DNA of 45,330 bases. Source: Anaerolineales bacterium (GTDB taxonomy: Bacteria > Chloroflexota > Anaerolineae > Anaerolineales > UBA11579). The DNA lies in the NCBI GenBank assembly GCA_020059485.1, contig JAGVCA010000045.1, forward strand, positions 1-45,330. Direction: 5' to 3'. Position numbers and translations under genes: made by a program. The notes below the pieces were generated by a model. It was not told the DNA's origin. It ran no database searches and saw nothing but the letters and a program-made list of their open reading frames with translations. Below are positions 1 through 45,330 of the stretch, piece by piece (position 1 is the first letter of the stretch; each line of letters starts with the position of its first letter).

Positions 1-73
1 AGTCACCTGAATCCTCCTCCAGAAGCGACCGACAATGCTCTGGCTGTCTGCCTGATGATAGTTATTTCCGGCA

Positions 74-90
74 GATCTTCAAAGAAGATC
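74..90. other. Small perfect hairpin downstream of the UbiA gene
   Basis: A 7-bp inverted repeat (gatcttc / gaagatc) with an AAA loop lies about 30 bases past the stop of the minus-strand prenyltransferase gene. No T-run follows on the minus strand, so it is at best a weak terminator or an mRNA 3'-end structure. The rest of positions 1-120 shows no gene that I can support. Confidence 0.3.
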
Positions 91-120
91 ATACGATATG
101 ATCGCACAAAAGCAAATAAA

Positions 121-1161
121 TTAGTTTACTTGTAAAGATACCCAGAACTCGGGCAGGAAGGTGTGCAGGAGGATGTCGGCCAGCAGGCCGAGCATGAAGT
201 AACCGCCAAACGAGCGGTTGTTGACGAAGGCCAGCGGGGCAAAGTACAGCGGCCAGCCGCCCTGACCTTCCGGGAAGTCCGCGGGGCGGGTCTCCGGTTT
301 GGGCTGGAGGAAGGCCGGGAAGACCTGGCGCAGCGCGGGCAAGGCCAGCAGCACAACCGCCATGACCGGGGTGAAGTAGCGGGTCAGGATCAGGGCGATG
401 ACCAGCAGGTAGGAGGCGACCATCATGGCGATCACGGTGTAGCGGGAGATTCGCTCGCCGAGGACGACCGGCAAGGTGTAGATCTTCTTGGCGCGGTCAA
501 CGGCGATCTTGTCGATGTGCTTGCCGAAGATGACGGTGGTCACGCCGAGGACGTAGGGTAGGCTGGCCCAGACCACGTTCCAGTCCCAGGCGCCGGTCAG
601 GACGTAGTAGCCGCCGCCGATCATCAGCGGACCCCACACGAGCAGTACGGCGATCTCGCCCATGGCGATGTACTTGAGCGGCCAGGTGTAAAAGAGGACG
701 AAGAACGCGCCAGCGGCGATCAGCAGCAGGATGTTCAGGTCCCACGAGCGGGCGGCCACCAGGATCAGGCCGAAGGCCAGGGCGATCAGGCCGGTGACCG
801 CGGCGTAGGTCAGCAGCTGGCGGCGGGTGAGCAGTCCGTGGGCGATGGGCTGGGGTCCGTACATGGTGCGGAAGTAATTGTCCTGATCGACGCCGCGCAC
901 AAAGTCGGTGTAGTCATTGAGCAGGTTGTTGGCGGCGTGGGAGAAGATCAGACCGAGGGTCATGGCCAGCCAGGGGAGGAAGGCGAAGCCGCCATCGCGC
1001 CAGGCGAACAAGCCGGCCAGCGCGGCGGAGATGAAGGTCATGATGAGGACGGCAGCGCGGCTGGCTATCAGCCATTTGGAGATAATATCGAGGGCGTCCC
1101 ACTCGTCCTTCTCGACGGCCGGGATGACCTGGAGGGCTTTTTTCCACATGGATACGTTCAT
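121..1161 (-). CDS. UbiA-family prenyltransferase
   Basis: This is an integral-membrane prenyltransferase of the UbiA superfamily (346 aa). Family members transfer a polyprenyl or phytyl chain to an aromatic acceptor in quinone, heme or chlorophyll synthesis. The first Asp-rich motif is clear at residues 78-94 (NNLLNDYTDF, then GVDQD), and a second polar motif, DKIAVDRAKK, lies near residue 217 before PVVLGE. About nine hydrophobic segments alternate with these loops. The ATG at 1161 has AGGAG about 10 bases upstream. A MenA-like (1,4-dihydroxy-2-naphthoate) role would suit an anaerobic or facultative menaquinone user, but no other quinone gene is nearby, so the acceptor is unassigned. The gene is separated from the next minus-strand gene by about 190 bases. 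Confidence 0.9.
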   Translation of the reverse strand: MNVSMWKKALQVIPAVEKDEWDALDIISKWLIASRAAVLIMTFISAALAGLFAWRDGGFAFLPWLAMTLGLIFSHAANNLLNDYTDFVRGVDQDNYFRTMYGPQPIAHGLLTRRQLLTYAAVTGLIALAFGLILVAARSWDLNILLLIAAGAFFVLFYTWPLKYIAMGEIAVLLVWGPLMIGGGYYVLTGAWDWNVVWASLPYVLGVTTVIFGKHIDKIAVDRAKKIYTLPVVLGERISRYTVIAMMVASYLLVIALILTRYFTPVMAVVLLALPALRQVFPAFLQPKPETRPADFPEGQGGWPLYFAPLAFVNNRSFGGYFMLGLLADILLHTFLPEFWVSLQVN

Positions 1162-1253
1162 TTGATGGTAGCTCCTGAGATTGGGTTGGGGAAAATTATA
1201 CCAAGATTGTCGGAATTCAAGTAAATGGTAACGGGTAATAAGTAACGAAGGCG

Positions 1254-1300
1254 GGGTGAGTGGTGAATAGGGAGTGGGGAATGGTGATTGGTCAACTGGG
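1254..1300. repeat. Degenerate GTGAATGG-type intergenic tract
   Basis: The spacer upstream of the prenyltransferase carries a purine/T-rich tract built of imperfect units such as gtggtgaat, ggaatggtg and ggtgattgg. A closely similar tract lies at 5776-5815 in another spacer. This looks like a dispersed low-complexity intergenic repeat and not a gene; the short minus-strand reading frame across it has no protein-like composition. Confidence 0.4.
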
Positions 1301-1352
1301 CGGCGCGCGAGGGCGGCATGACCTGATGACTGGCAACTGACGACAAGTTAAA

Positions 1353-2318
1353 TTAAGGAGTGGGCGCGGTGGGCGTTGAGGTCGCTGTTGGGGTCGAGGT
1401 GGCGGTGGCGGTGTTGGTCGGGGTGGCGGTCAGGAAGGCGATGTCGAATTTCAGGCCACCGGCGGCACAGACGCGCTCGGGGTCGGCAGTGCAGGCTTCA
1501 AAGATGACGCTGAAGTTGTTGGCCTGTTCTGGGTCGAAGGGCAGGATGGCATAACCGGTGCCGCGGTACGGCAGGGTGTTGATGGTCTGCTGACATTCGT
1601 CCGGGGCGTTGGAGAATTGGCGGGAGGTGACGGTGGTCTGTAAGGCGTTGTTGGGCAAGTTGAAGACCTGCGCTCGCCAGGAAGCGATATTCCGGGAATA
1701 GGTATTGAAGACCCGGATGACGATCGAAGGCTGGCCGGCGCAGGTGATGACCCGCTCGAGGCGCAGGCTGGTGGAAGGCTCGGGGGTGCGGGAGGGCGTG
1801 CGGGTGGGAGTTTTGGTCGGCGGGGTGTTGACGACCCGGACGCTCTCCATGGCGATGGGAGCGGTGGTCAAGGCGGCCCATAGCCAGCACACGCCGGTGC
1901 CGGCCGGGTTCTCGACAACCCAGTAGGTCAGATCCCGCGAGCGGCCGACGATGTTGACGAACTGGCCGGCGCGCAGCAATATGACGAAGTCGTAACTGCT
2001 GCTGGGCCCGGTCCGGCAGTTGACGTCACCGGTCAGCACGGCCTGCGGTGGGAGGGTTGGGGTGGGGGTATCGGTGGGGGTCGGCGTGATGCTGGGGGTT
2101 GGGCTGATGGTGCCGGTGGCGCGCCGGGTCTCCGTGGGGGCGAGAGTGCTAATCGGCTGGACGGTCGGCAGCACGCTGGCGGTCTGGGCGACGATCTCCT
2201 CGGCAGTGGCCTGCAGATCCTCGACGGGCAGTTCGACCGTCTGGGGGCTGCAGCCAGCCCACAGCAGAAACAGGAGCACGGGCGGCAGAACTCGAAGCCA
2301 GAAGACCGATTTGGGCAT
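1353..2318 (-). CDS. Lipoprotein with bacterial SH3-like domain and Thr/Pro linkers
   Basis: This is a putative cell-envelope lipoprotein of 321 aa. I start it at the ATG at 2318, eight bases below the rimO stop, because the protein then begins with a hydrophobic leader ending in LLWAGC (Cys23 as lipidation site; Trp at -3 is atypical). A Thr/Pro-rich linker follows, then an SH3b-like domain at roughly residues 95-160 (TGDVNCRTGPSS, later VCWLWA). A second Thr/Pro linker leads to a Cys-containing domain of unknown family, and the protein ends in a TPT repeat tail. SH3b domains in secreted proteins often bind cell-wall or surface ligands, but nothing here shows the ligand. The tight spacing to rimO and the rodZ-like gene suggests one transcript. 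Confidence 0.75.
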   Translation of the reverse strand: MPKSVFWLRVLPPVLLFLLWAGCSPQTVELPVEDLQATAEEIVAQTASVLPTVQPISTLAPTETRRATGTISPTPSITPTPTDTPTPTLPPQAVLTGDVNCRTGPSSSYDFVILLRAGQFVNIVGRSRDLTYWVVENPAGTGVCWLWAALTTAPIAMESVRVVNTPPTKTPTRTPSRTPEPSTSLRLERVITCAGQPSIVIRVFNTYSRNIASWRAQVFNLPNNALQTTVTSRQFSNAPDECQQTINTLPYRGTGYAILPFDPEQANNFSVIFEACTADPERVCAAGGLKFDIAFLTATPTNTATATSTPTATSTPTAPTP

Positions 2319-2325
2319 GACCTGA

Positions 2326-3702
2326 TTATACTCCGGAGGCGTGCACTCCGGTGAGGTCATAGGTCAGCGCTCCGTTGATCTTGACGGGGACGATCTCCCC
2401 GATGGCAGGCAAGCTGGCGAGCCTGGGGTGCTGCTCGACAAACACCAGGCCGTCGATCTCGGGGGCGTCGCGGTAGGAGCGTCCGACTGCCAGGGGCGGC
2501 TGTCCGACCTCGCTTTCACCGTAGGCCTCGATCAGCACGTCGAGGGTCTGATCGATAAGCGCCTGGTTGGCGGCCAGTGAGATGTGTTGCTGCTGGGTCA
2601 TCAGGCGGTCGAGGCGCTCAAGTTTGACCTCCTTGGGGACCGGATCGCCGAATGGCTCGGAAGTGGTACCCGGCTCAAAGGAGAAGGTGAAAGCGCCGAC
2701 CCGGTCGAAGCGCATCTCGGCGGCAAAGTCAAGCAGGGTTTGGAATTCCTCTTCGGTCTCACCGGGGTAACCGACAATGAAAGTGGTGCGGATGGCCAGG
2801 TTGGGGATCGTCTGGCGCATCTTGCCGATGGTGTGGTGGACCCAGTCGATATTGGCTGGGCGGCGCATGCGGCGCAGGGTTTGTGGGTGGCCGTGCTGCA
2901 GGGGGATATCGAGATAGGGCAGCACCTGGGGCAGACCGGCCATGGTCTCGATCAGTTCATCGGTGACGTAGCCGGGATACGCGTACATGACCCGGATCCA
3001 GTCGATGGCAGGTGCGGCAGCGGCCAGTTCGTTGAGAAGATGGGCGAGGCCGTTCTTGAGGCCGAGGTCATTGCCGAAGTCGGTGGTGTCCTGGGCGATC
3101 AGGATGACCTCGCGCACGCCGCGCTGCTGCAGGCGGACGGCATCGCGCAGGACTGACTCGATCGGGCGGCTGACGAGCGTACCTTTAATCAGCGGGATGG
3201 CACAGAAGGCGCACGGACGGCGGCAGCCATCGGAGATCTTGATATAGGCGCTGGGACCTTCGATCGAGGCGCGCAGGATCTCGCCTTCGTCGGTGCCGAC
3301 GGTGTGGGCATCTGAGGGGAGGTGATAGAGCGGCTGGGGGTGCTGGCGGCCGCGCAGTTTTTCGATCAAGGTGAGGATATCCATCCAGCGGCGGGTGCCA
3401 AGCAGGCCGTCGATGCCGGGGACGCGCTCGAGGACCTGCTGCCCGTAGCGCTGGGTCAGGCAGCCGGCGGCGATCAGGAGCTGGCCATCCAGTTTGGTTT
3501 CGGCAAGATCGGCCAGGGCTTGATAGGATTCCTCCTTGGCGGGGCCGATAAAGCCGCAGGTGTTGACGATCAGGACGCCGGCCTGCTGTGGATCAAGGGT
3601 ATGCGTGTAGCCATTAACGGTCAGGATCTGACCGATCGATTCGGAGTCAACGGTGTTCTTGGCACAGCCAAGCGAAACCAGATGAAAGGTGTGAGAAGTC
3701 AT
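2326..3702 (-). CDS. rimO: Ribosomal protein S12 methylthiotransferase RimO
   Basis: RimO is a radical-SAM enzyme that methylthiolates the conserved aspartate of ribosomal protein S12. The 458-residue protein has the expected order: an N-terminal MTTase domain beginning HLVSLGCAKNTVDSE with cluster cysteines C13, C49 and C81; a radical-SAM domain with the CxxxCxxC motif at C160, C164 and C167 (SDGCRRPCAFCAIP); and a C-terminal TRAM-like domain ending in KINGALTYDL. The VSLGCAKN start and the RRPCAFC form favour RimO over MiaB. It lies 38 bases below the rodZ-like gene and 8 bases above the lipoprotein gene, consistent with an operon. Confidence 0.95.
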   Translation of the reverse strand: MTSHTFHLVSLGCAKNTVDSESIGQILTVNGYTHTLDPQQAGVLIVNTCGFIGPAKEESYQALADLAETKLDGQLLIAAGCLTQRYGQQVLERVPGIDGLLGTRRWMDILTLIEKLRGRQHPQPLYHLPSDAHTVGTDEGEILRASIEGPSAYIKISDGCRRPCAFCAIPLIKGTLVSRPIESVLRDAVRLQQRGVREVILIAQDTTDFGNDLGLKNGLAHLLNELAAAAPAIDWIRVMYAYPGYVTDELIETMAGLPQVLPYLDIPLQHGHPQTLRRMRRPANIDWVHHTIGKMRQTIPNLAIRTTFIVGYPGETEEEFQTLLDFAAEMRFDRVGAFTFSFEPGTTSEPFGDPVPKEVKLERLDRLMTQQQHISLAANQALIDQTLDVLIEAYGESEVGQPPLAVGRSYRDAPEIDGLVFVEQHPRLASLPAIGEIVPVKINGALTYDLTGVHASGV

Positions 3703-3740
3703 GAAAAATTCCTTGAGATATTGATAATTGGCTGCACCGG

Positions 3741-5018
3741 TCAGGGCACCGGGGTGCTCTGTGAAGGCGGAAGTTCCGACCCGCTCTCGGTGGGCACCGT
3801 GGTCGGGCTGGGGGTGATCTGGTCGGGGCGCAAGGTCGGTGTGGGTGCCTGGGTCGGGCGGATGATCCCGTCGCGGGTGTAGATGATCTCGACAACCTCG
3901 CCAAAAATGCCCAGCACTCCGGTATCCTGGTTATTGTAATAGACCTGCAGGGCAGCGGCGTTGCCGGTCAGCAGCTGGACCTGATTTTGGGCGTTGAAGG
4001 TGAGCGAATCGCCGGGTTCGGTGCGGCCTTCATAGGCGACCGTGCCGTCCACGGTGACCCGGAGAAAGGTGCGCTGGCGGGCGACGATGAAGACCTGTAA
4101 ACTGCTGCCGGCGGCGACCTGGACGGTCGGGATCGAGGTTTCGACTACGGCTTGTTCTTCAACCGGTTGGATCGCTCCGCTGACGGGCGCCTGCGTGGTG
4201 GGGGTCAATGTGGGCGGCGGCGTAGCTGTGGGAAGCAGCGCGTTCGCCAGCGAAGGGGCAGTGGGGAGCGGGACCTGCTCGGCGGAGGTGCGGGTGACCC
4301 GGCCGATTCCCCAGATCGTCAGGACGACCACCAGCAGGCCGAGGGATGAGATCAGCACCAGGTCGGGCGATACGATCAGGCGGACCCAGTCGGGCAGGCG
4401 CACGGCGCGTGTCTCCCGGCGGGGGCGGGGACGCGGCTGGATGGCGATGGGGGCGACTTCCTGGCGGGCGGTCAGACGGCTCTGCAAGGCATCTGCATAT
4501 TTCTGCATGATGGGATCAGGCTTGAGATCCAGGAAGTTGACGTAATTGCTGAGCATACCGCGTGCCTGGGCCGGAGAGGGGAAGCGGTCGAAATCGCCGG
4601 CCTCGATGTAAGCGAGGTAATGCTCCGGGATGCGGGTATGGGCTTCGATTTCGGCGGGGGAGAGGCCAAGCAGGTCGCGGCGGGTGCGGAGGGTGTCACC
4701 GATCTCGGCGAAGGCCAGCTGCCAGGAAAGTGATTCGGCGGTGTCTGGTTCTGCCGGATCGGACACCGAGACTTCGGGTTCGGGTGCGATCTGTTCAGCA
4801 GCCGGTGGCGACGCAGGGGTCAGATCTACACCCAGTCGGTTGGCATACAGCCGCAAAAAGCCGCGTGCCTGGGGCCGGGAAGGAATGCGCTCGAGGGCGT
4901 TCTCTTCCAGGGCGCGGAGGTAGGCGGGTTTGATGTGAAGCTCTTCAGCGACCTGCTCAAGGGTGAGTTGGTGGTCCTGGCGAGCCTGGCGGAGTTTTTC
5001 GCCGATAGTCATATCCAT
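3741..5018 (-). CDS. RodZ-like protein with two Cro/CI-type HTH domains
   Basis: This 425-residue protein resembles RodZ, which links MreB to the membrane in rod-shaped cells. It carries two HTH_25-type domains: residues 4-66 (IGEKLRQARQDHQLTLEQVA) and residues 105-167 (IGDTLRTRRDLLGLSPAEIE). Both end in the QARGFL/QARGML-like segment typical of the family. After a basic stretch (RPRPRRETR) comes one membrane segment at about 218-238, then a Thr/Pro linker, a DUF4115-like beta domain at about 295-385 and a Thr/Pro tail. The doubled HTH is unusual against the single one in E. coli RodZ. It heads a likely operon with rimO and the lipoprotein. Confidence 0.8.
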   Translation of the reverse strand: MDMTIGEKLRQARQDHQLTLEQVAEELHIKPAYLRALEENALERIPSRPQARGFLRLYANRLGVDLTPASPPAAEQIAPEPEVSVSDPAEPDTAESLSWQLAFAEIGDTLRTRRDLLGLSPAEIEAHTRIPEHYLAYIEAGDFDRFPSPAQARGMLSNYVNFLDLKPDPIMQKYADALQSRLTARQEVAPIAIQPRPRPRRETRAVRLPDWVRLIVSPDLVLISSLGLLVVVLTIWGIGRVTRTSAEQVPLPTAPSLANALLPTATPPPTLTPTTQAPVSGAIQPVEEQAVVETSIPTVQVAAGSSLQVFIVARQRTFLRVTVDGTVAYEGRTEPGDSLTFNAQNQVQLLTGNAAALQVYYNNQDTGVLGIFGEVVEIIYTRDGIIRPTQAPTPTLRPDQITPSPTTVPTESGSELPPSQSTPVP

Positions 5019-5035
5019 CAGTTCATTTATAACAC

Positions 5036-5074
5036 AAAGACTTGCCCCTGATGCTCTGTTGCGGGCAAGTCTTT
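5036..5074 (-). terminator. Intrinsic-type terminator after rplI
   Basis: A perfect 12-bp inverted repeat (aaagacttgccc / gggcaagtcttt) with a 15-base loop lies 24 bases past the rplI stop. On the minus strand it is followed by tttgtgtt, a short T-rich stretch. It separates rplI from the rodZ-like operon. Confidence 0.7.
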
Positions 5075-5097
5075 GAAATGATCAATCGGTCAGCAGA

Positions 5098-5694
5098 TCA
5101 GTCTTCGGCTTGCTCTTCTTCCAAATCCTGTGCGGCTTCGTCCTCGATCTCATCGGCTTCGGCGACAACCTCTTCGATGTCTTCCTCAACCTCTTCGATG
5201 GTCTCTTCCAGCAGTTCCTCGGCCTCGATCATGTAAGTCTCGGGGGATTCACCTTCACGGTAAACCACCACTTTGAATTCCGGGATCAGGTCGATGGTCA
5301 GGCGAGCCTTGATAGTGTGCATGCCGAGCAGACGAAGCGGCTGGGAGTCGATCTGACGTTTGCTCAGGTCGGTGCCTAGCTGATTATTCAGCTCGTCGAC
5401 GATCATCTGGGTGGTGATCGAGCCGTAGAGCTTGCCAGTCTCGCCAGCGCGGGCCGGGAAGACCAGACGGACATCCTGCAGTTGCTTGGCAACACCAGAC
5501 ATTTCCTGGTTGAGGACTGCGCGCTTGCGGTCTGCCTCTTCCTGGATGCGTTCAGACTGGGAGAGCGCTCCCGCAGTGGCGAGCGTAGCCAGCCCCTGGG
5601 GGATTAAATAGTTCCGTCCATAACCATTGGCGACCTTTTTGACCTCACCGGCACGACCAAGATTATAGACGTCTTCGAGGAGTAGTACTTTCAT
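5098..5694 (-). CDS. rplI: 50S ribosomal protein L9 with extended acidic tail
   Basis: L9 binds 23S rRNA at the base of the L1 stalk and helps keep the reading frame. The N-terminal signature is intact (LGRAGEVKKVANGYGRNYLI at residues 12-31), and the central helix and C-terminal domain follow to about residue 150. Typical L9 is about 148-150 aa; this one is 198 aa, because the last roughly 45 residues form a Glu/Asp-rich tail (EELLEETIEEVEEDIEEVV and on). The frame is uninterrupted into the tail and a terminator follows, so the extension is genuine sequence. Acidic ribosomal-protein extensions occur in some phyla; its function is not known from the sequence. The gene appears monocistronic. 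Confidence 0.95.
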   Translation of the reverse strand: MKVLLLEDVYNLGRAGEVKKVANGYGRNYLIPQGLATLATAGALSQSERIQEEADRKRAVLNQEMSGVAKQLQDVRLVFPARAGETGKLYGSITTQMIVDELNNQLGTDLSKRQIDSQPLRLLGMHTIKARLTIDLIPEFKVVVYREGESPETYMIEAEELLEETIEEVEEDIEEVVAEADEIEDEAAQDLEEEQAED

Positions 5695-5775
5695 TTTTTC
5701 AAGCCCTTTCGTTCTATAGATTTCCTGGGCGAAGGGTACAACGCACCAGACGGCTGATTATACCAGAAATAGGGG

Positions 5776-5815
5776 AGATGTGAATGGTGAAATGTGAATG
5801 GTGAGTAGTGAACTG
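5776..5815. repeat. GTGAATGG-type intergenic tract, second copy
   Basis: Units of atgtgaatggtga repeat imperfectly in the rplI upstream spacer and resemble the tract at 1254-1300. The tract contains no gene. Confidence 0.4.
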
Positions 5816-5853
5816 GGATTCTGGGAGTTGTGATCCTGGTGGAGAAATAAAAA

Positions 5854-5895
5854 CAGATTGCTGCGCCTGCCGCCCGGAGTCGCGCTCGTAATGAC
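5854..5895. repeat. Dispersed intergenic repeat (GATTGC...CGTAATGAC type), copy 1
   Basis: The stretch begins acagattgctgcgcctgccg and ends gcgctcgtaatgac. The same frame of motifs (agattgtttcgcctgccgcc ... gcgcaatgac) occurs at 11549-11588. GATTGC/CAATGAC-flanked repeats of this kind are common in the spacers of many bacterial genomes. The two copies here differ in the middle but share both ends. Confidence 0.5.
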
Positions 5896-5922
5896 AAGAT
5901 CAAGGGATGGCATCCCGAAGCG

Positions 5923-6690
5923 TCAGAGGGTGACGCGCTCGGGGTGGGCGTAAACGTTGAAACGGTGGCCGCGGGCGTACCCGATCAGGGTGATGCCGAG
6001 CCGTCGGGCCAGATCAACGGACATGGAAGTGGGGGAGGTCCGGGAGATGAGGACAGATGCCCTGAACCGGGCGGCTTTCTGCAGCATCTCGGAGCTGATC
6101 CGACCGGTGGTGAGGATGATCTTGGGATCCACCTGGAGACCTTCGATCAGGATCCGGCCGGCGATCTTGTCCAGGGTGTTGTGACGGCCGACATCTTCTA
6201 ACTGGAAGATCAAGCCATCGGTGGAGGCCAGGGCCGAGGAGTGCACCCCGCCGGATTTGCGGTAGATATCCTGCGCTTCGAACAGGCTGCGGATTAGGCC
6301 GAGGATATGATCGGGGGAGAGGACCAGACCATCCGGCGGGACCGGTTCGATCTCATCGAGGACGGCGGTGGTGTAGCCGCCGGTGCAGCCGGAAGTGCGG
6401 CGCCAGTTGCGGGGTTCATCCACGCTGCGGTCGAGCCAGATATCGACATTATCGAAATGCTCGCAGACGCGGACGTCGAGCACCTCCCGCATGGAGGAGA
6501 TGATCTTCTCGTTGTAGAGGAAGCCGACAGCCAGCGCTTCGAGGTCCACCGGGGAGCACATGAAAGTCAGCCAGACCTGGCCGTTGACGGTCAGGGAGAC
6601 GGACTGCTCGACGATCACGCCATCTTCGGTCTGGGCGGTTTCTCCGTGCTGGTATTTGTGGATCAGAGAGGTGTGATAGGCTTCAACCAT
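5923..6690 (-). CDS. fdhD: FdhD, formate dehydrogenase sulfurtransferase/accessory protein
   Basis: FdhD passes sulfur from a cysteine desulfurase to the molybdenum cofactor and is needed for formate dehydrogenase activity. I choose the ATG at 6690 (MVEAYHTSLIHKY, 255 aa), 11 bases below the fdhA stop; an upstream in-frame start would overlap fdhA and add a non-homologous leader. The family core is clear: LEALAVGFLYNEKII, the SGCTGG loop that corresponds to the cysteine loop, SGGVHSSALAS, DVGRHNTLDKIAG, LTTGRISSEMLQKAA and the C-terminal IGYARG. The loop has only one cysteine where E. coli FdhD has two. It is the last gene of the formate dehydrogenase operon. A short hairpin at 5904-5916 may mark the transcript end. 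Confidence 0.93.
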   Translation of the reverse strand: MVEAYHTSLIHKYQHGETAQTEDGVIVEQSVSLTVNGQVWLTFMCSPVDLEALAVGFLYNEKIISSMREVLDVRVCEHFDNVDIWLDRSVDEPRNWRRTSGCTGGYTTAVLDEIEPVPPDGLVLSPDHILGLIRSLFEAQDIYRKSGGVHSSALASTDGLIFQLEDVGRHNTLDKIAGRILIEGLQVDPKIILTTGRISSEMLQKAARFRASVLISRTSPTSMSVDLARRLGITLIGYARGHRFNVYAHPERVTL

Positions 6691-6700
6691 GGGGATGACC

Positions 6701-8806
6701 TCATTCGGCCAGCGGCTCGACGGCCACGGCGCATACTTTGTAATCCGGGATCTTGGCGCGTTCATCACGAACGTCCATCGTCAGCTCATTGGCGGCGGCC
6801 TCGGCGAAATGGAAGGGGATGAAGACCATGCCCTGGGGAGATCGCTCGGTGACCAGCGTGCGGACCCGGATCTGGCCGCGGCGGGAGCGGACCTGGATCC
6901 AGTCGCCGGCCTGGACGCCCAATTGGTCAGCGTCAAGGGGGTGGATCTCGACGGTCGGTTCTGGATAGATATCGTCCAGCTTGGAGCGGCGGGTCATGGT
7001 GCCGCCGTGCCAGTGATAGAGCACCCGGCCGGTGGAGAGGATGAAGGGGAACTCGTCGTCGGGGAGTTCGGCGGAGGGGTTGTAATCCAGGCTGACCAGC
7101 TGGCCTTTGCCGCGCGGGAAGGTATCGGTAAACAGGTAGGGCGTGCCGGGGTGATCGGGCGTGGGGCAGGGCCAGTGCACGCCGGACTCGCGTTCCAGCC
7201 GGTCGTAGGTGATGCCCTGGAATGGCGGAGTCAAACGGGCCATCTCATCCCAGATCTCGGCGGGAGAGGTGAAGCTGAACCCGGCGCTGCTTTCCCGGCC
7301 CAGGCGCTGCTCGACGCGCACGGCCAGATCGCAGAGGACTTCCCAGTCGGCGCGGGCCTGGCCGGGAGAGGGTACGGCCGGACGGATGAGCTGGACGCGG
7401 CGGTCGCTGTTGGTGAAGGTGCCGGATTTTTCGGCGAAACTGGCCGCCGGGAGGAGGATATCGGCATATTCCCCGGTCTCGTTGAGGAAGATATCCTGGA
7501 CGAGAATGAAATCGAGGTCTTCCATCACATGGCGGGCATGACGCAGGTCGGGTTCGCTCATCATCGGGTTTTCGCCCATGACGAAATAGGCCTGTATAGC
7601 GCCGCGCTCAGCGGCATCGACCATTTCCATCGTGGTCAAACCCTCCTGCGGGTTGAGAAGCACACCCCAGTCCCGTTCGAATTTCGTGCGGATCTCGTCA
7701 TCGGTGACGAGCTGGTAGCCGGGGAAGACGTTTGGCAGGCCGCCGGAATCGGAGCAGCCCTGGACGTTGTTCTGGCCGCGCAGCGGGTTGAGGCCGCTGC
7801 CGGATTTCCCAAGGTTGCCGGTCAGGAGCGCCAGATTGGAAAGGGATAGGGCGTTGTCGGTGCCGTGGACGCTCTGGCTGATGCCCATGCCCCAATAGAT
7901 GGCGGCCTGGTTGGCCTGGGCATACAGCCGGGCGGCCGTGCGGATGTCGGCTGCCGGGACGCCGGAGATGGCCTCCGCCCATTCGGGGGTCGAATCGCTG
8001 ATCTCAAGCCGGTAGTTCTCGAAATTCTCGACCCGCTCGCGGAGAAAGTCCCGGTCAACCAGGTTTTCGGAAACGATCACCTGGGCCATGGCCTGGAACA
8101 CGGCCACATCGGTGCCGGCGGTGGGGCGCAGCCAAAGTTCGGCAAACTGGCACAGTTCGATCTCCCGGGGGTCAACGACGACCATTTTGGCACCGTGATT
8201 GACAATTGCCTCGCGCAGGAAGGTGCTGATGACGGGATGGGTCTCGGTCGTGTTGGAGCCGGTGACGATGAACATATCGAGGTCTTTCATCTCGGCGATG
8301 GAATTGGACATGGCCGAGGAGCCGATGGCGATTTGCAATCCGGTGACAGAGGCGGCATGGCAGAGCCGGGCGCAGTGGTCGACATTGTTGGTGCCGATGA
8401 CGCCGCGGATGAATTTCTGAAAGATGTAATTGTCCTCGTTGGTGGCTTTGGCGGAACAGAAGGTGCCGATGGCGTCACCGCCGCGCGCCTGGACGATCTC
8501 GGCAAGGCGGTCAGCAGCCAGATCGAGGGCTTCATCCCAGGTGGCAGGGCGAAAGCCCTCCAGGCCGACTGGCTGGCGGGGTTTACTGCCGAGATCTTTG
8601 CGGATCAGGGGCTGGGTCAGGCGGGAGGGGTGATGGACAAAATCGACCCCGAAACGGCCTTTGGAGCACAATCGGCCGAAATTGGGGGCGATATTGAAGG
8701 GAGCGTCGACTTTGTAGATGCGGTCGTTGCGGACCTTGAGGTCGATCTGACAGCCGACCCCACAGTACGGGCAAGTGCTGCGGACGGAGGTATCTGCTTC
8801 AGCCAT
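6701..8806 (-). CDS. fdhA: Formate dehydrogenase catalytic (molybdopterin) subunit
   Basis: This is a molybdo/tungsto-bis-PGD oxidoreductase of the formate dehydrogenase type (701 aa), expected to oxidise formate to CO2 or run in reverse. The start at 8806 (MAEADTSVRSTCPYCGVGC) is preferred: it overlaps the previous gene by 8 bases, while the longer open frame upstream is only an out-of-frame shadow of that gene. The [4Fe-4S] ligands are C12, C15, C19 and C47, with Lys49 in CSKG. The metal ligand is Cys149 followed by His150 (ARLCHAAS), so this is the cysteine and not the selenocysteine form. The MGMGISQ-type motif, GLNPLRGQNNVQG, and a C-terminal MopB_CT domain (FILSTGRVLYHWHGGTMTR) follow. 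Neighbours supply the NAD-linked electron path. Confidence 0.95.
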   Translation of the reverse strand: MAEADTSVRSTCPYCGVGCQIDLKVRNDRIYKVDAPFNIAPNFGRLCSKGRFGVDFVHHPSRLTQPLIRKDLGSKPRQPVGLEGFRPATWDEALDLAADRLAEIVQARGGDAIGTFCSAKATNEDNYIFQKFIRGVIGTNNVDHCARLCHAASVTGLQIAIGSSAMSNSIAEMKDLDMFIVTGSNTTETHPVISTFLREAIVNHGAKMVVVDPREIELCQFAELWLRPTAGTDVAVFQAMAQVIVSENLVDRDFLRERVENFENYRLEISDSTPEWAEAISGVPAADIRTAARLYAQANQAAIYWGMGISQSVHGTDNALSLSNLALLTGNLGKSGSGLNPLRGQNNVQGCSDSGGLPNVFPGYQLVTDDEIRTKFERDWGVLLNPQEGLTTMEMVDAAERGAIQAYFVMGENPMMSEPDLRHARHVMEDLDFILVQDIFLNETGEYADILLPAASFAEKSGTFTNSDRRVQLIRPAVPSPGQARADWEVLCDLAVRVEQRLGRESSAGFSFTSPAEIWDEMARLTPPFQGITYDRLERESGVHWPCPTPDHPGTPYLFTDTFPRGKGQLVSLDYNPSAELPDDEFPFILSTGRVLYHWHGGTMTRRSKLDDIYPEPTVEIHPLDADQLGVQAGDWIQVRSRRGQIRVRTLVTERSPQGMVFIPFHFAEAAANELTMDVRDERAKIPDYKVCAVAVEPLAE

Positions 8807-9515
8807 TTTTCTTGTCCTGAGAGGAGGATTTTTGCTGCCTGCGCCGCTGGAGGCGGATCTGGTCATAGTCCATGCCCTGATCGAGGTAGAACTCGGTTTT
8901 GCCTTTGAGGGCATTGGTCGGGCAGACGGCGACGCAGTTGCCGCAGAATACGCAGGTGGTCTCCGGCATGGGGGCGTTAAAGAAGGTAGCGATCTTGGTT
9001 TCGTAGCCGCGTCCCCCAAGGCTGAGGGCGTAGGTGAACTGCAGGTCGTCGCCGCAGGCCTGGACGCAGCGCCAGCATAAGACACATTTTTCATAATCGC
9101 GGACGTAAAAGGGATTGTCGTCCAGGATGGGCTGCGTGCGGCGGTGAGCTTCGGGGAAGCGTTCAGGATCGGCCTGATAGTCGTCGATCTGCTGCTGGAT
9201 GGCAGGGGCTTCGGAGAGATCGACCGCGCTGGAGAGCATCTCGAGGATGGTGCGGCGGGCGCGGCGGACGCGTTCGCTGTCAGTATGGAGGACCATCTCG
9301 TCAGCGACTTTGGTGACGCAGGCCGGGGCCAATGTTCGCCAGCCTTCGACCTCAACCACGCACAGGCGGCAGAGGCCTTCCGAGGTGGTGGCTTCGTGGA
9401 AACAGATCACCGGCGTGTCCTGGCCAATGGAAGCAATAGCCTGCATGAGCGTGACTTCTGGCGAGACGGAAATTTGCTGGCCGTCAATGGTAATGGTGAT
9501 GGGTTCAGGGGTCAT
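8799..9515 (-). CDS. Formate dehydrogenase iron-sulfur subunit (HoxU/NuoG N-terminal type)
   Basis: This 238-residue electron-transfer subunit has a plant-ferredoxin-like [2Fe-2S] domain with C38, C49, C52 and C66, a NuoG-like helical segment, and two [4Fe-4S] motifs at C144/C147/C150/C154 and C188/C191/C194/C198. The His-ligated Cys box seen in full NuoG is not evident. In many soluble NAD-dependent formate dehydrogenases this module is fused to the N-terminus of the catalytic subunit; here it is a separate gene that overlaps both neighbours (ATGA with nuoEF at 9512-9515, 8 bases with fdhA). The charged tail QRRRQQKSSSQDKKNG follows the last cluster. It should bridge the diaphorase subunit and FdhA. 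Confidence 0.92.
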   Translation of the reverse strand: MTPEPITITIDGQQISVSPEVTLMQAIASIGQDTPVICFHEATTSEGLCRLCVVEVEGWRTLAPACVTKVADEMVLHTDSERVRRARRTILEMLSSAVDLSEAPAIQQQIDDYQADPERFPEAHRRTQPILDDNPFYVRDYEKCVLCWRCVQACGDDLQFTYALSLGGRGYETKIATFFNAPMPETTCVFCGNCVAVCPTNALKGKTEFYLDQGMDYDQIRLQRRRQQKSSSQDKKNG

Positions 9516-11224
9516 GAGCGCACCTGTTTCGGGTCTGGTTCAACGATCAGTTCGGGCCAGAGTTCGACCGCGCTGAGGATGGCGTGGCTGGCGGTTTGGC
9601 CGAGTCCGCAGAGGGAAGCGTCGGTCATGGTCCAACCGACATCCTGCAACCGGTCGAGATCTCCTGTGAGGACCTGGCCGGCCAGCATACGGTGGGTGAT
9701 CTCGGCCTGGCGCTGCGTGCCCAGCTGGCAGGGGTAGCACTTGCCGCACGATTCGTGGGCGAAGAAGTCTGCCAGGGAGGAGAGGACGAGGCGCAGGTCG
9801 ACCTGATCATCGTAAACCATGACCGCACCTGACCCCACAGAGAGGCCGAGCGGTCGGAGGGCTTCATCGGTGAGCAGCAGGTCGAGCTTTTCGGGCGGGA
9901 CGAACTTGCCAGCCGCCCCGCCGAGCAGGACGGCCTGAAGTTTACGCCCATTGGGGATGCCGCCACCCAGCCCGTAGATCAGCTGGCGGAGCGTGACCGG
10001 GGTGGTAATCTCGTACACGCCGGGATCGACGACACTGCCGGAGAGCGAGAACAGGCGAGGGCCAGGCGCAGCGGGGGAGCCCATGCTGCGGTAATGATCA
10101 ACCCCGATCTTAAAGATCAGCGGGATATTGACGATAGTCTCGACGTTGTTGATGACGGTCGGCCGGCCAAACAGACCGTGGGTGGTCGGGAAGGGCGGTT
10201 TGATGCGGGGGAAGCCGCGTTTGCCTTCGATAGATTCAAACAGGGCGGTCTCTTCGCCGCAAATATATGCGCCTGCGCCGCTGCGAATCTCGAGTTCGAA
10301 ATTAAACTCCCGGCCGAGGATACGCTGACCGAGATAACCGGCCTGGCGGGCCTGGGTGATGGTATGGTTGAGGACCTGCTGGGCAAAGGGATATTCGCCC
10401 CGGATGTAGAAATAGCCGTGCTCGGCACCAATGGCATAGGCGGCGATCAAGATACCTTCCAGGATCAGGAATGGGTCGCCAAGCAGCAAGGCGCGGTCCT
10501 TAAATGTCCCGGGTTCGGATTCGTCCTGGTTGATGACGAGATATTTGGGGTGGCCGGAGGCCTGGGCTGCGCCTTCCCACTTGGTACCGGTGGGGAAACC
10601 GGCGCCGCCGCGGCCGCGTAACCCGGATTGTTTGACGGTCTCAATGACCTCGTCAGGAGAATGTTCAAGGGCGGCGCGCAGACCTTGAAAACCGCCGCAC
10701 TCGAGGAAGTTTTCCAGGGTGTGTTCAACATCTTCTTCACACCATTGGGTCAGCATGCGCTCCTCACCATGCAGGCGGGATTGCACTCGGCCATTAGCGG
10801 ACGAGAGGTCGGTTTTGGGGGTGACACTACCGACCTGCCGGTCATTCACCAGGACGGCCGGTGCATGGTCGCATAAACCCAGACAGGCAACCGCCTCGGT
10901 GGTAACGCCGGGCGCGGCATTTGCGGACATTTCGTGGAGCAGCTGGTGCGCCTGTTTGGCCGCGCAGACCGGACTGGTGCATACCGCGATGTGGGTCTCA
11001 CCGACCGGTTCGATTTTGAGCATGGTGTAGAACTCGATCATGCCGGTGATATCGGCAAGGGGGACTTTGAGAGCTTTGCTGACCGCAGTGGCGGTTTCGG
11101 GGGAGATGTGGCGGAAGGACTGCTGGGCGGCAATCAGCGCAGGGAGGAGCATGGTCCGGCCATGTGAGCGGACCGAATCCAGATATTGCTCGTATTGCGC
11201 AGCATTGGTGATTTCAGGTTCCAT
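9512..11224 (-). CDS. NuoE-NuoF fusion, NADH-binding diaphorase subunit of formate dehydrogenase
   Basis: This protein joins a NuoE-like thioredoxin-fold [2Fe-2S] domain to a NuoF-like FMN/NADH domain, as in HoxF-type diaphorases. From the ATG at 11224 (570 aa; GGAG five bases upstream, better than the TTG at 11239), the NuoE cysteines are C82, C87, C114 and C118. A linker near residue 150 leads to NuoF with the nucleotide/FMN loop GLRGRGGAGFPTGTKWEG, QDESEPGTFKDR, GAGAYICGEETAL, and the [4Fe-4S] motif SCGKCYPCQLG plus SLCGLGQT. Operon position before the Fe-S subunit and FdhA points to NAD+-coupled formate oxidation or CO2 reduction with NADH. A HoxF/NuoF role in a hydrogenase or complex I is unlikely, as no other such genes sit here. 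Confidence 0.93.
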   Translation of the reverse strand: MEPEITNAAQYEQYLDSVRSHGRTMLLPALIAAQQSFRHISPETATAVSKALKVPLADITGMIEFYTMLKIEPVGETHIAVCTSPVCAAKQAHQLLHEMSANAAPGVTTEAVACLGLCDHAPAVLVNDRQVGSVTPKTDLSSANGRVQSRLHGEERMLTQWCEEDVEHTLENFLECGGFQGLRAALEHSPDEVIETVKQSGLRGRGGAGFPTGTKWEGAAQASGHPKYLVINQDESEPGTFKDRALLLGDPFLILEGILIAAYAIGAEHGYFYIRGEYPFAQQVLNHTITQARQAGYLGQRILGREFNFELEIRSGAGAYICGEETALFESIEGKRGFPRIKPPFPTTHGLFGRPTVINNVETIVNIPLIFKIGVDHYRSMGSPAAPGPRLFSLSGSVVDPGVYEITTPVTLRQLIYGLGGGIPNGRKLQAVLLGGAAGKFVPPEKLDLLLTDEALRPLGLSVGSGAVMVYDDQVDLRLVLSSLADFFAHESCGKCYPCQLGTQRQAEITHRMLAGQVLTGDLDRLQDVGWTMTDASLCGLGQTASHAILSAVELWPELIVEPDPKQVRS

Positions 11225-11341
11225 TGACGCTCCGTGCAAGATGGTGGATGGAATAGGCTCTATTATAGTTGATTTTGGATTAGGTTTGTCTGATTTTGGT
11301 TAATGAATGAAAAAAGCACCACAAAGGGTGCTCTTTTGAGG

Positions 11342-11417
11342 CGGTCCCGACGGGATTTGAACCCGCGATCTCCGCCTTGACAGGGCGGCATGTTGAGCCA
11401 AGCTACACCACGGGACC
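11342..11417 (-). tRNA. tRNA-Asp (GTC)
   Basis: The minus strand folds as a standard cloverleaf of 76 nt. The acceptor GGTCCCG pairs with CGGGACC, the anticodon stem CCGCC/GGCGG encloses loop CTGTCAA (anticodon GTC), and the T-loop is GTTCAAATC. The discriminator is G and CCA is not encoded. Confidence 0.97.
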
Positions 11418-11427
11418 AGCGCAGGAT

Positions 11428-11456
11428 AGTTTATCATAAGGGGGAGGGGGAGTCAA
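11428..11456 (-). promoter_or_regulatory. Sigma70-type promoter of tRNA-Asp
   Basis: On the minus strand TTGACT (11451-11456) and TAAACT (11428-11433) are separated by 17 bases, with the -10 box about 10 bases before the tRNA 5' end. Confidence 0.8.
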
Positions 11457-11469
11457 GAAAGTGACGACT

Positions 11470-11489
11470 CTGTCGCCTGAAGGCGACAG
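11470..11489. repeat. Perfect 8-bp hairpin in spacer
   Basis: CTGTCGCC and GGCGACAG flank a TGAA tetraloop. It lies in the roughly 300-base spacer between the tRNA-Asp promoter and the M23 gene. That spacer also holds a dispersed repeat copy (11549-11588); no gene is apparent in it. There is no T-run directly after the hairpin, so a repeat element is more likely than a terminator. Confidence 0.5.
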
Positions 11490-11548
11490 TCCCCTTGGAG
11501 ATTTTTATGGGGAGGCAGCAGTGGTGAATCTATTGGGGAAAAACAAAT

Positions 11549-11588
11549 AGATTGTTTCGCCTGCCGCCTGGCGGCGGCGCGCAATGAC
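11549..11588. repeat. Dispersed intergenic repeat (GATTGT...GCAATGAC type), copy 2
   Basis: It shares its ends and much of its left half with 5854-5895 (attg-ttcgcctgccgcc ... gcgcaatgac). The middle, cctggcggcgg, is partly palindromic. Confidence 0.5.
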
Positions 11589-11759
11589 CGACAAAATCCC
11601 TGTTGGCGCGGGGATGGTGGGGAGGACGGGTGGCGGGTGATCGAACACTGGCGGCTAATGGGGGCAGTACCTAATTGTTATGAAATTGTATATTGAATGG
11701 ACGCGAAAATATGAGAGAATAAAATCAGCCGGTCGTCTGTCCCAGGCAAGGAGACGCGT

Positions 11760-14700
11760 ATGCGAGGTTTTATTGTTGAAAGAGGATGGATTTTTGGGGT
11801 GATATTGACGCTGTTGGTGGTCGCAGCCTCCGCAGTCGGTCAGCGTACGGCAGCCCAGGAGGCCGGTTTTGCTACCGTTGAAGAGGCGATGGCCGCCGCA
11901 GTTGAGGAATTAGCGTTTGCGACCGGAGAAGTATGGGAACTGGGTGAGATCGAGACGGCGGGGAGTTATGCGATCGCAATCGCCAGGGTGGCAGGGTCAG
12001 GGCTGGAAGAGAGCGATTTTGCACTGCTGATGGCGGAGAAACAACCGAATGAATTGTGGTACGCGATCGCCCCGGGTGTGGTCTCCAATGATGTGTACAA
12101 CGATCTGCTGGCCAGGGTGCCGGATAGCCTGATCGATCCGTTTGGGAAGGCTTACTATTATCTTTATTCGCCGCAAGCGGCGCCTCTGTTCGCCCCGCGG
12201 GCGAGTTCGCTGCACCGGCTGCCCTGGCCGATCCGTCAGGAGGCAGTGGTAACCCAGAAAGACGGGTCGTACCACACAAACCAGGTGGACTTTGTCGTCC
12301 GCGATAGTCCGATGGTGTATGCCTCCAAGCCGGGGGTGGTGGTGTTTGTCAAAGAGGTCAGTACGGTCGGTGGGTGCGATATTGACCTGTGGCCGTGGGC
12401 GAACATGGTGGTCGTCCAGCACAGCGACGCTGAGTTCACCTGGTATGTACACTTGAAGGCGAACAGCGTACCGGTCAAAGTCGGAGACCTGATCGGGTAT
12501 GGGACAATGGTTGGCGAACAGGGGAATACCGGGTTTGCCTGCGGCAGTACCGGCATCCACCTGCATTTCATGGTCTCGACCGCCAAGCCATCGAGCTGGA
12601 CTGACCCGTCCGTACCCAACCATGCACCGTGGCCGCCGACAGGTTCGATCGTGAAGATCGATTTTAACGAAGCCAGCTGGGCCAGCCTGACAGTGGGAAT
12701 CGACTACTTATCGAACAATGCCTCACCGCCGGGGATCTGCAGCACGAGCGTCACCCAGGTTAATTATTATGATAATACTTACTGCAGCAGTCTGCTGAAT
12801 ACCAGGGGCAGCGCCGGGCTGGTCAACCTCGGTAGCCTGGGGTTTGCGGACAAGATCGAATCGATCGAGATCCCGGCAGGTTGGTCTGTGGCGCTGTATG
12901 CTAACGAAAATGAGATCGGGAACCAGATCTGTCTGAATGCGACCGATGAAATGCTGTGGAATGAAGCCTTCATCAACGGCGGGACGACTGCCAATGGTGC
13001 CGCCTGGATGCGGGTGTATACCCAACCGAACTGTCCTTACCAGAAGCTGAACGGGATCGTGGTCTACAGCGAACCCAATTATGATGGTAACGAGGTTTGG
13101 GGGATGATCGGGGCGCGCACGACCAATGGGCCGCGCCATCTGGCAGGGTCGATCTACCTCCCGAGTGGATATTCTGTCTGGTTGTATGACCAGGATGACA
13201 AGGCTGGGAATTCGCTGTGTCTGAACGGATCAATGCCAGACATGGCTGTGCTTGGCTGGGAAGGGGTTTTCATCGAATCCGTGAAACTGGTGCAGGGTGA
13301 CGAGTGCGGCGGTTTGCCGCCTGCTGTGCCAGCGCCTGTGCTGGTAAAGCCTTCCAATGCCGGTAATGCCTATACCGAATATCCGGAATTGTGCTGGCAG
13401 ATCAGCGGTGATTCAGCCGCGTACGAGTACAACGTGGAAGTGACGGGTGGCGTATCCCCGGAGGTGAGCGGCTGGATCGATGAGAGCTGCTGGGTGCCGC
13501 CGGGTGTGACCGGTAAGACAGGGACATATTCCTGGAAAGTGCAAGCGAGGGACAGCGAGGGGCAGGTGGGGCCATGGAGCGCCAGTTTCAGCTTCTCGCT
13601 GGTGAGTGATACCGGGATCCCGACAGTGGTGATCCAGAACCTGTCAACCGGCAGTCAAGTAGTGAAACCGAGGGCAAGCCTGGAGGTGCTGGCGGACGAT
13701 CCTGAGACACGGGTTGCGCGGGTGCACTTCTTTGCGTGGTATGACGACGGCAGCGCGGCCGGGTATGACTGGCATTATCTGGGGGTAGAGGAGGATGGCA
13801 GTGACGGCTGGAAGCAGGCCTGGCCGCTAGCCCCGGTCTGGTCTGGCGATGCGGCGGTGTGGGTGTACGCCGAGGATCTGGCAGGTAATTTCAATTCGGC
13901 ATTGGTCTCCGGGATCATCGTGGCCAGCACACAGACCAGTGAATTCGGGTATGACGCCCGCGGGAACAGCGGCGGTGAGGATAATGGAGCGGGCGAAGTC
14001 GCTCCTGTCGATCCGGCAGACCTGCCGGAGCTGCCTACCCCACCGGAGATGCCAGTGACGCCGGAGCAGCCAGAAACGAATGAAGGGAACAGCGGGGTGG
14101 ATGAAATCGAGGACCAGCCTGCCAGCCCGCCGGTGAACTCTGTGGAGAATAATCCCCCGGCAGGCAGCGGCAGCGCGGCCAGCGAGATTATTGCAGTCCA
14201 ACCTGTACCGGCCGAGGCACTGTCCCCCACAGGGGGGATGGCGTTCTTCCAGGCCGAAGCGGTCAATCTGTGCTGGCAAGCCGCCAACCAGGCGGGAACC
14301 TCGTACCGGGTCCGGGTAACCGGGGCGGCGGCGGTCACAAGCGGATGGATGCAGCAGAGTTGTTGGGCACCGGGCAGTGCGTTGGCGGCGAGCGGTGACT
14401 ATCAGTGGCAGGTAAAAACTCGCAGTGCGGACGGTTTGATCAGCGAGTGGGGGCAGCCGGTATCGTTTGTGCTGACACGGGATGACACGGCACCGGCGGT
14501 GACGCGGCTACGGGCTTTCGTCAGCGGCGAAGCGCGGGATCTGGTATCGATCGAGGCTGAGGCTGTGGATCAGGGCAGCGGGATCGAGGCTGTCTATTTC
14601 CTGGCCTGGTATGATGACGGCAGCGGGGCGGGCTGGCATCAGCTGGGTTCGCTGCCCGGGACGGGGGAAGGGCGCTATGCATGGCAGCTGGCAACCGCTG

Positions 14701-14840
14701 AGTTGTATCCGCAGGATGTCCTGGTGTGGGTGTATGTCCGGGACCGGGCGGGCAATCTGGCAAACGCCTCCAGTGGCATCGTCCGGGTCAGGAGTGAGAC
14801 AGCAGTGTATCCAAAGTCGATGCGGGATGTGAGGCAGTAG
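11760..14840 (+). CDS. Secreted M23 peptidase-like protein with crystallin-like and FnIII-like modules
   Basis: This is a large exported protein (1026 aa) with a signal peptide at residues 1-34 (hydrophobic GVILTLLVVAASAV). An M23/LytM-like domain spans about 150-300: HTNQVDF, VVVQHS, YVHL, the VKVGDLIGYG loop and HLHF keep the zinc-ligand histidines, though the first motif spacing (HxxxxD) differs from classic LytM. Two beta/gamma-crystallin-like repeats follow at about 320-520 (YYDNTYC, VALYANEN, VVYSEPNYDG, VWLYDQDD). A pair of modules is then duplicated: an FnIII-like unit (ELCWQISG / NLCWQAAN) plus an Ig-like unit (FFAWYDDGS / YFLAWYDDGS), separated by an acidic Pro-rich linker. AAGGAG lies 6-7 bases before the ATG. 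A peptidoglycan or surface-glycan role is likely; the substrate is unknown. Confidence 0.8.
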   Translation: MRGFIVERGWIFGVILTLLVVAASAVGQRTAAQEAGFATVEEAMAAAVEELAFATGEVWELGEIETAGSYAIAIARVAGSGLEESDFALLMAEKQPNELWYAIAPGVVSNDVYNDLLARVPDSLIDPFGKAYYYLYSPQAAPLFAPRASSLHRLPWPIRQEAVVTQKDGSYHTNQVDFVVRDSPMVYASKPGVVVFVKEVSTVGGCDIDLWPWANMVVVQHSDAEFTWYVHLKANSVPVKVGDLIGYGTMVGEQGNTGFACGSTGIHLHFMVSTAKPSSWTDPSVPNHAPWPPTGSIVKIDFNEASWASLTVGIDYLSNNASPPGICSTSVTQVNYYDNTYCSSLLNTRGSAGLVNLGSLGFADKIESIEIPAGWSVALYANENEIGNQICLNATDEMLWNEAFINGGTTANGAAWMRVYTQPNCPYQKLNGIVVYSEPNYDGNEVWGMIGARTTNGPRHLAGSIYLPSGYSVWLYDQDDKAGNSLCLNGSMPDMAVLGWEGVFIESVKLVQGDECGGLPPAVPAPVLVKPSNAGNAYTEYPELCWQISGDSAAYEYNVEVTGGVSPEVSGWIDESCWVPPGVTGKTGTYSWKVQARDSEGQVGPWSASFSFSLVSDTGIPTVVIQNLSTGSQVVKPRASLEVLADDPETRVARVHFFAWYDDGSAAGYDWHYLGVEEDGSDGWKQAWPLAPVWSGDAAVWVYAEDLAGNFNSALVSGIIVASTQTSEFGYDARGNSGGEDNGAGEVAPVDPADLPELPTPPEMPVTPEQPETNEGNSGVDEIEDQPASPPVNSVENNPPAGSGSAASEIIAVQPVPAEALSPTGGMAFFQAEAVNLCWQAANQAGTSYRVRVTGAAAVTSGWMQQSCWAPGSALAASGDYQWQVKTRSADGLISEWGQPVSFVLTRDDTAPAVTRLRAFVSGEARDLVSIEAEAVDQGSGIEAVYFLAWYDDGSGAGWHQLGSLPGTGEGRYAWQLATAELYPQDVLVWVYVRDRAGNLANASSGIVRVRSETAVYPKSMRDVRQ

Positions 14841-14968
14841 CGAGGAAACGGGGAATGAGTAACGAGGGAAGGGCCTAGCGCAGGTGAGCCGCGGTTGAAA
14901 TTATGGGGTGGGGGTAGTAAGAGGGCTTTCCCATCTGCCGATAAATGACAACTTAGGACAACCGGCTG

Positions 14969-16888
14969 CTAAGGGAGATACGAGTTCAGAAGCAGGGCGA
15001 GTGTGTCCAGATCGGGGGCGAGGAGCCAGATGGTCTGCTGTTCGCTGGTGACCAGACAACTGGAGCCCACCGAACTCCGGAGACATTCGTAACCTTCGAT
15101 CTCGGTGGGCTGGCCGCCAATCCGGCGGGCGATATGTTCCCCAAGGGCGGTATTGAACTGGCCAGCATCGGTCAGATTTTCCCACTGCCAATGCAGAACG
15201 AAAGCGGGTTGGCCGGCAGAGTTTATGAAGACCTGGGCCTGGTCGCCATCCCAGCCGGCCGCGGCCAGTCTGGCAGTTTCTTCCTCGATCCTGTTCTGGG
15301 GTTCCTGGTGGTAGGCCAGCAGAAGGAATGTGCGCCACTCTCCAAGTGGACCCTGGAAGGTGTTTTGCCAGTCCTCCGGCAACACACCGGCGAGATCGAC
15401 TCCCTGAAGTTCTGAAGGAAGTTCACCGGCAAGATATTTTTCGGGATGGAGGACCTGTTCGGTGGTCTGGGGCAGGTTGAGATAAAGCTGGTTTAACGCT
15501 TGCTGGCCGCCGGATTGGAACACGGCTGCTGCCAGGTCCTGGCCAGCCTGGTAAGGGAAGAGGCGCAGGGCTTCCATCAATGGGGAGGGTGACGGGACAA
15601 CCGGGACGAAGTAGTATTTCCGGCTGGCAGAATCGATCTCAACGGCTTCCGCAGGGGTCAGTACAGTATCCGCCCAGCGGGAGGCAGTATAGAGAGCACC
15701 GCCTTTCAAAACTGCGGCATGGATATCACAGGCTTCGGTGGGGGAAAAACAGGGGAAGTCCGCCAAAGCAGCGCTCTCCTGCTGGCGGACCGCCTGGGCA
15801 TAGGAAGCGGCATAGGAGTATTGCTGAAAAAGGCTGAAATTGATCCCGACTGTGATGATGGCATCCTGCCCGGGGAGCAGCATCGTACCATTGGGGTCTG
15901 CCCAGCTATTGAGCAGAAAGGTGTCTACATCATCGTTTTTGGAGGTCAGCCCCAGCGCCTGGTAGAGCGCGGCGGCTTGATCCGCCTGGGCGGTGAAAAC
16001 GGACATCTGGCCAATTTCGTAAATATAAGATTGCAACTGAGGTTCGACAACATCGAAGCTCTGGACCGGTTCGGCAGACTCGCGCCCGAGCAGATCGAGC
16101 ATTTCGGCCTGGATCTGCTCGAACAGATCGGAGGTATCTTCATCCGGCGGTGTGAGATTGCCGGTTGTGAAAAGGACCGGGGTTTGGGTGGGGATGGGGG
16201 TAGGGGTTGACGGGACAGCAGTGGGCGCCAGGGTGGGCGTTGGGTCTGGTCCGGTTTCAGGAAGGGTTTCCAGGGTCGGCGTTGCGGCAGCAATTGACTC
16301 CGGCAGAGCAGCTGTGATCCAGCCGGTGATCTGCTGTCGGAAGAGGAAGCCGGAGAAAAGGACAGCGATCAGGAGGATGATGGCCAGCAAGAGCGGCCAG
16401 CGGCGGCGGGATTTCCTCTCAGGCTGGTCTGGTTCTTCGGGGGAGAGTATTTCCTGCGGTTCCTCATCCAGCTGGGCCGGTTCCTGTGGTTCGACCGGTT
16501 CCTGTTCTGGTTCGGTATCGGGTGCACCGAAAAGGCGACGGTTGAGGAGTTCTTCACCGTCGTAAATCTCTGGTTTTTGAACTGGCGGGATACCGGGTTG
16601 GGGGGATTGAGTCGTTTCCGGGATTTGCTGCGAGGTGAGGGGTTCGCCGCCGAGATGGCGCAGGCGGGCGAGCGCTTTCTGGGAATCCGGACGGAACCGA
16701 ACAGCCTGCTGCAAAGCATAGATCTGCTTCTCGACCACCGGGACTGTAAAGCTGAGCATGTACCAGGCCTGGGCGTTTTCCGGATCCTCGCGCAACAACT
16801 GAACCAGGATCGCGCGGGCGGCACGTTGATCGCCGGCGCGCAATCGTTTGGCAGCCTGGTCGAGTATGTTGCTGTGCTTATCGGTCAT
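14969..16888 (-). CDS. Membrane-anchored protein with N-terminal TPR-like repeat, function unknown
   Basis: This 639-residue protein starts with a TPR-like helical segment (residues 1-75: LRAGDQRAARAILVQLLRED, ENAQAWYMLSF), followed by a Pro/Glu-rich linker. One membrane segment (LLLAIILLIAVLFSGFLF, about 170-187) follows a basic RRR cluster, then comes a Thr/Pro linker and a large extracytoplasmic domain. The outer domain contains GGQQALNQLYLNLPQTTEQVLHPEKY in two adjacent parts; from memory, a similar PQTTEQVLHPEKY segment occurs in uncharacterised Chloroflexota proteins that carry an HExxH-type site. I see no HExxH here, so the protein may be a non-catalytic relative. It lies 57 bases below the small Cys/acidic gene and may be co-transcribed with it. 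Confidence 0.65.
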   Translation of the reverse strand: MTDKHSNILDQAAKRLRAGDQRAARAILVQLLREDPENAQAWYMLSFTVPVVEKQIYALQQAVRFRPDSQKALARLRHLGGEPLTSQQIPETTQSPQPGIPPVQKPEIYDGEELLNRRLFGAPDTEPEQEPVEPQEPAQLDEEPQEILSPEEPDQPERKSRRRWPLLLAIILLIAVLFSGFLFRQQITGWITAALPESIAAATPTLETLPETGPDPTPTLAPTAVPSTPTPIPTQTPVLFTTGNLTPPDEDTSDLFEQIQAEMLDLLGRESAEPVQSFDVVEPQLQSYIYEIGQMSVFTAQADQAAALYQALGLTSKNDDVDTFLLNSWADPNGTMLLPGQDAIITVGINFSLFQQYSYAASYAQAVRQQESAALADFPCFSPTEACDIHAAVLKGGALYTASRWADTVLTPAEAVEIDSASRKYYFVPVVPSPSPLMEALRLFPYQAGQDLAAAVFQSGGQQALNQLYLNLPQTTEQVLHPEKYLAGELPSELQGVDLAGVLPEDWQNTFQGPLGEWRTFLLLAYHQEPQNRIEEETARLAAAGWDGDQAQVFINSAGQPAFVLHWQWENLTDAGQFNTALGEHIARRIGGQPTEIEGYECLRSSVGSSCLVTSEQQTIWLLAPDLDTLALLLNSYLP

Positions 16889-16945
16889 ATAGTAGCGGTC
16901 CGATCGGGTTGTGGAAGACGATGTCGTCAGGAATACCTTATGGGA

Positions 16946-17185
16946 TCAGAAATCTTCTTCCTCTTCATCGAAGTCGATCTCTTCAAAACCTTCATCCTCC
17001 CAATTATCCTCGAAATCGTCGAAGCCGTCATCTTCCTCTTCATCAAAGGTGCTGGCGATGAAATCACCGCTGTCTTCTGAATAGGTTAAACATCCATCTT
17101 CCGGATCGAGTTCGATCGAGGCAGCAGTGCAAAAACCTTTCGACAGGAAAATGCAATCTTCGTATAAGCAGCGGATCTTTGGCAT
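16946..17185 (-). CDS. Small Cys-motif protein with acidic tail (DUF1540-like)
   Basis: This 79-residue protein starts at the ATG at 17185, which has GGAGGG five bases upstream; the longer in-frame start would add an arginine-rich leader with no such site. Four cysteines in 30 residues (MPKIRCLYEDC, FLSKGFC, then EDGC) resemble the metal-binding DUF1540 pattern. The second half is almost pure Asp/Glu with Phe/Trp (DEEEDDGFDDFEDNWEDEG). No function can be assigned; it may be a metal-binding or nucleic-acid-mimic protein. It is upstream of the TPR membrane protein gene. Confidence 0.7.
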   Translation of the reverse strand: MPKIRCLYEDCIFLSKGFCTAASIELDPEDGCLTYSEDSGDFIASTFDEEEDDGFDDFEDNWEDEGFEEIDFDEEEEDF

Positions 17186-17401
17186 ATCGTCCCTCCAAAA
17201 CCGATATTGCGGTCTGGATCTTCTCCTGTAAGTACCTTTTTGATGATTGTACACGAATGGTTGGGAATGTCAAACGGTTTTGGAGTAGTCAGTTCGGCGG
17301 CTGATGGATGCAGTCAGCGGTTAAGCCCTGGCGTATGCATTGCAAAATCTCCGCGGCAGGTGTGATCCGGGCTTGTCTGGCTGGAGAGATGGAAAGCGGG
17401 A

Positions 17402-19675
17402 TCAGCCTGGTTTGACGCGGCGGGCATCCATGACATTGGGAAGGTTTTCCAGCAGATTGAGGACCCGGCTGAGCTGGGAGATATCGCCGACCTCGAGGGT
17501 GAGGTCGAAGGTGGCCTGATTTTGGGAGACATCCACCTGGACTTGTTTCATGTTGATGCCTTCTTCGGCGATGACGGTGGAAACATCACGCAGCAAACCG
17601 TCCCGGTCATAGGCTTTGATGCGGACATCGACCGGATAAGTGGCTTTGGGTTCGCCCCAGGAGACCCGGGCCAATCGCTCACGGTCGCGGATGCGCAGGA
17701 TATTGGGGCAGTCGGAACGGTGGATAGTGGCGCCGCGCCCACGGGTGATGTAGCCGACGATCTCGTCCCCGGGGGCGGGTTTGCAGCAGCGTGCCAGTGT
17801 GGTGAGCAGGCCCTTCAGTCCCAGAACGGAGACCGCGTCGTCGCCGAAGGTGACCGGGTCGGTTGTCCCGGCTTTGCGCTGGATCTGGGTGAGGATCTCC
17901 TGTTCTTCATCACGCTCGGCTGCGGTGAGCGCATTGATGATCTTGCTGATGCTGAGATCGCCAACGCCAACGCCGGAGAACAGTTCGTCGGAGGAATTGT
18001 AGCCAAACTCACGGGATAGTTTCCCGAGGTTTATATCGGCCAGGCTGATGGAGAGACGGCGCAGTTCACGTTCAAGCAGGTTTTTACCAGAGGAGATGTT
18101 CTGGTCTTCATCCTGCTTTTTGAACCAGTGACGGATCTTGGAGCGGGCCCGATTGGTGTTGACAAGTTTGAGGTTGGGGTTGAGCCAATCGCGGCTGGGT
18201 CCGCCGCGCTTGGCGGTCAGGATCTCGACCTGGTCACCGGTTTTGAGGATATATTCCAGGGGGACGAGCTTGCCGTTAACCTTTGCGCCGCGGCAGCGGT
18301 TTCCCACCTCGGTGTGGACATGGTAGGCAAAGTCGATCGAGGTGGAACCAGCTGGCAGGTCGATGATATCGCCATTGGGGGTGAAGACATAGACCCGGTC
18401 GCTGAAGACATCGGTCTTCATGCTGTCGACGAATTCGCCGGCGTCTTCGACCTCTTGCATCCATTCCATGATCTGACGCAGCCAGACGATGCGGCGCTCG
18501 TAATTCTCGTCCCTGGGTGAGCCTTCCTTGTAGCGCCAGTGGGCGGCAATACCGTACTCGGCACTCTCGTGCATCTCCTGGGTACGGATCTGGACTTCGA
18601 TAGTGCGGCCGTCATCAAAGATCAAGGCGGTGTGGAGGGACTGGTAAAAATTGTCCTTGGGTGCGGCAATGTAGTCATCAAACTCGCCTGGGATCGGCCG
18701 CCAGCGGGTGTGGATCAGGCCGAGGACGCTGTAGCAGGTAGGGATATCCTTGACGATGATCCGGACAGCCCGGACATCGCGGATGGAGTTGAATGCCAAG
18801 CCTTTTTCCTGCATCTTTTTGTAGATCGAGTAAATGTGCTTGGGCCGGCCCGTGACCTCAGCCTTGAAGTTGTTTTGCTGAAGGAGAGACTGAAGGGCGT
18901 CCACGATCTTAACGACCTGGCTTTCGCGTTCGGAGCGGCGTTCGGCCAGGTTCTCGGCGATCTCTTTGTAGGTGTCCGGGTTGGTATAGCGGAAGGCCAG
19001 ATCTTCAAGTTCCCATTTGACCTGCCAGATGCCGAGGCGACTGGCGAGGGGGGCAAAGATGTCGAGGGTCTGGCGGGCGATACGCTTGCGTTTGACTTCG
19101 GGGACATAGCCGAGGGTGCGCATATTGTGCAACCGGTCAGCCAGCTTGATGAGCACGACCCGGATGTCTTCGCCCATGGCAAGGAAGGTCTTGCGAAGCG
19201 TCTCGGAGGCAAGATCGGCGCGGCGGCTGCGGGCACGGGAGAGTTCTTCATCCTCAGGATCGGGCAGGCCGCGGCGGGCAGCGATCTCGCGTTGTTCCTG
19301 ATCGAGCAGGGTTTCCCGTTCAAACAGATCGATGCTCTGGTCGCTGCGGGAAACGCGCGGCAGGTGGGTGAGTTTGGTGACCCCATCGACGAGTTTGGCG
19401 ACTTCTGGATCAAAATCGCGTTCGAGGTCCTCTAGGGTCAGGGCGGTGTCCTCGACCGTGTCGTGGAGCAGGCCGGCAGCGACCACATTGGAAGGGACGC
19501 GCAGATCTGCCAGGATGGCGGCGACGGCCACGCAGTGGTTGATATAGGGTTCGCCGGAAGCGCGTTCCAGACCGCGGTGGGCCAGCTCGGCGGTGCGGTA
19601 GGCGCGCTGGACCAGCTCCCGATCCGCGGGAGAGTAGTATTCCGGTAAGTTCTGCATGAGGAGTTCAATCTGCAT
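17402..19675 (-). CDS. RelA/SpoT-family (p)ppGpp synthetase/hydrolase
   Basis: This is a long Rel enzyme that makes and degrades the alarmone (p)ppGpp. From the ATG at 19675 (757 aa) the order is: HD hydrolase domain with H47, H71-D72 and VEDT; synthetase domain (RAVRIIVKDIPTCYSVLG, FDDYIAAPKDNFYQSLHT, EVQIRTQEMHESAEYGIAAH); TGS domain (VYVFTPNGDIIDLPAGST); a zinc-finger/CC segment with RCCKPAPGDEIVGYITRGRG; and a C-terminal ACT domain. Both catalytic halves look intact, so it should be bifunctional. Compared with canonical Rel there is a roughly 45-residue charged insertion at about 108-157, right after DGVTKL (segments FERETLLDQEQRE and EDEELSRARSRRAD). It appears monocistronic. Confidence 0.95.
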   Translation of the reverse strand: MQIELLMQNLPEYYSPADRELVQRAYRTAELAHRGLERASGEPYINHCVAVAAILADLRVPSNVVAAGLLHDTVEDTALTLEDLERDFDPEVAKLVDGVTKLTHLPRVSRSDQSIDLFERETLLDQEQREIAARRGLPDPEDEELSRARSRRADLASETLRKTFLAMGEDIRVVLIKLADRLHNMRTLGYVPEVKRKRIARQTLDIFAPLASRLGIWQVKWELEDLAFRYTNPDTYKEIAENLAERRSERESQVVKIVDALQSLLQQNNFKAEVTGRPKHIYSIYKKMQEKGLAFNSIRDVRAVRIIVKDIPTCYSVLGLIHTRWRPIPGEFDDYIAAPKDNFYQSLHTALIFDDGRTIEVQIRTQEMHESAEYGIAAHWRYKEGSPRDENYERRIVWLRQIMEWMQEVEDAGEFVDSMKTDVFSDRVYVFTPNGDIIDLPAGSTSIDFAYHVHTEVGNRCRGAKVNGKLVPLEYILKTGDQVEILTAKRGGPSRDWLNPNLKLVNTNRARSKIRHWFKKQDEDQNISSGKNLLERELRRLSISLADINLGKLSREFGYNSSDELFSGVGVGDLSISKIINALTAAERDEEQEILTQIQRKAGTTDPVTFGDDAVSVLGLKGLLTTLARCCKPAPGDEIVGYITRGRGATIHRSDCPNILRIRDRERLARVSWGEPKATYPVDVRIKAYDRDGLLRDVSTVIAEEGINMKQVQVDVSQNQATFDLTLEVGDISQLSRVLNLLENLPNVMDARRVKPG

Positions 19676-19823
19676 GGTAAAAGTAAGTATAATTTGCGGA
19701 GGGGAAAGATACAAGGAAACGAGGAGGGGGGATAGGTGCCGGGTTACATGGCAGCCTGGTCACCTGGGGAACCTGGAAAAGTCACTCGGGCCGACTGTTA
19801 GTTGCGTTTTGCGCGGGAAATGA

Positions 19824-19851
19824 TTGACAAATAAGTGAATAGCGGTAAAAT
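19824..19851 (+). promoter_or_regulatory. Sigma70-type promoter of tRNA-Leu
   Basis: TTGACA (19824-19829) and TAAAAT (19846-19851) are 16 bases apart and lie 12 bases before the tRNA. Confidence 0.85.
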
Positions 19852-19863
19852 AACTTTCGCCTT

Positions 19864-19947
<84 letters not shown>

Positions 19948-19954
19948 CAGGAGA

Positions 19955-19979
19955 GCCGTCCGGTTTCCGGGCGGCTTTT
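19955..19979 (+). terminator. Intrinsic terminator of tRNA-Leu
   Basis: The stem GCCGTCCGG/CCGGGCGGC (one G-T pair, TTT loop) is followed by TTTT, 8 bases past the tRNA. Confidence 0.85.
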
Positions 19980-20068
19980 CGATTTTATTGGCAAAGATGG
20001 CAAGGTTCTTGCAAAATTGTCAAACAGCATAACTTGCCGTCCGCGACGGGATAGAGTAAGATGAGATT

Positions 20069-20449
20069 ATGAAATTCCTGAAAGCATGGTCACGCAGACT
20101 GATCGCCTTGGGCGGGATCATTATGATCCTGATCTTTGTGATCGACCTTAATTCCCGGATGCTGCATATGTATCAATTGCGAGGCCAATATGAGGCTGAG
20201 TTGGCGCGGGTGGTTGAACTGCAGGCGGAAGAGCGAGAACTGGACGAGCAGATCGCATTCGCCCGCTCGGAGGCGATAGTGGATCAGTGGGCGCGGGAGC
20301 AAAACTGGATGCAGCAGGAAGGCGATTTTGTGATCGCGCTGATGCCGGGTGCGGGTCCACCGCCGGAAGGGATGACTGAAAGCTATGAGGTAGTCCCCGA
20401 GATGGATAACTGGGAAGCCTGGCGGCTGTGGTTGACGTTCAGGGAGTAG
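20069..20449 (+). CDS. FtsL/DivIC-like septum-formation protein
   Basis: This 126-residue bitopic protein has a short basic cytoplasmic end (MKFLKAWSRR), one membrane segment at about 11-27 (LIALGGIIMILIFVIDL) and a coiled coil at about 35-80 (QYEAELARVVELQAEERELD). It then has the segment AREQNWMQQEGDFVIALMP, which resembles the conserved post-coil motif of DivIC/FtsB. Such proteins bridge the early and late divisome. The acidic C-terminal 35 residues are not diagnostic. It stands alone between two tRNA units. The spacer after it (20450-20613) shows nothing I can call. Confidence 0.75.
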   Translation: MKFLKAWSRRLIALGGIIMILIFVIDLNSRMLHMYQLRGQYEAELARVVELQAEERELDEQIAFARSEAIVDQWAREQNWMQQEGDFVIALMPGAGPPPEGMTESYEVVPEMDNWEAWRLWLTFRE

Positions 20450-20613
20450 GGTTGGCATAAGACCGTTCAGGGGCGTATGTAGGCAGTGACTTTTTCCAAT
20501 ATCTAAGTTACCGGATCACTGAACCACCCAGGCACTGAGGGAAGGACGTTAATCCTAGATCAGGAAATCGGGTGGCAGATAACTGAGGACTTCGGCTTTT
20601 TCTTCCGGATAAA

Positions 20614-20642
20614 TTGACAAAGAGGGCGGGTCATAGTAAACT
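20614..20642 (+). promoter_or_regulatory. Sigma70-type promoter of tRNA-Met
   Basis: TTGACA (20614-20619), a 17-base spacer and TAAACT (20637-20642) lie 11 bases before the tRNA. Confidence 0.85.
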
Positions 20643-20653
20643 TTTTCGGCTAC

Positions 20654-20726
20654 GGCGAGGTAGCTCAACCGGCAGAGCAACGGACTCATAAGCCGTGGGT
20701 TGTGGGTTCAAGTCCCACCCTCGCCA
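20654..20726 (+). tRNA. tRNA-Met (CAT), probably elongator
   Basis: The 73-nt cloverleaf has acceptor GGCGAGG/CCTCGCC, anticodon loop CTCATAA (CAT) in an ACGG/CCGT stem with a non-paired A-G next to the loop, and T-loop GTTCAAGTC. The fully paired first acceptor position argues against an initiator. Elongator Met is likeliest; a lysidine-modified Ile2 reading ATA cannot be excluded by eye. Confidence 0.9.
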
Positions 20727-20732
20727 CACCAA

Positions 20733-20757
20733 AGGCTGCCAGCGGCAGCCTTTTTTT
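20733..20757 (+). terminator. Intrinsic terminator of tRNA-Met
   Basis: The 8-bp perfect stem AGGCTGCC/GGCAGCCT with an AGC loop runs into an eight-base T-run. Confidence 0.9.
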
Positions 20758-20813
20758 ACTGCCTGAGGGTTATAATCCCATCCAACATTGACCTGTACTT
20801 CGGAGAGGAGCCG

Positions 20814-22910
20814 ATGGATTCCCTGAAATCATTCCTAGAACCAAAAAGTGTGGCGGTGATCGGTGCATCGCGTGAGCCAGATAAGCTTGGCTACGGCGTG
20901 GCGCGCAACATGACCGGCAGCGGGTTCCCGGGCGAGATCTTCCTGGTGAACCCGAAGGGCGGGGAGTTGTTCGATCGGCCGCTGCTGCCCGATGTGGCTG
21001 CGTTGCCAGAGGGTGTGGACCTGGCGTTGGTGGTGGTGGCAGCCCAGTACGTGCCAGAGACCCTGCTGGCCGGCAGCCGGAAGGGAATCAAACACTATAT
21101 TATCCTGACCGGGGGATTCAGCGAGGCCGGGCCAGAGGGGGCGGCGCTGGAGGCGCGCTGTCGGGAGATCGCTGCGGCGGAAGGGCTGCGGGTGATCGGA
21201 CCGAACTGCATCGGGGTGCTGGATACGCACGTGCCGCTGGATACCACTTTTATCCAACCGCCGATACCCGCGCCGGGAGAAGTGGCCTTCATCAGTCACA
21301 GCGGGGCTTTAGGCGCAGCGATGATCGACTGGGCTAAACAGGCGGGGTTCGGTTTCTCGACGGTGGTCAGTCTCGGTAACCAGATGGACGTGACCGAGTC
21401 GGATGTGCTGGCGGCGCTGGCCGATAAGGTAACCAGCAAAGTGATCACGATGTATCTGGAAGGGCTGAAGGATGGGCAGAAGTTCATCCGGAACGCCAGC
21501 GCAGCAGCAGCCAAAAAGCCGGTGATCGCCTTGAAAGTGGGGCGGTCTGAAGCCGGTCAGAAGGCCGCGGCTTCGCATACCGGCGCGCTGGCGGGGGCCA
21601 ATCAGGCATTTGAGGCCGCTTTCAGAAAGGCGGGGATCCTGCCAGCCCGGACGACCGAAGAGATGTTCCAATGGGCGCGGATGTTCGCCCAGGCCCCGCT
21701 GCCGAAGGGGAATCGGCTGGCGATTTTGACGAATGCTGGCGGTCCGGGGGTGACCGCGGCAGACGCGATCACCGGGACGGGGTTGGCTATGGCTGAATGG
21801 TCAGCGGAGACGCGGGAGAGGTTGGCCGGGCTGCTGCCGGCCGCGGCCTCGATGAATAACCCGGTGGATATGCTGGCATCGGCTTCACCAGAGGTGTATG
21901 CCGCTTGCCTGGAAGCGCTGCTGACAGACGAGGGCGTCGATCTGGCGCTGGTGATCGCGCCGCCGCCGCCGATGTTCCGGGCGGAAGATATCGCCGCGGC
22001 ACTGGCAGATGTGATCCGGAAAAGCGAAAAGCCGGTGGCTGTGGCGATGATGGGCAGCGATCTGGTAGCCGAGGGCGTCCGGCAGCTGCGCGCGGACGGT
22101 ATCCCGGACTACGCTTTTCCGGAAGAGGCGGTCTCGTGTCTGGGGGCGCTGTGGCGTTATACGGAGATGCGAAACAAGGCCGACCAGCGATTGCCGATCC
22201 CGCTGGCGGAGCAGCGGCCGGAGACCAGCAGACTGCAGGGAGACGGGGGATTTGCCGATCCGGTAGAGGTGTTCGATCTGCTGGCGGCGTACGGGCTGCC
22301 GGTGGCTCCATTGCGGCGGGCTAAGGATGAAAGCAGCGCAGTCCAGGCGGCAGGGGCAGCCGGGTACCCGGTGGCGATGAAACTTGATGTTTCCGGCGTC
22401 TCGCATAAATCTGATCTGGGCGGGGTGCTGTTGGGTTTGGTGAACGCTGAAGAAGCGCAGATTGCGTATAGGCAGATCTATGCACGGGCGGCAGCGAAAC
22501 TGACCGGGACTCAGATGGAAGGGTTCGGGGTGCAAGTGCAAAAGATGGCCCCCAAAGGGCAGGAAGTGATCATTGGCGCAGTGCGTGACCCGGTGTTCGG
22601 GCCGCTGCTGATGTTCGGGAGCGGCGGGACGGAAGTGGAAGGGGCAGGAGATGTGGCATTTGCGCTGGCGCCGCTTTCGGAGGATGACCTCGATCACCTG
22701 CTGACCAGCACCTGGGCCGGCAGAAAACTACGAGGATTCCGGCAGCACCGGACAGCAGACATGGAGGCGGTCCGGCAGGCGCTCCTAAACCTGTCGGCAG
22801 TCATGGCGGCCCATCCGGAGATCGCGGAAGTGGAGATCAACCCTATGATCGTATTGGAGGCTGGCCAGGGGGCGGTGGTGGTGGATGCCCGGGTAGTATT
22901 GGCGAATTGA
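20814..22910 (+). CDS. ADP-forming acyl-CoA synthetase (acetate-CoA ligase type), fused alpha-beta
   Basis: This 698-residue protein is an NDP-forming acyl-CoA synthetase that conserves the energy of an acyl-CoA thioester as ATP, or runs in reverse. The ATG at 20814 follows GGAGAGGA; upstream in-frame starts fall inside the tRNA. Domains in order are: CoA-binding Rossmann (SVAVIGASREPDKLGYG), two flavodoxin-like ligase domains with FISHSGALGAAMIDWA and the phospho-histidine loop AASHTGALAG (His near residue 255), and a C-terminal ATP-grasp domain (YPVAMKLDVSGVSHKSDLGG, GSGGTEVE, EVEINPMIV). Anaerobes that ferment or grow on peptides use such enzymes to make acetate. The acyl group preference cannot be told by eye. 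Confidence 0.93.
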   Translation: MDSLKSFLEPKSVAVIGASREPDKLGYGVARNMTGSGFPGEIFLVNPKGGELFDRPLLPDVAALPEGVDLALVVVAAQYVPETLLAGSRKGIKHYIILTGGFSEAGPEGAALEARCREIAAAEGLRVIGPNCIGVLDTHVPLDTTFIQPPIPAPGEVAFISHSGALGAAMIDWAKQAGFGFSTVVSLGNQMDVTESDVLAALADKVTSKVITMYLEGLKDGQKFIRNASAAAAKKPVIALKVGRSEAGQKAAASHTGALAGANQAFEAAFRKAGILPARTTEEMFQWARMFAQAPLPKGNRLAILTNAGGPGVTAADAITGTGLAMAEWSAETRERLAGLLPAAASMNNPVDMLASASPEVYAACLEALLTDEGVDLALVIAPPPPMFRAEDIAAALADVIRKSEKPVAVAMMGSDLVAEGVRQLRADGIPDYAFPEEAVSCLGALWRYTEMRNKADQRLPIPLAEQRPETSRLQGDGGFADPVEVFDLLAAYGLPVAPLRRAKDESSAVQAAGAAGYPVAMKLDVSGVSHKSDLGGVLLGLVNAEEAQIAYRQIYARAAAKLTGTQMEGFGVQVQKMAPKGQEVIIGAVRDPVFGPLLMFGSGGTEVEGAGDVAFALAPLSEDDLDHLLTSTWAGRKLRGFRQHRTADMEAVRQALLNLSAVMAAHPEIAEVEINPMIVLEAGQGAVVVDARVVLAN

Positions 22911-22943
22911 TTGGTGTTAGAATGACAGTTGCGAGAGTGCCCT

Positions 22944-23915
22944 ATGGATGTATCGATCATCGTCCCGGTTTTTAACGAAGCGGCTTCGCTGGCTATCCTG
23001 CATCAGGAGATCAGCGCGGCGATGTCGAACAGCGGCTATGGCTGGGAAGTGGTGTATGTGGATGACGGCAGCCAGGATGAAAGCCTTAAGGTATTGACCG
23101 AGTTGGCAGCGGCAGCTGAAACCCATGTTCGGGTGCTGTCCTTCCCGAGGAACTTTGGGCAAACCACAGCGATCTCAGCAGGGATCGACCATGCCGCCGG
23201 GGATGTGATCGTGATGATCGATTCTGATCTGCAGAACGATCCTGCGGACATCCCGGCGATGCTGGCGAAACTGGCGGAGGGGTATGACCTAGTTTCCGGT
23301 TGGCGGATCCGGCGCAAGGATACATTTCTGACGCGGACGCTGCCTTCAAGAGCAGCGAACTCGCTGATCTCGTGGGTGACTGGCGTGCGGCTGCATGATT
23401 ATGGGTGTTCATTAAAAGCCTACCGGCGGGAAGTGCTGACCGGGTTCCGATTATACGGGGAGATGCACAGGTTCATCCCGGTGTATGCCAGTTCGGTCGG
23501 CGCCAAGATCACCGAAATGCCAGTCAACCACCGGCCGCGGCAGCACGGGAAAGCCAATTACGGCCTCGAGCGGACGCTGAAGGTGATCCTGGACATGGCG
23601 ACGGTCAAATACCTGGTCTCGTATTCTCAAAAGCCGATCTATATTTTTGGCTCAGTAGGCGTCGGGCTGATCGGGTTGTCCGTACTGGATGTGGTCTACC
23701 TGTTGTTGAGGCGGATCATCATTGGTGAGCATATGATCCGTTCACCGCTGCTGCAAATGGGGACGATGCTGTTTGTGATGGGCTTTAATTCGATCCTGCT
23801 GGGGCTGATCGCTGAGCAGTTGACCCGAACGTATCACGAGGCGCAGGCGAAACCGACGTACACGGTGCGGCGGCAGATCAACATCCCTGAGGCAGAGAGC
23901 CAGAGGAAGAAATGA
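22944..23915 (+). CDS. GT2-family glycosyltransferase with two C-terminal membrane segments
   Basis: This 323-residue protein is a dolichol/undecaprenyl-phosphate sugar transferase type GT2 (GtrB/ArnC/DPM1-like). It starts MDVSIIVPVFNEA at the ATG at 22944. The nucleotide-sugar motifs are VVYVDDGSQDES and the DxD segment IDSDLQNDP, followed by GWRIRRKD and RAANSLISW. Two membrane helices near the end (IYIFGSVGVGLIGLSVLD; TMLFVMGFNSILLGLIA) are typical of enzymes that load a sugar onto the lipid carrier. It overlaps wecB by ATGA (23912-23915), so it belongs to the same glycan operon. Confidence 0.9.
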   Translation: MDVSIIVPVFNEAASLAILHQEISAAMSNSGYGWEVVYVDDGSQDESLKVLTELAAAAETHVRVLSFPRNFGQTTAISAGIDHAAGDVIVMIDSDLQNDPADIPAMLAKLAEGYDLVSGWRIRRKDTFLTRTLPSRAANSLISWVTGVRLHDYGCSLKAYRREVLTGFRLYGEMHRFIPVYASSVGAKITEMPVNHRPRQHGKANYGLERTLKVILDMATVKYLVSYSQKPIYIFGSVGVGLIGLSVLDVVYLLLRRIIIGEHMIRSPLLQMGTMLFVMGFNSILLGLIAEQLTRTYHEAQAKPTYTVRRQINIPEAESQRKK

Positions 23916-25018
23916 AGGTGCTGACGATCTTTGGAACGCGGCCGGAGGCAGTCAAGCTGGCGCCGGTGGTGCTGGAGATGCAGCGGCGGACCGGTTTTGA
24001 CTCGCTGACCTGTGTAACCGCCCAGCACCGGGAACTGCTTGACCAGGTCAACAGTATGTTCGGGATCCGCCCGGATTTTGACCTGGACCTGATGCGCGAA
24101 AACCAAAGCCTGTCGGCCTTGACGGCCAGAGTGTTCTCCGATCTGCCGAGTGTGTTCGAGCAGGTCAAACCGGACTGGGTGCTGGTGCAGGGAGATACGA
24201 CCACAGTGATGGCGGCGGCATTGACGGCATTTTATCATCGCGTGCGGGTCGGTCATGTGGAGGCCGGGCTGCGGACTTATGATAAATGGCAGCCATTCCC
24301 GGAAGAGGTCAACCGCAAGGTGGCCGGCGTGGTAGCAGATCTGCATTTTGCGCCAACCGAAATAGCACGGCAAAACTTGCTGGCAGAAGGCGCGCCACCT
24401 GAGGCGGTGCATGTGACCGGGAATACGATCATTGACGCGCTGCAAGCGGTGGCGAGTCAGCCGTTTGACCGGGAGCACAGTGCAGTGAAGCAGGTGCCAG
24501 ACGGCCGCCGGCTGGTGCTGGTCACCGCTCACCGGCGGGAGAATTTCGGCCAGCCGCTGAGCGAGATCTGCCGGGCGATCCGGACACTGGCGGAAGACGA
24601 GTCGCTGGGTTTGCATTTTGTCTACCCGGTGCACCCTAACCCGAACGTGACCGAGGTGGTGTACCCGGCGTTGGGTGAGTGCGAGAATATCACCCTGCTG
24701 GAGCCGGTGGATTACCGGACCTTGATCGACCTGATGTCCCGGTCAAGCCTGGTTCTGACGGATTCAGGCGGGATCCAGGAAGAAGCGCCAGCGTTTGGTG
24801 TGCCTGTGCTGGTGATGCGGGCAGTGACCGAACGTCCGGAGGGGATCGAAGCCGGGGTGGCGAAACTGGTCGGCGCGGATTATGAGCGGATCGTGGCTGA
24901 AGCAACCCGGCTGATACGCGATCCGGCGGCATATGCCGGGATGTCGAAGGCGGTCAATCCGTATGGGGATGGACAGGCTGCCCGGCGGATCGTTGACTTG
25001 CTGGAAGCACATCATTGA
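23912..25018 (+). CDS. wecB: UDP-N-acetylglucosamine 2-epimerase (non-hydrolysing)
   Basis: The enzyme converts UDP-GlcNAc to UDP-ManNAc. The 368-residue sequence shows the family landmarks: MKVLTIFGTRPEAVKLAPVV at the N-terminus, CVTAQHRELLDQ, VQGDTTTVMAAALTAF, VGHVEAGLRT, TGNTIIDAL, TAHRRENFG and DSGGIQEEAP. Its length is usual for WecB/MnaA. The ATGA overlap with the GT2 gene and 14-base gap to wecC indicate one operon for making an amino-sugar uronate precursor. Confidence 0.96.
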   Translation: MKVLTIFGTRPEAVKLAPVVLEMQRRTGFDSLTCVTAQHRELLDQVNSMFGIRPDFDLDLMRENQSLSALTARVFSDLPSVFEQVKPDWVLVQGDTTTVMAAALTAFYHRVRVGHVEAGLRTYDKWQPFPEEVNRKVAGVVADLHFAPTEIARQNLLAEGAPPEAVHVTGNTIIDALQAVASQPFDREHSAVKQVPDGRRLVLVTAHRRENFGQPLSEICRAIRTLAEDESLGLHFVYPVHPNPNVTEVVYPALGECENITLLEPVDYRTLIDLMSRSSLVLTDSGGIQEEAPAFGVPVLVMRAVTERPEGIEAGVAKLVGADYERIVAEATRLIRDPAAYAGMSKAVNPYGDGQAARRIVDLLEAHH

Positions 25019-25032
25019 ACCTGGAGTGAAGA

Positions 25033-26322
25033 TTGAACAACAAAGAGCATATCTGTGTTGTGGGATTGGGGTATATCGGTCTGCCGACGGCGATCATGTT
25101 CGCCAAGCAGGGCTATACCGTCACCGGGGTGGATGTAAAATCTGAGGTGGTGGACACGCTGCGGAAAGGCGAACTGCACATCCATGAGGATGGGCTGGCG
25201 GTGGCTTTCAAAGGTGCGCTGGCAATGGGAGGGCTGACCTTTTCGGAACAGACCGTTGCGGCGGATGTGTTCATCATTGCCGTGCCGACACCTTTCAACA
25301 AGGACAAATCGGCGGATATGCGCTATGTCCGGTCAGCTGCGGAAGGGATCCGGCCGGTGTTGAAGGCGGGGGACCTGGTGGTGCTGGAATCGACCTCTCC
25401 GCCGCGCACGACGATCGAATTGGTGCAGCCGATCCTGGAACAAGGCGGGTTGAAAGCAGGCAAAGACTTCGATCTGGCGTATTCGCCGGAACGGGTGCTG
25501 CCCGGACGGATCCTGGAGGAACTGGTCTCGAATGACCGGATCGTCGGCGGGCTTACCGAGCAGGCCAATCAACGGGCGAAAGTATTGTATGCCAGCTTTG
25601 TGCGCGGGACGATCCACTGCACGGACCCGACCACGGCCGAGATGGTCAAATTAATGGAAAACACTTACAGGGACGTGAACATCGCCCTGGCGAATGAGTT
25701 CTCCCGGATCGCGGCTGAACAAGCCGTGGATGTGTGGGAAGCGATCGAGCTGGCCAACCACCACCCGAGAGTTGAGATCCTGCGGCCGGGGGCCGGGGTC
25801 GGCGGGCATTGCATCAGCGTGGACCCGTGGTTTTTGGTGGAGGTTTCGCCGGAGCGGTCTGACCTGATCCGGACGGCTCGGCGGGTGAACGATGCCCAGC
25901 CGGCTTTTTTGGTAAGCGAACTGGAACGGGCGATCGGGCCGCTGGCCGGCGTGAAGGCGGCAGTGCTGGGCCTGGCGTATAAGCCGAATATCGACGATTT
26001 GCGGGAAAGCCCGGCGATCGAGGTGGTCCATTTGCTGCGGAACGCCGGATGTGAGGTGCGGACGTTTGAGCCGTATGTGCCTGATCACATCGCGGCGGAA
26101 GGTGTAATGGCCTGCGAGACGCTGCCTGAGGCGGTCAAAGGGGTTGAGGTGGTGTTGGTCGTGGTGGCCCATGACGAATTTAAAGCGCTGACGGCCGCAA
26201 AACTGGCAGAACTGGTGGGTAAGCCCGGCGAGGCGGGATTCACGGTAGTGGATGCGGTCAATATCCTGCCACGGGAGCAGGATGGGGAATGCCGGGTGGT
26301 CCGGTTGGGGGTGGGGAAGTAA
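25033..26322 (+). CDS. wecC: UDP-N-acetyl-D-mannosamine dehydrogenase
   Basis: The enzyme oxidises UDP-ManNAc to UDP-ManNAcA with NAD+. The 429-residue protein starts with a TTG at 25033, six bases after GGAG. It shows the Rossmann motif VVGLGYIGLPTAIMFA, FIIAVPTPFN, LESTSPPRTT, SPERVLPGR, LMENTYRDVNIALANEF, and the catalytic segment GVGGHCISVDPWF with its cysteine. The C-terminal domain contains VLGLAYKPNIDDLRESPAIE. Together with wecB this gives UDP-ManNAcA, a building block of enterobacterial-common-antigen-like and other surface glycans. A strong terminator follows. Confidence 0.95.
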   Translation: MNNKEHICVVGLGYIGLPTAIMFAKQGYTVTGVDVKSEVVDTLRKGELHIHEDGLAVAFKGALAMGGLTFSEQTVAADVFIIAVPTPFNKDKSADMRYVRSAAEGIRPVLKAGDLVVLESTSPPRTTIELVQPILEQGGLKAGKDFDLAYSPERVLPGRILEELVSNDRIVGGLTEQANQRAKVLYASFVRGTIHCTDPTTAEMVKLMENTYRDVNIALANEFSRIAAEQAVDVWEAIELANHHPRVEILRPGAGVGGHCISVDPWFLVEVSPERSDLIRTARRVNDAQPAFLVSELERAIGPLAGVKAAVLGLAYKPNIDDLRESPAIEVVHLLRNAGCEVRTFEPYVPDHIAAEGVMACETLPEAVKGVEVVLVVVAHDEFKALTAAKLAELVGKPGEAGFTVVDAVNILPREQDGECRVVRLGVGK

Positions 26323-26338
26323 ATGGTAGTTATTGATG

Positions 26339-26367
26339 AAAGCGGCGCATGCAGCGCCGCTTTTTTT
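26339..26367 (+). terminator. Intrinsic terminator after wecC
   Basis: A perfect 10-bp stem (aaagcggcgc/gcgccgcttt) with an atgca loop runs into a seven-base T-run (26361-26367) on the plus strand. Confidence 0.9.
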
Positions 26368-26418
26368 GTGTGGGGAGACAAGTTGGGTGGACAGGTCAGA
26401 GGGTATCCCTTCGCCCGG

Positions 26419-26784
26419 TTATTCGGGGAAGCCGCCAAGGATCTCAATCTTGTCCGGGAGGTTGGGGACCAGGCAGAGAAAGACGAATGGTTCCTCTCCA
26501 GTGTTGTCGTACCAGTGAGGGGCGCCAGCCGGGATAAAAACGACATCCCCGGCTTCGACCTGGTAAACCTGCCCGTCGATGCCGATCCGAGCTGAGCCCC
26601 GAACAACATACTGCTCGTGTTCGACTTTGTTGGTATGGTTGGGCATCCCGCCGCCGGGCTGGATGGTGAACTGGCGCATGGCGAAGTGGGGGCCTTCCTC
26701 GGAAGAGATCAATACCTGGGAGGTGACACCAGTGGCAGCCCGATTGGGCACTTTTTCAACCTCGGCGCTTTTCTTGATAAACAT
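26419..26784 (-). CDS. Single-domain cupin protein
   Basis: This is a small cupin (121 aa from the ATG at 26784, which has GGAG at a 7-base distance; the ATG at 26790 would sit almost on that site). Cupin motif 1 appears as PNHTNKVEHEQYVVRG and motif 2 as GDVVFIPAGAPHWYDN, giving likely metal-binding histidines and a glutamate. Single cupins include isomerases, dioxygenases and sensors; nothing here fixes the substrate. It is convergent with wecC and monocistronic. Confidence 0.88.
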   Translation of the reverse strand: MFIKKSAEVEKVPNRAATGVTSQVLISSEEGPHFAMRQFTIQPGGGMPNHTNKVEHEQYVVRGSARIGIDGQVYQVEAGDVVFIPAGAPHWYDNTGEEPFVFLCLVPNLPDKIEILGGFPE

Positions 26785-26927
26785 TGGCATACTCCTGAAG
26801 GGTTGGTTTTGTTAATTATAAAGGAAAAGAGAAAGGATCGGTATGGCCCGCCGATGGTGTCCCCGCGCTTGGGGAGCTGATCAGGTTGCTGGTACAATAA
26901 CGGGGTTTGGGCTGGAGGTAAAATTTT

Positions 26928-28796
26928 ATGGAAGAACACCTGACATTTATCCCATTGCTGATCGTGATCTTTTTGGCTTTTGCAGTGCCGCTGCTGCTGT
27001 CAAGGTTTCGGGCGCTGCGTCTGCCAATCGTGGTCGGCGAGTTGATCGCCGGGATCATTGTGGGGCGCAGCGGCTTTGGCTGGGTGGCACACCATGACCC
27101 GGTGCTGGATCTGCTGGCCGAGTTCGGGTTTGTGTTCCTGATGTTCCTCTCCGGGATGGAGATCGATTTTTCCAGCCTTGGGTCGTTGAATGGCAAGAAA
27201 CGCGGCAAGAACGAACCGGTCCTTGGTCCGCTGCCGCTGGCCGGGATCAATTTCGCCTTGACGCTGGTGTTGTCAGCGGCGGCCGGGTTCGCTTTTTACC
27301 GGATGGGCCTGGTGCAGAATATGTGGATGATGGCTTTAATCCTTTCGACCACCTCTCTGGGGGTGGTGGTGCCGGTGCTGAAGGAAAAGGGCATCAGCGG
27401 CGGAAGTTATGGACAGTCACTGCTCGTCTCGGCATTGATCGCCGACTTTGCAACCATGTTCCTGATCACGGTGCTGGTGGCGGCGATCTCACAGGGGCTG
27501 ACGCTGGAAATCCTGTTGATCGGCGTGCTGTTCGCGGCTTTCTTTATTCTTTACCGTGCGGGTTTGTTAGTCAACCGGCTGAAGGTTGTGCGGACGATGA
27601 TCGAGGAGTTGAGCCACGCCACCGCGCAGATTAAAGTGCGGGCGGCTTTCACGATCATGCTGGTGTTCGTCGCGTTGTCGGAGACGATCGGGACTGAGAT
27701 CATCCTGGGCGCGTTCATGGCGGGGGCGATCGTCTCCCTGCTGCGCCGGCAGGAAGATGAGGAGCTGGAACACCAATTGAACGCGATCGGTTTTGGGTTC
27801 TTTATACCGATCTTTTTTATTATGGTGGGCGTGGATTTCAATCTGGCAGCGCTGACCGAATCGCCGCAAGCGCTGCTGCTGGCCCCGCTGCTGGTGCTGG
27901 CTGCGCTGGTGGTCAAATTCGTGCCGGCGATGGTCTTCCGGGTGGTCTACAGCTGGCGAGAAGCATTTGGGGCTGGTGCACTGCTGTCTGCCCGACTATC
28001 GCTGATCATCGCGGCATCGGCCATTGGGCTGCGGTTGGGGATCATCACCGAATCGGTTAACTCGGCGATCGTGCTGGTGTCGCTGCTGACCGTTTCCTTT
28101 GCACCGGTGCTGTTCAACCGGATCATTCCCTCGGCAGTGGATGCGCGCAAGCGGTTGTTCCTGGTGGTAGGGGCGAGCGAACTGGGGATCAGGGTGGCGG
28201 AGATCCTTTCGGAACACCATGATGAGGTCATGCTGGTGGCAAAGAATGGAACCCAGTTCACCCGGTCTGAACAACGGGATGTTCGGGTTGTGCAGGCGGA
28301 TTCGCCGTCCAATGACCCGGCGCTGGAGGAGTATTTCAGGCAAGCCCGGACGGTGGTGAGCACCTCCAGTGATCTTGAACTTTCTTATCAGGTCTGCAAG
28401 CTGGCAAAGCGGACTTATGGCGTTTCCCATGTGGTGGCGCGGGTGGATGATCCACAGGAAGTGGAGCGGTTCGAAGAACTGGGCGTACTGCCGATGAACC
28501 TGGCAATGGACCGGGCGGCACTGCTGGTGATCCTGGCACGCAATCCGGGGATGTACGATCTGCTGACCAGGACGGACGATGACAAGGATGTCGGCGAGGT
28601 GATGGTGACTAACCCGGGGCAAGTTGGCAAAATGGTGCGGGACCTGCAGCTGCCTGAAGAAGTGCTGATCCTGGCGCTGTACAGGGGAAATGAGTATCTG
28701 ATCCCGCATGGCGACACGAAGTTGGAGAAAGGGGACCGGCTGTCTCTGTTTGGAACGATCCCGCGCCTGGAGGATGCTGAGCGTTTGTTCGATTGA
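26928..28796 (+). CDS. CPA2-family cation:proton antiporter with TrkA domains (KefB-like)
   Basis: This 622-residue membrane protein has a Na+/H+-exchanger-type core of about 12 helices (residues 1-395; VVGELIAGIIVGRSGFG, LFLMFLSGMEIDF-like segment, STTSLGVVVPVLKEKG, ETIGTEIILGAFMAGAIV, IFFIMVGVDFNL). A cytoplasmic RCK/TrkA-N domain follows at about 405-530 (LFLVVGASELGIRVAEIL) and a TrkA-C domain at the end (YRGNEYLIPHGDTKLEKGDR). The usual GxGxxG is changed to GASELG, so nucleotide binding may differ. It probably exchanges K+ or Na+ for protons under ligand gating. GGAGG lies upstream of the ATG. The next gene starts 21 bases after the stop. Confidence 0.9.
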   Translation: MEEHLTFIPLLIVIFLAFAVPLLLSRFRALRLPIVVGELIAGIIVGRSGFGWVAHHDPVLDLLAEFGFVFLMFLSGMEIDFSSLGSLNGKKRGKNEPVLGPLPLAGINFALTLVLSAAAGFAFYRMGLVQNMWMMALILSTTSLGVVVPVLKEKGISGGSYGQSLLVSALIADFATMFLITVLVAAISQGLTLEILLIGVLFAAFFILYRAGLLVNRLKVVRTMIEELSHATAQIKVRAAFTIMLVFVALSETIGTEIILGAFMAGAIVSLLRRQEDEELEHQLNAIGFGFFIPIFFIMVGVDFNLAALTESPQALLLAPLLVLAALVVKFVPAMVFRVVYSWREAFGAGALLSARLSLIIAASAIGLRLGIITESVNSAIVLVSLLTVSFAPVLFNRIIPSAVDARKRLFLVVGASELGIRVAEILSEHHDEVMLVAKNGTQFTRSEQRDVRVVQADSPSNDPALEEYFRQARTVVSTSSDLELSYQVCKLAKRTYGVSHVVARVDDPQEVERFEELGVLPMNLAMDRAALLVILARNPGMYDLLTRTDDDKDVGEVMVTNPGQVGKMVRDLQLPEEVLILALYRGNEYLIPHGDTKLEKGDRLSLFGTIPRLEDAERLFD

Positions 28797-28817
28797 GTGA
28801 CGATTGGAGGAGGAATT

Positions 28818-29618
28818 ATGAAGAAGGTGTTGCCGATCAGGGGGGACCTGCGGCTGGCGAGCGTGCTGACCATTGTGTCGGTGGCACTGATGGGTGCCGC
28901 GTCTTTGTTTTCGCTGGTGTTTCGCGAGGTTGTTTATCCAACAGGGGATCTGTGGGGTTCGTTTCTGGCGAACGATGCGGCCAATCTGGTCGTGATGCTG
29001 CCGCTGCTGCTGATCCCGTTCCTGCTGGCCCGACGCGGGCGGCTGGCGGGATTGCTGCTGTGGCCAGGCGCGCTGGCGGGGATCTGCTATAACTACATTG
29101 CTTATGTGTTCGGGATTCCGCTGCGGTGGATGACGGCAGTGAATATAGTGCTGGTCTTGCTGGCAGCGGCAGGGATGATAGAAATTATCCAGCGAATGGA
29201 CTGGCTACAAGTTCAGGAGCAGATCGAGGAGATTGGCCCAAGAGTATTTGGGGGGATCGTGCTGCTGCTGTTTGGCGCGGTATTCTTTTTCCTGGCAGCA
29301 ACGCTGATCGTCGAGGGCGGCGCGGAGATCCGTCCCGCCGATCTGGGTGTCTCGATCGCGGATCTGGGGGTATCGGTGCTGTGGATTGGCGGCGGGGTGC
29401 TGATGCTGAGAAAACGGCCGCTTGGTTTTACGGCTGGTTGGGGTCTGCTGTACACCGGGGTAGTGCTGAACCTGGCGCTGCTGGTGGTGCTGGTCCTGCG
29501 GCCCCAGTTTTCGGAGTTTGAGCTGCTGGGGGAGGACGTGATCGCCGTCAGCAGTTTTTTGGGATTGTGTCTGGCACCGCTGACGATGTTTTTGGTACGT
29601 TTACGGCGAAATCTTTGA
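28818..29618 (+). CDS. Polytopic membrane protein, function unknown
   Basis: This 266-residue protein has about eight hydrophobic segments (for example SVALMGAASLFSLVF, NLVVMLPLLLIPFLLA, VNIVLVLLAAAGMIEII, GGIVLLLFGAVFFFLAATL, LALLVVLVLRPQF). The start at 28818 follows a very strong GGAGGAGGA site seven bases upstream. I recognise no family. Tight placement after the antiporter suggests co-expression, but no functional link is visible. It ends in a basic segment, VRLRRNL, consistent with a cytoplasmic C-terminus. Confidence 0.8.
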   Translation: MKKVLPIRGDLRLASVLTIVSVALMGAASLFSLVFREVVYPTGDLWGSFLANDAANLVVMLPLLLIPFLLARRGRLAGLLLWPGALAGICYNYIAYVFGIPLRWMTAVNIVLVLLAAAGMIEIIQRMDWLQVQEQIEEIGPRVFGGIVLLLFGAVFFFLAATLIVEGGAEIRPADLGVSIADLGVSVLWIGGGVLMLRKRPLGFTAGWGLLYTGVVLNLALLVVLVLRPQFSEFELLGEDVIAVSSFLGLCLAPLTMFLVRLRRNL

Positions 29619-29668
29619 TTCAATACGGGGGAGTGATCGTAAAAACCCATAAAACAATTACACATTGT

Positions 29669-29690
29669 TAACCGCCCCTTCGCGGTTTGT
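29669..29690 (+). terminator. Possible weak terminator hairpin
   Basis: A 6-bp stem (aaccgc/gcggtt) with a cccttc loop is followed by tgtt, in the spacer between the membrane protein and HAD genes. Confidence 0.4.
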
Positions 29691-29716
29691 TAGTCTGTAA
29701 GCATTAGACTAGCTGT

Positions 29717-30418
29717 ATGACAAATTTCAATCCGACATTGTTTATTGACCTGGATGGCACGGTTTACGACAAGCATAACGGGATGTGGGACGAGATGTCG
29801 GCGCGGATCGACATTTTTTTGCATCAAAACATTGGCATCCCAGCCGATCAGGTAATCGCCACGCGGGATCGATATTATGCCGCGTATGGATCTACCCTGC
29901 GGGGGATCCAGTTGAACCACGAGATCGACCCGGAAGAGTATCTGACGTTTGTCCACGAACTGGACCTGAATAAATACCTAAAGCCAGACCCGGCACTGCG
30001 CAACAGCCTAGCCTACATACCGTATCCAAAGTGGATCTTTACCAACTCCGACCGGAATCATGCGTATCGCGTGCTGCAAGCGGTCGGGATCGAGGACCTG
30101 TTCGATGGGATCCTGGATGTGTGGTCGATGTTTTACATCCCCAAACCTGAACGATGGACGTTTCTAAATGCGATGATGCTAACTGGGTATCCTGTTCCGG
30201 CCGATTGTGTTCTCGTGGATGACACAGCCATGAATCTGAAGCCTGCCAGAGAACTAGGCTGGAAGACCGTCTGGGTGGACGGCGGTGCCCACCACCCGCA
30301 GGCGAATTACACAATCAACCGGCTGCATGAACTTCCCAAAGTGATCAGGCGGATACGCGAGAACGAAGAACGTCAATCCCTGGTCAGCCCGCTGGACCTG
30401 CAGCTGGCAGAGATCTGA
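29717..30418 (+). CDS. HAD-superfamily hydrolase, pyrimidine 5'-nucleotidase-like
   Basis: This 233-residue HAD phosphatase resembles the SDT1/PHM8 pyrimidine 5'-nucleotidase group. Motif I is FIDLDGTVYD (Asp11 and Asp13), motif II is WIFTNSDRNHA, the motif III lysine is in IPKPERWTF, and motif IV is CVLVDDTAMNL. The cap is the small helical insertion type (residues 20-95). Substrate is likely a nucleoside monophosphate or similar small phosphate ester, but that is inferred. It is followed after 25 bases by the interrupted glycan-transferase-like gene, which may share its transcript. Confidence 0.88.
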   Translation: MTNFNPTLFIDLDGTVYDKHNGMWDEMSARIDIFLHQNIGIPADQVIATRDRYYAAYGSTLRGIQLNHEIDPEEYLTFVHELDLNKYLKPDPALRNSLAYIPYPKWIFTNSDRNHAYRVLQAVGIEDLFDGILDVWSMFYIPKPERWTFLNAMMLTGYPVPADCVLVDDTAMNLKPARELGWKTVWVDGGAHHPQANYTINRLHELPKVIRRIRENEERQSLVSPLDLQLAEI

Positions 30419-30443
30419 GTTAGAAGGGCGAGTCAAACCCGGT

Positions 30444-31469
30444 ATGCCTGAAAAGATATTATTCATTGGCGGGTCAAGGAACCAGACCTCCATGCTGCAT
30501 AAGATTTCCCGCCACCTCGATGAGCAATATGAGTGCTATTTCTCGCCGTATTATGCGGATGGGATCGAAGATCTGGCAGCCAAAACGGGGATCCTCGATG
30601 CGACTGTTCTGGGCGGGAAACACCAGATGGATACGCTAAACTACATACAGGCGAATAACCTGGTGCTGGATTGGCGGGGTGAAGGGCATGATTACGATTT
30701 GGTGGTGACAGCGAGCGACCTGATCGTGCAGCGCAACATCCGCAACAAACGGGTGGTGTTGGTGCAGGAAGGGATTACCGAGCCGGAGATCTGGCTGTTC
30801 CACCTGGTCAGGTGGTTGAAAGGGGCCTATTAACTGGCGAATACGGCTGCAACCGGACTTTCTGATAAATACGATATTTTTTGCGTCGCTTCGCAAGGTT
30901 ACCGCGACCTGTTTGTCCGGAAAGGGGTTAAAGCTGACAAGATCGCTGTGACCGGAATCCCGAACTTCGATCATTTTGAGGCGGTGCTGGAAAATGACTT
31001 TCCGGCAGAGGTGACAGTGCCACCAGCACGTACCCCTCTGCGCGAGACTTTCCGGTATGACAACCGGATCGGGTTCCTGAAGCAGGTCCGGCGGGTGGTG
31101 GGAGACAAGAGCATGATCTTTAAGCTGCATCCACTGGAGAAGCAAGCCCGGACGATCAGGGAGATCCGGAAATATTTTCCGGATGCAGAGATCTATATCG
31201 ATGGCAATATCGACAAAATGATCGCGAATGCGGCGGTGGTGATCACCCAGCAGTCTACCTGCACATTCACCGCGGTGGCCCTGGGCAAGGAGACTTACTC
31301 CTACCTGAACCTTGCGGAACTGAAGCAATTTATGCCGATCCAGAACAACGGGGCCTCAGCCGAACGGATTGCCCGGATCTGTAAAAATGTCCTGCATACG
31401 CCGCTGCCTGTGTTGAAAGCGATCCGGCAAGGATTCCGGTCGCGGCCAAGATGGGAGCAGGACCGGTAG
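30444..31469 (+). pseudogene. Glycan/glycerophosphate-transferase-like gene interrupted by one in-frame TAA
   Basis: The frame from ATG 30444 reads 129 residues to a TAA at 30831-30833, then continues in the same frame with protein-like sequence (LANTAATGLSDKYDIFCVAS) to a stop at 31469. Read through, it would be about 341 residues. The downstream part contains VTGIPNFDHFEAV, MIFKLHPLEKQARTI and ITQQSTCTFTAVALGKETYSY, which resemble the C-terminal domain of CDP-glycerol glycerophosphotransferases and related GT-B-fold enzymes. No shift of frame is needed, so a single base change (or a base-call error) explains the break. There is no start with a good ribosome site directly after the stop. It may be a recent pseudogene, or two fragments; programmed read-through is not supported by any feature I see. 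Confidence 0.75.
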
Positions 31470-31509
31470 CAGACTGACCAACCAACTCAGACATACCTCT
31501 TATTAATTG

Positions 31510-31543
31510 GGACCACCGCCAGAGCATACGCAGGCGGTGGTCC
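31510..31543. terminator. Bidirectional terminator-like hairpin between convergent genes
   Basis: A perfect 11-bp inverted repeat (ggaccaccgcc/ggcggtggtcc) has a 12-base loop. The T-content after it is poor (ggtttat), so it may rely on stem strength. Confidence 0.55.
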
Positions 31544-31626
31544 GGTTTATGGGGGGGAGAGGAGGGATGTAATATTGGAGCAATGATGGCAAATGATCGC
31601 CCAAGGTGATTGCCTAGTTTGGCAGA

Positions 31627-32013
31627 TCAGCAGGGGAGCGCAACGCCCATCTTCTGGCGGGCAATCGCCACCAGTTGCGAGCAGTTGATCGGCTTGGTCA
31701 GGAAGACATCGGCGCCGGCTTTATAGCCATTCTCCTGGCTGAGGGGGTCGATCAGGGCGGTGATGATGATGACGGGTATATGGGCGTTGGCCGGGTCTTG
31801 CTTGAGGGTCCGGCAGACGGTCAGTCCGTCGATATCGGGCATCATGATGTCGAGGACGATCAGGTTGATCGAGTTCGACTGAATCGCGTCGAGCGCCTGA
31901 CGGCCATCATAAGCGCCGAGTGTGTGGCAGCCCTCGATCTCAAAGATGGTGCGGAAGAGCTGGACGGTTTGTTCATCGTCATCCACGATCAGTACGTTTG
32001 GTTTGGTTTCCAT
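31627..32013 (-). CDS. Stand-alone receiver-domain response regulator
   Basis: This CheY-like receiver (128 aa from the ATG at 32013, with AGGAAAGGA seven bases upstream) has the acidic pocket VDDDE, phospho-acceptor Asp55 in LIVLDIMMPD, the Thr in IIITALI and the Lys in FLTKPI. No output domain is present, so it must act through a protein partner. It is the second gene of the operon driven from the triple-riboswitch leader, 26 bases below the secreted-protein gene. It may be phosphorylated by one of the two nearby kinases, but pairing cannot be told from sequence. Confidence 0.92.
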   Translation of the reverse strand: METKPNVLIVDDDEQTVQLFRTIFEIEGCHTLGAYDGRQALDAIQSNSINLIVLDIMMPDIDGLTVCRTLKQDPANAHIPVIIITALIDPLSQENGYKAGADVFLTKPINCSQLVAIARQKMGVALPC

Positions 32014-32039
32014 TATCAATTCCTTTCCTAACCTGAAAA

Positions 32040-32420
32040 CTATAATATTTGGATATCGAGTTGATAAATATGTTCTACGAGCGGTGCGATCTCGGGGGCA
32101 AACAGACACTGCCAGATGCGTTCGCTGGTTTGACTGCATTTATGCCAGGTATTGCCGTGATCGAACGAAATTCGGACTTTGAGATCCGGGTTGGCTGGTG
32201 CGCTGCTGTTCAGGGTGAGCGTGACACTTTCCAGACGATCCGGTGAAAGTGGCGAAAGCGCGTATTCATGAGCGAACTCCAAATTCAGACCTGAGGGATT
32301 TTCGATCAGGATCTCTGGCTGGAGGCTGTAAGCATGGCCGGGGATGGCGGAACCGAGCGCAAAAAGCGCTGCTGAAACCACGATCAGTTCGAAGAGATAG
32401 AGGAATACCTTTCGGATCAT
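32040..32420 (-). CDS. Small secreted protein of unknown family, behind the c-di-GMP riboswitch leader
   Basis: This 126-residue protein has a signal peptide (MIRKVFLYLFELIVVSAALF, then ALGSAIPGHAYS with a likely cut after GHA near residue 36). The mature part of about 90 residues looks like a beta-rich domain (SVTLTLNSSAPANPDLKVRI, SFDHGNTWHKCSQTSERIWQC) with two cysteines about 12 residues apart that could form a disulfide. No known family is recognised. The start at 32420 has a GGAAGG-type site about 7-8 bases upstream. It is the first gene after three tandem riboswitch aptamers, so its amount should depend on c-di-GMP. An exported matrix, adhesion or pilus-related role is only a guess from that link. 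Confidence 0.75.
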   Translation of the reverse strand: MIRKVFLYLFELIVVSAALFALGSAIPGHAYSLQPEILIENPSGLNLEFAHEYALSPLSPDRLESVTLTLNSSAPANPDLKVRISFDHGNTWHKCSQTSERIWQCLFAPEIAPLVEHIYQLDIQIL

Positions 32421-32503
32421 CTGACACCTTCCTTTCAAATGGTGCCCAAGAAGATCAGAAAGTCGGGGTAGAACCCACTAGACTTGGTGAAATCGATCTG
32501 ATT

Positions 32504-32583
32504 TCGGCGGCCTGGCAGTCATTGGTGCGGGTACACCTTTAGACCCATGGCTTTGCGTCCCCGGTTTTCACCGGGTTTGCCCT
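32504..32583 (-). promoter_or_regulatory. c-di-GMP-I (GEMM-I) riboswitch aptamer, copy 3 (gene-proximal)
   Basis: On the minus strand it reads GGGCAAACCCGGT-GAAA-ACCGGG, then GACGCAAAGCC, GGGTCTAAAGG and GACTGCCAGGCCGCCGA. These are the GEMM-I hallmarks: a GNRA-capped P2 hairpin, the ACGCAAAGCC joining segment and a CTAAAG tetraloop receptor in P3. G at the position before GCAAACC suits c-di-GMP and not the cGAMP variant. The P3 stem is GGTG/CACC here. Downstream (32421-32503) is a hairpin AAGTC..GGG/CCC..GACTT before the ribosome site, a possible expression platform. Confidence 0.9.
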
Positions 32584-32677
32584 TGTCGTTCCAGATCTTC
32601 TTAGGAATGTATGTAATCGGGCCTGAAATTTCTATGCCCGAGGAGATGAGAAAAAATTGGTTGTACTGAGGATACAT

Positions 32678-32755
32678 TCGGCGGCCTGGCAGTCATAGGC
32701 GAGTGCGCCTTTAGACCCATAGCTTTGCGTCGCCGGCTTTCACCGGGTTTGCCTT
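32678..32755 (-). promoter_or_regulatory. c-di-GMP-I (GEMM-I) riboswitch aptamer, copy 2 (middle)
   Basis: The minus strand reads GGCAAACCCGGT-GAAA-GCCGG, GACGCAAAGC, GGTCTAAAGGCG and CGCCTATGACTGCCAGG. Against copy 3 the P2 closing pair is U-G instead of U-A, and P3 is GGCG/CGCC, so pairing is kept while sequence changes. Between copies 2 and 3 (32584-32677) a TCGGGC/GCCCGA hairpin exists without a clear T-run after it. Confidence 0.9.
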
Positions 32756-32790
32756 TATCGAGTATTCAGTTGTTAATGTTCAAGGTATCC

Positions 32791-32820
32791 AACAGAAAAG
32801 CCTGGTGCAAAGACCAGGCC
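32791..32820 (-). terminator. Intrinsic terminator after riboswitch copy 1
   Basis: On the minus strand GCCTGGT-CTTTGC-ACCAGGC is followed by TTTTCTGTT. Its 5' arm with two bases before it (CGGCCTGG) is an exact 8-base complement of CCAGGCCG in the 3' strand of the upstream aptamer, so aptamer and terminator could compete for pairing partners. Confidence 0.85.
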
Positions 32821-32847
32821 GAGGCGGGATTTCCGTTCAGTCACACT

Positions 32848-32925
32848 TCGGCGGCCTGGCGGTCGTAGGCGGATGTGCCCTTAGACCCATGGCTTTGCGT
32901 CGCCGGCTTTCGCCGGGTATGCCTT
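32848..32925 (-). promoter_or_regulatory. c-di-GMP-I (GEMM-I) riboswitch aptamer, copy 1 (promoter-proximal)
   Basis: The minus strand reads GGCATACCCGGC-GAAA-GCCGG, GACGCAAAGCC, GGGTCTAAGGGC, GCCTACGACCGCCAGGCCG. P2 is closed by C-G and the tetraloop receptor is CTAAG. One base in the otherwise invariant GGCAAACC is changed to T. It is the first aptamer transcribed and the only one with a clear terminator behind it (32791-32820). Confidence 0.88.
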
Positions 32926-32944
32926 TTCGATTGGCTACAACGTT

Positions 32945-32973
32945 ACTATAGTCCTATATCCGGGAGGAGGAAA
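32945..32973 (-). promoter_or_regulatory. Candidate promoter of the triple-riboswitch leader
   Basis: On the minus strand TATAGT (32945-32950) lies about 20 bases before the first aptamer; TTTCCT (32968-32973) is 17 bases upstream as a weak -35 box. Confidence 0.5.
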
Positions 32974-33056
32974 TAGGGACTTTCCCTACCTTTTGTTGAG
33001 AAAACCCCGAATTATCATGGATTTGCGATAAAGCAGGCGGGGGTATTGATGTAAGA

Positions 33057-33084
33057 TTGGTTTGACGATTGTAAGACTTATAAT
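33057..33084 (+). promoter_or_regulatory. Candidate promoter of the multi-PAS kinase operon
   Basis: TATAAT (33079-33084) is 18 bases before the ATG, with TTGGTT (33057-33062) 16 bases upstream as a moderate -35 box. The leader would be only about 10 bases, containing GGAG (33091-33094). A TTGACG at 33062 is too close to be the partner. Confidence 0.5.
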
Positions 33085-33101
33085 AATCGCGGAGCGATGG
33101 T

Positions 33102-36100
33102 ATGAGCGCACAAAAAGTTGACGCCCTGAAGGAAAGGATTGCGGCATTGGAAGCTCTGGTGGAGGCGTTAAAAAGCCCTTCAACCGGCCTGACACAAGGA
33201 GTGGGATTGTCGCAAGAGGAAATGGACCTGATCCCGATCGGCTTGTATCATTCCACGCCTGACGGCAGGCTGCTGCAGGTTAATCAAGCCTTGATCGAGA
33301 TGATGGGATTTCCGAGCCGCCAGGCTGCGCTGCAGTTTTCCACGCTGGATGGATACGCCCAACCCGATGAGCGGCAGTGCTGGCAGGCGGTAATGGACGA
33401 GCAAGATGTGGTGACGGATTACGAATCCCGCTGGAAACGCTATGATGGAGAGGTGATCTGGGTGCGGGAAACGGCCAGGGCGATCCGGGATGCTGAGGGT
33501 CGGCTGGTGATGTATTCTGGCGCGGTCGAAGATATCACCAGGCGAAAGGAATCTGAAGCCCACCTGGCAGAGAGTGAGGCACGATTCCGGCTGTTCATGG
33601 AAAACCTGCCGGCGAATGCGTACATTAAGGATGGGGATCTGAGGCTGGTGTACGCCAATCCAGCGCTGCTGGAGTTTGTGGGCCGATCGGAACAAGAATG
33701 GCTGGGTACGACCAGTGCGTCGATCCTTGATGATGCGTCCGCAAACCGGGAAGAGGAAATTGAGCGGGAGGTGCTGGCAAAACAAAAGGTTATCAAGGCA
33801 GACCGTGAGGTAAACCTCAGGAACGGTGAAACGCGGTATGAAAGGTTCATCCGATTCCCGTTGACCGGGACAAAGGGAGAAAAACTGGTCGGAGCGATCT
33901 TTCTGGATTTTACGGCTCAACAATTGGCAGAACGATGGCTCGAAGAGAGCGAAGCCCGGTTCCAATCGTTCATGGACAATCTGCCGGCGAATGCGTATAT
34001 CAAGGATGACACCCTCCGCTATATCTATACCAATCAGCCCAGACTGGCATTGCAGGATCTGACCATCGATCAGATCCTGGGGAAGCGGCCCACCGAGATC
34101 TTCACCCCGGAGATCGCCGAGGAGATTGAGCGCTACGACCGGATGGTGCTAGATGGGGAGGAGAGTGTGCTGCGGGTCGGCCAGGTCAGGACGGTGAGCG
34201 GAGAAAACTGGTGGGTGAACGATCTGAAATTCCCACTGACCGGCCCGGATGGGGAGCGGTTTGTGGGAGGGATCTCAGTCGATATCACCAAACAAAAAGA
34301 AGCCGAGAATGAACTGCGGGAAAGCCAGCGGCAGTTGGGCAATCTGATGGGCAACCTGCCGGGGATGGTGTTCCGCTGCGAGAACAAACCTGAGTGGACG
34401 ATGCATTTCTTGAGTGAGGGATGCGAGGAGCTCACCGGATTTCACGCGGAAGAATTGATGGAGGAGGGCGCTGATTTTTCCGTCAATCTGATCCATCCGG
34501 AGGACCGGCAGAATGTGTGGGACACGATCCAAGCCCAGGTGCGGGATCACCCCAAGTATCAATTAACCTACCGGATCGTAACCAAGAGCGGCGCGACCAA
34601 GTGGGTGTGGGAACAAGGCCAGCTGGTGGTCGATTCAGGACAGGAATTCCTGGAAGGTTTGATGATTGATATCACAGAGCGGGTCAGGGCTCAGGACGCA
34701 CTTAAGGAAAGCGAGGCGCGGCTGATTGAAGCACAGCGAATTGCACGGATCGGAGATTTTGTGTGGGAACCGGTATCGGGGCGGGTGCATTGGTCACGCG
34801 GGTTGCGAGAACTGATCGGTTATGGGGCTGAGGACGTGATCGCCAGTATCCGGGTGAATTTTATCCATGTTCATCCGGAGGATAAAATAGCAGCAAGGGA
34901 TTGGTTGTTCAGCAATATAAGACGCGGGGCTGAAGTTTTACCGCCGTTTGAATATCGAGCCGTTCGAACTGATGGCGAAGTGATCGAGGTGCGCACCTAT
35001 GCAAGAGTGATCCGGGATGGGGCGGAGATCAAGGTGTTGGCAATTGTGCAGGAGATTGGGGAGGAAAAGGAAGCCCAGCGGAAACTTCAGGAACGAAACG
35101 AATTCATCGAGACGATCCTGGACAACCTGCCCATCGGGCTGGCGGTGAATTATATCGATCAGGGCACTGCAAGTTATATGAACAAGGAATTCGAAAAAAC
35201 TTACGGCCATCCAAGGGGGGTCTTAACGGATATTCCGAAGTTTTTCGAGTCAGTTTATCCCAACCCGAGCTATCGAGCCGAGGTGGAAGCCCGGATCATG
35301 ACTGATATCGAAAGCGGGGACCCGGCCCGGATGGTATGGGAAGGGTTTGAGATCACGCGGCAGGATGGGGAAAAGCGGTTGGTGACTGCTAAAAATATTC
35401 CCCTGGTTGAACAAAATTTGATGATCTCGACGGTCCAGGACATCACCGAGCGTGCGGCGGCAGAAGATTTGCTGCGGTACCAGGCATTGCTGTTGGCGAA
35501 TGTCTCAGACGCGGTGATCTCGACCGATCTGGATTTCCGGATCACGACCTGGAACAAGGCTGCCGAGCGGATCTATGGCTGGCGCGAGGAGGAGGTGGCA
35601 GGGAAACTGTATCCCGAGGTGCTGAAGCCGGACTATGCCCCTCTCACCAGGGATGAGGTGGTAGCGATCTACGAGCAGAATGAGGAGTGGAGCGGGGAAG
35701 CGATCCATACCACCAAGGATGGGCGGAAACTGAATATTTTAACGGCTGTGCGGGCCACGACTGATCCAGAAGGAAACTGGATCGGGAATAACACCGTGAA
35801 CAAGGATATCAGCGAGCAGAAGCAGACGGAGACCGCCCTGCGGCAAAGCGAGGAGATGTTCAGGAGTGTTGTGAAGAATACGCCGATCGGGGTGTTGTTT
35901 TACAGACTCAAGGGCGATGACCTGATCCTGGAGCAGGTGAATGATTCGGCCTGCCGTCTGCTGGGTATTGATAGCAGGCTTCTGGTCGGGCGGCGGATAG
36001 AAGCGGCCTTCCCGATGCTGGAAGCGGCTGGCATCCCGCAGCGATACCGAGAAATAATGAAGACGGGCCGTATGATCTATCTAGAGGAATTTACTTACAA

Positions 36101-36887
36101 CGACGGCGCGATCAAGGGCACATTTGAAGTCTCGGCATTTAGGACCACGCCCGACCTTTTGGCCGTGATGTTCATAGAGATAAGCGAGAAAAAGAATGCA
36201 CGCCAGCGGCTGCGCGACCTTGCGCAAAAAGTGATCACGACGCAGGAAGATGAGCGGCAGCGCATCTCGCGGGAATTGCACGATGAGTCAGGTCAGTCAC
36301 TGACCGCGCTCAAGATCGATCTGGAACTGCTGCTGGCTGACATGCCGGAAGAAATGAAAAGCGCTAAAGCACAACTGGCGGCCTCTGTCGCATTGACGGA
36401 TTCGATCCTGGAAAACCTGCGAAGCCTGGCCCATGGGCTGCGTCCGCCCGCTCTGGATGCGGTTGGATTGGTCGTGACCTTGCGGGAGATGTGCACCGAT
36501 TTCAAGGATCGAACTGGTCTGGATATCCAATTCAAGCACGATGTAATCCCCAAACAGCCGGATATCAGTGAGATCACGCTGTATCGGTTCTTGCAGGAGT
36601 CTCTGACCAACATCGTCAGACACGCCGATGCAAAGCAGGTAAAGATCGATCTTCGCCAGGCCGGCGATAAGATCGCGCTTAAGATCCAGGACGATGGCCA
36701 AGGTTTCAAGGTTGAATCGGATCTGGTGGAAGGCACCAACCGGAGAGGCATGGGTTTGGTTGGGATGCGTGAACGGCTGGAGCTGGCCGGCGGGAGGCTG
36801 GAGATCGAATCCGCCCCTGGTAAGGGGACGACGCTGACCGGTTTCCTGCCGCTGCGGCCAGATCCTGAACGGGAGGAGGAAGGATGA
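33102..36887 (+). CDS. Multi-PAS sensor histidine kinase, NarX/DegS (HisKA_3) type
   Basis: This is a soluble 1261-residue kinase without membrane segments. After a short coiled coil it carries about eight PAS/PAC units between residues 40 and 1030, recognisable by repeated PAC endings (SGAVEDITRRKESE, IFLDFTAQQLAE, GGISVDITKQKEAE, LMIDITERVRAQD, STVQDITERAAAE, NTVNKDISEQKQTE). PAS 2 and 3 are near copies (FRLFMENLPANAYIKD / FQSFMDNLPANAYIKD), suggesting internal duplication. The HisKA_3 box is at about 1050 (ERQRISRELHDESGQSLTAL; phospho-His near 1060) and the HATPase has SLTNIVRHADAKQ, DDGQGF and RGMGLVGMRERLE. It overlaps its response regulator by ATGA. The signals sensed (redox, gas or small ligands) are not evident. 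Confidence 0.95.
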   Translation: MSAQKVDALKERIAALEALVEALKSPSTGLTQGVGLSQEEMDLIPIGLYHSTPDGRLLQVNQALIEMMGFPSRQAALQFSTLDGYAQPDERQCWQAVMDEQDVVTDYESRWKRYDGEVIWVRETARAIRDAEGRLVMYSGAVEDITRRKESEAHLAESEARFRLFMENLPANAYIKDGDLRLVYANPALLEFVGRSEQEWLGTTSASILDDASANREEEIEREVLAKQKVIKADREVNLRNGETRYERFIRFPLTGTKGEKLVGAIFLDFTAQQLAERWLEESEARFQSFMDNLPANAYIKDDTLRYIYTNQPRLALQDLTIDQILGKRPTEIFTPEIAEEIERYDRMVLDGEESVLRVGQVRTVSGENWWVNDLKFPLTGPDGERFVGGISVDITKQKEAENELRESQRQLGNLMGNLPGMVFRCENKPEWTMHFLSEGCEELTGFHAEELMEEGADFSVNLIHPEDRQNVWDTIQAQVRDHPKYQLTYRIVTKSGATKWVWEQGQLVVDSGQEFLEGLMIDITERVRAQDALKESEARLIEAQRIARIGDFVWEPVSGRVHWSRGLRELIGYGAEDVIASIRVNFIHVHPEDKIAARDWLFSNIRRGAEVLPPFEYRAVRTDGEVIEVRTYARVIRDGAEIKVLAIVQEIGEEKEAQRKLQERNEFIETILDNLPIGLAVNYIDQGTASYMNKEFEKTYGHPRGVLTDIPKFFESVYPNPSYRAEVEARIMTDIESGDPARMVWEGFEITRQDGEKRLVTAKNIPLVEQNLMISTVQDITERAAAEDLLRYQALLLANVSDAVISTDLDFRITTWNKAAERIYGWREEEVAGKLYPEVLKPDYAPLTRDEVVAIYEQNEEWSGEAIHTTKDGRKLNILTAVRATTDPEGNWIGNNTVNKDISEQKQTETALRQSEEMFRSVVKNTPIGVLFYRLKGDDLILEQVNDSACRLLGIDSRLLVGRRIEAAFPMLEAAGIPQRYREIMKTGRMIYLEEFTYNDGAIKGTFEVSAFRTTPDLLAVMFIEISEKKNARQRLRDLAQKVITTQEDERQRISRELHDESGQSLTALKIDLELLLADMPEEMKSAKAQLAASVALTDSILENLRSLAHGLRPPALDAVGLVVTLREMCTDFKDRTGLDIQFKHDVIPKQPDISEITLYRFLQESLTNIVRHADAKQVKIDLRQAGDKIALKIQDDGQGFKVESDLVEGTNRRGMGLVGMRERLELAGGRLEIESAPGKGTTLTGFLPLRPDPEREEEG

Positions 36888-37537
36888 TCCGGATCTTGCT
36901 GGCGGAGGACCACCACCTGGTGAGGAAGGGGATCCGATCGCTGCTGGAGCATGTCGATGGTTTTGAGGTAGTGGCCGAAGCGGAGGACGGACACGCGGCG
37001 GTGGAAGCGGCAGGCGAGCACCGTCCGGATGTGGTGGTGATGGATATCAATATGCCGCGGTTGAACGGGATCCAGGCGACGAGCCAGCTGACAGCTCTGG
37101 GGGTTGGGGCCAAGGTGGTGATCCTGTCGATGTATTCGGATGAGGGCCTGGTGCGGCAAGCTTTGATGGCCGGGGCGGTGGGATATGTGCTGAAGCGGTC
37201 GATCACCGACGAATTGATCCTGGCGATCCGGGCGGCGTACCGAAATGAGACCTTTTTATCGCCGGGGGTGTCGCGGGTACTGCTGGAGGCGTTGAAGGCA
37301 GAGGGGTCTTCGTTGGAACCAGTGGATCCATTGAACCTGCTGACCAAGCGCGAGCGCGAGGTGATGCAATTGGTGGCAGAAGGTCACACCACCAAGGGGA
37401 TCGCGGTAATTCTGGGAGTGAGTGATAAAACGATCGAAAAACACCGCACCAGCTTGATGGGGAAGTTGGGCGTCAGTGAGATCGCCGGGGTCGTACGGAT
37501 GGCGATCAAGTATGGCCTGATCTTCATCGACGAATGA
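36884..37537 (+). CDS. NarL/FixJ-family response regulator
   Basis: This 217-residue regulator has a receiver domain with Asp54 (VVMDINMPRL), AEDHH pocket and the K in YVLKRSI, and a C-terminal LuxR-type HTH (LTKREREVMQLVAEGHTTKG, SDKTIEKHRTSLM). It is translationally coupled to the preceding HisKA_3 kinase (ATGA at 36884-36887) and is its evident partner. Its DNA targets are unknown; inverted repeats downstream (37573-37612) could be one. Confidence 0.96.
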   Translation: MIRILLAEDHHLVRKGIRSLLEHVDGFEVVAEAEDGHAAVEAAGEHRPDVVVMDINMPRLNGIQATSQLTALGVGAKVVILSMYSDEGLVRQALMAGAVGYVLKRSITDELILAIRAAYRNETFLSPGVSRVLLEALKAEGSSLEPVDPLNLLTKREREVMQLVAEGHTTKGIAVILGVSDKTIEKHRTSLMGKLGVSEIAGVVRMAIKYGLIFIDE

Positions 37538-37572
37538 ATTCCGGGACCGGGATATGGGCAGCTCAATCAGAA

Positions 37573-37612
37573 ATGGGGTCTTTTTCGTTCCAAAGGTATG
37601 GGAAGACCCCAT
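37573..37612. promoter_or_regulatory. Perfect 10-bp inverted repeat between two regulator genes
   Basis: atggggtctt (37573-37582) and aagaccccat (37603-37612) are separated by 20 bases that themselves include tggg. There is no T-run after it, so an operator or RNA structure is as likely as a terminator. Confidence 0.5.
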
Positions 37613-37667
37613 ACAAACCTGCTCCGAGGGCGACCATAATGAGGATACATTACTGTGAAAGGCGACA

Positions 37668-38126
37668 ATGACGATGATCGAAGGCCCGAAACTATCGAAT
37701 GGAGATTTTTCGGTGGGGAAAAATAGTGCTGTTGGTGAAAAGATCACCATACTTCTGGTAGATGACAGTTCTGCATTTATCGAAGCAACGATGAAGCTGC
37801 TGGCCCGCTACCCCCGGATCCAGGTGTTGGATATTGCATTTGGGGCGGAAGATGCGCTGTGGGCGATAGCCAAGCACCAGCCCGAGGTTGTGCTGCTGGA
37901 TATCGAGATGCCGGGGAAGTCTGGCCTTGATATGGTCCAGGAGATCAAAACGGCTGCTCCAGGCGTGAAGGTGGTGATCCTGACCCTGTTTGACAACCCG
38001 GGCTACCGCCGGGCGGCGAACCTGAATGGAGCGGATGCTTTCATCCCGAAAGGTAAATTTGTGGGGGAACTGCTGCCCGTGATCCTGCGGCTGGTGGATG
38101 GCGATCAGCCACTGGAGGATTCTTGA
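37668..38126 (+). CDS. Receiver-domain response regulator with short N-terminal extension
   Basis: This is a 152-residue single receiver domain (residues 26-145) with LLVDDSSAF, phospho-acceptor Asp78 (VVLLDIEMPGKSGLD), Thr in VVILTLFDN and Lys in AFIPKGKF. The last 10 residues are short, so there is no DNA-binding output. The start at 37668 or at the second ATG (37674) cannot be told apart; the 25-residue N-terminal extension is not conserved-looking. It sits between the NarL-type pair and the Cache kinase. Confidence 0.9.
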   Translation: MTMIEGPKLSNGDFSVGKNSAVGEKITILLVDDSSAFIEATMKLLARYPRIQVLDIAFGAEDALWAIAKHQPEVVLLDIEMPGKSGLDMVQEIKTAAPGVKVVILTLFDNPGYRRAANLNGADAFIPKGKFVGELLPVILRLVDGDQPLEDS

Positions 38127-38173
38127 AGACTGACAAGAGAGTCATACGGCTATTGAGCGGGGAAAATTCGGCT

Positions 38174-38207
38174 GGCCCGAACGCGGGGTACGGTCGGGCT
38201 GGATTTT
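38174..38207 (+). terminator. Terminator-like hairpin after the receiver gene
   Basis: ggcccga/tcgggct (one G-T pair) with a 13-base loop is followed by ggatttt. Confidence 0.4.
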
Positions 38208-38258
38208 GAGAGACCGTAGAAACGATGGCGGACCAGGAGGAGATCTTCGGGAAATAGT

Positions 38259-40151
38259 ATGCGTCTCAGTCTAAAATTATATCTTCTGTTCCTTCCACTT
38301 GTGGCCCTGACCGTTTCACTGGTTGGGATATCGTCCTTTACATTCGCTCAACGCGCTTTGAAGGAAAATGCCAAAGACCTGATCCAGGCAGTGAACGCGC
38401 AAAAGGAATCTGATTTTCTTCGCTGGATCGAAGGGAACAAAAGGCTGGTCCAGTCAATGGCGCAGCGGCCATTGGTCAGGGATTATGCCGCCATTCTGGT
38501 AAGTGCGTCCCAGGGATCTGCCGAATTTTTGGAGGCCGAACGGTTGTTGTTGCAGGATCATTTTCTGGTCAATGTGGATTGGAGTGGCGGGATCGAGGAG
38601 TTTTCCGTCATTCACCCGGTTACCGGGGAAATCCTGGTTTCGACCGACCAAGATCTGAACGGGAAGTTCCGCGTAAATGAAGGCTACTTCCTTGAGGGGA
38701 AAGAAGGAATATTCGTAGACGGTATCAAATACGATGCATCTGAAGGCAAAGTAGCTCTGCACATTACTGCCCCGATCATTTCCAAAGAAGGGGAGTTGTT
38801 GGGAGTGCTGGCCGGGCATGTTAATCTGGAAGAATTGGATCGGATCATGGTGGATGGAGTGGATGGAAATTCCAGCCTCGATACCTATCTGGTCAACAAT
38901 ATGTCCCAATTCACGACCAAGCCGCGCTTTCTATCATCTGTTGAGAATCAAGAGGCAGTATTTACTGAGGGTGTGAACGCATGCCAGTTAGGGTGGACCG
39001 GGTTCTTGGAAGGAGCGGATTACAGGCAGGTTGAGGTGCTGGGTTATTATCATTGGCTGCGAGGTTGGCAAATATGCCTGGTGACCGAAATCGATGAGGC
39101 CGAGGCATACCAGTCGGTGGCGGAGTTGCAGACTTCCTTACTGGCAGTTAGTTTGGTGATTGCGTTGATCGGAGGGCTGGTGTCGGCAGGATTTGTCAGA
39201 TCAGTCACTGAACCACTCACAGACCTTGCCTTCGGAGCGGTAGCGATTGGGGAGGGTAACCTCGATTACCGTGTGGATCCAAGGGGAAAGGATGAACTGG
39301 GCCGTTTGGGCGTCAGTTTCAATCAGATGGCTCATAATTTGGAGCAGGCCCGTCAGGAAAATGCGCAGGTGGTGGCTGAGCTGCGGCAGTTGAGCGAGGA
39401 ATTGGAACTGCGTGTAGAGGAGCGGACCGAAGACCTGCAAAGATCCAATGAGGAACTGGAACGGTTTGCCTATGTGGCTTCGCATGACCTGCAAGAGCCG
39501 CTGCGGATGGTGACCAGTTATTTGCTATTACTAAACAAGCGATATGCAGATAAATTGGACGGCGATGCGCTCGAGTTTATCAATTTTGCCGTGGATGGCG
39601 CAACACGAATGAAGCGGCTGATCAATGATTTGTTGGCTTATTCCCGGGTGGGGACGCACGGGCAGGCGTTTGGAGAGGTTGACCTGAACAAGGTGCTTGA
39701 GCGGGCGAAGGTATCGCTGGGAATCATGATCGCGGAGAGCGAGGCAAAGGTTACCTCTGGCATTTTGCCGATTGTGATGGCTGACGAAGGGCAAATCGAG
39801 CAGGTGATGCAAAACCTGATCGGGAATGCGATAAAATTTTCGAACGATCAGGTCCCGGCTGTTCGGGTTGAGGCAAAACGATATAATCAGCAGTGGTGGC
39901 AGATCTCGGTTTCGGATAATGGGATCGGAATCGACCCAGTGTTTTTTGAGCGAATCTTTGTCATATTCCAACGCCTGCATACCCGGGAAGAGTACGGGGG
40001 AACGGGGATTGGATTGGCGATCAGCAAGCGGATCATTGAAAGACATGGCGGCCGGATCTGGGTTGACTCGACGCCAGGCAATGGGTCAACCTTTCATTTT
40101 TTGATACCATCCGTCCCGACATGGATAGAACAGGGAGAGAGGCGAATATGA
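38259..40151 (+). CDS. Membrane sensor histidine kinase with Cache-like sensor, HAMP and HisKA domains
   Basis: This 630-residue kinase has a first membrane segment at about 7-28 (LYLLFLPLVALTVSLVGISS), an extracytoplasmic double-Cache-like region at about 35-285 (IHPVTGEILVSTDQDLNGK, HITAPIISKEGELLGVLAGH), and a second membrane segment at about 290-308. HAMP follows (SVTEPLTDLAFGAVAIGEG), then a coiled coil and a phytochrome-type HisKA (FAYVASHDLQEPLRMV, His near 408). The HATPase has QVMQNLIGNAIKFS, SVSDNGIGID and GGTGIGLAISKRIIE. The sensor domain suggests a small extracellular ligand. It overlaps the Rcp1-type receiver by ATGA at 40148. Confidence 0.94.
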   Translation: MRLSLKLYLLFLPLVALTVSLVGISSFTFAQRALKENAKDLIQAVNAQKESDFLRWIEGNKRLVQSMAQRPLVRDYAAILVSASQGSAEFLEAERLLLQDHFLVNVDWSGGIEEFSVIHPVTGEILVSTDQDLNGKFRVNEGYFLEGKEGIFVDGIKYDASEGKVALHITAPIISKEGELLGVLAGHVNLEELDRIMVDGVDGNSSLDTYLVNNMSQFTTKPRFLSSVENQEAVFTEGVNACQLGWTGFLEGADYRQVEVLGYYHWLRGWQICLVTEIDEAEAYQSVAELQTSLLAVSLVIALIGGLVSAGFVRSVTEPLTDLAFGAVAIGEGNLDYRVDPRGKDELGRLGVSFNQMAHNLEQARQENAQVVAELRQLSEELELRVEERTEDLQRSNEELERFAYVASHDLQEPLRMVTSYLLLLNKRYADKLDGDALEFINFAVDGATRMKRLINDLLAYSRVGTHGQAFGEVDLNKVLERAKVSLGIMIAESEAKVTSGILPIVMADEGQIEQVMQNLIGNAIKFSNDQVPAVRVEAKRYNQQWWQISVSDNGIGIDPVFFERIFVIFQRLHTREEYGGTGIGLAISKRIIERHGGRIWVDSTPGNGSTFHFLIPSVPTWIEQGERRI

Positions 40152-40603
40152 TGAAACCGTATGGAAGACCGATTGAAATACTGCTGGTGGAGGACAACGC
40201 GGGGGATATCCGCCTGACAAGAGAAGCACTCAAAGAGGGAAAGGTTCACAATAATCTGCATGTGGTTCAGGACGGCGTGAAAGCGCTGGCTTTCCTGAGA
40301 AAAGAAGGGCAGTATACCGATGTTGGACGGCCGGACCTGATCCTGCTGGACCTGAACCTGCCCAGGCTGGATGGTCGGGAAGTTTTGGCTGAGATCAAGC
40401 AGGATGAAAACCTGAAGCAGATCCCGGTAGTAATTCTGACAACCTCGGAGAGCGAGGAGGATATCCTGAAATCCTATGGCCTGCATGCCAATTGTTACAT
40501 TCCCAAACCGTTGAATCTGGACCGGTTTGTCACAATCGTGCAAGCAATCGAAAATTTTTGGGTATCGATCGTGGTACTTCCGCCAAACGAATCCATCAGA
40601 TGA
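40148..40603 (+). CDS. Rcp1-type single receiver-domain response regulator
   Basis: This 151-residue receiver starts at the ATG at 40148 (MMKPYGRPIEILLVEDNAGD), which forms the ATGA overlap with the kinase and has GAGAGG upstream. It shows the long-loop Rcp1 signature: VEDNAGDIRLTREALKE, DGVKALAFLRKEG, Asp68 in LILLDLNLPRLDG, and LTTSESEEDILKSY with CYIPKPLNLD. Rcp1-type regulators act with phytochrome-like HisKA kinases, matching the gene just upstream. No output domain is present. Confidence 0.94.
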   Translation: MMKPYGRPIEILLVEDNAGDIRLTREALKEGKVHNNLHVVQDGVKALAFLRKEGQYTDVGRPDLILLDLNLPRLDGREVLAEIKQDENLKQIPVVILTTSESEEDILKSYGLHANCYIPKPLNLDRFVTIVQAIENFWVSIVVLPPNESIR

Positions 40604-40656
40604 GGATACAGACCCGTTTAAGAGAAATCGTAGCGGGAGGTTAGCTAATTAACAAG

Positions 40657-43600
40657 GTGGAAACGATCCGTCTGCGGTTGCTGCTGATCGAGGATAATCC
40701 GGGTGACGCCCGGTATTTAGGCGTGCTCTTGAGCGAGGTCGCGGGATATGACTTTGACATCGTCCATGTAACGCGGCTGCAGGATGGGTTAGGCAAATTG
40801 CGAGAGGATGAATTTGATGCCGTTCTGGTTGATCTGGGGCTGCCAGACAGCCATGGGCTGGATACCTTTTTCAATGTGTTAGCAGAAGTGCCTGATGTAC
40901 CGATCCTGGTTCTGACGGGTCTGGATAACGAGGAGATCGCTCTCCGAGCGGTGGAGGCCGGGGCGCAGGACTATCTGGCGAAGGGTGATTACTCCGGACC
41001 TTTGATCGCACGTGCGATCCGGTATGCAATTGAACGCACACAGGCTGAGCTGGCACTGCGCCAGAGCGAAGAGCGCTACAGAACAGTGACGGAACTGCTT
41101 TCCGATTATGCTTATATGCTGCGGGTGGATGAGGACGGTAACCTGATTCGGGAGTGGGTGGAGGGCGATTTCGAAGAGGTCATCGGGTACACGCATGAGG
41201 AGGTGACCCAACTGGGCGGTTGGGGGCAGGTGATCCATCCGGACTACCACGAGGCGGCGGTAGCACGGATGAAAAAGCTGCTGGCGGGAGAAGCGGTGAC
41301 GTATGACTACCGGATCATCCGCAAGGATGGAGAAGAGCGCTGGCTGCGAGACCACAGTTATCCCGCTCATGACCGGACAAATGGCAAAGTGGTGCGGATC
41401 TTTGGGGCGGTGCAGGATGTGACCGAGGTCATGCGCGTCAGGGACTCTGAGTATCGCCTGGCCGAGCGGATGCAGGCCGGATTGAAGGCCGGCAATCTGG
41501 CCTGGTGGGAAATGAGCCTGCCATCCGGAGAAGTGATCTTTGATGCGCGCAAGGCGGAGATGATCGGTTATCCGCCGGACAAGTTCCACCATTATGAGGA
41601 TTTCACCAATTTGCTACATCCAGAAGATCACGACCGAGCAATGCAAGCGGTACGAGACCATCTGGAAGGCGTTGCGCCGCTGTATGAGGTCGAATACCGG
41701 CTGAGATGTGCTGATGGGGCATATAAGTGGTTTCGGGATATTGGTGCGATCAGCAGCCGGGATGAGAAACAGGGGAGTTTGCGGATGATCGGCCTGGTGC
41801 AGGATATTGATGCACTCAAACAATCGGAAGCGATGATCGAAATCCGGTATGAGCTGATCGACTACAGCGAAACGCATTCGATGGAAGAATTGTTGCAACG
41901 CTGTCTGGTTGCTGCTTGTGAATTGGGATCAAGCCCGATCGGGTTCTACCACGTGCTGGATGAGGATGGTGAAAATCTGACGTATCAAGTTTGGTCATTA
42001 TCGGGGAGCATGGACCCCGAGCATGTGGGACTCGGCGAGCATTTACCCGTGTCCCTAGCCGGGATGTGGGCTGAAGCGATCCGGAAAAAGGCGGCAGTCG
42101 TTCACAATGCCTATCCTCCGGAGGATGGGTCCTCTGGTATGCCAGCAGGGCATACGGTTCTCGATCGAATAGTGACGATCCCGGTGATACGGGAATCAAA
42201 GGTGGTAGCACTGCTTGGCATTGGTAACAAGTCTACACCGTATGATCAGACGACCGTTGAAACTCTCTCGCTGTTCACCGACCTGACCTGGGAGATCATT
42301 GAGAGGAAGCAGAACAAAGACCGGCTGATGAGAAGTTTGCTGGAGCAGCGGATATTCCATCATATCTCATCCTTCGCCTTGAAAACGACGGATGAGGATG
42401 CATTGATCGGTTACGTGACCGGGATTCTAAATGAGAATTTATACCCCGACCATGTGGGGATCCTGCTGTATGATGAACGGACAGACAAGATCCGGGTCCA
42501 TCCCTCCTACATGGGAATTACCGACAAGGAGATGGGCGTGACCTTTTCCCTGGATCAGGGGGTGATCGGCCGGGTGGTCCGAAGCCAGGAGGGGGTATTG
42601 ATCGAAGATACGGAAGCAGTAACGGATTACATCTCGACCACGGGCCAGCTGCGCTCGGAGGTATGTGTGCCAATCCTGGCGAGTGGTAAGGCGATCGGGG
42701 CAATCAATGCGGAATCAGCCGAACCCAGACACTTTTCGAAGGCGGATTTGGCTTTTCTGACGACGGTGGCCAATGATGTCAGTATTGGCATGCAAAGGCT
42801 GCGGTTGATTGAGATCGAACGCCAGAAACTGGCAGAGATGGCAGTGCAGCAAAATGTGAATGCCGCGTTGACCGGTGCGGTGGAGCTGGAAACGATGCTG
42901 GTGACGATTCTGGAAAACCTGCAGAGTCATCTGCAGTTTGAAAGTTCTGTCGTGTTCCTGAAGGAGGGCGACTACCTGAATATCGTCGCCAGTAAGGGGA
43001 TCGGTAAAAATGCCATATTGCCAGCAGCTATCCCGGCGGATGAAGACCTGCTGTTTAGGGAAATCAGAGAGACTAAGTCTGCGGTGATCCTGGAGGATGC
43101 GGTGGAGGATGAGCGCTTTCAGGATTACGGAGACCTGAATTATATTCGGGGCTGGATGGGCATCCCGCTGATCGAGCATGGCGATGTGTTTGGGTATGCC
43201 ACATTCGACAGCCGGATCAAGGGCAGATTTACACAGGAGAACTCGTATCTGGCGCAGTCGATCATCAGTCAGGCGGCGGTGGCAATCGTGCGGGCCAGGC
43301 TATTTGATCAAACGCGGCGGCAGGTGAAACGGCTGGAAGCGCTGCATGTGATTGACAAGATTATCACTTCAAGTGCTGATCTGGCTTTTTCGCTGGATGA
43401 GTACCTGGAGATCGCACGCAGTGAGCTGGAGGTGGATGCTGCGGCGGTGCTGGTATTTGATCCGGACAATCAAACGCTGAATTATACGAGCTCTCAGGGC
43501 TTCAGGACGGAAGCCCTGCGTTATACTCGGCTGCCGATCGGAGAGGGATACGCAGGGTTGGCAGCACGTGAACAAAAGACGATCCTGGTAACAAAATTGG

Positions 43601-44406
43601 ACGAGGCGGACCCGATTTTTGCGAAGTCGACCGAGTTGGGGAAAGAGCAGTTCAAATGGTATTGCTCCGTACCGCTGATCAGCAAAGGCGAGGTAAAAGG
43701 TGTCCTGGAGTTGTTCCACCGATCGCTGAAGGTGGTGGACGAGGAGTGGGAGCGATTCCTGGTCAGCCTAGCCGCCCAGGCGGCGATTGCGATCGAGAAT
43801 TCGATGCTGTTTGATGAATCGCAGAAGGCGATTTTGGAACTGAGCCTGGGATATGACGCAACGTTGGAGGGGTGGGCGCGCACGCTGGAGCTGCGAGACC
43901 AGGAGACGGAGGGGCATTCTCAACGGGTGGTTGAGCAAACAGTGCGGCTGGCGAGGCGGATGGGGCTTTCGCTGGAGCAGATCATCCACGCCCGGCGCGG
44001 GGCGCTGCTGCATGATATTGGCAAGATCGGGATCCCGGACAGTATCCTGCTGAAGCCCGGGCAGTTGACCGGGGAAGAGTGGGAGGTGATGCGGCAGCAC
44101 CCGATGTATGCTTATAATGCGCTGAAGGAGATTGATTTTCTGAAGAAGTCGCTGGATATTCCGTATGCGCACCATGAGAAGTGGGATGGGAGCGGGTATC
44201 CGCGCGGGCTGGGCGGCGAGGAGATCCCGATGGCGGCGCGGATCTTTGCGGTGGTGGATGTGTTCGATGCGCTGAGTTCGGACCGCCCGTACCGGAAGGC
44301 GTGGCCGCGCAAGAAGACTGTGACGTATATCAAGAACCAGGCGGGGATCCATTTTGACCCGGCGGTGGTGGTGGCGTTTCTAGAGATGATCCGAGGGGAG
44401 GGGTGA
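40657..44406 (+). CDS. REC-PAS-PAS-GAF(x4)-HD-GYP protein, probable c-di-GMP phosphodiesterase
   Basis: This 1249-residue protein should hydrolyse c-di-GMP under multi-input control. Domains in order are: receiver (1-125; VDLGLPDSHG with Asp59), PAS (about 130-255 and 265-385), four GAF-like domains (about 395-550, 560-710, 735-885, 900-1050), and HD-GYP (about 1065-1245). The HD-GYP motifs are intact: RDQETEGHSQRV, LLHDIGKIGIPDSIL, HHEKWDGSGYPRGL and DVFDALSSDRPYRKAW. The GTG start at 40657 has only a distant GGGAGG (16 bases); an in-frame ATT at 40648 would sit seven bases from it. No GGDEF domain is present in this window, so only the degrading side is seen here. Confidence 0.95.
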   Translation: METIRLRLLLIEDNPGDARYLGVLLSEVAGYDFDIVHVTRLQDGLGKLREDEFDAVLVDLGLPDSHGLDTFFNVLAEVPDVPILVLTGLDNEEIALRAVEAGAQDYLAKGDYSGPLIARAIRYAIERTQAELALRQSEERYRTVTELLSDYAYMLRVDEDGNLIREWVEGDFEEVIGYTHEEVTQLGGWGQVIHPDYHEAAVARMKKLLAGEAVTYDYRIIRKDGEERWLRDHSYPAHDRTNGKVVRIFGAVQDVTEVMRVRDSEYRLAERMQAGLKAGNLAWWEMSLPSGEVIFDARKAEMIGYPPDKFHHYEDFTNLLHPEDHDRAMQAVRDHLEGVAPLYEVEYRLRCADGAYKWFRDIGAISSRDEKQGSLRMIGLVQDIDALKQSEAMIEIRYELIDYSETHSMEELLQRCLVAACELGSSPIGFYHVLDEDGENLTYQVWSLSGSMDPEHVGLGEHLPVSLAGMWAEAIRKKAAVVHNAYPPEDGSSGMPAGHTVLDRIVTIPVIRESKVVALLGIGNKSTPYDQTTVETLSLFTDLTWEIIERKQNKDRLMRSLLEQRIFHHISSFALKTTDEDALIGYVTGILNENLYPDHVGILLYDERTDKIRVHPSYMGITDKEMGVTFSLDQGVIGRVVRSQEGVLIEDTEAVTDYISTTGQLRSEVCVPILASGKAIGAINAESAEPRHFSKADLAFLTTVANDVSIGMQRLRLIEIERQKLAEMAVQQNVNAALTGAVELETMLVTILENLQSHLQFESSVVFLKEGDYLNIVASKGIGKNAILPAAIPADEDLLFREIRETKSAVILEDAVEDERFQDYGDLNYIRGWMGIPLIEHGDVFGYATFDSRIKGRFTQENSYLAQSIISQAAVAIVRARLFDQTRRQVKRLEALHVIDKIITSSADLAFSLDEYLEIARSELEVDAAAVLVFDPDNQTLNYTSSQGFRTEALRYTRLPIGEGYAGLAAREQKTILVTKLDEADPIFAKSTELGKEQFKWYCSVPLISKGEVKGVLELFHRSLKVVDEEWERFLVSLAAQAAIAIENSMLFDESQKAILELSLGYDATLEGWARTLELRDQETEGHSQRVVEQTVRLARRMGLSLEQIIHARRGALLHDIGKIGIPDSILLKPGQLTGEEWEVMRQHPMYAYNALKEIDFLKKSLDIPYAHHEKWDGSGYPRGLGGEEIPMAARIFAVVDVFDALSSDRPYRKAWPRKKTVTYIKNQAGIHFDPAVVVAFLEMIRGEG

Positions 44407-44434
44407 TAAAGGAAGTAGCCCCGAGAGAGGGCAT

Positions 44435-44469
44435 AAAAAACACGCTTCTTGCATAGAAGCGTGTTTTTT
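44435..44469. terminator. Bidirectional intrinsic terminator
   Basis: aaaaaacacgcttct and agaagcgtgtttttt form a 15-bp perfect inverted repeat with a tgcat loop. It ends in T-runs on both strands and serves both the HD-GYP gene (plus) and tRNA-Arg (minus). Confidence 0.93.
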
Positions 44470-44472
44470 TGG

Positions 44473-44545
44473 CGCACCCGGAGGGACTCGAACCCCCAAC
44501 CTACTGATTCGAAGTCAGCCGCTCTGTCCATTGAGCTACGGGTGC
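44473..44545 (-). tRNA. tRNA-Arg (TCG)
   Basis: The 73-nt cloverleaf has acceptor GCACCCG/CGGGTGC, anticodon loop CTTCGAA (TCG) in a CTGA/TCAG stem, and T-loop GTTCGAGTC. The discriminator is G and CCA is not encoded. Confidence 0.97.
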
Positions 44546-44557
44546 GTGGGTGCATTT

Positions 44558-44586
44558 ATTATAACGGGAAAAGGCGGGGAGGTGAA
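44558..44586 (-). promoter_or_regulatory. Promoter of tRNA-Arg
   Basis: On the minus strand a perfect TATAAT (44558-44563) has TTCACC (44581-44586) 17 bases upstream. Confidence 0.75.
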
Positions 44587-44672
44587 TTCTTTGGCCTGGG
44601 ACAAATCCACTAAATAATGATGGCGTGAACGGGGATACGGACACACGTGGAGAAGGCGCAGCTTCGTACCAA

Positions 44673-44691
44673 ACGAACACGCAGTGTTCGT
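44673..44691. other. Perfect 8-bp inverted repeat
   Basis: acgaacac/gtgttcgt with a gca loop lies in the spacer (44587-44725) between the tRNA-Arg promoter and the nuoN remnant. No T-run follows. The spacer shows no gene I can support; its plus-strand frame is not protein-like. Confidence 0.4.
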
Positions 44692-44725
44692 CAGACTACG
44701 GCGGCGTGAACGAAGAAGTCATCCG

Positions 44726-45050
44726 CTACTTCAGCATCGCCGGTATGCGCATCGCCATGCGTGACGACTCCGGCAGCGGGTCAGAGAACAGGAAAAGGAA
44801 GATCGTCCCGACCGCCGTCAGGGCTGTCACCAGATTGAGGGCCGGCTCATTGTGCACTTGCGGCTCGCCGTCATGGAAGTACATCAAGATCACCACCCGC
44901 AGGTAGTAATACGCCGAGACCAGCGAAGCTAGCACGTCGATGATCGCCAGGCCGGTGAAACCGCCTTCCAGCATGGTGCGGAACAGGAAGAACTTGCTGC
45001 CAAAACCGAGCGTCGGGGGGGACTCCGGCAAACGAGAGCAGGAACACCTG
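44726..45050 (-). pseudogene. nuoN: C-terminal remnant of NADH-quinone oxidoreductase subunit N
   Basis: Read across two frames, the minus strand gives VFLLSFAGVPP, then TLGFGSKFFLFRTMLEGGF, GLAIIDVLASLVSAYYYLRV and a final membrane segment, ending at 44726. This is the C-terminal quarter of NuoN, a proton-pumping membrane subunit of complex I. The frame changes at a G7 run (45015-45021): with six G the two parts join cleanly. The first roughly 350 residues of NuoN are missing; upstream sequence belongs to another gene family. No other complex I gene is in the window. It is a decayed fragment or an assembly join. Confidence 0.8.
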
Positions 45051-45161
45051 CATCGCCGCTACAGTCAAAAGACTCAGAGGTGGGGAACCGGCTTTTTTTC
45101 GGACTAACTTTGAACCCCAAAAGGTATCCGGGAATTCCGGGTAAATCATCAAGATATTCAT
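45051..45161 (-). pseudogene. N-terminal fragment of a B12-binding radical-SAM protein
   Basis: The ATG at 45161 opens MNILMIYPEFPDTFWGSKLV, then RKKAGSPPLSLLTVAAM. From memory this matches the N-terminus of B12-binding-domain radical-SAM proteins (YPEFPDTFWSFKHAL...PPLGLLTVAA), with a few residues lost after DTFW. After about 37 codons the sequence switches without a stop into nuoN-like sequence. The start lies 13 bases below the stop of the partial gene at the window edge, as in an operon. Confidence 0.65.
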
Positions 45162-45174
45162 GGCGATCTCGCTT

Positions 45175-45330
45175 TTAATCTAGCGCATTGTTAAAAGCAC
45201 TCCCGCTCATATCATCTGACAGCTTGCGCAGATAGTTCCGGAAAATATCGTCTTTTATTCCGTTTGTGAGAGCATGACCCTCACCGGGTGAACTACAACA
45301 CCCTCTATCCCCTCGATCGCCTTGGGGAAT
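45175..45330 (-). CDS. Partial gene at window edge, C-terminus only, with competing frames
   Basis: An open frame runs into the window from the right end and stops with TAA at 45175-45177. Its last part (GIKDDIFRNYLRKLSDDMS, then GSAFNNALD) looks like real protein. The first 45 bases read better in another frame (FPKAIEGIEGVVVHPV), while the open frame there gives an unlikely DRGDRGCCSS. One inserted or missing base near 45284 would join them. No family is recognised. Confidence 0.45.
   Translation of the reverse strand: MPQGDRGDRGCCSSPGEGHALTNGIKDDIFRNYLRKLSDDMSGSAFNNALD

Follow-up and report, generated by a model that had tools for sequence, protein, structure and literature searches.

The window, the whole 45,330-nt stretch of Anaerolineales DNA analysed here, carries on its minus strand a leader with three c-di-GMP-I aptamers, behind which the original prediction had placed a two-gene operon. 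That operon is present (Table 1). The first gene encodes a 126-aa exported-looking protein, for which no Pfam family was found, and the second, beginning 26 nt beyond it, encodes a 128-aa response-regulator receiver. The intergenic region of the array is shared with divergently transcribed genes, which encode a PAS-rich histidine kinase and a LuxR-type regulator. At the 5′ end of the leader, a putative -10 element gives an expected transcription start at about 32938, just 5′ of aptamer 1, and relatives have TGCTATAGT/TGCTATATT at the matching place before their first aptamer. The perfect palindrome just upstream of this promoter is possibly an operator. Elsewhere in the window (30444-31469, plus strand), the open reading frames 30444-30833 and 30948-31469 resemble halves of one gene split by a stop or frameshift; neither had a Pfam match.

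Table 1 Features of the triple-aptamer leader and its operon, with the loci of a separate RNA element found in related genomes
Feature	Position	Strand	Basis
Perfect palindrome TAGGGA-N3-TCCCTA	32974..32988	.	sequence
Putative -10 element TATAGT	32945..32950	minus	sequence
c-di-GMP-I aptamer 1	32933-32847	minus	RF01051, 75.1 bits, E 4.6e-13
Aptamer 1 3′ strand CCAGGCCG, predicted antiterminator partner of the terminator left arm	32852..32859	minus	complementarity
Intrinsic terminator of unit 1, CGGCCUGGU-CUUUG-CACCAGGC-UUUUCU	32821-32794	minus	terminator scan
Aptamer 2 including P1 stem ACUGAAUAC/GUAUccUCAGU	32665..32770	minus	folding, flank pairing
c-di-GMP-I aptamer 2	32763-32677	minus	RF01051, 79.9 bits, E 3.1e-14
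AUACAUUC, can pair GAAUGUAU (32679-32672) instead of aptamer 2 P1	32605..32612	minus	8 bp
CCUAAGAAGAUC, 5′ strand of a 12-bp helix with 32456-32445	32594..32605	minus	folding
c-di-GMP-I aptamer 3	32591-32503	minus	RF01051, 82.5 bits; RF03167, 72.5 bits
GAUCUUCUUGGG, partner in the 12-bp helix or 5′ arm of the start-codon hairpin	32445..32456	minus	folding
Predicted hairpin over Shine-Dalgarno (32434-32427) and AUG (32420-32418)	32415..32456	minus	folding
Gene for 126-aa protein, signal-peptide-like N-terminus	32420-32040	minus	homologues by tandem arrays in G007 and G005
Gene for 128-aa stand-alone receiver	32013-31627	minus	Pfam Response_reg PF00072, E 2.5e-28
~270-nt element, ending at GCCARACTNCCGAAGAG	L034, L035, L038 2612-2866, L051, L052 1062-1315, L079, L081, L083-L087, L089		

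The aptamers were identified by cmscan with Rfam 15, and all three copies scored above the RF01051 gathering threshold of 35 bits, which bears out the earlier claim of three tandem c-di-GMP-I aptamers by the very covariance model that had been proposed as its check. Copy 3 is listed by cmscan under the clan member RF03167 (c-di-GMP-I-GGC), an assignment that we rejected because it scores ten bits below RF01051 itself; where the RF03167 consensus has GACGCGAA and that of RF01051 has GACGCAAA, copy 3 has GACGCAAAG. The aptamers follow one another with periods of 170 and 174 nt, and a search of the window's genome, an assembly of 2.2 Mb and about 70% completeness, gave no c-di-GMP-I copy beyond these three. 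Each has a GAAA loop on P2 and a CUAA(A/G)G receptor on P3. The quoted P2 closing pairs (C-G, U-G and U-A) and P3 tips (GGGC/GCCU, GGCG/CGCC and GGUG/CACC) are all found in the sequence, with the small correction that copies 1 and 2 have a C-C mismatch as the outer pair of P2. The copies were aligned with the three of a relative. In this six-row alignment three of 20 pairs, all in P2, are changed on both sides, and 91.7% of the cells are paired, against 18-52% with the partners slid. The covariation originally claimed is thus genuine yet modest, and coming from six rows of 87-nt copies it is supportive rather than strong; the identification rests on the Rfam scores, which support all three aptamers as genuine members of the c-di-GMP-I class.

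Every copy carries G and A at positions 11 and 38 of the RF01051 model, and C at the second C of CCGAA; we take these, from established GEMM structures, to be G20, A47 and C92 in Vc2 numbering. G at position 20 marks binding of c-di-GMP rather than cGAMP; a cGAMP riboswitch (GEMM-Ib), which requires A there, was rejected for all three copies. Given the 13 GGDEF domains encoded in the window's genome, c-di-GMP is probably made by this organism and is a plausible ligand of the array.

Behind aptamer 1 lies an intrinsic terminator (full sequence CGGCCUGGUCUUUGCACCAGGCUUUUCU). Its left arm, CGGCCUGG, complements CCAGGCCG of the aptamer exactly over 8 nt, a match reached by 1% of dinucleotide-shuffled linkers. 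Across the order, most tandem loci have an equivalent terminator behind the first aptamer, the linker there following the design GGCCUGGC...GCCAGGCC plus a U-run. The complement between left arm and aptamer strand occurs likewise in G007 (locus VRUJ01000013.1, Chloroflexi bacterium MohnsGC08_bin188), G005, G008, G009, G012 and G014, and G046 has a compensatory version in which aptamer and terminator are altered together (GCCAAGCC/GGCUUGGC). In many tandem loci a conserved box like CACCUUAAnAAC lies just before the second aptamer, in the window at about 32790-32770 in the linker of units 1 and 2.

When unit 1 was folded without ligand, the antiterminator-forced ensemble was about 2.3 kcal/mol better than the aptamer-forced one (-60.1 vs -57.8). 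The unconstrained fold contained the terminator together with a misfolded aptamer, so thermodynamics alone is no proof of switching. An ON design uses the 3′ strand of the aptamer itself as the left arm of the terminator. Here the left arm pairs with that strand, and the terminator and the folded aptamer can coexist. The same succession of aptamer 3′ strand, complementary left arm and right arm is found in Cd1 of Clostridioides difficile, which is a single aptamer before flagellar genes, whereas here there are three aptamers; in Cd1 the antiterminator takes the aptamer strand, the terminator is compatible with the folded aptamer, and ligand favours the terminator, giving an OFF switch (PMC9262584). 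Since the strand order of unit 1 is that of Cd1 and not that of an ON switch, we predict by analogy that unit 1 acts as an OFF-type transcriptional switch.

No terminator, and none of the unit 1 design, was found by the terminator scan after aptamers 2 and 3; a U-run at about 32656-32651 lacks a GC-rich stem ahead of it. The P1 of aptamer 2 is extended and carries a two-base bulge, and G007 has a P1 of this shape, bulge included, in other letters (CCGAAUAC/GUAauUUCGG). Over all tandem units, the true partners of the 5′ and 3′ flanks paired better than permuted ones (p ~0.02). The alternative pairing of AUACAUUC with GAAUGUAU was equalled by 1.5% of shuffles and may have a switching role; no clear expression platform of aptamer 2 was recognised.

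Further downstream, CCUAAGAAGAUC overlaps the 5′ strand of aptamer 3 P1 (GAUCUG/CAGAUC), and its helix with GAUCUUCUUGGG reaches a length, 12 bp, that 1.8% of shuffles attain. This helix competes for GAUCUUCUUGGG with the hairpin predicted over the start codon, which lies 82 nt beyond aptamer 3 with no terminator between. The z value of the start-codon hairpin was -0.98 at the window locus alone and averaged -1.86 over 13 arrays of the order, with two of the strongest values (family f14) stemming from loci whose second unit carries its own terminator. Hairpins pairing the AUG were found again in most family-f1 relatives. Sequestration of the Shine-Dalgarno sequence as a stand-alone signal was not significant against shuffles at the window locus, and in the comparison with relatives a clear 12-bp helix was seen only in G000, with no clear counterpart in G007. 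In folding of unit 3, the forced-aptamer and free folds were identical, and Shine-Dalgarno accessibility did not change. Given this constant fold at the ribosome-binding site, we treat the translational step as a model and not as a result.

G007 resembles the window locus in having three aptamers (periods 159-164 nt), of which the first is followed by a terminator built alike and the second and third by none of that design, and a homologous exported protein followed by a receiver domain; it differs in that its receiver forms a fusion with a histidine kinase, and the linkers are just 47-57% identical. The exported-protein homologue followed by a receiver-histidine kinase fusion is found in two other genera of the family, behind the triple of G007 and the doublet of G005, and a third genus has a doublet before a receiver and a further aptamer before a sortase-like exported protein. 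Exported-protein and receiver genes thus stand behind arrays in several genera, so the array and such signalling and export genes go together. At L040 (minus strand), L041 (3384-3474) and L042 (3482-3574), an extra c-di-GMP-I aptamer lies between the receiver and sortase-like genes, behind the leader doublet and within one operon. Tandem arrays of the order stand repeatedly before exported sortase-like proteins (L037, L039-L042 and L046-L048; Pfam Sortase, several below the cut-off).

The copies within a genome are 78-85% identical in the window and 87-92% in G007, and copies at the same position in the two loci mostly share 74-82% identity. The original prediction that the copies are not recent duplication noise holds insofar as those of the window differ by 15-22% and are not fresh duplicates; later duplication or homogenisation may have taken place, because copies within one genome are more alike than their counterparts in the nearest triple, a likeness that also kept aptamer sequences from resolving orthology with G007 unit by unit. 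The platform order common to both loci suggests a common plan, which may have come with separate duplication or homogenisation. No copy of the locus was present in the two other genomes of the genus, and no plasmid records resembling the leader were found.

A different RNA emerged from the comparison of neighbourhoods. Five arrays had abutting aptamers with no space for a platform, and all five are instances of a single conserved element, about 270 nt long and consisting of three contiguous GEMM-like (c-di-GMP-I-like) modules, one of them divergent, with a promoter-like -10 at the 5′ end. Its closing helix covaries (UUGCUC/GAGCAA, CCACUC/GAGUGG, GCACUC/GAGUGC and GCGCUC/GAGCGU), and RNAalifold on 12 sequences (mean identity 69%) gave 65 pairs, 39 of them altered on both sides, with 3.9% of cells unpaired. 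A strong terminator follows directly in family f11 and in G011, and a U-rich stretch in the remaining f1 and f8 loci. In nine f11 genomes the element precedes ruvB, and in four other genomes (f1 and f8) it lies beside unrelated, often convergent genes. It is absent as a family from Rfam, where the outer modules are matched merely as single c-di-GMP-I aptamers, and an exact-pattern search did not find it in the window's genome. It may be a stand-alone c-di-GMP-binding RNA or a composite leader.

Three aptamers in series had been called uncommon, and the counts agree. Across 101 neighbourhood genomes, 110 aptamers fell into 85 arrays (64 single, 17 double and four triple), and a 2022 survey counted 12 triplets against 347 doublets (PMC9481103). 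Two of the four triples (G000 and G007) have the period found at the window locus, and a spacing-pattern scan of 400 genomes of the order returned these two only. Across the genome collection the pattern gave 17 stretches, six of which have at least three aptamers by Rfam, including Peptococcaceae, Desulfobulbaceae (two weak copies) and an Acetobacterium with four in a row. In a Clostridia MAG (L065, 2101-2437), four abutting c-di-GMP-I aptamers lie directly before a secreted protein gene, and an Acetobacterium wieringae MAG (L073, 1312-1853) has four at even spacing before a subtilase-like gene. With the Bacillus thuringiensis triple Bc3-5 characterised in 2016 (PMC4759541) and the surveyed triplets (PMC9481103), triples are rare but already known and hence not new; what is new at the window locus is the likely wiring of the array. 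A literature search found no paper naming both a c-di-GMP-I riboswitch and Chloroflexi.

Like the window locus, Bc3-5 has three complete c-di-GMP-I aptamers in one leader before exported or surface protein genes (PMC4759541). It is an ON system with a terminator for each aptamer, whereas here one terminator, of the predicted OFF type, follows unit 1, and the ribosome-binding site directly adjoins the last unit. A pseudo-cooperative triple of complete riboswitches of the Bc3-5 type, in which every aptamer has its own terminator, was rejected, since only aptamer 1 has one here. In its layout the leader resembles bi-mechanism tandems such as SAM-II/SAM-V, with an intrinsic terminator after the first element and the last element placed where it may control translation; it differs in that all of its aptamers are of one class, c-di-GMP-I. 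The survey gives such bi-mechanism systems for SAM only and states that not all tandems were checked (PMC9481103).

Our preferred reading, held with slightly better than even confidence, is a mixed array of the OFF type, the reverse in sign of Bc3-5, that acts on transcription first and probably on translation last. What sequence and comparison show of it are three aptamers, a terminator and a competing complement that is conserved. A single promoter would transcribe all three aptamers in one leader. As long as c-di-GMP is low, the left arm of the terminator would be held by the 3′ strand of aptamer 1 and transcription would go on; at high c-di-GMP, ligand would lock aptamer 1 and release the left arm, and the terminator would form and stop transcription. 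RNAs that escape would then encounter aptamers 2 and 3. A ligand-held P1 of aptamer 3 would free GAUCUUCUUGGG from its 12-bp partner to cover the Shine-Dalgarno sequence and start codon, shutting translation off. The array would work as an OFF switch whose threshold is sharpened, by which the exported and receiver proteins are made only at low c-di-GMP; the steep or graded response suggested earlier, a standard proposal for such arrays, is possible. In this scheme the ligand, the sign, the translational step and any contribution of aptamer 2 are what we infer.

Other readings differ mainly in what they ask of aptamers 2 and 3. That unit 1 alone is effective, as a transcriptional OFF switch, with aptamers 2 and 3 binding ligand but serving as relics, buffers or spacers, fits with unit 1 being the sole unit whose platform matches a known mechanism and with the absence of ligand-dependent change in the folding of unit 3. 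We consider this unlikely, since aptamers 2 and 3 outscore aptamer 1 in Rfam and their cores are intact, the P1 architecture of aptamer 2 is kept in G007 with different letters, and three copies are retained in both genomes. Aptamers 2 and 3 might instead form one composite translational device with one output and perhaps cooperative binding. Their switching helices run end to end (32612-32605 and 32605-32594, one base shared), unit 2 lacks its own terminator, and each pairing is rare in shuffles; yet both chance probabilities are individually modest, G007 offers no convincing counterpart and the alternative folds are close in energy, which makes such a device distinctly improbable. Least probable of all, in our judgement, are three ON switches acting as serial gates at which c-di-GMP relieves termination. 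The sole characterised triple is indeed ON, with c-di-GMP promoting surface-protein expression (PMC4759541), but in unit 1 the left arm follows the aptamer and complements its 3′ strand, the terminator tolerates the folded aptamer, and units 2 and 3 have no terminator built on an aptamer strand.

A more specific form of the mixed OFF array, which we put forward tentatively and consider rather unlikely, would be a homogeneous bi-mechanism array in which unit 1 terminates and units 2 and 3 make up one translational switch through their abutting helices, as an order-wide scheme. Its first element is predicted to govern termination, through the conserved terminator with an aptamer-complementary left arm. 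If it is true, one signal would be read three times, at two levels.

The locus contributes a triple c-di-GMP-I leader that is well defined, and comparison yields both a concrete predicted sign, OFF, and a switching motif that is conserved. Should the last unit prove translational, this would be a single-ligand array acting at two levels, an arrangement listed for SAM only (PMC9481103). The locus would also connect c-di-GMP with a module made up of an exported protein and a receiver.
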